Below are positions 1 to 39,224 of a DNA stretch of 39,224 nt, piece by piece. The position numbers were made by a program, and so were the translations under genes. This DNA comes from Devosia sp. (GTDB lineage Bacteria > Pseudomonadota > Alphaproteobacteria > Rhizobiales > Devosiaceae): NCBI RefSeq assembly GCF_030689745.1, contig NZ_JAUYGL010000182.1, forward strand, positions 1 to 39,224, given 5' to 3'. Below the pieces are notes generated by a model. That model was not told the DNA's origin. It was given only the letters and a program-made list of their open reading frames with translations, and searched no databases. Within the stretch, counting starts at the first letter, position 1, and each line of letters begins with the position of its first letter.

Positions 1-101
1 AACACGTTCTTGACTAGCGCAGCCAGGCTGTCGTGGCCTTTTCGGAAGTCGATTGGCTTGCTCGCCACCATGATCCGCACCCGGTTCGAGGGGAAGATCA
101 T
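1..101 (-). CDS. tnpB: IS66 accessory protein TnpB, N-terminal part
   Basis: The 33 visible residues begin MIFPSNRVRIMVASKPIDFRKG, the hallmark start of IS66 TnpB (Orf2); VRIMVASKPIDFRKGHDSL is the strongly conserved opening of that family. The ATG at 101 overlaps the tnpA stop (ATGA), so the two are probably translationally coupled. The gene is cut by the window edge and not visibly damaged. The role of TnpB in IS66 transposition is accessory and not mechanistically settled. Confidence 0.85.
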   Translation of the reverse strand, partial: MIFPSNRVRIMVASKPIDFRKGHDSLAALVKNV

Positions 102-490
102 GAGGCCGCCATCAGCGCGCGAACGACCGACGCGACCCGGCTCGCCGACGCACCAGGCTCCAGCCGGATGATCACCGACCCCACCAAAAGCTCCGGCCCA
201 GCCGACGTTACAGGCTCCGCGGCCGTCACCTGCTCAACCATCGGAGCAACCATCAGCGTTGCGAACTCCACCGGATCCTCTGGCGCCGGCAGCACCAACT
301 TCCCATCCCTGGCCAGCGTCCGCCACGAGGAGACATGGTTGGCCTTCAGACCATGCCGCAGCGCCACTTCGCTCACGGTCGCTCCTGGTCGAAGCGTCTC
401 GGCAACAATCCGCGCCTTCTCATCATCAGGCCATTGCCGATTACGCCGCCGCCTGCCGCCACTTGTGAGAAGCTCCATTGGAGCGTCCAT
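98..490 (-). CDS. tnpA: IS66 accessory protein TnpA
   Basis: A 130-residue protein with an N-terminal helix-turn-helix of the IS3/IS66 Orf1 type (RRNRQWPDDEKARIVAETL, then VSEVALRHGLKANHVSSWR at about residues 38-56) and a variable acidic tail. Length and layout fit IS66 TnpA, which probably binds the element's ends. It reads without interruption and sits about 80 bases inside the proposed left end at 574. The next gene, tnpB, starts within its stop codon. Confidence 0.85.
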   Translation of the reverse strand: MDAPMELLTSGGRRRRNRQWPDDEKARIVAETLRPGATVSEVALRHGLKANHVSSWRTLARDGKLVLPAPEDPVEFATLMVAPMVEQVTAAEPVTSAGPELLVGSVIIRLEPGASASRVASVVRALMAAS

Positions 491-574
491 GGAGAAACTC
501 CCGCACTGACATCAACCCATGCGGGATCTCACGGCCGACGAAAGGACGGAAGGTGGGGCGAGGACACCGCTTAC

Positions 575-834
575 GACGAACCTCATCGCTCCGGCGATTT
601 GATGACCGCAGTGCGTGGGTTCCCGTTCTCACTACCAGCCCTGTGCGTGCCAGCCCATGTGTGATCACGCAACCTGCCTCCCAAATCACCCGCACCCCAG
701 CAAAGTGGCTCATGTCGAACGGCAGCTCTAGAAAGTCGCGACACCCGGTCAAACGACGGGAATGGGGGATCTCAAAGTCCCGACACCCGTGTAACCATAC
801 AATGGGCCAAAACCGTATTTGGTTTCGATGGAGC
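575..834. other. Gene-free gap between IS66 and hlyD
   Basis: Apart from the direct repeats at 732-789, no credible gene is seen. A minus-strand open frame of 103 codons across 441-752 runs into the IS66 element and has no family features. No clear rho-independent terminator for the secretion operon is visible next to the hlyD stop. Confidence 0.5.
732..785. repeat. Pair of direct repeats resembling IS21 multiple terminal repeats
   Basis: On the plus strand AAAGTCGCGACACCCG (732-747) and AAAGTCCCGACACCCG (774-789) are direct repeats differing at one base, 42 bases apart. Read on the minus strand they give TGTCGSGACTTT. IS21-family elements carry such repeats near their termini. No istA or istB gene is in view, so this would be a remnant end lying between the IS66 element and hlyD. 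The family assignment is from memory and tentative. Confidence 0.4.
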
Positions 835-2151
835 TTATTCCCGCAACGCTAGGCTGAGTTGCTCGACAATGGGGCGAATTAAATAGGAGAGCACAGTCCT
901 GTCCCCAGTCTGCACGAACGCCTCCACTGGCATCCCGGGAATTAAGCTACTACCCGCGGGCATCCTAGCCAATTGCTCATCCGGAATTGCGATGCGCGTA
1001 GCATAGTACTGCAATCCAGTTGTAGTGTCTTGGGTCGCATCCGGTGCGATCCTTGAGATCAGCGCGTTCAACTCCGGAGTGCTACGCGGGTCTAGGCCCG
1101 AAAAGCGCAAAACGGCCTTCTGGCCCACCACAACCTTGTCGATGTCGATTGGGGCAATCCGGACGTTTACGAGTAGCGGATCGTCGGTGGGAACAATGAG
1201 CATCAAGGTCTCGCCACTGGCGGCCACTCCCCCGACGGTGTGCAGCACCGATTCATGCACGATACCAGCTTGAGGGGCGCGGATTTCAGTTTTCACCAAG
1301 CGGTCCCGATTTGCTATTCGCTGCTGACCTGCTTCCGCTATGATCCGGCGTGTGTCCTGCAAATCTGCCAACGCGGTCGTCAGAAACTCATCGTTGATTT
1401 GCTCTATCTGCAGTGCCCGTTCGGCTGCAATGGCGTGAGATTCCGCAATAGCGGCCACAACACGTCCTAGTTCGCCTTGGGTAGAGGCAAGTTCCTTATC
1501 CAGCGCAGTGCCGCGACTAACAGCGATCAGCCGCTTGTCATAAAGGCTTTCAAAATCGAGGATTTCCAGCGCAACCACTTCGAGCTGACGCTCAATGGCA
1601 ATCTTCTGCAACTGCAGCCCCTCGCGCTGCCGCTCGAGCTGGGTGATCTGTTCGTTTAGCTGGGCAATTCTGCCTGCCCGGCCGTCGAGCCGGACGGTGA
1701 GTACCCGCTGTTCCAAATCCAGCAATGCGTTGAGGTCGACAGCGTCAAATGCATCCAGCGCAACGTCGGAAAGAACCACGTCGCTCCTGCCTTCAATCTC
1801 GGCAGTGAGACGGGCTTCCTTGGCATAAGCCTCGCGTAGCTGTGCCTCCGAAATTTCAAGTGACGCAGCGATCGCTGTTTGGTCCAAGACAGCCAGCAAT
1901 TGACCTTTAGCAACGTGATCCTCATTGCGCACCATCAGTTGCGCTACAGTCCCGCCCTCTGGGTGTTGGACACGCTTGGCGTTGTCCTGCACTACGAGAA
2001 TACCCTGGGCCACTACCGCGCCAGAGATCTCAGTCAATGCGGCCCAAGCGAGCAGTCCACCGAACAGGCCAAGGACAACCAACAGGCCGACATAGCCATG
2101 GCGCTTGAGACTTTGAAGATCTTTTGAGGAAGTCGCCGAATTTTCCGTCAC
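835..2151 (-). CDS. Type I secretion membrane-fusion protein, HlyD family
   Basis: A 438-residue periplasmic adaptor that links the inner-membrane ABC exporter to an outer-membrane TolC-type channel. There is one N-terminal membrane segment (about residues 18-38, GYVGLLVVLGLFGGLLAWAAL), then a barrel-sandwich half (AQGILVV ... VQHPEGGTVAQLMVRNEDHVAKGQLLAVLD, residues about 48-90). A long alpha-helical hairpin rich in Glu, Gln and Leu follows (about 95-285), then the second lipoyl half (TEIRAPQAGIVHE) and a C-terminal beta domain. Length is normal for the PrtE/HlyD family. The start is a GTG overlapping the exporter stop (GTGA), implying coupling. It is the last gene of the operon here; no outer-membrane partner follows. 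Confidence 0.9.
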   Translation of the reverse strand: MTENSATSSKDLQSLKRHGYVGLLVVLGLFGGLLAWAALTEISGAVVAQGILVVQDNAKRVQHPEGGTVAQLMVRNEDHVAKGQLLAVLDQTAIAASLEISEAQLREAYAKEARLTAEIEGRSDVVLSDVALDAFDAVDLNALLDLEQRVLTVRLDGRAGRIAQLNEQITQLERQREGLQLQKIAIERQLEVVALEILDFESLYDKRLIAVSRGTALDKELASTQGELGRVVAAIAESHAIAAERALQIEQINDEFLTTALADLQDTRRIIAEAGQQRIANRDRLVKTEIRAPQAGIVHESVLHTVGGVAASGETLMLIVPTDDPLLVNVRIAPIDIDKVVVGQKAVLRFSGLDPRSTPELNALISRIAPDATQDTTTGLQYYATRIAIPDEQLARMPAGSSLIPGMPVEAFVQTGDRTVLSYLIRPIVEQLSLALRE

Positions 2152-3879
2152 GCTCCGGGCACCTTCATTGGCCGCACGTTTCCGCCCGACTGCATGATCT
2201 GCTGCAGCACCTCGGCTTTGGGCCCAAAGGCGACCTGACGCCCTGCCTGAACGAAAAGAACCTTGTCGATGGCAGCGATCGCGCTTGGGCGGTGTGCGAT
2301 CACAATCACTATTGAGCCGCGGCTGCGCGCCTGGTGAATGGCTTCGGTGAGGGCATTGTCGCCGTCACTGTCCAAATTCGCGTTAGGCTCGTCTAGGACG
2401 ATAAGGAAAGGGTTGCCATATAGGGCGCGCGCCAGCCCGATGCGCTGACGTTGACCTGCTGAAAGCAGGTCACCCTGTTCGCCAACTCGGCTACTGTATC
2501 CGTCTGGCATCGAACTGACCAGAGAGTGGACACCGGCGGCATTTGCAGCATCGATGATTGCCTCGCTCGAAGCATCGGGGCGGAAGCGGGCAATGTTCTC
2601 AGCGACAGTGCCATCGAAAAGCTCAACCCGCTGCGGCAGGTAACCTACCATCTCGCCGAGTTGAGTTGACTGATAGTGTGGGAGTACCGCCCCATCGAAG
2701 CGGATGTCGCCAGCCAGACTAGGCCAAACACCAACCAGTGCCCTGGCCAGCGACGATTTTCCGGATCCTGACGGACCGAGAATACCCAATCCGTCACCAG
2801 CCAGCAGCTCAAAGCTGACGCCGGCGATCACCGGTGCCTTGCTGCCTTGGGGGGCGGTCACCAGCGACTTGACACTCAACGAACGCGTTGGCAACGGCAG
2901 GCTGACTTCACGCTGCGTGACCACTTTGACCGAGAGAATTTTTTGTACTCTCGCCCAAGCCTGCCGCGCACTGACGAAGCTGCGCCACTGTCCGACAATT
3001 TGCTCCACTGGTGCGAGTGCCCTTGCAGTCACAACCGATGCAGCGATCATTAGTCCCGGTGTCATTTGCCCCTGAATTACCAAATAAGCGCCCAAAGCGA
3101 GCACGGCCGACTGGAGAAAAAAGCGGAGACCCTTGGTGGCTGCGGAAAAAAAACGCTGCACGATCGCCACCGGAGCGCTGAGCGGACAGCATCTTCTCGG
3201 TCTGACCACGCCAACGTGCCCTGAGGTCAACGAGCATACCCATGGCGACCACGGACTCAGCGTTTAGCCGAATGTCGTCCGTCTGCCTTTGCCGCAGGAA
3301 CTGTTCCGAATTGGCTTCCTGCGACGGTTTTCGTGCGAAGGCCTCGTTGGCGATCATCAAAACGGTGATGATCAGGCAACCAGCGACGGCCAGCCAACCC
3401 AACCAGTAGTGAAATAGAAACACCACCGCGAGGTACACCGGAACCCAGGGCAAGTCCAGCAAGGTCAATGGGGCTGGGCTAGCCAGAAATTGACGCACTG
3501 TGTCCCCGTCCCGCAATGGATCCGCAGTCTTCGGAGCATTGGCAATCAGCTTGAACTGTACCGCGGCCGCGAAGAGACGCTCCGATATCCCGGCATCCAT
3601 GACATTGGCGTATCGAGCTGCCATGCGACTGCGCAAGGCGTCGAGGAAAGCGTAAAGGGCAAAGAGCGCTGCAATAAGGGCCGTCAAGACGATAAGGGTG
3701 GGCACCGAACGGCTGGCCAGAACGCGGTCATAGACCTGCAGCATGAACAACGGCCCCGTCAGCATGAGCAAGTTTGATACCAGGCTGACGATCACCAAAG
3801 CCACAGCGGGGCTGATTGGAGGCAGATGAGAGGCAGCAGGCCTGTGGGCCCGCTGCTGCACAGATGAAGCTTCGACCAT
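2148..3879 (-). pseudogene. Type I secretion ABC exporter (PrtD-like), split by a frameshift
   Basis: The inner-membrane ATPase/permease that would energise export of the RTX protein. The N-terminal frame, from ATG 3879, gives the membrane domain (VSLVSNLLMLTGPLFMLQVYDRVLASRSVPTL; then LDLPWVPVYLAVVFLFHYWLGWLAV). The downstream frame gives the rest of the membrane domain and the nucleotide-binding domain: Walker A GPSGSGKSS, signature LSAGQRQR, Walker B FLIVLDEPNANLD and the H-loop IAHRPS. The switch falls on eight A/T pairs at 3146-3153. With seven, the frames fuse as AAFFSAATKGLRFFL and give about 576 residues, the usual length of PrtD-type exporters. Everything else looks intact, so this may be a sequencing error, phase variation or slippage rather than a dead gene. 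ATG 3879 lies five bases after the lipase stop; the 3' end overlaps hlyD by four bases. Confidence 0.85.
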
Positions 3880-3884
3880 GCCTG

Positions 3885-6800
3885 CTACATAAACCTGAAG
3901 TCGGAGGCAGAAAGGTCGGTGAGTGCGACGCCGTGCATGATTATCAGATCACCGTTTTCGAGATGCAGCCAGGCGTTGCCACCCCACTCCTCGGCGTCCG
4001 CCATTAAGCCGGCAAAATCCAGCGCCACTTGATCGTGCAATTCGAGGGTATCCACGCCGACCTCAAAGTCTCCCATGCCATCCTCGCCGAATCCTGCCCG
4101 GAACACGAAAGTATCCGCACCGGCTCCGCCGACGAGCCAGTCGTCGCCCGAGCCACCTTCAATGACATCATTGCCATCTTCGCCCAGGAGCGTGTCGTCG
4201 TCGGCACCACCCAAGAGCATGTCATCTCCCAAGCCGCCACTGAGGTGATCGGCGCCACCTCCGCCCTCGATCAGGTCGGACCCAGCGTCGCCGACCAGCC
4301 AGTCATCACCTGTTCCGCCTTCAATGATATCATCGCCGCCCCCGCCAATAAGTGAATCTGCCCCAGCATTTCCGATCAAATGGTCGTCGCCATCTTCTCC
4401 GTGGAATGAGTCGACCTGAGCTGTTCCGACAAACACTTCATTCTCTGACGTGCCCCAGATATCGAGGCCGCCAGAGCTATTTCCGTACAGAAACTGGAAA
4501 ATGTCCTGCTTGGTCCAGACGTTGTTGTCGCCATCAATGATTGTCTCGACACCATAGTCGCCGGCCATGTCGAGGTAGTCCTCAATCAGGATCGAACCGC
4601 CGTCTCCCGCTGCAGACGTCGAGGGGTCAATCTCTATCAGGAGGTCTTTGCCAGAAGCAGAGACGACCGTTTGAGTGAACCCGTTGACACCGCTAATACT
4701 GAGAACGTCGGCACTACCTTCCATCGTCCCCTCAATGATCACGTCATGACCATCGCCGCGTTCGTAGACGTAGGTGTCATTTCCATCGCGGCCAATCAGT
4801 ACGTCGGCGCCAGTTCCACCGATTAGGATGTCATCACCGGCACCGGCACTAAGGACGTCGTTTCCTGCAACGCCATTCAGGATGTTGATTTCGCTATCAC
4901 CCTCTATTGTGTCGTCACCAGATCCGCCGACAACATTTTCGAACGCAACAACAATATCTGATCCAATCTCGACCCCAGAGGCGACTTGGTCGTACAGACT
5001 GGCAAAAACACCGAGAGTTGAACTTAAGAATTTTATGGTGTCATTCCCAGTACCCCCGTCGTAGTAGTCATCGCCACCGCCATGCGCTGCTATAACTGCG
5101 TCATCCCCACCAAGTGCGGAGACTTTGTCGTCATCTTCGGTACCGGTAAGCGTGTCGTCACTTTCCGTGCCATCAATGCGGTTGTAGACAGTCTTCGTAA
5201 TATCAGCGACTCCAACGGAGTATATAGCTGTGGTATCCCATGTGTCGGGCGTATAATGCTGAACCTCAACCCCATCATGCTGCTGTATTCGAGCGGGGCC
5301 ATCACCGGAAACAGATACCCCAGCCAGACCTTGGCGAAATCCAAAAATTGTCCATTCTGCGGGTCTATAGTATAGATCCGTATGACGGAAAACTTCTCCA
5401 CCTACGTCTGTACTGATAACTTCATATCCATCATAAATTTCAAGCGTCGCAACATTATTTTGGCTGCCACCATTCTCTGGCAAATAATAAAGTCCATCTG
5501 ACTCAGCCCCATAAATTGCTTCGTAGCCATAGTCCACGCCAGGTCCTTCACCAAACTGTTCGATCAGGCCGTAATCTGCACTCCCTGCCTCTTTCCCGTT
5601 CAGGATTAGTCTGTCGTCCAATTCGGCATTTACAATGACGACACCATCTTGACCAAATGAACTGCCCATATTGGCACTAAAATAGCTAAAAAGCTTATTA
5701 GTGTCTAAATTGGCGATGTTCACATCTGTCAGTCCCTGGATATCTATGAAGTAAATTTTAATTGGCCACTGAGTTTCTATTATAAATTGATCTGCCCCCA
5801 GGCCACCCCAAACCACTACCGGCCCGGCGATATTAAAAATATCGTCCCCATCACCTCCTGAGCAAATAGATTGCCAGGAGACGTTGAAAACATCCGCGCC
5901 TAGGCCGCCGACAGCCACGGATCCGTTTCCCTCCCCAATGGTGAAAGTGTCGGCGCCGGCTCCGCCAGACAGATAGTCACTGCCTGCATTGGCGGTGAAG
6001 GTGTCGTCCTTGGATGTGCCGACAACGATGTCATCGCCGGCCCCACCGTCAAATGTGCCACCGGCCCCGTTTTGGGCGTCGCCGCCAAAAACAACGTCAC
6101 TACCTTCTGAGCCGGTGATAGTGTCCCCGAGCCCCGTACCCACAAACACGCTTTTGGCGTCTTCGAATAAGGTCCCTTCATAGCTTTCGCTTGAAACCAG
6201 GAACTTGATTTTCTCAATCAGGCCACTTTCAGAAAGAGACGTCACCAATTCAGTAACGCTGGTGTCTTCCTCTCCAAGTGCCTTCTCAACGAGATATTTG
6301 AGCGCTGTCTCACGAGCAGCGGTGTGAGTATCTTCACCCAAGGCTTCCCAGGTCGCCTTGGAGATATCGGCTGACAACTCCCCGCTATCGTCCACTTGCG
6401 GAGTGTAGTCCAAGACGCCATCCAGAGCACCTCCGGTAGTGGCCTTGAGGGCGTGAGCGCCCGCAAAAATAGTTGCGAGTTCGGCAAGCATTGCGGCCCG
6501 CTGAACTCCGGCCGGCCTAGAAATTCCTGGAGAAGTCTCTACGTCGGGAACCCTAAGCGCCTGCCCCAAATTATCAGCGTCATCAAATAGGGTATCGAGG
6601 GCAACCGTGCCGCCCGGACCACCGTTCTCAGAAGCTGAATAAGCTATAGCGTGACGAAGATAGTCGGCGCTATTCCCTCCGCCAAACTTGGCATGCTGAT
6701 CAGTAATGCCGGCGCTTACGGCGACATCCGCGTCGTAGAGTGCAGAGATAAAGAGCTTTCCGGACACCTCCCATCCGTGCGGAATCGGAAGCGATTGATC

Positions 6801-7547
6801 CTCGCGGAATTCATGCATCTTAAGCAGTATCGTCGCTAATGCTGTGTTGTGCTCAGGCTCGCCAGGCGCCCCTTCATTAGGAAATGCGCTGCCGTCCGGC
6901 GGAGACAGCACTTCGGAGTCACTAACCCCCAACCCGAAACGCGAGATAGATTCTCCAGCAACGTGGTATGCTCGATAGTTGCTTACCGGAGCCTGTACAT
7001 CAGCCTCGGTCATGAACTCTGCAGCTGCACCGTAGACAACCTCCAACCAGTGCTCACCCTCCAAAACTCTCTGTACGTACTCCGCATACGGCGTCATCGG
7101 ATTGTAAGTTTCAAACGCACCAAGCATCTTCGAGTAAATAAAATCTACTGTCGAACCTATTTCGGCACCGTCAAGTATCACTGCCGTCGTATCGGTGAAC
7201 GCATTCACTATACCGGCCAGTATTCCGCCCAGAGAATGTCCGGTCAGCACAACCGAGCCGGTGGCAGAAATCTCATGGTAATAACTAAATGCGCTTTCAA
7301 TTTGACTCGAGAATGAAGCAGTCCAACCGAGGGCGGCAGACCATCCAGAGACAAAATCACCGACATCATCCGTACCGCGAAATGCAATTACAGTTTCGCC
7401 TTGGTAGCTGTAATTAACGGCAGAAAAACTGCTCTCAATTCTATTGGCCACAAAAATTGCTCCAACTGGAACTATGGCCGTTCCACCACCGACATCGGTA
7501 CGCCCGTATGCATCCATTGCCAGGATAGAATAATCAATATCACTCAT
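3885..7547 (-). CDS. RTX protein with class 3 lipase domain, type I secretion substrate
   Basis: A 1220-residue acidic protein. The N-terminal alpha/beta-hydrolase part has FRGTDD (about residues 56-61), typical of class 3 lipases, and TGHSLGG with the nucleophile Ser at about 105. Several blocks of glycine-aspartate nonapeptides (GGxGxDxLx type) follow, at about 470-565, 790-950 and 1040-1160; they bind calcium and fold the protein outside the cell. The C-terminus ends in an uncleaved type I secretion signal region (DTFVFRAGFGEDGMGDFEVG ... LSASDFRFM). The start chosen is ATG 7547, preceded by GGGAG at a spacing of 8; an in-frame ATG at 7562 lacks a ribosome site. Exporter genes follow immediately. 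Substrate is unknown: lipid esters are likely, but a phospholipase is possible. Confidence 0.9.
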   Translation of the reverse strand: MSDIDYSILAMDAYGRTDVGGGTAIVPVGAIFVANRIESSFSAVNYSYQGETVIAFRGTDDVGDFVSGWSAALGWTASFSSQIESAFSYYHEISATGSVVLTGHSLGGILAGIVNAFTDTTAVILDGAEIGSTVDFIYSKMLGAFETYNPMTPYAEYVQRVLEGEHWLEVVYGAAAEFMTEADVQAPVSNYRAYHVAGESISRFGLGVSDSEVLSPPDGSAFPNEGAPGEPEHNTALATILLKMHEFREDQSLPIPHGWEVSGKLFISALYDADVAVSAGITDQHAKFGGGNSADYLRHAIAYSASENGGPGGTVALDTLFDDADNLGQALRVPDVETSPGISRPAGVQRAAMLAELATIFAGAHALKATTGGALDGVLDYTPQVDDSGELSADISKATWEALGEDTHTAARETALKYLVEKALGEEDTSVTELVTSLSESGLIEKIKFLVSSESYEGTLFEDAKSVFVGTGLGDTITGSEGSDVVFGGDAQNGAGGTFDGGAGDDIVVGTSKDDTFTANAGSDYLSGGAGADTFTIGEGNGSVAVGGLGADVFNVSWQSICSGGDGDDIFNIAGPVVVWGGLGADQFIIETQWPIKIYFIDIQGLTDVNIANLDTNKLFSYFSANMGSSFGQDGVVIVNAELDDRLILNGKEAGSADYGLIEQFGEGPGVDYGYEAIYGAESDGLYYLPENGGSQNNVATLEIYDGYEVISTDVGGEVFRHTDLYYRPAEWTIFGFRQGLAGVSVSGDGPARIQQHDGVEVQHYTPDTWDTTAIYSVGVADITKTVYNRIDGTESDDTLTGTEDDDKVSALGGDDAVIAAHGGGDDYYDGGTGNDTIKFLSSTLGVFASLYDQVASGVEIGSDIVVAFENVVGGSGDDTIEGDSEINILNGVAGNDVLSAGAGDDILIGGTGADVLIGRDGNDTYVYERGDGHDVIIEGTMEGSADVLSISGVNGFTQTVVSASGKDLLIEIDPSTSAAGDGGSILIEDYLDMAGDYGVETIIDGDNNVWTKQDIFQFLYGNSSGGLDIWGTSENEVFVGTAQVDSFHGEDGDDHLIGNAGADSLIGGGGDDIIEGGTGDDWLVGDAGSDLIEGGGGADHLSGGLGDDMLLGGADDDTLLGEDGNDVIEGGSGDDWLVGGAGADTFVFRAGFGEDGMGDFEVGVDTLELHDQVALDFAGLMADAEEWGGNAWLHLENGDLIIMHGVALTDLSASDFRFM

Positions 7548-8280
7548 ATAGATCGCTCCCATAAATTTCCGTCGAAAAATCGATAGCTCTTAATATTAGA
7601 ACTTCTTCTGTTCTTTGGATTTTGGGTAGGTCGCCCGAGACAACGTCAGTCATCCCGTAACTGTATTGCCCAAGCCAAGGCAGCACATTCTCGATCCCAG
7701 TTGTTATGGGTTCGTCCGTTCGCTCAATCCAAAGGTTTTTCAGACATAGCCCCTCACAAACTTCGGTCGAGGCCCGAACATAGGGAACTCTACGTAAAGT
7801 TCTGGGGTCATCAACGACAGCAAGCTCAACAAGCAGCGGTCGCGCTTGATCCAGAGAGCAAGGACCAGAAAAATTCTCTCGCAGACTGGCTATCAGTTCC
7901 ACATTAGTGCGGGATGTCCCGTCGCTACACTCCAAAGGGAAAGCACCGTAGTGAAGTCCCGCCAGCCCGTCTGAGGAACGGCGCAATAAGAAAAGATGCC
8001 GATTGGTCGGCCCATTTAGTTCAATTGCCTCACCGCGGACGGACACAAACCTTGTTTGTGCCAAGAAGCGCCCCTGCTCGATATGTAGTTCCCAAACGCC
8101 GCTTCCCACATAGGGCGTTTCGCCGTCGACGAACTCAGCGTGAACCCGAAAGCGGATGTCAGCTACCTCGAACCGCAAGGAATAAAACACCACCGAAACC
8201 AGACCTAACAGGGTGACAACGACGGCACCTAAAGCCATTACAATGACGCGAAGGGAGCTGGGCAAGGGACCAATCCTCAA
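7540..8280 (-). CDS. Membrane-anchored protein of unknown function, first gene of the lipase operon
   Basis: A 246-residue protein with one strong N-terminal membrane segment (about residues 12-33, VIVMALGAVVVTLLGLVSVVFY) and a periplasmic remainder with four cysteines (LECSDG, GPCSLD, EVCEGLC) that could pair in disulfides. I do not recognise the family. The open frame begins at a TTG; ATG 8238 is a possible later start but would sit within the membrane segment. Neither has a clear ribosome site. Its stop overlaps the lipase start (ATGAGTGA), the tightest coupling in the operon. This suggests a partner of the lipase, such as an anchor, folding helper or self-protection factor; that role is inference only. 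Confidence 0.7.
   Translation of the reverse strand: MRIGPLPSSLRVIVMALGAVVVTLLGLVSVVFYSLRFEVADIRFRVHAEFVDGETPYVGSGVWELHIEQGRFLAQTRFVSVRGEAIELNGPTNRHLFLLRRSSDGLAGLHYGAFPLECSDGTSRTNVELIASLRENFSGPCSLDQARPLLVELAVVDDPRTLRRVPYVRASTEVCEGLCLKNLWIERTDEPITTGIENVLPWLGQYSYGMTDVVSGDLPKIQRTEEVLILRAIDFSTEIYGSDLYE
7556..7560 (-). promoter_or_regulatory. Ribosome-binding site that fixes the RTX lipase start
   Basis: GGGAG on the minus strand lies 8 bases before ATG 7547 and inside the last codons of the upstream gene. It favours MSDIDYS over the longer MGAIYMSDIDYS. The upstream gene's stop overlaps this start (ATGAGTGA), so translation is probably coupled. Confidence 0.65.
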
Positions 8281-8631
8281 AGTGCAGTATCAGACAACGG
8301 TTGGGAAAACCTTGAACCCAAGGCCACCAAATTCGGCTTAATTCGGTCCCGAATTGACCCGGAGAGCGAACGCAAATGCGAGGAGCACGCGCATGATGAA
8401 GTGGAAAAACTCCTTATACAAGAGCGATTTACTACAATATATACTCGATCCTCATGCAAGACGGATGACGCTCTGACGTTGCCCCCTTCGCCGGGTCCGG
8501 CTTGAAGTAGGCTCTGGCCCCGTCAGATGGGCCAGAGATGAAGCGAAAGCGCCCACTCCGGATCTACCGCGAAAAACATGCCCTGCTCTTCTAGGCGGTG
8601 TGAACAAAGTGGATTTCCAAATCGGCTAATG
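8281..8631. other. Gene-free region upstream of the secretion operon
   Basis: No credible gene. The minus strand has AT-rich stretches at about 8411-8455 (containing TATATATT and TATAAG) in otherwise GC-rich DNA, a plausible place for the operon promoter, but no convincing -35/-10 pair could be fixed. The right part, from about 8520, shows no recognisable protein and may be transposon-derived. Confidence 0.4.
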
Positions 8632-8683
8632 GGTGATTCAAGGCTGTTTTTTTTTGCGGAGCGCAGCCTTGGTTCGTGGTTTG

Positions 8684-9132
8684 ATGTCAGATGCAGAGCG
8701 GGCCTTCTTCGAACCGTTTGTGGTCGAGAAGGGGCCGAGGCGAGGTCGGCGGTCGCGTCATCAGCGGTTGGTGTTGGCGGGGTGTTTTGGATAGCCCAGA
8801 CGGGGACAGCCTGGCGGGATCTGCACAGCCATTTCGGCACATGGAACTCAGTATATCTCGAGTTCCGGCGCCGGACGCAGGCCGGGATTTGGGACGTGAT
8901 ACTGGAGGCATTTAACGAGACCGGCGCGGGCAACGACAGCGTTCAGATAATCGATTCCACCATCATCCGAGCCCATCAACACGCCGCTGGCGCACAAAAA
9001 AGCATGTGGACCAGGGTCTTGGCCGTTCTCGTGCTGGCTTCTCGACCAAGATCCACCTCCGCAATAACGCCCTCGGCCTCCCCGTCGCGGTTACGCTGAG
9101 CGCCGGGCAGGTCTCCGATGTAAAGGGCTATC
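8684..9132 (+). pseudogene. IS5-family transposase remnant, two frameshifts and no C-terminus
   Basis: The start MSDAERAFFEPFVVEKGPRRGRRSRHQR, then GVFWIAQTGTAWRDLHSHFGTWNSVYLEFRRR and DSVQIIDSTIIRAHQHAAGAQK, are the conserved N-terminal half of IS5-group DDE transposases; the Asp in IIDST is the first catalytic residue. One G is missing at about 8777-8783 (needed to pass from VLAG to GVFW). One A is missing in the run at 8997-9002, after which the frame continues GLGRSRAGFSTKIHLRNNALGLPVAVTLSAGQVSDVKGY. Sequence identity then stops abruptly at about 9132, where an unrelated recombinase tail begins. The left end of the element may be near 8632 (GGGTGATTCAAGGCTG). Non-functional. Confidence 0.8.
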
Positions 9133-9276
9133 CTCGTCATCCAGGTGCTGCTCGGGCACTCCAAGCTTGAGACGACCGCGCTCTACACCAAGGTCTCGAC
9201 CCGCACGATCCAGGCGGTCGCCAGCCCGCTCGACCGGTTGATGGCGCTGATGGCGGACAAGCCTCCACCCACGTGA
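9130..9276 (+). pseudogene. C-terminal fragment of a tyrosine recombinase
   Basis: About 48 residues read ILVIQVLLGHSKLETTALYTKV ... ASPLDRLMALM before a TGA at 9274-9276. LLGHSKLETTALYTKV matches the tyrosine recombinase C-terminal box (LGHxxxxTTxxY), including the catalytic Tyr. The rest of the gene is absent and replaced by the broken IS5 transposase. Recombinases with exactly this ending (TTALYT ... SPLDRL) are often found directly upstream of IS91-type transposases, which is what follows here, so both were probably one element. It lacks the Arg/His core and cannot function. Confidence 0.75.
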
Positions 9277-9280
9277 TCGG

Positions 9281-10483
9281 GTGCGCGCCACCATCGAGGT
9301 CGCCGATATCTTCCGTGCTGCCGGTTCAGCCTATCGGAGCGCCCATGCCGGGCATCTGAGCCTGGACCAGCTCAAGGTCATGTCGGCGATCGAGAGCTGC
9401 CGCACCGCTGCGCTTGGCGGTCACGTCGACGCCTGCACAGACTGCGGGCATCAGCGCATCGCCTACAACAGCTGCCGCAACCGGCATTGTCCCCGGTGCC
9501 AGGGTGCTGCCGCACGCACCTGGCTCGAAGCCCGCGAGGCCGATCTCCTGCCGGTTGGTTACTTCCACGTCGTGTACACCCTGCCGGCCGAGGTCGCCGA
9601 TATCGCCTTCCACAACAAGGCTCTGGTCTACAACCTGCTGTTCAAGGCGGCGTCCGAGACCATGCTGACGATCGCCGCCGATCCCCGGTATCTGGGCGCC
9701 CGCATCGGCATCTCCGCCGTACTGCACACCTGGGGCTCGGCCATGATGCACCACCCGCACATCCACATGATCGTGCCGGATGGCGGCATTGCGCCGGATG
9801 GGCGGTGGCTCTCATCGCGACCAGCCTTCCTCCTGCCGGTGCGGGTGCTCGGCGCCCTGTTTCGCCGTCTGTTCCTGACCCGGCTGATCGAGCTGCACGA
9901 TGCCGGCCGGCTCGCCTTCTTCGGCAAGCTGGCAGGGCTCAGCGATCGCCGCGCCTTCCAGCGTCACCTCGCGCCGATCCGCAAGAAGCGCTGGGTGGTT
10001 TACGCCAAGCCACCCTTCGCTGGGCCACAGGCGGTCCTCGCCTATCTCTCGCGCTATACCCATCGGGTGGCGATCTCCAACAGCCGCCTCATCGCGTTCG
10101 ACCAGACCGGCGTGACCTTCCACTACAAGGATTATCGCTGTACCGGCGCCGACCGGAAGTAGGTCATGACCCTGGCCGCCAATGAGTTCATCCGCCGCTT
10201 CTTACTGCACACCCTGCCACGCGGCTTCCATCGCATCCGGCACTACGGTCTGCTCGCCGGCTCCGCTCGCAAGGACAGCCTTGCCCAGGCCCGCAGTCTG
10301 CTCGAGGTCGCGCCGGCGCCCGACGACGCCGGGGTAACTCAGGAGACCGCCGATCCGCGGCCACCATGCCCCTGCTGTGGCGGCACCATGATCATCATCG
10401 AAACCTTCGCCCGGGGCTGCAGGCCGCGCGCGCCGCCTGCAGCGCGGCAGACAAACCGGGAGACCATCCATGACCCGGCATGA
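9281..10483 (+). pseudogene. IS91-family (Y2 rolling-circle) transposase with an in-frame stop
   Basis: An IS91/IS801-type transposase. It has an N-terminal zinc-binding region (CTDCGHQRIAYNSCRNRHCPRCQ), the HUH nuclease motif within HHPHIHMIVPDGG, and the catalytic tyrosine region YLSRYTHRVAISNSRL. A TAG at 10160-10162 interrupts it after GADRK; the same frame then continues VMTLAANEFIRRFLLHTLPRGFHRIRHYGLLA, the normal IS91 C-terminal part, ending with a CPCCGG zinc knuckle. The lesion is a simple codon change (AAG to TAG would suffice), so it is a recent inactivation or a sequence error. The start is a GTG, five bases after the recombinase stop. Confidence 0.85.
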
Positions 10484-10918
10484 CCCGCTTGTTCATACGG
10501 CCGCGCCACGTCACCGGCCGATGGGACGGTTCGCGCCCAGCACCGCAGCGATCACCGTTATGCCCGCCGATCTCGTCAACACCGCCGCTGCCCACGCTCG
10601 AACGCAGCCCGGACGCCGTCCACTTGCAGGGCTGGCCACGCCATATGCCTCCGCTCTTGGCACCCAACCGACCACACCAAATCGGAAAACCCCATAGCGC
10701 AGCGCATGCGGACCGCGGGTTCCTGCATGGGTGGCTTTGCGACGCCAAGCGGCATCCCAAACCCTTCACCATTTCAGACGTGAGAGCCGCTTCGGCCGTG
10801 TCCCAAAAGCGGTCGTTCCAGTGAGCTGCCGGAAACCGCGATAACGGGGAGGAAGGAGGTTAGGGGCGTTTTTTGGAGCGGTAAGATAGTTGGAACCGCA
10901 AAACTTGCGTCTCCTGTA
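10484..10918. other. Gene-free region after the IS91 transposase
   Basis: Several overlapping open frames exist but none has family features. It probably includes the non-coding 3' end of the IS91-type element; IS91 elements lack classical inverted repeats, so the end cannot be placed by eye. The stop of the next minus-strand gene is at 10919. Confidence 0.4.
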
Positions 10919-11803
10919 TCATGTCGCAAATCGTCTGGCGCTGAACACGCAGAGGACAATCGCGAGGCAGACCAGCAGCATGGTCCAGGTGACGGGCTCG
11001 TGCAGCAGCGTGGCGGCCAGCGCCAGGCCGAAAAAGGGCTGCAGCAGCTGCAGCTGGCCAATGGCGGCGATGCCGCCCTGTGCCAGACCGCGATACCAGA
11101 AGACGAAGCCGACCAGCATGCTGAAGACGGAAACATAGGCCAGGCTCAGCCAGGTCGGCAGGGTGATGCCGGCAAATGTCGGCGGCAGGGTCAGCAACGA
11201 CAGGGCGGTCACGATCGGCAGCGACAACACCAGCGCCCAAGAGATGACCTGCCAGCCGCCAAGCCGGCGCGACAGCCTGCCCCCTTCGGCATAGCCGAGG
11301 CCGCAGACCACGATGGCGGCCAGCATCAGCAGATCGCCGGTCGGAGACGCCGTGAGCCCCTGCGCCAGGGCAAAGCCGACGACGAGCGCACTGCCCAGCG
11401 CTGAAAACAGCCAGAAGGCGGGTTTTGGTCGCTCGGCGCCGCGCAGCACGCCGAAAATGGCGGTCGAGAGCGGCAGTAGGCCGATGAAGACGATGGAATG
11501 GGCCGAGGTAACGTGTTGCAGCGCCAGCGCCGTCAGGAGCGGGAAGCCGATGACAACCCCCAGGGCGACGATGACTAGGGAGAGGAGATCGGCCTTTGCA
11601 GGACGGCGCTGTCGCAGGACCAGCAACAGGACCAGCGCCAGTATGCCGGCAATGGCCGCCCGCGCCACGGTGAGAAAGATCGGGTCGAACTGCTGGACGG
11701 CCAGCCGGGTTGCCGGCAGCGAACCGCTGAAGATGGCGACGCCGATTAGTCCATTGAGCAGGCCATTGTCCGTCTTGGCCCCGCCTGTGTCGAGGCTCGT
11801 CAT
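10919..11803 (-). CDS. EamA/DMT-superfamily transporter
   Basis: A 294-residue integral membrane protein with about ten hydrophobic helices in two EamA halves (first from about residue 18, LIGVAIFSGSLPATRLAVQQFDPI; second from about 155, LLMLAAIVVCGLGYAEGGRLSRR, then SLAYVSVFSMLVGFVFWYRGLAQGG). Length is usual for drug/metabolite exporters of this type. Its ATG overlaps the stop of the D-Ala-D-Ala ligase gene by four bases (ATGA), so the two form an operon. The substrate is unknown; pairing with ddl suggests an amino acid or dipeptide, by inference only. Confidence 0.88.
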   Translation of the reverse strand: MTSLDTGGAKTDNGLLNGLIGVAIFSGSLPATRLAVQQFDPIFLTVARAAIAGILALVLLLVLRQRRPAKADLLSLVIVALGVVIGFPLLTALALQHVTSAHSIVFIGLLPLSTAIFGVLRGAERPKPAFWLFSALGSALVVGFALAQGLTASPTGDLLMLAAIVVCGLGYAEGGRLSRRLGGWQVISWALVLSLPIVTALSLLTLPPTFAGITLPTWLSLAYVSVFSMLVGFVFWYRGLAQGGIAAIGQLQLLQPFFGLALAATLLHEPVTWTMLLVCLAIVLCVFSARRFAT

Positions 11804-12867
11804 GGCCGGTTCGCTCGCGCGAGGCCATGGCTCACCAAACGGTCGATGATCTCGGGATAGGCAATGCCGCTGGCCGCCATGGCCTTGGCGTACAAGCTGA
11901 TATCGGTAAAGCCGGGAATTGTGTTGAGCTCGTTGACCAGAAACACGCCGTCTTCCTTGAGGAAGAAGTCCACGCGCGCCATGCCGTCGCAGCCAAGCGC
12001 CCGGAACGCCCTGGATGCCATGTCGCGCATGGCGCTCTCGACCTCTTGTGGCAGGTCCGCAGGCACTTTGAGGACCGCGCCGGTCTCGTCGACATATTTG
12101 GCGTCATAGCTGTAAAAGCCATGCCGCTCCGCCGGCACGATCTCGCCGGGGCGGGACACGAAAAGGCCTCCCGTCTCATCCTCCAGCACGCTGAACTCGA
12201 TCTCGCGGCCCTCGACGAACTCTTCGGCGAGGATGCAGTGGTCAAAGCGCAAGGCTTGGTCAAGCGCGGGCTGGAACTCCTGGCTGCCCGAGACTTTCCG
12301 GACGCCCACCGATGATCCCTGCCGGGCCGGCTTGATGAAGATCGGCAAACCAAGCGCGCGCTCCAGGCCGGCAAAATCGGGCGCCTCGTGCTGGCCGATG
12401 GCCACCCAGCACGCCACCGGAATGCCCGCCGCGTTCAGCAGGCGCTTGGCCATGATCTTGTCCAGCGCCGTGGCCGATCCGAGCAGGCCACAGCCGGCCA
12501 GCGGCACGCGGGCCACTTCCGCCATGCCCTGCACTGAGCCATCCTCACCGAAAAGGCCATGCAAGACCGGAAACAGCATGCCGATCCTGTCGGTGCCCAC
12601 GACCTGCCCGTCAGCGCCAAGCAGGATCAGGCGTCCGCGCCCGCCGGGCACCAAAGCCACTTCGGTCCCGTTTTCGGGCATCGCCAACACGCCATCCTCG
12701 AAGCGGCTCAGCAGCCACTGGCCCTCTCGGGTTACGAAGATGGGCATGGGCTCGTATTTTTCCGGGGCCAGGGCGGCCATGACATTGGTCGCCGACAGTA
12801 CCGAAACATCATGCTCGGCGGAGCGACCGCCGAACAGCACGGCGATTTTCAGTCTGGATGGTCTCAC
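11800..12867 (-). CDS. ddl: D-alanine--D-alanine ligase
   Basis: A cytosolic ATP-grasp enzyme joining two D-alanines for peptidoglycan precursors. Visible motifs are KIAVLFGGRSAEHDVSVLSA at the N-terminus, HGLFGEDGSVQG, the ATP-grasp region (FIKPARQGSSVGVRK, ILAEEFVEGREIEFSVLED), YDAKYVDETG typical of D-Ala-specific ligases, and the metal-binding ARVDFFLKEDGVFLVNELNTIPG. I chose GTG 12867 (355 residues) because GGGAG lies 6 bases upstream and it starts just before the conserved domain. An in-frame ATG at 12918 adds 17 residues but leaves almost no room for the divergent regulator's promoter. It heads an operon with the EamA transporter. It may be a second ddl copy outside the cell-wall cluster. 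Confidence 0.92.
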   Translation of the reverse strand: MRPSRLKIAVLFGGRSAEHDVSVLSATNVMAALAPEKYEPMPIFVTREGQWLLSRFEDGVLAMPENGTEVALVPGGRGRLILLGADGQVVGTDRIGMLFPVLHGLFGEDGSVQGMAEVARVPLAGCGLLGSATALDKIMAKRLLNAAGIPVACWVAIGQHEAPDFAGLERALGLPIFIKPARQGSSVGVRKVSGSQEFQPALDQALRFDHCILAEEFVEGREIEFSVLEDETGGLFVSRPGEIVPAERHGFYSYDAKYVDETGAVLKVPADLPQEVESAMRDMASRAFRALGCDGMARVDFFLKEDGVFLVNELNTIPGFTDISLYAKAMAASGIAYPEIIDRLVSHGLARANRP

Positions 12868-12956
12868 GGCGGGCTCCCGATCGCTGGGCTCATTGCAAGT
12901 GGATCGACTAAAATGCATGATCGTTGCAATTCAAAGAGCCACTATGCGAGCCTGTC
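12868..12956. promoter_or_regulatory. Divergent control region between ddl and the MocR-type regulator
   Basis: About 90 bases separate the preferred starts of the two divergent genes. Local AT-rich sequence (GACTAAAATGCATGATCG at about 12906-12923) stands out from its surroundings. No exact operator could be defined; MocR regulators usually bind direct repeats in such divergent gaps. Role inferred from gene arrangement. Confidence 0.4.
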
Positions 12957-14470
12957 GTGAGCCACTTGCCCCCCAACCAGCGCCGGCTGACCCGGCGGCG
13001 AGAAAGCCCGTCGGCCGGATTCCAGCCGCGCCTAGATCCGGCGGCGCCGGCCTCGCTGGCCCGCCAACTCTATCTGGTCCTGCGCGAGGCCATGGCCGAT
13101 GGCCGGATCAGGCCGGGACAGAGACTGCCCTCGTCGCGCCTTGCCGCGCAAGAATGGGTGCTGTCGCGCGGCACCATCGCCGAGGCCTATGATATCCTCA
13201 TCGCCGAGGGCTATGCCATAGCGCGCCATGGGTCAGGCACCTATGTCCTGACGGACACGCCGGCCGAGCGGCTCGAAACCGGCCCGCGGCCCATTGTCGG
13301 GGAAAGCTCAGCGCGGCGGACCATATCGAGGTCGGTCACCGGCATGCTGAGCCGTGGCCCCAGCCTAGAACCGCAAAAGCTGCTGCCCTTCGTCACCGGC
13401 CGCATGGCGCATGACGAGCGAACGGCCAGCCTGCTCAATCGCCTTGCCGGCCGCCACATGAACTATGCCTTCGAAGGCTATGGCGATATCCAGGGCGAAC
13501 CCGATCTGCGGGCCGCCATTGTCGCCCATGTGGCCGCATCGCGCGGCGTCCGCTGCACCCCCGAGCAGCTATTCATAACGGCCGGAACGCAACAGGCGCT
13601 CGATCTGGCCTTTCGCGTGCTGGTCTCGCCGGGCGATCGCGTCGTCGTTGAAGACCCTTGCTATCCGCCGGCCCGGCAGTGCCTGGCGCTCAACGGCGCT
13701 GAGATCGTGGGACTGCCGGTCGACCAGGCCGGTGTCGTGGTCGAACAGCTGACGGCAGGCGACCTGCCGCCGCCTGCCCTGATCTATGTGACGCCCTCCA
13801 ACCAGTATCCGTCCGGGTCAGTGCTCTCCCTACCCCGGCGCCTGGACCTTCTGGCTTATGCGCGCGCCAATGGCTGCTGGATTGTCGAGGACGATTACGA
13901 CAGCGAGTTTCGCTATGACGGCCACGCCATAGCTTCGCTGCAGGGCCTCGATCAGGCAGACCGTGTTCTGTATACGGGCACCTTCAGCAAGGCCCTGCTG
14001 CCTAGCCTGCGCCTTGGCTATCTGGTCGTGCCGCCCGATCTGGTGCGAGTGTTTCGCGCCGTCCGCCCGGCGCTCGACCGCTGCCCGCCCACCTTCCAGC
14101 AACGTGTCGTCGCCGACTTTCTGCAGGAAGGCTATTACCCTGCACACCTGCGCCGGCTGCGCGAGCGGTTGCGCGCATCTCGCGACATGCTGGCCGCACT
14201 TTTGCAGGAGCGCATCGGAGACCATCTTCGGTGGTCTTGCCCGACCAAGGCATAAATCTGATTGCGCGCACCACCGGCACCTGGAGCAGCGATACGCAAA
14301 TTTCCTGTGCCGCCCTAGCGCGCGGCGTTGTCGTCATGCCACTTTCGCGTATGAATGTGACAGCCTTAGACACGTCACGGCTTCTGCTCGGTTTCTCCGG
14401 CCTCTCGGATCGTGAGGCTGATTTAGGAACGAGTGAGTTGGCGAATGTATTCGACAGCTTGTTGCCCTGA
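12957..14470 (+). pseudogene. MocR/GntR-type regulator with aminotransferase-like domain, frameshifted near the C-terminus
   Basis: An N-terminal GntR winged helix (LARQLYLVLREAMADGRIRPGQRLPSSRLAAQ ... SRGTIAEAYDILIAEGYAIARHGSGTYV) is joined to a fold-type I aminotransferase domain. That domain contains VEDDYDSEFRYD and GTFSKALLPSLRLGY, whose Lys (codon 13989-13991) would hold PLP. The first frame runs to 14255 but leaves the family after GDHL at about 14228; the end continues in another frame from 14231 (VVLPDQGINLIARTTGTW ... LLLGFSGL). One base is missing at about 14226-14233. The joined product is about 504 residues, normal for MocR regulators. GTG 12957 was chosen because the ATG at 12924 crowds ddl. 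A MocR regulator of ddl (DdlR) is known in Brevibacillus; a similar role is inferred here. Confidence 0.82.
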
Positions 14471-15026
14471 AAACCTGCAAATGCTTGGACGTGTGCATTT
14501 CCAGATTCCGTAATCAGCGACCGCCTTCGTTTGCACGTTGCTACGGCGTGAATGACCGCCGTGGCGTCGGAAACCGCTGGGCAGGAACGCGCCCCATTCC
14601 CGCCATTCGGGATCGAAGTTAAATTTCCCAATAGCGGACATTGGCCGCGACGGTGCCGGCGTCCAATTTGGGGTGGGTTGCGGACTGGCGGCTTCTCTAT
14701 CGCGGATTGTGTCAAGGGACGAACGATCTCATCTGCCGCCGAGAGGCGGCATTGCTGAACTTGGAAGAACGCTCAGGAGCGGTGCTCGGGCAGAGTCAGG
14801 CTTTGCTGCTTGGCATGAGGTCGTGCCACACGGGGTTCGCGCTTCTCTTCGGGGTCGGCGCTGCGACCGCCCCACGATGGGGTAAGAAAAAGCGGAGTGG
14901 ATCAATCTTTTGGGCGCCCTTGCCAGTTGGCAGGGCTGCCGCCAGTACGATCTCACGCCACCTTCGTCCCCGTGAGGACCTCTTTCCTGCCGAGGCAGAA
15001 CCCTTAAAGCTTCTCTAGGCGAGAGA
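14471..15026. other. Gene-free region between the MocR gene and the IS110 element
   Basis: Open frames on both strands lack any family features and look like GC-driven chance frames. A perfect hairpin lies at 14734-14751 (TGCCGCC, GAGA loop, GGCGGCA). The part at about 14540-14650 resembles, from memory, degenerate intergenic sequence often mis-annotated as short proteins in rhizobial genomes; this is weak. The 3' end of the IS110 element must lie in the right part of the stretch but cannot be placed by eye. Confidence 0.4.
14734..14751. repeat. Perfect 7-bp hairpin with GAGA tetraloop
   Basis: TGCCGCC GAGA GGCGGCA. The stem is fully paired and the loop is of GNRA type if transcribed from the plus strand. 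No T-run follows, so it is not a standard terminator. No flanking gene explains it. Confidence 0.5.
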
Positions 15027-16067
15027 TCAGGCAGCCGCTGCGGCGGGCTCGCTGCCCCAGCGGAAGTCGGTGCCGTCGGTCCACATCCGGTGCAGAACCA
15101 CCGCCAGGCGGCGGGCCACGGCGACAATGGCACGGCGCTGGCCTCGCCGCTGGGCGACCCGCATGCCCCAGGCCTTCAGCCACGACCACTTAGCGCTCTG
15201 GGTCAGCAGGACCTGTGCGGCCTCATACAGCATCGTGCGCAGCATGGTGTCCCCGGACTTCGAGATACCGCCATCGTAATCGATCTCACCGGACTGGTGA
15301 CGACGAGGCGTCAATCCGACATGGGCACCCACCGCTCTGGAATGAACAAAGCGCTGCGGCTGGTCCACAGTCGCGCGGTACGTCAACGCAACAACAGCGC
15401 CGACACCCGGCGCCGTCATCAACCGCCGGCAGATGGGATCATGCCGCACGACCTCGAGCAGCATCTTGTGCAGCTTGGTGAACTCCTGGCGCATGACGCG
15501 GCGGATGGTCAGCATCGGCTCGACGATGGCGGCAAGCCTGGGCAAACCTTCGACCAACTCGCGGACGCGCGTCTCGAATCCAGCTTGCCCAACGACGCCG
15601 ACCTTCAGGCCGAAGTTACGCAAGGTGCCGCGCAGATCGGCATCGACGTCGAGCATCTTGCGCTGCACCAGCTTGCGCGCCGTCAGCAGCATGCGCTTCT
15701 CCTGGCTGGCCAGCGTCTTCACATGCACCGGCTTGAACAGGCCGACGCGCATCATCTGGGCAATGCCGCGCGCGTCATGCCGGTCAGACTTGTTGATCTG
15801 CTGCGCCTTCAGCAGCGACTTCATGTGGCGGGTCTCGACGCAGATCACGGGCAGACCGGCTTCCGCCATGCCATTGACCAGCCACTGCGACAGCGGCCCG
15901 GCCTCGATCCCGACGCGGCCGTAGTCCTCGCCAATTGACGTCAGCAGTGTGACGATGTCGTCCGGCTCGGACGGAACCTTCTGCTCGCATATTACCCTGC
16001 CGGCCTCATCAACGACGCACACCGCCGTCTCCAACACCGACACGTCCAGTCCCACAAAATAGGCCAT
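15027..16067 (-). CDS. IS110-family transposase
   Basis: A 346-residue RNA-guided DEDD recombinase. The N-terminal RuvC-like part has FVGLDVS (first catalytic Asp), VGIEAGPLSQWLVNGM (Glu) and NKSDRHDARGIAQMMR (the paired Asp residues). The C-terminal Tnp_20 part has LMTAPGVGAVVALTYRATVDQPQRF and GAHVGLTPRRHQSGEIDYDGGISKSGD, with the conserved Ser region. I chose ATG 16067 (MAYFVGLDVS): it has AGGAGC upstream and starts at the domain; a longer frame from 16118 has no such site. It reads without damage. The long structured 5' non-coding region next to it fits the IS110 subgroup rather than IS1111. Confidence 0.92.
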   Translation of the reverse strand: MAYFVGLDVSVLETAVCVVDEAGRVICEQKVPSEPDDIVTLLTSIGEDYGRVGIEAGPLSQWLVNGMAEAGLPVICVETRHMKSLLKAQQINKSDRHDARGIAQMMRVGLFKPVHVKTLASQEKRMLLTARKLVQRKMLDVDADLRGTLRNFGLKVGVVGQAGFETRVRELVEGLPRLAAIVEPMLTIRRVMRQEFTKLHKMLLEVVRHDPICRRLMTAPGVGAVVALTYRATVDQPQRFVHSRAVGAHVGLTPRRHQSGEIDYDGGISKSGDTMLRTMLYEAAQVLLTQSAKWSWLKAWGMRVAQRRGQRRAIVAVARRLAVVLHRMWTDGTDFRWGSEPAAAAA

Positions 16068-16085
16068 CGCCGTTGCTCCTTCCTT

Positions 16086-16191
16086 CGATGCCGAGGTCAG
16101 GTGCGACCTCGCCAGCATCGTACATGAAGGGGCTGCAGCTTCTCGATCTCAGATCGCGCCGCAGCCGCCGCGATACACCATCTTCTGGTGT
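16086..16191 (-). ncRNA. Candidate IS110 bridge RNA region (three stem-loops)
   Basis: Upstream of the transposase start, three consecutive stem-loops can be drawn. One is ACACCA/TGGTGT (16175-16180 with 16186-16191). The second is a two-part stem: outer GGCTGC/GCAGCC (16131-16136 with 16161-16166), inner CGATC/GATCG (16144-16148 with 16152-16156) and unpaired bases on both sides between them. The third is CGATGC+CGAGGTC paired with GACCTCG+GCATCG (16086-16098 with 16105-16120), with a 3-base bulge. IS110 elements are known to make a bridge RNA from their 5' end with a leading stem-loop and two binding loops. The position and number of stems match; the guide sequences were not identified. Confidence 0.5.
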
Positions 16192-16234
16192 TCGATACGG
16201 GTAACCGGAAGCTCGTTCGGTGATACTCCCAGGT

Positions 16235-17197
16235 CTATGTTAGTTGTGTCAATTTCAGCGCCGTGTCGCCATCGATGACCAGTCCACGGCAGAGGCCGGA
16301 GCGCAGAAGAGCCTTGGCTGCCTTCACCTTGGCAACCCCCGCCACCAAGGCAACAATACTGGCCTCCTTGAGGTCATTGAGTGGCATCGCGATGGTTCGG
16401 CGTGCCAAATCATGTTCGATTGGAATGCCACTCTGGTCGAAGAAGATGCCGTTGGTATCGCCAACGGCCCCTAAATCCCTCAACGCTGTAAGTTCATCCT
16501 TGGTGATCATCTCTTGCTGGCGCAGCAAAGAGTCTTCGGTCAGCTCGCCAACGCTGACATAGGCGACTGTGGTGGTACGAGCGATATCCAGTGCCCGCTG
16601 CACCGAGCGTTGCGATAGCAAAACTTGACGATCGTCGGCACTGTCGGCGATGAACGGCACCGGCAGGAAAAAGCCCTGCCCGCCGGTATTCCGGGCGAGT
16701 GCATGCACCACTTCGAATGGATTATAGGCCGAATTGGCAGTCAGCGATCCCATCAGACTGATGAAGCGGGCGTGCGGCGCACGCATACCGGCAAGCTGCA
16801 ACGTCATTTGTTCTATGGTGCGTCCCCAGCCGGTACCGACGACCGGGTGCGCGCTCTCGGCCAGAACCTTGCGCAGATGCGCCGCCGCCGCCGTTCCAAC
16901 GGCCCGGAACGCAAATTTCTGGCTCAGCTCACCATCTTCTTCAGCAGTGAGGTTGAGCGCTGGCGTGCAAATGCAAAAATCTAGACCATATTCGGCCTTT
17001 AGCGCTTCCTCGATCGGCAAGAGGCCAACATCAGCCTGATTGATACTGATGCTGACCAGCCCAGACTCACGTGCGTCGGACAGCATTTTGTTGACGCGTG
17101 CCCGAGTGATGCCGAGGCGTTTGGCGGTGCTCTCTTGGTTCAAACCAGCCACGTGATAGAGCCAGGCAGCCTTTGCCACCAATTCGGTTTCGCTCAC
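16235..17197 (-). CDS. SorC-family transcriptional regulator
   Basis: A 320-residue regulator of carbohydrate genes. The N-terminal helix-turn-helix is at about residues 10-45 (AAWLYHVAGLNQESTAKRLGITRARVNKMLSDARESGLVSISI). The sugar-phosphate-binding domain follows (VVGTGWGRTIEQM, FISLMGSLTANSAYNPFEVVHALA, and a C-terminal GDTNGIFFDQSGIPIEH). GTG 17197 (VSETELVAKAA) was chosen because GAGGG lies 4 bases upstream and the length fits the family; the open frame extends to a TTG at 17239. It is divergent from the catabolic operon and very probably controls it, likely responding to a phosphorylated intermediate made by the operon's kinase. Confidence 0.88.
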   Translation of the reverse strand: MSETELVAKAAWLYHVAGLNQESTAKRLGITRARVNKMLSDARESGLVSISINQADVGLLPIEEALKAEYGLDFCICTPALNLTAEEDGELSQKFAFRAVGTAAAAHLRKVLAESAHPVVGTGWGRTIEQMTLQLAGMRAPHARFISLMGSLTANSAYNPFEVVHALARNTGGQGFFLPVPFIADSADDRQVLLSQRSVQRALDIARTTTVAYVSVGELTEDSLLRQQEMITKDELTALRDLGAVGDTNGIFFDQSGIPIEHDLARRTIAMPLNDLKEASIVALVAGVAKVKAAKALLRSGLCRGLVIDGDTALKLTQLT

Positions 17198-17232
17198 AAA
17201 GCCCTCATTTCCAGCCAATTGGACCACTCCAT

Positions 17233-17269
17233 AATACAAATGTATTTCTGTTTGACAAATGTATTGTCA
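17233..17269. promoter_or_regulatory. Two palindromes in the SorC/operon gap, probable operators
   Basis: AATACAAATGTATT (17233-17246) is a perfect palindrome. TGACAAATGTATTGTCA (17253-17269) is an inverted repeat with 6-bp arms TGACAA/TTGTCA. Both contain the same core ACAAATGTATT, giving a direct repeat with a period of about 19 bases, close to two helical turns. A TTGACA-like box occurs in each direction (17252-17257 on the plus strand, 17265-17270 on the minus strand), although good -10 partners were not found. The sites lie between divergent regulator and operon, as expected for SorC-type operators. Confidence 0.6.
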
Positions 17270-17339
17270 ACATGCGACGGTTTGATGGTCGGTGGAGGCC
17301 GACCCAACAAATCCTAGGTATCTAGGGAGGAGAACGGAT

Positions 17340-18287
17340 ATGAAAGTTGCACGTCTTGCAACACTAATGGGCGCGTCGGTAATCGCTCTGATGGCAGCCA
17401 ACACAGCTGCCAATGCTCTCGAAATTGCATTCATCCATTCAAATGCCGCCGCGCAGTCCGAGACGCGTGTGAAGGCCGGCTTTGACGCCTGGCTGGCAGA
17501 AACAGGATATGCCGACTGGAACGTCAGCGTGCTCGACAGTGGCGGCACCGGCGAGCGAATTGCCAGCAATATCCAGGATGCGGCGGCCCGTGGCGTCGAC
17601 GCCATTGTGGTGACCATGGCCGATCTGCGCGCCTCCCGCGCTGCAATCGACGCGGCCGTTGCTGCCGATATTCCAATCTTTGGCGTGGACAGCGGCTATA
17701 TCGAAGGCCTGCAGGTCGACATAACCACCAACAACTGGGCCATGTCGGCCGACGTCTCGCCCTACCTGCTGGATACGCTTGGCGGCAAGGGCAACATCAT
17801 CTTCCTGCGCATGGCCGAACACCATGGCACCCGCAAGCGCGGCGATGTCATGGCCAACGTGCTCAAGGAATATCCCGACATCAAGGTGCTGGTTGAGCAC
17901 AACATCAACTACGGCGCCTTTTTCGAAGATACCACTGCCCGCATGGAAGATTTCGTCTCGCGCTTTGGCGAAGATATCGATGCCGTCTGGGCGCCGTGGG
18001 ATGAGCCGGCGCAGGCTGCAATCAACGTGCTGAACGCTGCCGGCCTGACCGACGTCAAGGTCATCGGCATCGATGGCCACCCGCAGGCCGTGGCCGAAGT
18101 TTGCAAGGAAAATTCGCTGATGCTGGCCACCGTTTCCCAGCCTTTCGAAGGCATGGGCGCCCAGGTCGGCCAGTGGATCCAGTCGATCGTAGTGGAGGGA
18201 GGGGAAACCCGCACCGTCATTCCGAACCCGATCGTCTACCTGGATGCTCCACTGGTCACCAAGCAGAACTGCCAGGACTTCCTCTAG
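17340..18287 (+). CDS. Sugar ABC transporter periplasmic binding protein (ribose type)
   Basis: A 315-residue exported type I binding protein. The signal peptide is MKVARLATLMGASVIALMAANTAANA, cleaved after about residue 26. The mature part starts LEIAFIHSNAAAQSETRVKAGFDAW and shows the two-lobed pattern of ribose/xylose-binding proteins (VDAIVVTMAD ... IPIFGVDSGYI; then KVIGIDGHPQAVAEVC near the C-terminus). ATG 17340 has the strong site GGGAGGAG 7 bases upstream. It is the first gene of the operon, and an mRNA hairpin follows its stop. The ligand is unknown but probably a sugar or polyol. Confidence 0.9.
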   Translation: MKVARLATLMGASVIALMAANTAANALEIAFIHSNAAAQSETRVKAGFDAWLAETGYADWNVSVLDSGGTGERIASNIQDAAARGVDAIVVTMADLRASRAAIDAAVAADIPIFGVDSGYIEGLQVDITTNNWAMSADVSPYLLDTLGGKGNIIFLRMAEHHGTRKRGDVMANVLKEYPDIKVLVEHNINYGAFFEDTTARMEDFVSRFGEDIDAVWAPWDEPAQAAINVLNAAGLTDVKVIGIDGHPQAVAEVCKENSLMLATVSQPFEGMGAQVGQWIQSIVVEGGETRTVIPNPIVYLDAPLVTKQNCQDFL

Positions 18288-18299
18288 GCCCTTCTCCCG

Positions 18300-18332
18300 G
18301 GATCGGACGGCGCTCCCTCGACCGTCCGGTCC
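18300..18332 (+). terminator. Intercistronic hairpin after the binding-protein gene
   Basis: GGATCGGACGG (18300-18310) pairs with CCGTCCGGTCC (18322-18332): eleven pairs including one G-U, with an 11-base loop. A second inverted repeat follows, CGCACC/GGTGCG (18332-18337 with 18358-18363). No T-run follows. Such hairpins after binding-protein genes usually stabilise the upstream message or cause partial termination, giving more binding protein than membrane components. That function is inferred. Confidence 0.6.
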
Positions 18333-18404
18333 GCACCTGCCCAACGCCCGGCTTGCCGGTGCGTTGGCGCATGGTTGCACGCGGGTGATCATCAGGATGG
18401 TGCG

Positions 18405-19913
18405 ATGAAAATCTCACTTACCGACATCGTGATGCAGTATCCGGGCACCAGAGCCCTCGATGCCGTGTCCGCCAATTTTCGCACCGATGAGGTGCACGGT
18501 CTGATCGGCGAAAACGGCGCTGGAAAATCGACGCTAATGTCGGTTCTTTCGGGCAGCCAGCGTCCGACATCAGGCCAAATCAGCCTCAACGGCCGGGAAC
18601 TCGCCTTGCGCTCGCCGCGCGACGCCATGCTCAATGGTATTGCCCTGGTCTCCCAGGAAGGCAGCCTGGTTTCGAGCCTGTCTGGCGCCGAGAACATTAT
18701 GCTCGGCGAAGAGCCGCGGCATGCCGGCAGCGTCATCCGACGGAACCACCTCAACCAACAGGCAGCAAAGCTGCTAGAAACCTGGTTCCCTGGCATTGGC
18801 ATCGATCTCGGCGCCCAGGTGGGCAGCCTGCCGATGGCCGACCAAAAGGTCATCGAGATCGTGCGCGCCCTCCGCGGCGACGTGCGCCTGCTGATCCTCG
18901 ATGAGCCCACCGCCACGCTGCCGAGCCGCGAAAAGGAACGCCTGTGGTCGATCATCCGCAGCCTGCCGCAGCGCGGTGTTGGCGTCGTGCTGATCAGCCA
19001 TTTCCTGTCCGAGATTTTCGCGCTCTCGAACCGCATCACCGTGCTGCGCGACGGCCGCCATGTCGGCACCCTCAATGCCAGCGATGTCAGCGAAGACCAC
19101 CTGGTCGATCTCATGTTGCGCCGCACCGGCGGGCAGACGAGCGATGAGCAGGTAACAACCCGCGACGCGCTCGGGACGGAGGTTCTGGCTGTTACCAATT
19201 GGCGTGTCGGGCGTATCGCAATACCGGCATTCACCCTCAGGGCCGGCGAAATCGTCGGGCTGATCGGGCTGACCGGGTCGGGTCATTTCGGCTTTGCTCG
19301 CTCATTGCACAATCCCGCCGGCGTGCTGTCGGGGACCATCGCGATCAACGGCAAGCCGGCCAGCCTAGGCGGCCCCCGCGACATGCAGCGGTCCGGCATC
19401 GCACTGGTGCCCGACCATCGCATGGAGAACGCCCTGATTGGCGAATGGGACCTGCGCGAGAACCTCTCCATGGTTCATCCCGAACATGGCTCCCGTGGCC
19501 TCGGCATTCTGTCGATGACCAAGGAAAACGCTGAAACCGCGCGCATCTTCAAGCTGCTCAACGTCAAGGCGCACTCCCCTCGTCAGCTCCTGTCGAGCCT
19601 GTCGGGTGGCAACAAGCAGAAGATTTCCATCGGCAAGTGGCTCTACGGCGCGCGCGATCGTTACCGGGTCATGGTGTTCATCGAGCCCACCGAAGGTGTC
19701 GATATCGGCGCCAAGAAGGAAATCTATGCCGAAATGCGCCGCCTGGCCGCCACCGGCATGGGCATCATCATTGCATCATCTGACCTGCTCGAGATCGAGC
19801 AGGTCACAGACCGGGTCATCCCCTTCGTTGCCGGCAAGCCCGGCGCCGAGATTACCCGCAACGATTTTTCCGAAGCCGCGTTCATCGCGGCCATGTCTGG
19901 AGGTTCACAATGA
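18405..19913 (+). CDS. Sugar ABC transporter ATP-binding protein (two NBDs, RbsA/XylG type)
   Basis: A 502-residue protein with two fused ATPase domains. The first has Walker A GENGAGKST (residues 35-43), Walker B LLILDEPTATLPS and the H-loop ISHFLSEI; its signature is degenerate (SLPMADQKVIEIVRAL), as usual. The second has the degenerate P-loop GLTGSGHFG, the good signature LSGGNKQK and IEPTEGVDIGAKKEIY. This asymmetric pattern is normal for ribose-type importers. ATG 18405 (MKISLTDIV) is preferred over the frame's earlier start at 18375. The 3' end overlaps the permease start by four bases (ATGA). Confidence 0.92.
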   Translation: MKISLTDIVMQYPGTRALDAVSANFRTDEVHGLIGENGAGKSTLMSVLSGSQRPTSGQISLNGRELALRSPRDAMLNGIALVSQEGSLVSSLSGAENIMLGEEPRHAGSVIRRNHLNQQAAKLLETWFPGIGIDLGAQVGSLPMADQKVIEIVRALRGDVRLLILDEPTATLPSREKERLWSIIRSLPQRGVGVVLISHFLSEIFALSNRITVLRDGRHVGTLNASDVSEDHLVDLMLRRTGGQTSDEQVTTRDALGTEVLAVTNWRVGRIAIPAFTLRAGEIVGLIGLTGSGHFGFARSLHNPAGVLSGTIAINGKPASLGGPRDMQRSGIALVPDHRMENALIGEWDLRENLSMVHPEHGSRGLGILSMTKENAETARIFKLLNVKAHSPRQLLSSLSGGNKQKISIGKWLYGARDRYRVMVFIEPTEGVDIGAKKEIYAEMRRLAATGMGIIIASSDLLEIEQVTDRVIPFVAGKPGAEITRNDFSEAAFIAAMSGGSQ

Positions 19914-20899
19914 CCGTGTCCGGAACCGTTCAGCAGAACGATGACCGCATATTCGGGGTCATCCGCAAGGAATGGATCCAGAAATACAGCACCCTCGTGG
20001 CGCTGGTTCTGATCTTTCTCGTCTTCTCGATTACCGTAAATCGCTTCCTGACGCCGCTCAACCTACTCAATATCATGCAGCAGATATCCATGCTCACCAT
20101 CGTCGGCGCCGGCCTGACCTTTGGCTTTGCCGCCCGCGAAATGGATCTGTCCGTGGGCTATACGGTCGGTCTGGCCGGCATCCTGGTGCCGCTATTGCTG
20201 ACCTGGGGCGTGCCCCTGCCCATCGCCGTTCTTGGCGGACTGGGCGCCGGTCTGGTCGTTGGCGCCGTCAACGCCGCTCTGGTGACGCTGGTCGGCGTTC
20301 CCTCGCTGATTGCCACGCTTGCCGTCGGATCGATCATCTTCGGCATCAACTATCTGGTGACCGGTGGTCGCGCCATCTACGGCTCCCTGCCTGCTGAATA
20401 TCTCTGGCTTGGCCAAGGACGTGTTTTCGGTATTCCTGTGCTTGCCTTCTTCATGTTCGGCTGCGTTGCTGTCGCCTGGTTCATCATGGAGCGGACGATT
20501 TTTGGCCGCTACGTCTATGCGGTTGGCGGCAACCAGAAGGCTGCCGAACTCTCAGGCGTCAACGTGCGACTCTACCGTGCCGCTGCCATGGTGGTCTGTT
20601 CGCTGTTTGCGGTGATTGCCGGCACACTGCTGGCCGCCCGCCTTGGCTCAGGCCAGCCCAATGCTGGCGAAAACTACCTGCTCGATGGCTTGGCGACTGT
20701 GTTCATCGGCATGACCATGCTGCGTCCCGGAACGGCCACCATCCTGGGCACCCTGCTCGGCGCACTGTTCATCGGCATCATCAACAATGGCCTCAACCTG
20801 ATGGGCATGGATACATACATCCAGTCGATCGTGAAGGGCATCATCATCCTGGTCGCCGTGGCCATCGTGTCGCGCACGACCAAGCTCAAACTTCTATAA
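19910..20899 (+). CDS. Sugar ABC transporter permease (RbsC type)
   Basis: A 329-residue inner-membrane protein of the BPD_transp_2 family with about eight to ten helices. Recognisable segments are FVFSITVNRFLTPLNLLNIMQQISMLTIVGAGLTF (cut here by family logic into helix and loop), REMDLSVGYTVGLAG, VNAALVTLVGVPSLIATLAVGSIIFGINYLVTGG and the conserved GGNQKAAELSGVNVRLYR loop near residue 205. It would form a homodimeric channel with the binding protein and ATPase upstream. It overlaps the ATPase gene by four bases. E1 alpha follows after ten bases. Confidence 0.9.
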   Translation: MTVSGTVQQNDDRIFGVIRKEWIQKYSTLVALVLIFLVFSITVNRFLTPLNLLNIMQQISMLTIVGAGLTFGFAAREMDLSVGYTVGLAGILVPLLLTWGVPLPIAVLGGLGAGLVVGAVNAALVTLVGVPSLIATLAVGSIIFGINYLVTGGRAIYGSLPAEYLWLGQGRVFGIPVLAFFMFGCVAVAWFIMERTIFGRYVYAVGGNQKAAELSGVNVRLYRAAAMVVCSLFAVIAGTLLAARLGSGQPNAGENYLLDGLATVFIGMTMLRPGTATILGTLLGALFIGIINNGLNLMGMDTYIQSIVKGIIILVAVAIVSRTTKLKLL

Positions 20900-20909
20900 G
20901 GAGCGCATT

Positions 20910-21935
20910 TTGACCTCCCCGGCTACCAATTCCCAACTTTACGACTTCTATGCCGGCATGCGCCGAGTCCGCACCTTCGAGGAACGCGTGGGCGAGCTGT
21001 TTGTGCGTGGCCATTCGGCCGGCTCGATGCTGCACCTGTCGATCGGTGAAGAAAGCGCGGCGATCGGCGTCTGCTCGGCGATGAAGCCGCAGGACACTTT
21101 CACGACCCATCATCGCGGCCATGGCATTTTCCTGGCACGCGGTGCCGAACCGGCCCGCATGATGGCGGAAATCGGCGGCAAGGAAGCCGGCTACTGCCAC
21201 GGCAAGGGCGGCTCCATGCATATTGCCGACATGTCGCTCGGCCACCTGGGCGCCAATGCCATCGTTGGCGGCGGTATTCCCGCAGTCGTCGGCGCAGGCC
21301 TTTCCGCCAAGATCAAGAAGACCGGCGGTGTGTCCGTCGCGTTTTTCGGCGACGGTGCCATGCAGCAGGGCATTCTCTACGAGAGCATGAACATGGCAGC
21401 CCTCTGGGACCTGCCGGTGCTCTTCGTCTGCATCAACAACCAATATGGCATGGGCACGCGCATCGACCAGGCCACGCGCAACACCAATCTGCATGAGCGC
21501 GCTTTGGCCTTTGGCCTCGAGGGCCGCAGCGTTGACGGCATCGATGTCGAAGTCGTTGCCGAGGCGGCACGCGAGCTAATGGACCAGGCCCGCGCAGGCC
21601 GTCCGGGCTTCCTCGCAGTGTCCTGTTATCGGTTCTACGGCCATGCCCGCAAGGACAAGAGCCCCTACCGTGATCCGGCGGAAGAAGAAGCCGGTCGCCT
21701 ACGTGATCCAGTGGCGCATGCCCGCGCACAGTTGGTGAGCGCCGGCGTCGTGCCTGAAGCCCAGCTCGATACGCTGGACGCCGAGATCGCCGCTGAAATG
21801 GATGCCACCATCGACTTTACCGTCGCACAGTCCGAGCCCCCGCTCGCGTCCATGTTCCGCGATGTTTACGCCCCCGAGGAGCCCGAGCCAGAACCGCTGC
21901 GGACCCGCCTCGATCGCGTTCTTGCCAGGGAATAG
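20910..21935 (+). CDS. Thiamine-diphosphate dehydrogenase E1 alpha subunit (pyruvate/acetoin dehydrogenase type)
   Basis: A 341-residue E1 alpha of the 2-oxo acid/acetoin dehydrogenase family. The ThDP-binding motif starts GDG at 147-149 (VAFFGDGAMQQG) and ends NN at 176-177 (LFVCINNQYGMGT). HHRGHG (67-72) and GKGGSMHI (98-105) are typical active-site parts. The start is a TTG at 20910 with AAGGAG just upstream; no ATG fits better. It is followed by E1 beta after four bases. Placement behind a sugar importer and with a hydrolase-type E2 favours a non-pyruvate substrate, probably an acetoin-like alpha-hydroxyketone. Confidence 0.9.
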   Translation: MTSPATNSQLYDFYAGMRRVRTFEERVGELFVRGHSAGSMLHLSIGEESAAIGVCSAMKPQDTFTTHHRGHGIFLARGAEPARMMAEIGGKEAGYCHGKGGSMHIADMSLGHLGANAIVGGGIPAVVGAGLSAKIKKTGGVSVAFFGDGAMQQGILYESMNMAALWDLPVLFVCINNQYGMGTRIDQATRNTNLHERALAFGLEGRSVDGIDVEVVAEAARELMDQARAGRPGFLAVSCYRFYGHARKDKSPYRDPAEEEAGRLRDPVAHARAQLVSAGVVPEAQLDTLDAEIAAEMDATIDFTVAQSEPPLASMFRDVYAPEEPEPEPLRTRLDRVLARE

Positions 21936-21939
21936 CGCC

Positions 21940-22914
21940 ATGACCGAAATGACCTACCGCGATGCGCTGCGCAAGGCGCTGTACGATGCCATGACCGAAG
22001 ACCCGAGCGTGATCCTGCTTGGCGAGGAAGTCGGTCGCTATGGCGGCGCTTATGGTGTCACCAAGGACCTGATCAAGGAATTCGGTGCCGAGCGCGTCAT
22101 CGATACACCGATCTCCGAACCCGCTATCGTCGGTGCCGCGGTTGGCGCTGCCATGACCGGACTGCGTCCGGTGGCCGAGCTGATGTATGTCGACTTCATC
22201 GGCATGACCATGGACCAGCTGGGCAATCAGGCGGCCAAGATCCGCTACATGTTTGGCGGCCAGATCGGCGTGCCGATGGTATTGCGCACCCAAGGCGGCA
22301 CCGGCCGTTCCGCTGGCGCCCAGCACTCGCAGAGCCTTGAAGCCCTCGTCATGCATACGCCGGGCCTGCGCCTTGCCATGCCGGCAACGGTGGAAGATGC
22401 CTATCACCTGCTGCGCCAGAGCCTGAGGCGCCCCGACCCGGTCGTCTTCATCGAGCACAAGGCGCTCTATACAATGAAGGCCGATGTCGATCTCGACGCC
22501 GAACCCCTGCCCTGGGGCAAAGCCGCCGTGCGTCGCCATGGCAAGGACATCGTTATCGTCACTTACTCGCGGCAGCTGCATTACGCCCTCAAGGCGGCCG
22601 ATCAGCTTGCAAAGAGGGGTATTGAGGCGACCGTCATCGACCTGCGCACCCTTAATCCGCTCGATTTCGATACGATCCGCGAACATGTCCAGGCTGTCGG
22701 CCGCTGCATGGTGGTCAGCGAAGGTGTGCTAACGTCCGGCGTTGCCGCGGAACTGGCCGCGCGCATCACCGAGGAGTGCTTCGACTATCTGGAGGACCCG
22801 GTCGTGCGCGTCGCCGGCGAGGACATCCCGATTTCCGTGTCCGCTACACTCGAAGCCGGCAGCGTGCCGAATGCCAATCTCATCGAAAATGTCGCCGGAC
22901 GCATGGTGGCATGA
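21940..22914 (+). CDS. Thiamine-diphosphate dehydrogenase E1 beta subunit
   Basis: A 324-residue partner of E1 alpha, together forming the alpha2-beta2 decarboxylating or ketol-cleaving component. It starts MTEMTYRDALRKALYDAM and carries LLGEEVGRYGGAYGVTKDL (about 27-44), IDTPISEPAIVGAAVGAAM with the ThDP-activating Glu at 60, and the C-terminal transketolase half (VVSEGVLTSGVAAELAARI). ATG 21940 lies just after the E1 alpha stop; a longer frame from 21802 is only a shadow within E1 alpha. The 3' end overlaps the E2 start (ATGA). Confidence 0.9.
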   Translation: MTEMTYRDALRKALYDAMTEDPSVILLGEEVGRYGGAYGVTKDLIKEFGAERVIDTPISEPAIVGAAVGAAMTGLRPVAELMYVDFIGMTMDQLGNQAAKIRYMFGGQIGVPMVLRTQGGTGRSAGAQHSQSLEALVMHTPGLRLAMPATVEDAYHLLRQSLRRPDPVVFIEHKALYTMKADVDLDAEPLPWGKAAVRRHGKDIVIVTYSRQLHYALKAADQLAKRGIEATVIDLRTLNPLDFDTIREHVQAVGRCMVVSEGVLTSGVAAELAARITEECFDYLEDPVVRVAGEDIPISVSATLEAGSVPNANLIENVAGRMVA

Positions 22915-24155
22915 CCATGCTCACTCTCACCATGCCCCGGCTGGGCGAGACGATGGAAGAAGGCATTGTCACCAACTGGCTGGTCGCCCCCGGCCAGGCC
23001 TTCAAGCGCGGCGATCCCTTGGTCGAAATCGAGACCGACAAGACCCTGGTGGAATTTCCGGCGCTGGGCGACGGCACCATGCTCGAGCCTCTGGTGACGT
23101 CCGATACCAAGGTCGCCGTTGGCGAGCCGATCGCCCGCATCACTCCCGCCAACCTGGCGGACTGGGCGGAATCCAGCCTGCCGGAAGAGACCACGGCGGA
23201 AGCACCGCCAGCTGGGGTAGTGGAAGAAAGTGCACCGTCACCTGTTGCAACGCCGGTGTTCGCCGAGGCTGATGGTCCAATTCGCGCCACGCCGGTGGCG
23301 CGTCGTCTGGCACGCAATGCCGGTATCGATCTGCGCAGCATTCCGGGAACCGGTCGCCGCAGTCGCATCGAGCGGGGAGACGTCGAAACGGCAATCGCCG
23401 GTGGCAATGCCACCAGGCGTGAACCTGGCAAGACGGGCGAAGGCACGGTGTTGTTGATCCACGGCTTTGCTGGCGATGGCCGCGCTTGGCTGCGGCTGGC
23501 ATCGCTGCTGCAGCGTGATGGTCTCGCCGTTCACACCCCTGACCTGCCGGGCCATGGTCGCAGCACGGTCATGGCCACCAATGTGCCGGACCTGGTCACG
23601 GACATGGTCAGTTTCGCGGCCACGCTCTCCGGCGAACTTCATATCGCAGGCCATTCGCTGGGCGGCGCCGTTGCCGCGCAGTTGGCCGCCGAACTGGGCG
23701 ATCGTGTTGGCTCACTGACGCTGCTCGCGCCGGCCGGTATCGGCCGCGAGATCGCCACGCCCTTTGTCGAAGGCATGGCGAACCTGCAGACTTCCGGTGA
23801 GCTCGAATTGCTGCTTCCCTACCTTGGCGCCCAGGGCGGCAAGCTGTCGACGGCAGCACTGTCGGAAATGGCTAGCGAGCTCGGCCGCGGTCGCCTCAAG
23901 GCGCTTGCATCCGCGCTCGCCGGCCCGCTTGGGCAGCGCATCTCGATCCATCGCACGCTTGCAACTCTGGCGGAGAATATTCCGGTACGCGTCATCTTCG
24001 GCGTCGATGACAGAGTCATCCCCGCCAGTCAGGCCATGGGCCTGCCGGCCAATGTTGCCGTTCACTACATCGCCAATGCGGGCCACATGCCACAATGGGA
24101 TGAAACCGAAACCGTCGCCAACCTCATCAAGCGCGGAGTTCTGCATCATGACTGA
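22911..24155 (+). CDS. Lipoyl E2-like protein with alpha/beta-hydrolase domain (AcoC type)
   Basis: A 414-residue protein with three parts. A lipoyl domain at about 1-80 has the lipoylated Lys44 in EIETDKTLVEF. A peripheral subunit-binding domain lies at about 123-162 (ATPVARRLARNAGIDLRSIPGTG). From about 178 there is an alpha/beta hydrolase with LIHGFAGDG, GHSLGG (nucleophile Ser249), FGVDDRVIP (Asp) and NAGHMPQWDE (His). The usual E2 acyltransferase domain with its HxxxDG motif is absent. This arrangement is known for AcoC of acetoin dehydrogenase systems in Pseudomonas and Cupriavidus. An ATG at 22917 is an alternative start. It overlaps both neighbours, E1 beta and the AhpD-like gene. Confidence 0.9.
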   Translation: MTMLTLTMPRLGETMEEGIVTNWLVAPGQAFKRGDPLVEIETDKTLVEFPALGDGTMLEPLVTSDTKVAVGEPIARITPANLADWAESSLPEETTAEAPPAGVVEESAPSPVATPVFAEADGPIRATPVARRLARNAGIDLRSIPGTGRRSRIERGDVETAIAGGNATRREPGKTGEGTVLLIHGFAGDGRAWLRLASLLQRDGLAVHTPDLPGHGRSTVMATNVPDLVTDMVSFAATLSGELHIAGHSLGGAVAAQLAAELGDRVGSLTLLAPAGIGREIATPFVEGMANLQTSGELELLLPYLGAQGGKLSTAALSEMASELGRGRLKALASALAGPLGQRISIHRTLATLAENIPVRVIFGVDDRVIPASQAMGLPANVAVHYIANAGHMPQWDETETVANLIKRGVLHHD

Positions 24156-24483
24156 TACCAAACAGGCCCTGCAACAGGCCAAGTCGCGCATCGCCGCTAT
24201 CGCTCAGGCAAGCCCGGAAATTATGAAGGGCTTTGCTGCCATCTCCAAGACAGCCACCCGAGAAGGTAAGCTGAGCAGCGGCCAAAAGGAGTTGATGGCC
24301 ATCGTCGCGGCAGTGGTCAAAGGCTGCGATGACTGCATTTTGTATCATGTCGATGCCGCCAGGCGGCACGATGTCGATCAGGACACCCTTGTCGAGGCGC
24401 TGGAGGTAGCGATCGAGATGGGAGGAGGCCCGGCGGTCATGTATGCCGGCAAGGCTCTGGAGGCATTTCGCGGCCTGAACTAG
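24148..24483 (+). CDS. AhpD-like carboxymuconolactone decarboxylase family protein
   Basis: A 111-residue all-helical protein with the redox motif Cys60-Asp-Asp-Cys63 followed by His67 (KGCDDCILYHVDAARRHD), the AhpD-type thiol site. It starts at ATG 24148, eight bases inside the end of the E2 gene. AhpD of Mycobacterium tuberculosis is known to take electrons from lipoylated E2 (SucB) and Lpd. The coupling to a lipoyl protein here suggests a similar redox link or protection of the complex; this is inference. Small CMD proteins also occur as orphan members with unknown roles. Confidence 0.82.
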   Translation: MTDTKQALQQAKSRIAAIAQASPEIMKGFAAISKTATREGKLSSGQKELMAIVAAVVKGCDDCILYHVDAARRHDVDQDTLVEALEVAIEMGGGPAVMYAGKALEAFRGLN

Positions 24484-24505
24484 GTCGCGAAGGGAGGAGA
24501 TATCA

Positions 24506-26008
24506 ATGAGCTATTTTCTGACCGCCGATGGCGGCACGGAGAGCTTGCGTGCGCGCGTCTATGATCTGGCAGGCAATTGCCTCGGGTCCAAGGCAGTGCC
24601 CTACACGACGCAATTTTCGGCCGGCGCCCGCGCCGAACAGAACCCGGAAGACTGGTGGACCGCACTGGTCGAGGCCAGCCGTGGTGCCATTTCGGCGTCG
24701 GGCGTCAACCCGGCCGATATTGCCGCCATGGCCTGTGCCACCACATCCTGCACCGTTGTAGCTCTCGACCGTGATGGCGACGCCCTGCGCCCTGCCCTGT
24801 TATGGATGGACGTGCGCGCACATGCTGAGGCTGACGCCGTTCTGGCCACCGGTGACGCGGCGCTGCAGATTAACGGCGGCGGTACCGGTCCGGTGTCCGC
24901 CGAATGGATGATCCCCAAGGCGCTCTGGCTCAAGCGCAACGAGCCCGAGATCTACGCTGCAGCGCACACCATCTGCGAGTATCAGGACTTCATCACCCTA
25001 CGCCTGACCGGTGAGCGTGTGGCTTCGCTCGATAATGTGGGCCTGCGCTGGCATCACCGCAATCGCAACGGCGGCTGGGCGACCAGCCTGCTTGCTAAGC
25101 TTGGCATGTCCGAACTTGAAGGCAAATGGCCTGATCGGGTTCTAGCTCCAGGCGAAGTCATCGGCACGCTAACGCAACTGGCGGCTCAGGCGCTTGGCCT
25201 GCCCCAGTCGGTCAAGGTCGTGCAAGGTGGCGCCGATGCCCTGATCGGCATAATCGGCCTCGGCGTGTCCCAGCCGGGCCAGCTCGCCATGATCACTGGG
25301 TCATCGCATCTGCAGTTCGGCGTGACCCGCGAGCCCCTCCATGCCCCCGGCGTCTGGGGCGCCTATGCCGACATCGTCTATCCCAATCGCTGGATCGTGG
25401 AGGGCGGTCAGACCTCGACCGGCTCCATCGTCAACTGGCTGAAGCGCTTCTGCGGCAGTTCCTTCGATTTTGCCGAGATGAATGCTAAGGCGGCCGCATT
25501 GCCGCCAGGGGCTGACGGCCTGATCGTGCAGGACCATTTCCAGGGAAATCGCACGCCCTATACCGACCCTCTCTCGCGCGGCGCCATCATCGGGCTGACG
25601 CTGGCACACGAGCCGCACCACGTGTTTCGCGCTATCATGGAAGGCATCGGTTTCGGCACGCGATCAATTCTCGAAGCGTTCAAGTCGGCTGGCTACAGCA
25701 GCACCGAAATGACCATCGGCGGCGGTGCCAGCGCCTCACCACTCTGGCTGCAAATCCATGCCGACACTTCGGGACTTCCGGTGAAGGTGCCCGCATCTCC
25801 CGATGCACCGTCGACCGGCTCTGCTATTCTCGCCGCCTATGGCGCGGGTCTCGTGCCCAGTATCGACGCCGGGATCGAACAGATGGTGCGTCCCGGGACG
25901 ACCATCGACCCGCGCCCTGCCGAAATAGCGCGCTATGAGGAAATCTACGCGCAGTACCGCGCCCTTTATCCCGCCCTCAAGACCGTTGCCGGAACAAGGC
26001 CATGCTGA
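24506..26008 (+). CDS. FGGY-family carbohydrate kinase
   Basis: A 500-residue ATP-dependent sugar kinase. The N-terminal phosphate-binding motif is DGGTESLRARVYD (8-20); PALLWMDVRA (96-105) lines the sugar site. The catalytic Asp is probably Asp244 in VVQGGADALIG, and the ATP side has TGSSHLQFG, GGQTSTGSIVNWL and TIGGGASASPLWLQIHAD. Length is normal. GGGAGGAG precedes the ATG. It is closest in feel to xylulokinase/ribulokinase-like members; the exact sugar cannot be told from sequence. It follows the AhpD-like gene by 22 bases and overlaps the next SDR gene. Confidence 0.9.
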   Translation: MSYFLTADGGTESLRARVYDLAGNCLGSKAVPYTTQFSAGARAEQNPEDWWTALVEASRGAISASGVNPADIAAMACATTSCTVVALDRDGDALRPALLWMDVRAHAEADAVLATGDAALQINGGGTGPVSAEWMIPKALWLKRNEPEIYAAAHTICEYQDFITLRLTGERVASLDNVGLRWHHRNRNGGWATSLLAKLGMSELEGKWPDRVLAPGEVIGTLTQLAAQALGLPQSVKVVQGGADALIGIIGLGVSQPGQLAMITGSSHLQFGVTREPLHAPGVWGAYADIVYPNRWIVEGGQTSTGSIVNWLKRFCGSSFDFAEMNAKAAALPPGADGLIVQDHFQGNRTPYTDPLSRGAIIGLTLAHEPHHVFRAIMEGIGFGTRSILEAFKSAGYSSTEMTIGGGASASPLWLQIHADTSGLPVKVPASPDAPSTGSAILAAYGAGLVPSIDAGIEQMVRPGTTIDPRPAEIARYEEIYAQYRALYPALKTVAGTRPC

Positions 26009-26754
26009 AGGAATTCGATCTCACCGGTCGCTTGGCCGTCGTTACCGGCGGCGCCAATGGCATCGGCTATGCAGCGGCCACCGCCCTGCGCGATGCCGGC
26101 GCCCGTCTGGTTCTGCTGGATCGTGACGGCGATCGCGTGGCGAAATCCGCCGACGCCATAGGCGCTCAATGGCGGGCGCTGGACATCACCGAGTCCGACA
26201 GGGTCGAAGCGGTCGCGGCCGAGATCGTCAGCACGTTCGGCTCGCCCGACATTCTGGTCAACAGCGCCGGCATGGTGCAGAACGCCCCGGCCACGGACGT
26301 CTCCGATGCCGACTGGGACCGCGTCATGAACGTCAATCTCAACGGTCTGTTCTACTGTTCGCGGGCCTTTGGCCGCGCCATGGTCGCCGCCCGGCGAGGC
26401 GCCATCGTCAATATTTCCTCGATTTGCGGGACAGTCGCCGTCTACCCGCAGCCCCAGGTGGCCTACAATGCCAGCAAGGGCGCGGTGGACATGGTGACGC
26501 GCTCGCTCGCCAGCGAATGGGCGGGCAGCGGTGTGCGCGTCAACGCTGTCGCGCCGGGCTATACGGCCACGGAACTGACCCTGGCCGGTCGGTCAAAGCC
26601 GGAATGGTTCGAGACCTGGCTCGTCGCAACGCCAATGGGCCGCCTCGCCGAGCCGCGCGAGATCGCCACGGCCGTGGCTTTCCTGGCCTCGGACGCCGCC
26701 AGCTATATCACCGGCACCGTTCTCACTGTCGATGGCGGCTATACCGCCCGCTGA
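26002..26754 (+). CDS. Short-chain dehydrogenase/reductase (polyol/sugar type), first copy
   Basis: A 250-residue classical SDR. The Rossmann motif is TGGANGIG (15-22), NSAG is at 87-90, and the catalytic Ser140, Tyr155 and Lys159 are in ISS and YNASK. Asp40 after the second strand (VLLDRDG) indicates NAD rather than NADP. PG at the end of strand six (VAPGYTATELT) and a C-terminal DGGYTAR complete the fold. Its ATG overlaps the kinase stop. It probably oxidises an incoming polyol or sugar; the substrate is not identifiable. Confidence 0.9.
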   Translation: MLKEFDLTGRLAVVTGGANGIGYAAATALRDAGARLVLLDRDGDRVAKSADAIGAQWRALDITESDRVEAVAAEIVSTFGSPDILVNSAGMVQNAPATDVSDADWDRVMNVNLNGLFYCSRAFGRAMVAARRGAIVNISSICGTVAVYPQPQVAYNASKGAVDMVTRSLASEWAGSGVRVNAVAPGYTATELTLAGRSKPEWFETWLVATPMGRLAEPREIATAVAFLASDAASYITGTVLTVDGGYTAR

Positions 26755-26781
26755 CGCATCCAAAAGCCTGAGGAGACTCCT

Positions 26782-27540
26782 ATGACGACGCCATTCCGCA
26801 AAGTTGCCCTCGTGACCGGCGCCAGCCGCGGCATCGGCCGCGCCATCGCGCTTGACTTGGCACAACGCGGCTTTGACGTGGCGCTCAACGATATCGCGCG
26901 CCAGGCCGACACCCTGGCCGAGACCGTCAGGGAGGCCGAGGCTTTCGGCGGCCGCGCCATTGCGCTGCATGCCGACGTGTCCAGCAAGGCGGATGTCAGC
27001 AGCATGGTCGAAAGCCTACTTGCCCAGTTCGGCCGCATCGACGCCGTCGTCAACAATGCTGGCATTCTGATCGCCGGTCCGGTCGAGACGCTCACGGAAA
27101 GTAGCTGGGACGTAGTGATGGACATCAATGCCAAAGGCACTTTCCTGGTGATCCAGGCGACGCTGCCCGCTATGAAACGCCAAGGCTATGGCCGCATCGT
27201 CAACATCGCCTCGATCGGCGGCAAACATGGCGCGCCGGAACAGGCGCACTATTCCGCCTCCAAGGCGGCGGTCATGGGCTTCACGCGCGTGCTTGCGCAG
27301 GAGCTGGGGTCGTCCGGCATCACCGCCAACTGCATCTGCCCAGGCATTATCCTGACCGATATGGGTCGGGTGAACCTCGATGACCCCGAGGTGCAAAAAA
27401 TCTGGCGCAGCAAGACGGCCCAGGATCGAATCGGCGCGCCCGAAGACGTCGTAGGACCCGTGGCATTTTTCTGCTCGGACGACAGTGCCTTCGTCACCGG
27501 CCAGACCCTCAACGTCGACGGCGGCATCGTCTTTAGCTAG
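26782..27540 (+). CDS. Short-chain dehydrogenase/reductase, second copy
   Basis: A 252-residue classical SDR with TGASRGIG (12-19), NNAG (91-94), Ser144, and Tyr157/Lys161 in YSASK. Asp37 (VALNDIAR) points to NAD. It is clearly diverged from the preceding SDR, so the two may act on different carbons or enantiomers, as in two-step isomerisation of a polyol or sugar through a keto form. AGGAG lies just upstream of the ATG. It is the last gene of the operon; no good terminator is visible after it. Confidence 0.88.
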   Translation: MTTPFRKVALVTGASRGIGRAIALDLAQRGFDVALNDIARQADTLAETVREAEAFGGRAIALHADVSSKADVSSMVESLLAQFGRIDAVVNNAGILIAGPVETLTESSWDVVMDINAKGTFLVIQATLPAMKRQGYGRIVNIASIGGKHGAPEQAHYSASKAAVMGFTRVLAQELGSSGITANCICPGIILTDMGRVNLDDPEVQKIWRSKTAQDRIGAPEDVVGPVAFFCSDDSAFVTGQTLNVDGGIVFS

Positions 27541-28185
27541 CCGTTCATCCGTCCGTTCGGGCCGCCTTTGAGCCAGCTCTCCCAAGCTTTTCCGCTGGAA
27601 TGGTACCCCCACATCCCAATGCTGGCAGCAACGAACGACCGCTTATGGGATTTCGCGGCAGAACCCCGAACGACTGCAATGGGGGTCCGCGCTGATCGAC
27701 AGACCGGCCAGGAGTCTCACCTGGTTGATCGCTCATGCATCTGGCACCGCACCGCAGACCGCGAGTGTGGCGGTGCCAGCGAAGTTGACTCCGCCTGCAA
27801 GTCTGGCCAGGAGTTCGTCGCCTGGCCGAGGGGTACATCCGGCAGAGGTGCCCGTAAATCTGCGGATGCCTCGGCGCTGACAAACAGAGTATAATTTTTG
27901 AATCTTGGCACTGACCTCGATTGCTGCACTGAAATTCAACGGAAACGACAATGTCGGTATGCATGCGCCCAATGAAACCCCCGGCTGGGCTGATCGCTTG
28001 ACAGGATATGCAGGCGCCTCCACAGCGGATTCATTGTTTTGGCTCAGAATCAAAATTTACCACTGATGCGACAAGCCCGCCTGTCGTTGTCGATTAATGA
28101 CCTACTCCGATTGACTGCACGGTGTTGTTTGCGTTTGGTTGCGTAAGTAGGGCGCGCCAGGGGGACAAGTGGTGAAGTTTGGGAC
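27541..28185. other. Gene-free region of about 645 bases
   Basis: Overlapping open frames on both strands show no family features. The sequence at about 27590-27690 has the look of degenerate intergenic DNA. The 3' part (about 27880-28140) is more AT-rich and could hold the promoter of the LuxR-type gene, but no site could be fixed. Confidence 0.4.
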
Positions 28186-29766
28186 GTGTTGGTTGGGGCC
28201 GCATGCGCCATCGCCGGACCGGCGATGAGCACGGGACGTAAACGACCGCCGCCTCAGGCCTATGGTGTGCTTTCCACGGCAATGGCCGGCACCCTTGGAA
28301 CCCTTCCCGCGCCCATGCTCGCCCAGCGGGTCACCGAGAGCGACGCTATCCAGGAGTCCGCGAACGGCTGGGATGCCGTCGTGTGCCGGGCGGTGGACGG
28401 GGTATTGATACCCGACCCTCAAGAGGAGCGGGTTCACCCTGTCTGGGTGGATATCGAGGCACTCGGTCAACCGGTTCCGGCAGTGGGTGGCCTGGTGCTC
28501 GACAATCACCTGGCATTCGTTCTCGATGCAGGGCGGGAAGACGCGATCCGCCTGCTGGTCAAATCCGACGTACAGCTCTCCCAAAGCCTGAACGAACTGC
28601 TGGTCAGCGGAGAAAAGCCAACCAAGGCTGAGCTACGGGTGCTCAAACAACTTCTATGCGGAATCGGGCTGAGCGTTGCGGCCAGGGCCGACGGGGTCGG
28701 ACACGAAACCAAGCGCAGCCAATACAAGACCCTCGCACGAAAACTCGGCGTGCGGTCACAAGCCGAACTCTCCAGCCGGGTGCTTGCTCATACCCTGTTC
28801 GAGCGCACTGCCGAAGCCGGCCTTCCCCCGCCGGCGCATGACGACGTGTTCGTCGATCTGATCGAAGCGTTCCTGCCAGCAGCGCGGGCCGTTCGCCTTC
28901 GGTCTCGCGACGGCGAATGGCATCGGTTCATCGATATTGGGCCGGTTTCGGGTCATCCGGTCATTCTGCTGCATTCCCAGATCCTTCCCGACTTCCGGCC
29001 CGAGGACGTTGCAATGCTGCAGGCTGTTGGGATCCGGCTTGTCGTGCCGCTGCGTCATGGCGCCATGGCCGGACCTGTCGACAGGCTGGATGTTGACGCG
29101 CACCTGGCCCATGCCTGTGACGGTATCGACCTGGCCCGGTCGCATTTTTGCGGCGAACAGGCGGATCTGCTCCCCTGCGTAAGCGGCTGCGCCTATGGTA
29201 TCGAATATGCGCAACAACATCCGGAACGGGTGCGCTCGATTGGTTTTCTGGGCACCTGCATAAAACCCTTGACCGGGCTTGGCGCGGCGGGCCGTCTGCG
29301 TGCCGGTTTGCTAAGCCTCGCCAGCTCCCATTGGGGAATATTGTCCAATGTGCTCGACTTCTATGGAGGGCGTCTGGAAGATCCGACAGCACTCAGGCGG
29401 TTCTTCATCCGGCACTATAGTGATTGTGTCGCCGATCTCGCGGTGGTCGAGGCCGAATATGCCCAGCCCCACCAGGGTGAACGGGCCCGCCAGATGTTCA
29501 TGGCGTCGCTGCAATCGATCAAGCACGACTTCTACCATCAGGCTAATCCACGCTGGGATAGCTTTCCGACGGGCCAGTTTCATGCGGCCTTCTTCCATGG
29601 AGCGGACGATTTCATCCACGAGCCCCAGGCGGTAAAAAACCTCGCGCATCGCTACGGTGACTTGCCAGTGTATTTCATCCCAGGCGCTGGCCAGCTGCTT
29701 TACTACGACCATTTCGGGCCCATGCTCGATGCCTATATGGGGTTTCTGGACAGCATCAAGACCTGA
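28186..29766 (+). CDS. LuxR-type HTH fused to a catalytically degenerate alpha/beta-hydrolase domain
   Basis: A 526-residue protein from GTG 28186 (ATG 28225 is an alternative). An N-terminal region of about 130 residues has a PAS-like feel. A LuxR-type helix-turn-helix follows at about 144-203 (KPTKAELRVLKQLLCGIGLSVAARADGVGHETKRSQYKTLARKLGVRSQAEL). The C-terminal alpha/beta-hydrolase fold spans about 236-523 (GHPVILLHS ... FHGADDFIHEP ... IPGAGQLLYYDHFGPML). The nucleophile elbow reads GCAYG (334-338), with Ala336 where Ser is expected. The last motif has Gln in GAGQLL where catalytic His normally stands; Asp is kept. So it is probably a ligand-sensing regulator, not an enzyme. It is monocistronic, with no obvious target next to it other than the Sel1 genes downstream. 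Confidence 0.82.
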   Translation: MLVGAACAIAGPAMSTGRKRPPPQAYGVLSTAMAGTLGTLPAPMLAQRVTESDAIQESANGWDAVVCRAVDGVLIPDPQEERVHPVWVDIEALGQPVPAVGGLVLDNHLAFVLDAGREDAIRLLVKSDVQLSQSLNELLVSGEKPTKAELRVLKQLLCGIGLSVAARADGVGHETKRSQYKTLARKLGVRSQAELSSRVLAHTLFERTAEAGLPPPAHDDVFVDLIEAFLPAARAVRLRSRDGEWHRFIDIGPVSGHPVILLHSQILPDFRPEDVAMLQAVGIRLVVPLRHGAMAGPVDRLDVDAHLAHACDGIDLARSHFCGEQADLLPCVSGCAYGIEYAQQHPERVRSIGFLGTCIKPLTGLGAAGRLRAGLLSLASSHWGILSNVLDFYGGRLEDPTALRRFFIRHYSDCVADLAVVEAEYAQPHQGERARQMFMASLQSIKHDFYHQANPRWDSFPTGQFHAAFFHGADDFIHEPQAVKNLAHRYGDLPVYFIPGAGQLLYYDHFGPMLDAYMGFLDSIKT

Positions 29767-29940
29767 TGTGACCCGGCGTGGTCTCGTGGCAAGCGCCCGG
29801 CTTAACCCAATCGGGGGATGTAGCGACGCACTTCCAGCTGTTAGATTTTTGGAATTCCCGCGCATGGTGCAAGCACGTGGAGCGCCGACCTCCCACGGGT
29901 TGTGTGGTCGGCATGGGAAAAACGGAGGGATGAAAAGATC

Positions 29941-31440
29941 GTGGTGGACTTTGAGCCGAGCGTGTCGCGCGGTCGCCATTTGGTGGCCGCAATGGTCATG
30001 GTCGGCGCCTTGACCTTTGCCCCTTCATTCCAGGCGATGTCTCAAGACCTGCCGCTGGACGTCGAGATCGATATCGCCATGGCCGCGCTTGAGCAGGCCA
30101 TGAGCTCCGAAAGCCACTCTGAAACACTCGTGCAAATCGACCTGATCCGCGAGCTCGATCCCGAGCTAGCGGCAGGCGAGCTGCTGTTCTTCGAAGCGCT
30201 CGCGGCCAAGGCGGTCGGGGATGTCCCGCGGGCCGACACCGCGCTGACCCGGTTCCTATCCGATGTCGGGCGGCAGTCGGCAAGCTATGACGAGGCGCTG
30301 GCAATGGCAATTGAACTGCGTGCCATCAATGCCGAAGCGTCGGCAGCCGAGGAGGGGATCGCCGCTTATGAGGCCGAAGACTACGCTACGGCCTTGGCCA
30401 TTCTGGAGCCATTGGCGGAAGCAAACGATTCTTCGGCGCAGTATTACTTGGGAAAATTGCGAGCGGCGGGCAAAGGAGGCGCGCAAGATGTCACCGAAGC
30501 CGGCAGACTATATCGTCAGGCCGCGGAAGCTGGTTATGCCCCGGCGCAAGCTGCGCTGGCGAGCTTTGTTGCGATTGGCGACGGCGGAATGGAGCGGGAT
30601 CTCGGCCAGGCAGTGCACTGGTACCGTCTGTCGGCAGAGCAGGGCGACGCAGGAGGTCAGGCCGAGCTTGCCGGTCATTACCTGCGCGGTGACGGGATCG
30701 CGCAGGATCTCGCTCAGGCCGTGCATTGGTACCAGCTTTCGGCGGAGGCCGGACACCCCTGGGGCATGGTCGGTCTTGGCCGCATGTACAGGGATGGGCT
30801 TGGCGTTGAGCAGGATTTCACTGAGGCCTTCCGTTTGTTTCGTTCAGCGGTCTCCATAGAGAAGGTTTCGGGTTCGGGCGACCTAGCGGGTATGTATGCG
30901 CTCGGACTGGGGGTGTCCAAGGACGAAACAGAGGCTCTGCGCTTGTACCGCCAGGCAATTGCTGGCGGCGCGTTGACCTATGAGTTCCAGGCCGGAAACA
31001 TAGAAAATCGCGTAGCGACCTCGGGTGAGTGGCATCTGGCTGAAGTCGATGGGAATTGCTCTATCTTCACCCGTCCAACGCTTTCGAGCGTTTATCCCGG
31101 CCGGTCGCAGTCGATCATGCACTTCGCCCTGTACAGCACCTTTGGCACACTACAATACTCAGTGGTTCACCCCAGTCCGTTCGATGCAAACATGCCCGTT
31201 GAGGCGCGGATCGACGGCAAGCGGTTCCCTCTTGTGGCCGGTCGTTCCTTTCTCGAGCCTCAAGATGGCGGTAGCTTTGTGCGAGCCATACGAGCCGGCC
31301 AGACCATTACAGTCAGCGGCACGGACAAATACGGGGGCCAGCCCATCTCTGTGACCTTCTCCGCCATCGGGTTCACACAAGCATTCAAATCAATAGCAGA
31401 GCGCTGCGACAAGCCTGGGATCATGACTTTGATCCAATAG
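29941..31440 (+). CDS. Exported Sel1-repeat protein with IalB-like C-terminal domain
   Basis: A 499-residue protein. The signal peptide lies in RGRHLVAAMVMVGALTFAPSFQAMSQ. A conserved N-terminal domain of about 100 residues follows (DLPLDVEIDIAMAALEQAM ... FLSDVGRQSASYDEAL), shared with two downstream genes. About five Sel1 repeats come next (AVHWYRLSAEQGDAGGQAELAGHYLRGDG type). From about residue 345 there is an invasion-associated protein B-like domain (SGEWHLAEVDGNCSIF ... FSAIGFTQAFKSIAERC) with its two Cys. GTG 29941 was chosen because it follows GGAGGG and leaves a proper signal peptide; the frame extends to a GTG at 29902. Sel1 repeats bind proteins; the periplasmic role is unknown. 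Confidence 0.82.
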   Translation: MVDFEPSVSRGRHLVAAMVMVGALTFAPSFQAMSQDLPLDVEIDIAMAALEQAMSSESHSETLVQIDLIRELDPELAAGELLFFEALAAKAVGDVPRADTALTRFLSDVGRQSASYDEALAMAIELRAINAEASAAEEGIAAYEAEDYATALAILEPLAEANDSSAQYYLGKLRAAGKGGAQDVTEAGRLYRQAAEAGYAPAQAALASFVAIGDGGMERDLGQAVHWYRLSAEQGDAGGQAELAGHYLRGDGIAQDLAQAVHWYQLSAEAGHPWGMVGLGRMYRDGLGVEQDFTEAFRLFRSAVSIEKVSGSGDLAGMYALGLGVSKDETEALRLYRQAIAGGALTYEFQAGNIENRVATSGEWHLAEVDGNCSIFTRPTLSSVYPGRSQSIMHFALYSTFGTLQYSVVHPSPFDANMPVEARIDGKRFPLVAGRSFLEPQDGGSFVRAIRAGQTITVSGTDKYGGQPISVTFSAIGFTQAFKSIAERCDKPGIMTLIQ

Positions 31441-31492
31441 GCGGGCAAAGGATTTGCAGGCGACACGTGAAGTGCGTGTCATGGGGGAATAC

Positions 31493-32914
31493 ATGTCAGG
31501 TAAAAGTACTGCCTTGAGGATCATATGTACCGTCCTGGTGCTGTTGCTTGGCCTGCAAAGTGCCCTTGCCCAGACCTATGAGGGCGAGACCCCGCTGGAA
31601 ACGGCGCTGGGGGTGGCCGATGAGAATGGCGATATCGTCAAGTTTCGCTCGCTCACCATCCGGTGGCGATTTGCCGGATTGATGGGGGAGCCGCTGCGCC
31701 AGTTTGCCGGGCGTTATGAACATCATTCCCCGCCCTGGGTTGAACTGGCCGGTGCCCCGGTCTGCTTTGCCCAGCACGTCATGGCAAGCTTCAACCCCGA
31801 AAAAATCGAGCCGGACATGGTCAAGGAGGGCGCGCTGGACGGGGTGAACCTCTACACCCATTCGCGGCTCCGCATGATCATCCAACCCAACAGCCGAGTT
31901 GGTTTTGCGGGAGGGCCAGGCCGAACTATCCAGCACTATTTCGGCGTCGACAGTTTTTCGCAGGGGACGGATTATGGGCCGTCTGTGCCGGGCAGCCCGG
32001 AATGGGACCGGCTGTTCCAGATTGGTTCCGTGGGATCGGAGGACATCCCCTGGCTGAGTGAGGCGCAGACGCGGGAACTGTTCCGCGAGGGCTTCACCGT
32101 GTCGCGGATCGATCTGGTGGACCCCAAATACGCGCTGGCGCAGGTCAAAGCCTCCTATGAGCGGCATTTCCGGTCAAAACCCTGTGGCGACCGCCCGGTT
32201 GAACCGCTGGCGGAGGAAGAGGCGGCGGGCGACGAGCCCACCACCGAACAGGTCGCCAGTACCGAAGCGAGAGTAGATGACGCTGTGGAGCCACAAGGGG
32301 ATTTAACCCCTCCAGCCGCGCCACCTGGCCAGCCGAAACCCCAGACCGCTGCAGACCGTCTCGATGCCATGCTCAACCGCGTTGCCAGTGCGCGGGAGGA
32401 AGAAAAGGCGGCGGCGGTCGCGCACGCAGCCTACATAGCAAGTCTGCCGGTCGAAGTGTTTGAAATCGCCGATGGTTGGGTCACGGCGCAGGGAGAGAAC
32501 ATGTCCGGGCCCTATGCAAAGGGTGCTTTTCTTGCTTTCGAGAACGAAATTGTCGTCGATTACGAATGCTCTCCTAAAGTGGTGGGACAGACGCGTGATG
32601 TAGTGCGCGGCCCACTTAGAGATTTTGTCAGCAATAATTGCAATGTTCTTTTGAAGAACTCTAGGGACGGAAGCATTATAAAATCGATCATGAGTAGCGA
32701 TTCAGAATGGATTCAATACGCCTACGCCACAAATGATGGAATAAATGTGGTTCATGCAACGCGTGTTACATATAGACAGTGCACTAGAGGGTTAAATTTA
32801 TTGCGGTGCGGACAAGATCATCTATTGTTCCAGTGCTACTCAACGATATATAATATTAATCCAGAATCCTCTGGGAGGACAATTAGATACGGTCCGGGGA
32901 ACGATTGTATTTAA
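31493..32914 (+). CDS. Exported protein of unknown function with Cys-rich, AT-rich C-terminal domain
   Basis: A 473-residue secreted protein. The signal peptide is about MSGKSTALRIICTVLVLLLGLQSALA. A globular N-terminal domain of about 190 residues follows, then an acidic and Pro-rich linker (EPLAEEEAAGDEPTTEQVAS ... PPAAPPGQPKPQ) and a short charged helix. The C-terminal domain of about 160 residues has six Cys (ECSP, NNCNV, RQCTR, RCGQ, FQCYS, NDCI). ATG 31493 is preferred over 31481 because GGGGGA precedes it at a spacing of 4. I do not recognise either domain. DNA coding the last 120 residues or so is much more AT-rich than the rest, suggesting a domain of different origin. It sits between the first and second members of the Sel1 paralogue set. 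Confidence 0.7.
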   Translation: MSGKSTALRIICTVLVLLLGLQSALAQTYEGETPLETALGVADENGDIVKFRSLTIRWRFAGLMGEPLRQFAGRYEHHSPPWVELAGAPVCFAQHVMASFNPEKIEPDMVKEGALDGVNLYTHSRLRMIIQPNSRVGFAGGPGRTIQHYFGVDSFSQGTDYGPSVPGSPEWDRLFQIGSVGSEDIPWLSEAQTRELFREGFTVSRIDLVDPKYALAQVKASYERHFRSKPCGDRPVEPLAEEEAAGDEPTTEQVASTEARVDDAVEPQGDLTPPAAPPGQPKPQTAADRLDAMLNRVASAREEEKAAAVAHAAYIASLPVEVFEIADGWVTAQGENMSGPYAKGAFLAFENEIVVDYECSPKVVGQTRDVVRGPLRDFVSNNCNVLLKNSRDGSIIKSIMSSDSEWIQYAYATNDGINVVHATRVTYRQCTRGLNLLRCGQDHLLFQCYSTIYNINPESSGRTIRYGPGNDCI

Positions 32915-32978
32915 ATTACAGTTCAGATGGCGACGGATCAGAGGACTCGTTCGCAGAAGAGTCGGAAAAGCTGGGGCG

Positions 32979-33914
32979 ATGGGAAGTATAAACAGACTGG
33001 CTGTGTTGCCTTTGATTGTTTGCGCGCTTCTGGGCTTCGCCCAGGATGCACGGGCACAGGGTCTCGCTCCAGAATTGCAGGTCGACCTGGCCATCGCAGC
33101 GCTGGAGCGCGCAATTCTGGCCGAGGACAATGGAGAAATTCTAGATCGGATTGACGTCCTGCGCGAACTCGCGCCGGTACTGGCCGGCGGCGAACTGCTG
33201 TACTTCGAGGCAGCGGCCCTGGCCGAGCAGGGAGAAATCGACGAGGCAGAACATGCACTGACGCGATTCCTTTCCGAAGTCGGACAACAATCCGCGAGCT
33301 ATGACGAAGCGCTGTCACTGATGCTGGACCTGTCCGACCTGCGCGCGGAACTGGCCACGCTGGACCGTGGCGTGGCCGCTCATGAGCGTCATGACTATGA
33401 CGAGGCCCGGCGACTTCTTGCTCCCCTCTCGGCCAAGGGGCATGCGGAGGCCCAGTATCGCATCGGCATGATGGATTATTACGGCCTCGGGGGCAGCGCG
33501 GGGGTCAGGGCAGCGGAGCGGCTCTATCGGCTGGCGGCAGAACAGGGACATGCCCGCGCCCAAGCGTCGCTTGCCGCGCTCTACTACAACCAGGAAGACG
33601 GTCTGCTGGACGACGATCAGGTCGCCCATTGGTATCGGCTTTCCGCCGAACAGGGTGACCCCATGGGTCAGATGGGGATGGGCTACGCTTATTTCGAAGG
33701 TTTGGGCGTGCCCCAAAGCTACGAGCAGGCCGTGCAATGGTATCGGCGCGCTGCCGAGAACGGGGATGTTCAGGGGCAGTTGGCCATGGGGTCCATGTAT
33801 GAAGAGGGGCTGGGCGTCGCAATCGATCTGGCCGAGGCGCGGCGCTGGTACCGGATGGCGGCGGATCAGGGGACATATTTCGCCGAAGAGGCGCTGGTTA
33901 GGCTGGGGCAATGA
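32979..33914 (+). CDS. Exported Sel1-repeat protein, second member of the tandem set
   Basis: A 311-residue protein. The signal peptide is MGSINRLAVLPLIVCALLGFAQDARA. It has the shared N-terminal domain (LAPELQVDLAIAALERAIL ... FLSEVGQQSASYDEALSLML) and then about four Sel1 repeats (for example AVQWYRRAAENGDVQGQLAMGSMYEEGLG), ending with the last repeat. Unlike the first member it has no IalB-like tail. GGGG precedes the ATG. The stop overlaps the next gene's start (ATGA), so these two are co-translated. Confidence 0.85.
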   Translation: MGSINRLAVLPLIVCALLGFAQDARAQGLAPELQVDLAIAALERAILAEDNGEILDRIDVLRELAPVLAGGELLYFEAAALAEQGEIDEAEHALTRFLSEVGQQSASYDEALSLMLDLSDLRAELATLDRGVAAHERHDYDEARRLLAPLSAKGHAEAQYRIGMMDYYGLGGSAGVRAAERLYRLAAEQGHARAQASLAALYYNQEDGLLDDDQVAHWYRLSAEQGDPMGQMGMGYAYFEGLGVPQSYEQAVQWYRRAAENGDVQGQLAMGSMYEEGLGVAIDLAEARRWYRMAADQGTYFAEEALVRLGQ

Positions 33915-35089
33915 GAATGACGGCACATCTGCGCGTGCGGGCGATGTTTGTGGTGGCGATGATGAATTTCGCGCCAATGGCCGTGGCGCAGGACCTGCCA
34001 CCCGAGGTGCAGATCGACATGGCTATGGCAGCGCTGGAGCGCGCCATGCTCGCCGGGGACGATGGGGAAATTCTCGAACGGATTGGTGCCTTGCGTGACC
34101 TCGCGCCGGAACTGGCCGGGGGCGATCTGCTGTTTTTCGAGGCGACGGCCCTGGCAGGACAGGGGGATATCGAGGAAGCCGAACAGGTATTGAACCGTTT
34201 TCTCTCCGAGGTCGGCCAGCAATCGGCAAGCTATGAGGATGCGCTGGCGCTGATGCTGGACATTCCCGCCCTGCGCCAGGCCAAGGCCGAGGCGGACAGG
34301 ATCGCGGCGGCCGAGCGGCAAGCCGAAGAACAGCGCCGGAGAGAGGAAGCCGCGCAGGCCGAAGAGGAGCGCCTGCGCGCCGGGGAAGCCGCGCTGAATC
34401 TGACGTCGGCGGAAATTCGGCACATCAGATGGCTTCTGTATCGCCACGCCGGAGAAGTCAGGATGCCGGTCCTCGTACGTGAACTGAGCGATGCCGAGCG
34501 AGATTACTTGGAGGAACATTACCTGCCTGATGTGGGTTTACCGGCAGCACGCTATCTGACCGCCGTACACGCACGTCACTTTCGGTCCCAAGTCTTTGTG
34601 CCCGTGCCGCCAGATGAAGCTTCAGATCCTGTCCGCACGGTCACGTCTGGGGACTGGACGATGATAGAGGACCAAAGGTTTTGCTGGATTGAAACACCCG
34701 CTTCTGATTTCACGCGGGGGGCCGTATATCAGCATCCAGTTTTCAAAATGATTGTTGAAAGGCCCCGATATGAGATGGGATTTGATACAAACATTGTATT
34801 GCCGCATCCATTCGATGAGAGTCGGGGTGTAAACGCCACGATCAATGGCCGGACTTTCCCGTTGTCTTTTGTAAACGGTCGCGTGTGGCCGTTCGCACCC
34901 GGTGCAAGTCCAACTACCAATGCGGTTCACAAAGCCATTCGCGCGGCAGAATCCGTCACCATTGAGGGCACCAGCAGCGCGACGGGCCAGACCATGACGG
35001 TTTCGTATTCCGCCATCGGCTTTACGCGGGCCTTTTACCTGATGACCGAATATTGCAACCGGGAAGAACTTCAGGTGTGGATCGAATAG
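33911..35089 (+). CDS. Exported protein, third member: shared N-terminal domain, coiled coil and IalB-like tail
   Basis: A 392-residue protein. The signal peptide is about MTAHLRVRAMFVVAMMNFAPMAVA. The shared N-terminal domain (LPPEVQIDMAMAALERAML ... FLSEVGQQSASYEDALALML) is very close to the second member. In place of Sel1 repeats there is a Glu/Arg/Ala-rich coiled coil at about 117-160 (AKAEADRIAAAERQAEEQ and onward). A middle helical segment and an IalB-like domain follow (SGDWTMIEDQRFCWIE ... YSAIGFTRAFYLMTEYC) with the same two Cys positions as the first member. It overlaps the second member by four bases. Function is unknown; IalB is linked to host-cell entry in Bartonella, but the family is common in free-living alphaproteobacteria. 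Confidence 0.8.
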   Translation: MRMTAHLRVRAMFVVAMMNFAPMAVAQDLPPEVQIDMAMAALERAMLAGDDGEILERIGALRDLAPELAGGDLLFFEATALAGQGDIEEAEQVLNRFLSEVGQQSASYEDALALMLDIPALRQAKAEADRIAAAERQAEEQRRREEAAQAEEERLRAGEAALNLTSAEIRHIRWLLYRHAGEVRMPVLVRELSDAERDYLEEHYLPDVGLPAARYLTAVHARHFRSQVFVPVPPDEASDPVRTVTSGDWTMIEDQRFCWIETPASDFTRGAVYQHPVFKMIVERPRYEMGFDTNIVLPHPFDESRGVNATINGRTFPLSFVNGRVWPFAPGASPTTNAVHKAIRAAESVTIEGTSSATGQTMTVSYSAIGFTRAFYLMTEYCNREELQVWIE

Positions 35090-35271
35090 TACCCGACGCG
35101 CCGCGCCGTCGCTCAGAACGGCCACGTATCGACCCGCAGTCACGATTGAAGACATCGGGTCGCCGCTGAGCAACTTCTGAAGAACTGCACCCTGGTTTCG
35201 ATGAACCAGAGTGTAGTCAAAAGGGCGTTCGTGCAGTTCGAGCACTAGCAGGGACGGCCAACGGGCCGATG

Positions 35272-36432
35272 TCACCAGAGGCCTGTCCTTCTCAAATAGT
35301 CTTCAAGCGCCTCAGGGAATGGCGCACTGCGAGACTCGCCACCCGGGCAGGCGCCCTCTACGAAGTCGGTTTCGCAGGCAACGTGGTTCCAGAAACCATC
35401 CTCGGTGTAGGTCTCGATCATCCGTGGCCAGGCTTCTTGGCGTTCCCCGAGTACGGATTTGAGCGCGACCCATCCAGCGAGGAAGCCAGTTTCGCGCCAC
35501 AAGCCCGGCTCATGATCGGCATGATGCTCGAAGGCGTGGAGCTCGCGGCGGCGGGTCGGCTCATAGGCCGGCTCGCGGCTTACATCAAAAAGCGCGCCAC
35601 CGGCCAGCTTGAACACCCTGATCGGTGTCCAGGAGGTCGCATAGGGCGCAAATCGATTGAGAAAGCGGTCGTCGCGGGCGATCAACTCAAATTCGCCGTT
35701 CCCGTCCACATCCTCGATGCGGTAGCCCTCGTCGCCATCATGCCAGCCCCCGTCGACCTCGATCCAGCCGTCCTCATCCCTGGTGAGAATACGCGTGACG
35801 GTGCAGCAATGAGCGCCCATCGTGTAGCCGGAAAACACGATCTGGGGACGGGTCGCGGTTCGATCCAGCCAGGCGATGCGGATGCGGGCAAAGGCGCCGT
35901 CGGTTCCGCTGTCCGCCAAGGTGGTTTGGTGGACGGCGTTGCCTTGCTCGACCACCGCCAACATTGGTTTGAATGTGTCGTCGGTGACGTCAAGCTGGGA
36001 AGACATCTGGATAGAGATGCCGTCAGAGACTATCCGTCCATCGTCGCCGTGCCTGAATTCATGCCGGGCCACAGTAGCGTCCGGTAGGCTCCATATTGGC
36101 TCGCCCAGTGATGCCGCCGAGACCACCTCAATGCCTGCCGGCCAGTTGCCTGAGCCGAGCAGTTCGGTCAGTGCGTCCGCGTCATTTTTCGTCTCATCTT
36201 CCAGCCTGCCAAGCGTGACGTAGCCACCGGTCTTATTGGCAGCAACGGCGATTGTCTCAAACCACCAGCGATGCGCCAGGGCAATCCCGATGGCTTCGTC
36301 AGGATCGGTGCTTTCGGCAAGGGCGAACCAACGTCCATCCTCGGCCCGTGCCAGTGTCACCGACATGGATGCCGCAAGGCAGATCAGCATCACACGCAGG
36401 ATGGCCATCCGGGCCTTTACCGGGTGCCGCAT
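35272..36432 (-). CDS. Exported protein of unknown function with a VCBS-like calcium motif
   Basis: A 386-residue protein with a signal peptide (MAILRVMLICLAASMSVTLARA) after a short positive lead. A segment near the middle, YRIEDVDGNGEFELIARDDRFLNRFAPYA, resembles a single FG-GAP/VCBS-type repeat with a DxDxNG calcium loop, next to a Cys-Cys pair (GAHCCTVTRIL). Two further Cys lie near the C-terminus (CETDFVEGAC). I do not recognise the family. ATG 36432 has a GAGG site and overlaps the end of the upstream hydrolase gene by 16 bases, so the two are one operon; ATG 36408 is an alternative. Confidence 0.72.
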   Translation of the reverse strand: MRHPVKARMAILRVMLICLAASMSVTLARAEDGRWFALAESTDPDEAIGIALAHRWWFETIAVAANKTGGYVTLGRLEDETKNDADALTELLGSGNWPAGIEVVSAASLGEPIWSLPDATVARHEFRHGDDGRIVSDGISIQMSSQLDVTDDTFKPMLAVVEQGNAVHQTTLADSGTDGAFARIRIAWLDRTATRPQIVFSGYTMGAHCCTVTRILTRDEDGWIEVDGGWHDGDEGYRIEDVDGNGEFELIARDDRFLNRFAPYATSWTPIRVFKLAGGALFDVSREPAYEPTRRRELHAFEHHADHEPGLWRETGFLAGWVALKSVLGERQEAWPRMIETYTEDGFWNHVACETDFVEGACPGGESRSAPFPEALEDYLRRTGLW

Positions 36433-38075
36433 TGCACCTCAATCGGTTCGAGCGGGGCGTTGGGGTCGGCGCCGGAGACGTTGTTGCCGAAGGCAATGAT
36501 ATTGAGCAGTGCCGGGTCATATCGATGGTCGGGCGAGCGAATGGTGTGTTGGCAACTCGATAGCCCCCAGGCATTGAGGGTGCCGAAGTGAATGATCGGA
36601 ACATCATGGGTCTTGCCGAAGGTGATCAGGTCTCGGATCAGAGCGACACGATCCTCGCGCGGCACGCCGAAATCTGGCTTGGGCGCATTGAGTTCGGTGA
36701 ACATCACTCTGATGTTGTTGTTTCGGGCAAAGGCGCCGATGTCGGTGAACATTTGCTCGAAATAGTTCGGACCAGGCTGCAGGCGATTATACTCCCGGAT
36801 ATAGTACTGTGCCTCTTCGTTTCGCGCTGCGGCGGGTGCAATGCGCTGGAACGGATAGCGGATCAGCGTGTCGGGCTCGTAGAGTGCGTTCTGTGCCGTA
36901 CCAAGCATGAGCGCCCGTGGCGTATAGAGATGCAGGGCATAGGTCACGTCATCAAGACCGTGGTGAACAGGAACCACCGTGGCCAACTCCCTGTATGAGC
37001 CGCCACCCAGGATGAAGTGATCGCCCGCCGTGCAGACCGCGGTGCTGACCAGCGACATGCGCGGGGCCTCAATGCGCACCGCATCAAATACCGCCCGTTC
37101 CAGCGCCCGCCAGCGCGCCAACCCCCCGGGCAAAGGACGACCGTCATGACGGCAGAACCGGGTCTCGTTGAGGGACTGAAAGCTCACATTATTGAGGTCT
37201 CTCGCGCGCATTTCGGCGACAAGGGCCCCGGCGAACTTTGGAAAATAGGATTGGAACATTGGGTCGTTAACCACTGCACGGTGGACCAGCGGGTCCTGTG
37301 GAGGTCCGGAGGGGGCCGATCCATCGAAAGCGCTGCCATCGCCGGTAAAGAAGTCGGACGGCACGACCATCACGTGAAAGCCGTTCTCGTTCCAGTATTC
37401 GACGGCATCGAGATAGTGCCGGATTACCGGATTATCTGTGAGTGACTCCAGCTCAGCGAACTGCAATTCCCAATCATTGCTGCGCGCCTCGGCAAAGGCC
37501 TTTGTATAGCAATCATCGAGCACGCCAAGTTCGAGGTCCTCCATCCAGGGGCACTCGCGGTGAAACAGCATCCCCTCCATGCCCAGTTGCATGCGCATCA
37601 CTTTGACGCCGGCATCGCCGAACATCTCCAGATCATCCTCGATCGGCTCGAACCAACGACGGACCGGGACGCTCGTCATCACGCCATCCCTGTTGACAGT
37701 TGCCGGCGTACCCACTGCCCAATTGTGGATGTTGAAATACCATTGGGTGGCCAAGCCGACATAATAGTCGTCAGGAAGCGGGATGGTGGGAAAAAGGACA
37801 TGGTCCGCGTCCAGCGAGGTATTGACGGCCGCCAGGATGGGCTGCACCTCCTCCGGAGAAGGTGTCTGCTCCGGGACGGCAATGTCCAAGGCGTAGTCTT
37901 CCGCGAAGCCTTTCAGCGCCTCGCGGCTATTGCCACCCCAGACACCATCCTGGCCGGAAACATTGTAGCCCGCGTTGTCGAGCAAGTGCTGGAGCTCGCG
38001 GATTGTATCCTGGCCGTTTGCCGTCGTCGCCCCCATGCAGAAAACAGCAGCCAGCGCGCCCGCTATATGTCTCAT
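36417..38075 (-). CDS. Exported peptidoglycan-binding/GH5-like glycoside hydrolase
   Basis: A 552-residue exported protein. The signal peptide is MRHIAGALAAVFCMGATTANG. A PG_binding_1-type domain follows at about 24-62 (IRELQHLLDNAGYNVSGQDGVWGGNSREALKGF). A TIM-barrel part has the clan A layout: WNENGFHVMVVPSDFF, SFQSLNE with acid/base Glu304, LHLYTP (His382-x-Tyr384), and MFTELNAP with nucleophile Glu461. This fits GH5-like endoglucanases, although the family number needs a profile search. ATG 38075 was chosen because it opens the signal peptide; the open frame to 38378 is not supported. It heads an operon with the unknown exported protein downstream. Probable role: trimming an exopolysaccharide or glucan at the cell wall. 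Confidence 0.75.
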   Translation of the reverse strand: MRHIAGALAAVFCMGATTANGQDTIRELQHLLDNAGYNVSGQDGVWGGNSREALKGFAEDYALDIAVPEQTPSPEEVQPILAAVNTSLDADHVLFPTIPLPDDYYVGLATQWYFNIHNWAVGTPATVNRDGVMTSVPVRRWFEPIEDDLEMFGDAGVKVMRMQLGMEGMLFHRECPWMEDLELGVLDDCYTKAFAEARSNDWELQFAELESLTDNPVIRHYLDAVEYWNENGFHVMVVPSDFFTGDGSAFDGSAPSGPPQDPLVHRAVVNDPMFQSYFPKFAGALVAEMRARDLNNVSFQSLNETRFCRHDGRPLPGGLARWRALERAVFDAVRIEAPRMSLVSTAVCTAGDHFILGGGSYRELATVVPVHHGLDDVTYALHLYTPRALMLGTAQNALYEPDTLIRYPFQRIAPAAARNEEAQYYIREYNRLQPGPNYFEQMFTDIGAFARNNNIRVMFTELNAPKPDFGVPREDRVALIRDLITFGKTHDVPIIHFGTLNAWGLSSCQHTIRSPDHRYDPALLNIIAFGNNVSGADPNAPLEPIEVQCGTR

Positions 38076-38391
38076 CGTCCTACCCCAATTTGATACCCAT
38101 AAATGGCGTTGAATCGCATTTGAACTGACCACAATGAGTGGTGCCGCCGCGACCGGCTGGCGTTCAATTTGAAACTCCCACCGCTGATGACAGCTGGCAC
38201 GCCGGGCGTGAATTCCCCAATTGGGGGATGGGACAGGACGAATAGCGTGATCGATTGCTCTGCAATCAGGCTGCCGGGAAAAATTTCTGACAAGTTCCGG
38301 GCAACACTCCGGCAGCTTTCCGCCTATGCTGGCGAAAAGCCGACTGTCGGCTGTCGGCCCCGTATCTGTCTTTCGCACGCAGCACTATCAG
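38076..38391. other. Gene-free region upstream of the hydrolase operon
   Basis: There is no credible gene. The stretch holds the palindromes described separately and a TTCAATTTGAA dyad at about 38163-38173. No T-rich terminator for the ArsR-type gene was found. Confidence 0.4.
38215..38226. promoter_or_regulatory. 12-bp palindrome upstream of the hydrolase operon
   Basis: CCCCAATTGGGG is a perfect palindrome, and flanking bases extend the symmetry (ATTCCCC ... GGGGGAT). A second dyad, GATTGC TCT GCAATC, lies about 30 bases to its right. Both are within the 316-base gap between the hydrolase start and the ArsR-type stop, where the hydrolase promoter must lie. They are candidate operators, possibly for the neighbouring ArsR-type regulator; nothing shows binding. 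Confidence 0.4.
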
Positions 38392-38706
38392 CTAAATCGA
38401 GTTGTCAGAAAGATACTTTGTAAGATCGTCGAAGGTCGCCAGCTCAGCCTGTGCGGCAGCCCATTTTGCAAAGCTCGCGAGTTTACCGCGATGCACATTG
38501 TACCGAACGTACTTGCCGTCCCTGGCGGTCTCGAGCACGCCAGCATCCACCAGCAGCTTGATATGATGGGAAGTCGTGGATGCGGCTTTGCCGGACTTCA
38601 AGTCGGATGAGGACAATCCGGGGGTCTCACCGACCCTTCGAAAAATATCGAACCGTCCAGGATTACCAAGCGCCACAAGGATTTTCAGCGCGTCTTCATA
38701 CCTCAA
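38392..38706 (-). CDS. ArsR-family winged-helix regulator
   Basis: A 104-residue one-domain regulator: EDALKILVALGNPGRFDIFRRVGE is the typical first helix pair of ArsR proteins. LSSSDLKSGKAASTTSHHIKLLVDAGVLETARDGKYVRYNVH is the recognition helix and wing. No metal-binding cysteines are present, so a metal sensor is unlikely. The start is a TTG at 38706 with AAGGA 7 bases upstream; no in-frame ATG exists. It could control the hydrolase operon downstream or the divergent small gene at 38923. Confidence 0.85.
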   Translation of the reverse strand: MRYEDALKILVALGNPGRFDIFRRVGETPGLSSSDLKSGKAASTTSHHIKLLVDAGVLETARDGKYVRYNVHRGKLASFAKWAAAQAELATFDDLTKYLSDNSI

Positions 38707-38922
38707 TTCGAAATCCTTCGAAACGATCTAACCGTAGCGGCCACATCGCATGTTAACCATCAATAACAAAGTGTGGTGACTGCCATCCCTGACTTGTGCA
38801 TCCTGGCACGAGGATTCCACCCGGAATCTTTGGTTGCCCATCAAGGCGGCCGCCAGCGTTGCTTCAACAACGCTAGCGACCTGACCAGGCAGCCATCATC
38901 CTGCTCTAACAGGAGAAGCCAC
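38707..38922. promoter_or_regulatory. Divergent gap between the ArsR-type gene and the small frame
   Basis: It holds the leader of the ArsR-type gene on one strand and of the 44-residue frame on the other. A direct repeat TTCGAAATCC/TTCGAAACGA lies at about 38708-38728, next to the ArsR start, and could be part of an autoregulatory site. AT-rich sequence at about 38750-38772 (GTTAACCATCAATAACAAAG) is the best place for a promoter. No box is certain. Confidence 0.35.
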
Positions 38923-39057
38923 ATGGCTGATCACTTCTATTGCCGCGATCGGATTCGCCGCAACAACTTCCTCCACATTTCTGTCCCCATCGGGATCATC
39001 GGATGGTTTGGCGTCGCCGCCTCGTGCGACGCCTGCCTGGTAGTTCGCGCGCTCTAG
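38923..39057 (+). CDS. Possible 44-residue membrane peptide
   Basis: The frame reads MADHFYCRDRIRRNNFLHISVPIGIIGWFGVAASC ... VVRAL. It has a basic N-terminus followed by one hydrophobic segment (about residues 17-43) and three Cys. AGGAGAAG lies 5 bases before the ATG, the main reason to believe it. It is divergent from the ArsR-type gene with about 216 bases between. No family is recognised. It could instead be the start of a damaged larger gene. Confidence 0.4.
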   Translation: MADHFYCRDRIRRNNFLHISVPIGIIGWFGVAASCDACLVVRAL

Positions 39058-39224
39058 CGCCCCTGCCCCATCCTGATCGCCACCGGACTCTGACCTTGCG
39101 CTGATGGCGCGAGCGTGAGCCCCTGCGCGATCGATCCTTTGTCCGAGCTGGCCTCCGCACCTGACTGTGCCACGGACTTGCTCGCCTGCAGAACTGTCGA
39201 AAATGATGAAAAACTGGAAAATGA
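39058..39224. other. Terminal stretch without a supported gene
   Basis: The last bases include ATGATGAAAAACTGGAAAATGA (39203-39224, the final bases of the window), a possible start of a plus-strand gene that continues outside. No ribosome site is obvious before it, so it is not called. Confidence 0.3.

Follow-up and report, generated by a model that had tools for sequence, protein, structure and literature searches.

The operon described here lies in a 39,224-nt stretch of Devosia sp. DNA (contig NZ_JAUYGL010000182.1; hereafter, the window) and most likely serves the utilization of an unusual sugar with one hydroxyl group missing. On balance, we lean slightly towards the view that this conserved operon catabolizes a 1-deoxy sugar, which would be imported, phosphorylated and then cleaved by an E1/E2 complex to acetyl-CoA and glyceraldehyde 3-phosphate. 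Similar E1/E2 genes are localized elsewhere beside the gene of DXR-II, an isoprenoid-pathway enzyme, and this arrangement is a pointer to the substrate of the window complex.

The operon is headed by a divergent gene encoding a SorC-family sugar-responsive regulator (16235..17239, minus strand; Sugar-bind PF04198, 1.8e-52; DeoR and LsrR models under cut-off), and all its other genes are placed on the plus strand. They encode an RbsB-like (CUT2) periplasmic sugar-binding protein (17340..18287; Peripla_BP_4, 5.1e-31; RbsB model, 74.5 of 337 bits), the ATPase of an ABC importer (18405..19913; two ABC_tran stretches, with AraG/XylG/RbsA-type models under their cut-offs) and its permease (19910..20899; BPD_transp_2, 1.6e-37). 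These are followed by ThDP-dependent E1 alpha (20910..21935; E1_dh, 4.5e-66; loop GHARKDKSPYR) and E1 beta (21940..22914; Transket_pyr and Transketolase_C; PRK09212, 359.7 against a cut-off of 321), assigned by profile searches to the PDH/acetoin type, and by an AcoC-type E2 (22911..24155; NF011457, the NCBIfam AcoC model, 317.7 bits against a cut-off of 307), in which lipoyl (ETDKT at residue 41), E3-binding and alpha/beta-hydrolase (GHSLG at 247) domains were identified with Pfam. Further downstream are genes for an AhpD/CMD-like protein with the CxxCxxxH motif (24148..24483; CMD, 8.3e-19; CDDCILYH at 60), perhaps a lipoamide-coupled peroxidase or reductase, an FGGY sugar kinase (24506..26008; FGGY_N and FGGY_C), SDR1, a dehydrogenase of the polyol/ketose or butanediol type (26002..26754; GolD/DthD, gluconate 5-DH and BudC models at 223-225 bits, under cut-offs), and SDR2, a FabG/acetoin-reductase-type dehydrogenase (26782..27540; adh_short_C2, 7.2e-69). 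The ATPase/permease, E1 beta/E2, E2/AhpD and kinase/SDR1 genes overlap by 4, 4, 8 and 7 bp, respectively; the remaining gaps from the ATPase through SDR2 are of 4 to 27 bp, and 117 bp separate the binding protein and ATPase genes. Coordinates and family profiles thus place the genes and overlaps where the first-pass annotation had named them.

Conservation was analyzed in 80 kinase-centred loci, i.e., the best 80 of at least 584 kinase relatives, with genes counted by tblastn at fixed identity thresholds. E1 alpha, E1 beta and E2 genes of the same lineage as in the window were present in 58 of these best 80 loci, and SorC in 50 of the 58. The complete set of SorC, binding protein, ATPase, permease, E1 alpha, E1 beta and E2, in conserved order, was found in 32 of the best 80, which upholds the earlier proposal of a single functional unit and is also the outcome of the neighbourhood check proposed with it, i.e., co-occurrence of SorC, RbsABC-like, AcoABC-like and FGGY genes. 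Within the 58 E1/E2 loci (among the best 80 of at least 584), SDR2 was found in 29 and a D-tagatose 3-epimerase-like gene (in one example with 7DZ5 as the best match) in 10, and the two never shared a locus (P 0.0004 assuming independence, a value to be read in the light of the facts that this non-overlap tracks importer type and kinship and that the 58 loci are not independent). As they are mutually exclusive, either SDR2 or the ketose 3-epimerase may supply the ketose to the kinase, in agreement with the earlier suggestion that the SDRs feed the pathway. Dihydroxyacetone-kinase-like genes, which are outside the proposed model, also occur in 10 of these 58 loci from the best 80. In a single locus, L079, a FucA-like aldolase gene immediately upstream of the kinase gene and a CoA-transferase gene farther along were observed, neither of which is accounted for by the model.

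In the window operon, genes of the AcoA, AcoB and alpha/beta-hydrolase AcoC types follow each other in tandem, and with the Aco system (AcoXABC, AcoR; Paracoccus versutus pTAV3, locus L129) the operon has in common E1 alpha, E1 beta, an alpha/beta-hydrolase E2, an SDR and an AhpD/CMD protein encoded in one operon. It differs in having SorC control, a sugar importer and a kinase, whereas AcoX, butanediol dehydrogenase and the sigma-54 regulator AcoR were not found by family profiles among the operon's genes. With the AI-2 uptake system Lsr, whose end products are acetyl-CoA and triose phosphate, as proposed for the window operon, it shares the SorC-type regulator, the CUT2 importer and the FGGY kinase. 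An Lsr/AI-2 system was ruled out, as the AI-2 kinase and regulator models scored far under cut-off (LsrK, 175.4 of 528 bits; LsrR, 102.5 of 486 bits) and no LsrF/LsrG gene is present in the operon.

E1 sequences were extracted from 34 of the 58 kinase loci, and 26 of these (eight were left out) together with the window were used for two trees, containing three and 24 Aco rows, respectively; the additions to the second tree were 20 Aco rows (from 21 Aco loci) and six DXR-II-type rows, and L130, with its oddly long open frame, was omitted from the first tree, with its E1 beta included in the second. In both trees, kinase-type and Aco E1s created separate clades (SH-aLRT 100 and 99, respectively), and the window E1 was placed outside the Aco clade. 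Kinase-type and DXR-II-type E1s also formed separate groups. The AU test rejected neither a kinase plus DXR-II clade (p 0.643) nor a kinase plus Aco clade (p 0.718), and the substrate is therefore carried over from the DXR-II type by analogy. In all 58 kinase-type loci (among the best 80 of at least 584), the E1 alpha loop, which, judging by PDH structures, presumably faces the substrate, has the pattern GH(A/G)R(K/M)D, with an arginine after the conserved GH. The corresponding Aco loop is acidic or small: GH(F/Y)(E/S/A)GD in 17 of 21 Aco loci (Glu in 14, Ser in two and Ala in one), the other four being not readable. Lysine or arginine was found at this position in 9/9 DXR-II-type rows and in 6/6 further loci with a DXR-II-type E1. 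A basic side chain there would be in keeping with a phosphorylated substrate; it may be an older trait, since the Clostridioides complex L140 also has lysine there. The separate E1 lineage, the basic loop in 58 of 58 loci (among the best 80 of at least 584) and the DXR-II-E1-E2 operons described below suggest that the probable substrate of E1/E2 is a phosphorylated ketose and not acetoin. In this respect, the acetoin-dehydrogenase-like cleavage of a ketose phosphate postulated in the first-pass annotation gains support, while its deoxy character is less firm, an ordinary pentulose being a competing substrate.

DXR-II interconverts methylerythritol 4-phosphate and 1-deoxyxylulose 5-phosphate (DXP), and its gene is localized immediately upstream of E1 alpha on 32 of the 40 plasmids listed, with match gaps of 21-152 bp. 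Given this adjacency, DXP is most simply taken as the substrate and is the likely one of these DXR-II-linked complexes. The neighbouring genes encode a PTS, or an ABC importer and a PfkB kinase (five loci); three of these five also have a SorC-family regulator, with the domain confirmed by profile for two, and on a Priestia plasmid DXR-II adjoins an FGGY kinase gene. The L126 protein matched DXR-II (3UPY) at 8.9e-146, and Thr229, which separates DXR-II from its relatives, as well as H250, K191, K193 and R320 are kept in this protein and in 16/16 other fetched proteins. The association has exceptions: two of the six enlarged DXR-II-type E1 loci, L179 and L180, lack a DXR-II gene in the vicinity; in L185, DXR-II is followed by an E2-like gene as well as cobalamin genes, and no E1 was matched; and in L141, labelled DXR2 beforehand, no match to DXR-II was obtained over its 17 kb. 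These operons of rhizobial plasmids share with the window the sugar importer, E1/E2, the basic loop and, in some cases, the SorC-family regulator. In these operons, DXR-II with either a PTS or a PfkB kinase substitutes for the FGGY kinase and SDRs of the window, their E1s belong to a different group, and some of them encode their own E3; no DXR-II gene is adjacent to E1 alpha in the window operon.

Concerning the kinase, its segment ATTSCTVVALD aligns with AGQMHGATLLD of E. coli xylulokinase and is ribulokinase-like there; compared with 2ITM, the GQMHG motif of XylB is missing, with CATTSC at the aligned place. The NCBIfam XylB model, at 292.6 of 380.25 bits, was under cut-off, yet it was the best-scoring kinase model. 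In loci with the alternative, RhaS/LsrB-like importer, all eight binding proteins examined (six of them from epimerase loci) have K37, W43, E118, H167 and S223 of the AauA D-ribulose pocket, and at the position of AauA E196 seven have Asp and one Glu. In AauA, these two positions, E196 and S223, reportedly bind a terminal hydroxyl; if this is the C1 hydroxyl, the fact that they are kept would point to an ordinary pentulose in the loci concerned. A pentulose-type ligand fits these alternative importers better than the 6-deoxyhexitol suggested earlier as a source. The Rbl and Aau D-ribulose systems also combine an importer and a kinase; their account in PMC12307932 includes no E1/E2, and the binding protein encoded in the window is of the RbsB-like type, with AauA (9I1M) not among its 36 PDB matches.

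Several other substrates were weighed against the 1-deoxy sugar. It is unlikely, though the least so of these alternatives, that the substrate of E1/E2 is an ordinary ketose phosphate, e.g., xylulose 5-phosphate, from which the complex, as a lipoate-linked counterpart of phosphoketolase, would form glycoloyl-CoA and glyceraldehyde 3-phosphate. The AauA-type pocket in epimerase-type loci, a 3-epimerase that would convert ribulose into xylulose, the ribulokinase-like kinase motif and the CoA-transferase as one scanned neighbour in L079 would agree with it. However, ribulose reaches the pentose phosphate pathway with a kinase alone, so that there would be no need for the epimerase, E1 and E2; moreover, the E2 belongs to the AcoC type, and a scan of a few dozen neighbour proteins, a minority of the neighbours, showed no gene for glycoloyl-CoA use besides the L079 CoA-transferase. 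A branched pentulose could be cleaved likewise, following the idea of an apulose-type transketolase; a literature search for such a pathway gave no match.

Catabolism of 2-C-methyl-D-erythritol, in which the FGGY kinase would form methylerythritol 4-phosphate, the DXR of the cell (here DXR-II) would convert it to DXP and E1/E2 would cleave the latter, appears quite improbable. The host genome encodes a single DXR-II (G000:C82:5806-7098) with no match for DXR-I, and the DXR-II operons found elsewhere, one having an FGGY kinase, agree with this scheme. On the other hand, this DXR-II is outside the operon and probably biosynthetic, no DXR-II match was obtained in the 80 kinase loci (best 80 of at least 584), and the SDRs and the ketose 3-epimerase would be left without a role. 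A variant acetoin or 2,3-butanediol operon, with the kinase and importer as mere passengers, is less probable still, even though a genuine aco operon also groups AcoABC, an SDR and a CMD/AhpD gene, its CMD protein is 44% identical to the AhpD-like protein of the window, and the window E2 exceeds the AcoC cut-off. The E1 lineage, the reversed loop charge and the lack of AcoX, butanediol dehydrogenase and AcoR among the operon's genes speak against it and rule out an ordinary acetoin operon, and the kinase-E1/E2 link is held in 58 of 80 loci (the best 80 of at least 584).

Operator-like sites were recognized by motif recurrence in the SorC-binding protein intergenic regions. In the window, two putative copies of ACAAATGTA (17236..17244 and 17255..17263, strand unassigned) are spaced by 19 bp, and the second falls within the inverted repeat TTGACAA-N5-TTGTCAA (17252-17270). 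The listed TTG start codon of SorC is inside an operator-like site, and the true start is probably downstream of it. On either strand, ACAANTGTA was present in 29 of 31 such intergenic regions (letter-shuffled controls: mean 0.15, maximum 2) and absent from the five type II (epimerase) regions examined. ACAAATGTA was also found upstream of DXR-II in three of six DXR-II-linked loci examined, a figure without a chance control.

For the 1-deoxy sugar pathway, we infer the following substrates and order of steps. The ABC importer would bring in a 1-deoxyketose or the deoxy-polyol that corresponds to it, and the imported sugar or its phosphate would be the signal detected by SorC. SDR1 and SDR2 (in other species, the ketose 3-epimerase) would convert it into the right ketose, on the far end of which the FGGY kinase would put a phosphate. 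E1/E2, with a housekeeping E3, would then act through attack of ThDP on the C2 ketone and C2-C3 cleavage, the acetyl group passing to lipoate and CoA with release of the aldehyde, so that 1-deoxy-D-xylulose 5-phosphate (or a close relative), CoA and NAD+ would give acetyl-CoA, glyceraldehyde 3-phosphate and NADH. Chemical precedent for this cleavage is provided by PMC3424233, according to which PDH (and, by a title cited there, acetoin dehydrogenase) forms 1-deoxyketoses, PDH E1 mutants permit DXP formation in vivo and xylulokinase phosphorylates 1-deoxyxylulose. The first-pass annotation knew of no described pathway with this exact gene set, and the literature searches made here found none either.

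With slightly less confidence than an even chance, we propose an undescribed ThDP/lipoate class of 1-deoxyketose-5-phosphate dehydrogenases (acyl-transferring), which would run the first step of the isoprenoid pathway in the opposite direction, coupled to CoA and NAD. The E1s of this class would fall into at least two groups: in that of the window, the substrate would come from the kinase together with SDRs or a 3-epimerase, and in the other from DXR-II run backwards on 2-C-methylerythritol 4-phosphate. If this is true, deoxyxylulose and methylerythritol released by plants, algae and other microbes could serve bacteria as food, and many genes of rhizobial and marine Alphaproteobacteria named acetoin or pyruvate dehydrogenase would encode enzymes acting on sugar phosphates.

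The first-pass annotation had proposed that a sugar importer, an FGGY kinase and an acetoin-dehydrogenase-like complex constitute one catabolic pathway, and all 11 genes of this operon (positions 16235-27540) were found in the window in the order and at the positions it gave, i.e., a divergent SorC regulator, an RbsB-like binding protein, an ABC ATPase, a permease, E1 alpha (E1a), E1 beta (E1b), E2, an AhpD-like protein, the FGGY kinase and two SDRs (SDR1 and SDR2). Four adjacent gene pairs overlap, by 4 to 8 bp each, and between the ATPase gene and SDR2 the other intergenic distances range from 4 to 27 bp. The E2 protein comprises lipoyl, E3-binding and alpha/beta-hydrolase domains and scores above the cut-off of the NCBI AcoC model (317.7 vs. 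307 bits); the remaining protein models assign a family, not a substrate. The kinase has ATTSC in place of the GQMHG motif of Escherichia coli xylulokinase and hence, judged by this motif, is not a xylulokinase. No E3 gene was found within the operon. The AhpD-like protein contains CxxCxxxH and shares 44% identity with the CMD protein encoded in a genuine aco operon. Mycobacterial AhpD is linked to lipoamide, and by analogy the same may apply to the protein encoded in the window.

Within the family, 8 of the 136 genomes, belonging to 3 of 16 genera, have the kinase (E up to 1e-100), as do 14 of 297 genomes sampled across the order (E up to 1e-130); the kinase-type unit is conserved but patchy. 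Among the best 80 of 584 relatives of the kinase, taken from named genomes, 58 loci encode E1a, E1b and E2 of the same lineage, and the other 22 include contigs ending near the kinase and also more distant kinases. SorC was identified in 50 of these 58 loci, AhpD in 30, SDR1 in 27 and SDR2 in 29. An RbsABC-type importer occurs in 32 of them, always together with SorC, ATPase, E1a, E1b and E2, the neighbourhood co-occurrence of SorC, RbsABC-like, AcoABC-like and FGGY genes that the first-pass annotation had suggested as a check. Moreover, ACAANTGTA, on either strand, is present in 29 of 31 SorC-to-importer gaps, including that of the window, against a mean of 0.15 and a maximum of 2 after letter shuffling; ten of the 31 have two copies spaced 19 bp apart.

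The E1 proteins were compared in two trees, one of E1a and E1b joined (42 rows) and the other built from E1b only, whose 69 rows comprise 27 kinase-type sequences, 24 from genuine acetoin dehydrogenase (Aco) loci, 15 of the DXR-II type and 3 others. DXR-II-type denotes here the E1 group of operons encoding DXR-II, which interconverts methylerythritol 4-phosphate (MEP) and 1-deoxyxylulose 5-phosphate (DXP). Kinase-type and Aco rows were each recovered as a separate clade in both trees, with SH-aLRT values of 100 and 99, respectively. The DXR-II-type rows formed one clade in the E1b tree (92) and needed two changes in the joined tree. Constraint tests on the E1b tree rejected neither a kinase plus DXR-II grouping (p-AU 0.643) nor a kinase plus Aco grouping (p-AU 0.718). 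The E1a loop following the conserved GH, which by comparison with PDH structures would line the active-site channel, reads GH(A/G)R(K/M)DKSPYR in all 58 kinase-type loci, GHS(K/R)SD in 9 of 9 DXR-II-type rows (one of which, L141, has no DXR-II in its vicinity) as well as in all 6 additional loci with this type of E1, and GHFEGD (14), GHFSGD or GHYSGD (2) or GHYAGD (1) in the 17 readable of 21 Aco loci. Two more positions set the kinase and DXR-II types apart from the four Aco rows compared: HLSIG as opposed to HLYAG or HLYSG, and GHLGAN or GNLGAN as opposed to GM(L/M)GAN. The separate clade and the different GH loop rule out the window E1 as an acetoin dehydrogenase E1, and the complex is best filed as one of the acetoin/pyruvate dehydrogenase kind, yet no member of the acetoin dehydrogenase family. 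A Clostridioides plasmid (L140:5016-10936) carries E1a-E1b-E2-Lpd behind a sugar-binding regulator and beside glycoside hydrolases. Its E1 shares about half of its residues with the DXR-II type and has Lys at the loop and HLSVG; therefore such traits are not confined to the kinase and DXR-II groups.

A plasmid search with E1a revealed loci combining a glucitol-type PTS, a gene annotated as "homoserine dehydrogenase", E1a, E1b and an AcoC-type E2. The product of the misannotated gene, adjacent to E1a in L126, matches 3UPY at 8.9e-146, i.e., the DXR-II of Brucella abortus, for which PMC3847144 gives residues separating DXR-II from two related families. As the L126 protein also retains all of these residues (G121, K191, K193, T229, H250, R320, Y322, V351), its sequence identifies this gene as DXR-II. 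In the 16 other DXR-II proteins compared, K191, K193, T229, H250 and R320 are invariably retained, G121 and Y322 in 15 each (the window genome's copy has Ala at the former) and V351 in 14. Among the 40 plasmids listed, of 47 records with a DXR-II match, E1a lies behind DXR-II at a match distance of <=152 bp in 32, is 8.3 kb away in one (Priestia, in whose cluster DXR-II occurs together with an FGGY kinase), and gave no match of the DXR-II-associated type in seven. In the order sample, DXR-II adjoins E1 in four of six enlarged loci with DXR-II-type E1 and not in the other two. DXR-II-E1a-E1b-E2 operons are represented on rhizobial and other plasmids by L143, L144, L146, L148, L126 and L128, with L145 as a looser cluster. 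Their partners, in five loci, are an ABC importer with a PfkB kinase, or a PTS; a SorC-family regulator is present in three of the five, and two have their own E3 (one also a lipoyl synthase). The Aminobacter operon has neither PTS nor kinase adjoining. ACAAATGTA was found upstream in three of six DXR-II/E1 loci, a count that, unlike that for the SorC gaps, has no chance control.

These operons probably serve 2-C-methylerythritol catabolism, the simplest reading being conversion of 2-C-methylerythritol to MEP, then to DXP by reversed DXR-II, and cleavage to acetyl-CoA and glyceraldehyde 3-phosphate by E1/E2. No description of 2-C-methylerythritol catabolism with DXR-II was found among the open-licence PMC papers listed. 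In L148 (15805-19290), thiC, thiO, thiS and thiazole synthase genes lie behind the operon, possibly linked to it through the supply of ThDP or through thiazole synthesis from DXP. A Phyllobacterium plasmid (L147:3304-10293) carries a CUT2-type importer, an aldose-epimerase gene and DXR-II, with no annotated E1/E2 within 19 kb.

Neither DXR-II nor the E3 of a DXR-II operon, used as a query, had a match in any of the 80 loci around the kinase. The operon of the window may, by analogy, yield a 1-deoxyketose phosphate directly: the importer would take up a sugar, SDR1/SDR2 (an epimerase in other loci) would act before the kinase, the FGGY kinase would give the 1-deoxyketose phosphate, and E1/E2 would act on it last. 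Both the kinase motif, which differs from that of xylulokinase, and the lack of DXR-II matches in the 80 loci weigh against this reading. Chemical precedent comes from PMC3424233, according to which purified PDH forms 1-deoxyxylulose from pyruvate and glyceraldehyde (the same chemistry in the other direction), PDH E1 mutants allow enough DXP in vivo, and xylulokinase can phosphorylate 1-deoxyxylulose; for the first of these statements it cites, among others, Yokota and Sasajima 1986, whose title concerns 1-deoxyketose formation by PDH and acetoin dehydrogenase. Among the open-licence PMC papers listed, we found no description of this operon or of a dehydrogenase complex cleaving 1-deoxyketose phosphates.

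The strongest rival is an ordinary pentulose as the substrate. Of the 58 E1/E2-bearing loci, 26 are devoid of the RbsABC-type importer, and such alternative loci are instructive. Ten of the 58 contain a gene close to D-tagatose 3-epimerases (in L044, for example, the best PDB match is 7DZ5, 1.6e-142), and none of these ten has SDR2 (P 0.0004 under independence, an assumption the loci violate, since importer type and relatedness vary along with this pattern). Eight loci, of which six also carry the epimerase gene, encode a RhaS/LsrB-like binding protein. All eight proteins retain K37, W43, E118, H167 and S223 of the pocket of AauA, and its E196 position is occupied by Asp in seven and by Glu in one; the KD of AauA for D-ribulose is about 2 uM (PMC12307932). 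Because this pocket is retained and a 3-epimerase-like gene is present, the kinase of such loci probably receives a pentulose-like ketose after epimerisation at C3. The C1 hydroxyl may sit in the pocket of these binding proteins, which would favour the ordinary pentulose over a 1-deoxyketose. Some kinase loci also carry further genes that do not fit the proposed pathway, i.e., split dihydroxyacetone-kinase-like Dak1 and Dak2 (L075:16953-18565 and similar loci; Dak1 in 14 of 80 loci and in 10 of the 58 with E1a), and, in a locus with kinase-type E1/E2, a FucA-like aldolase directly before the kinase (L079:9108-9989) and a CoA-transferase further downstream (L079:19561-20739).

The window's own genome contains one DXR-II copy (L134; G000:C82:5806-7098, minus strand), with Ala where Gly121 is usual, and DXR-II matches at 1e-80 occur in 3 of 337 class-sample genomes, this one included. 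As no DXR-I match was found in the genome (the same model matches in 9 of 14 control genomes), this copy is probably biosynthetic, with isoprenoid synthesis resting on DXR-II. Finally, a transposase-like gene (IS110 type, judged by eye from the sequence; window 15027-16118, minus strand) adjoins the SorC gene, which, together with the patchy spread in the family, suggests that the operon was acquired.
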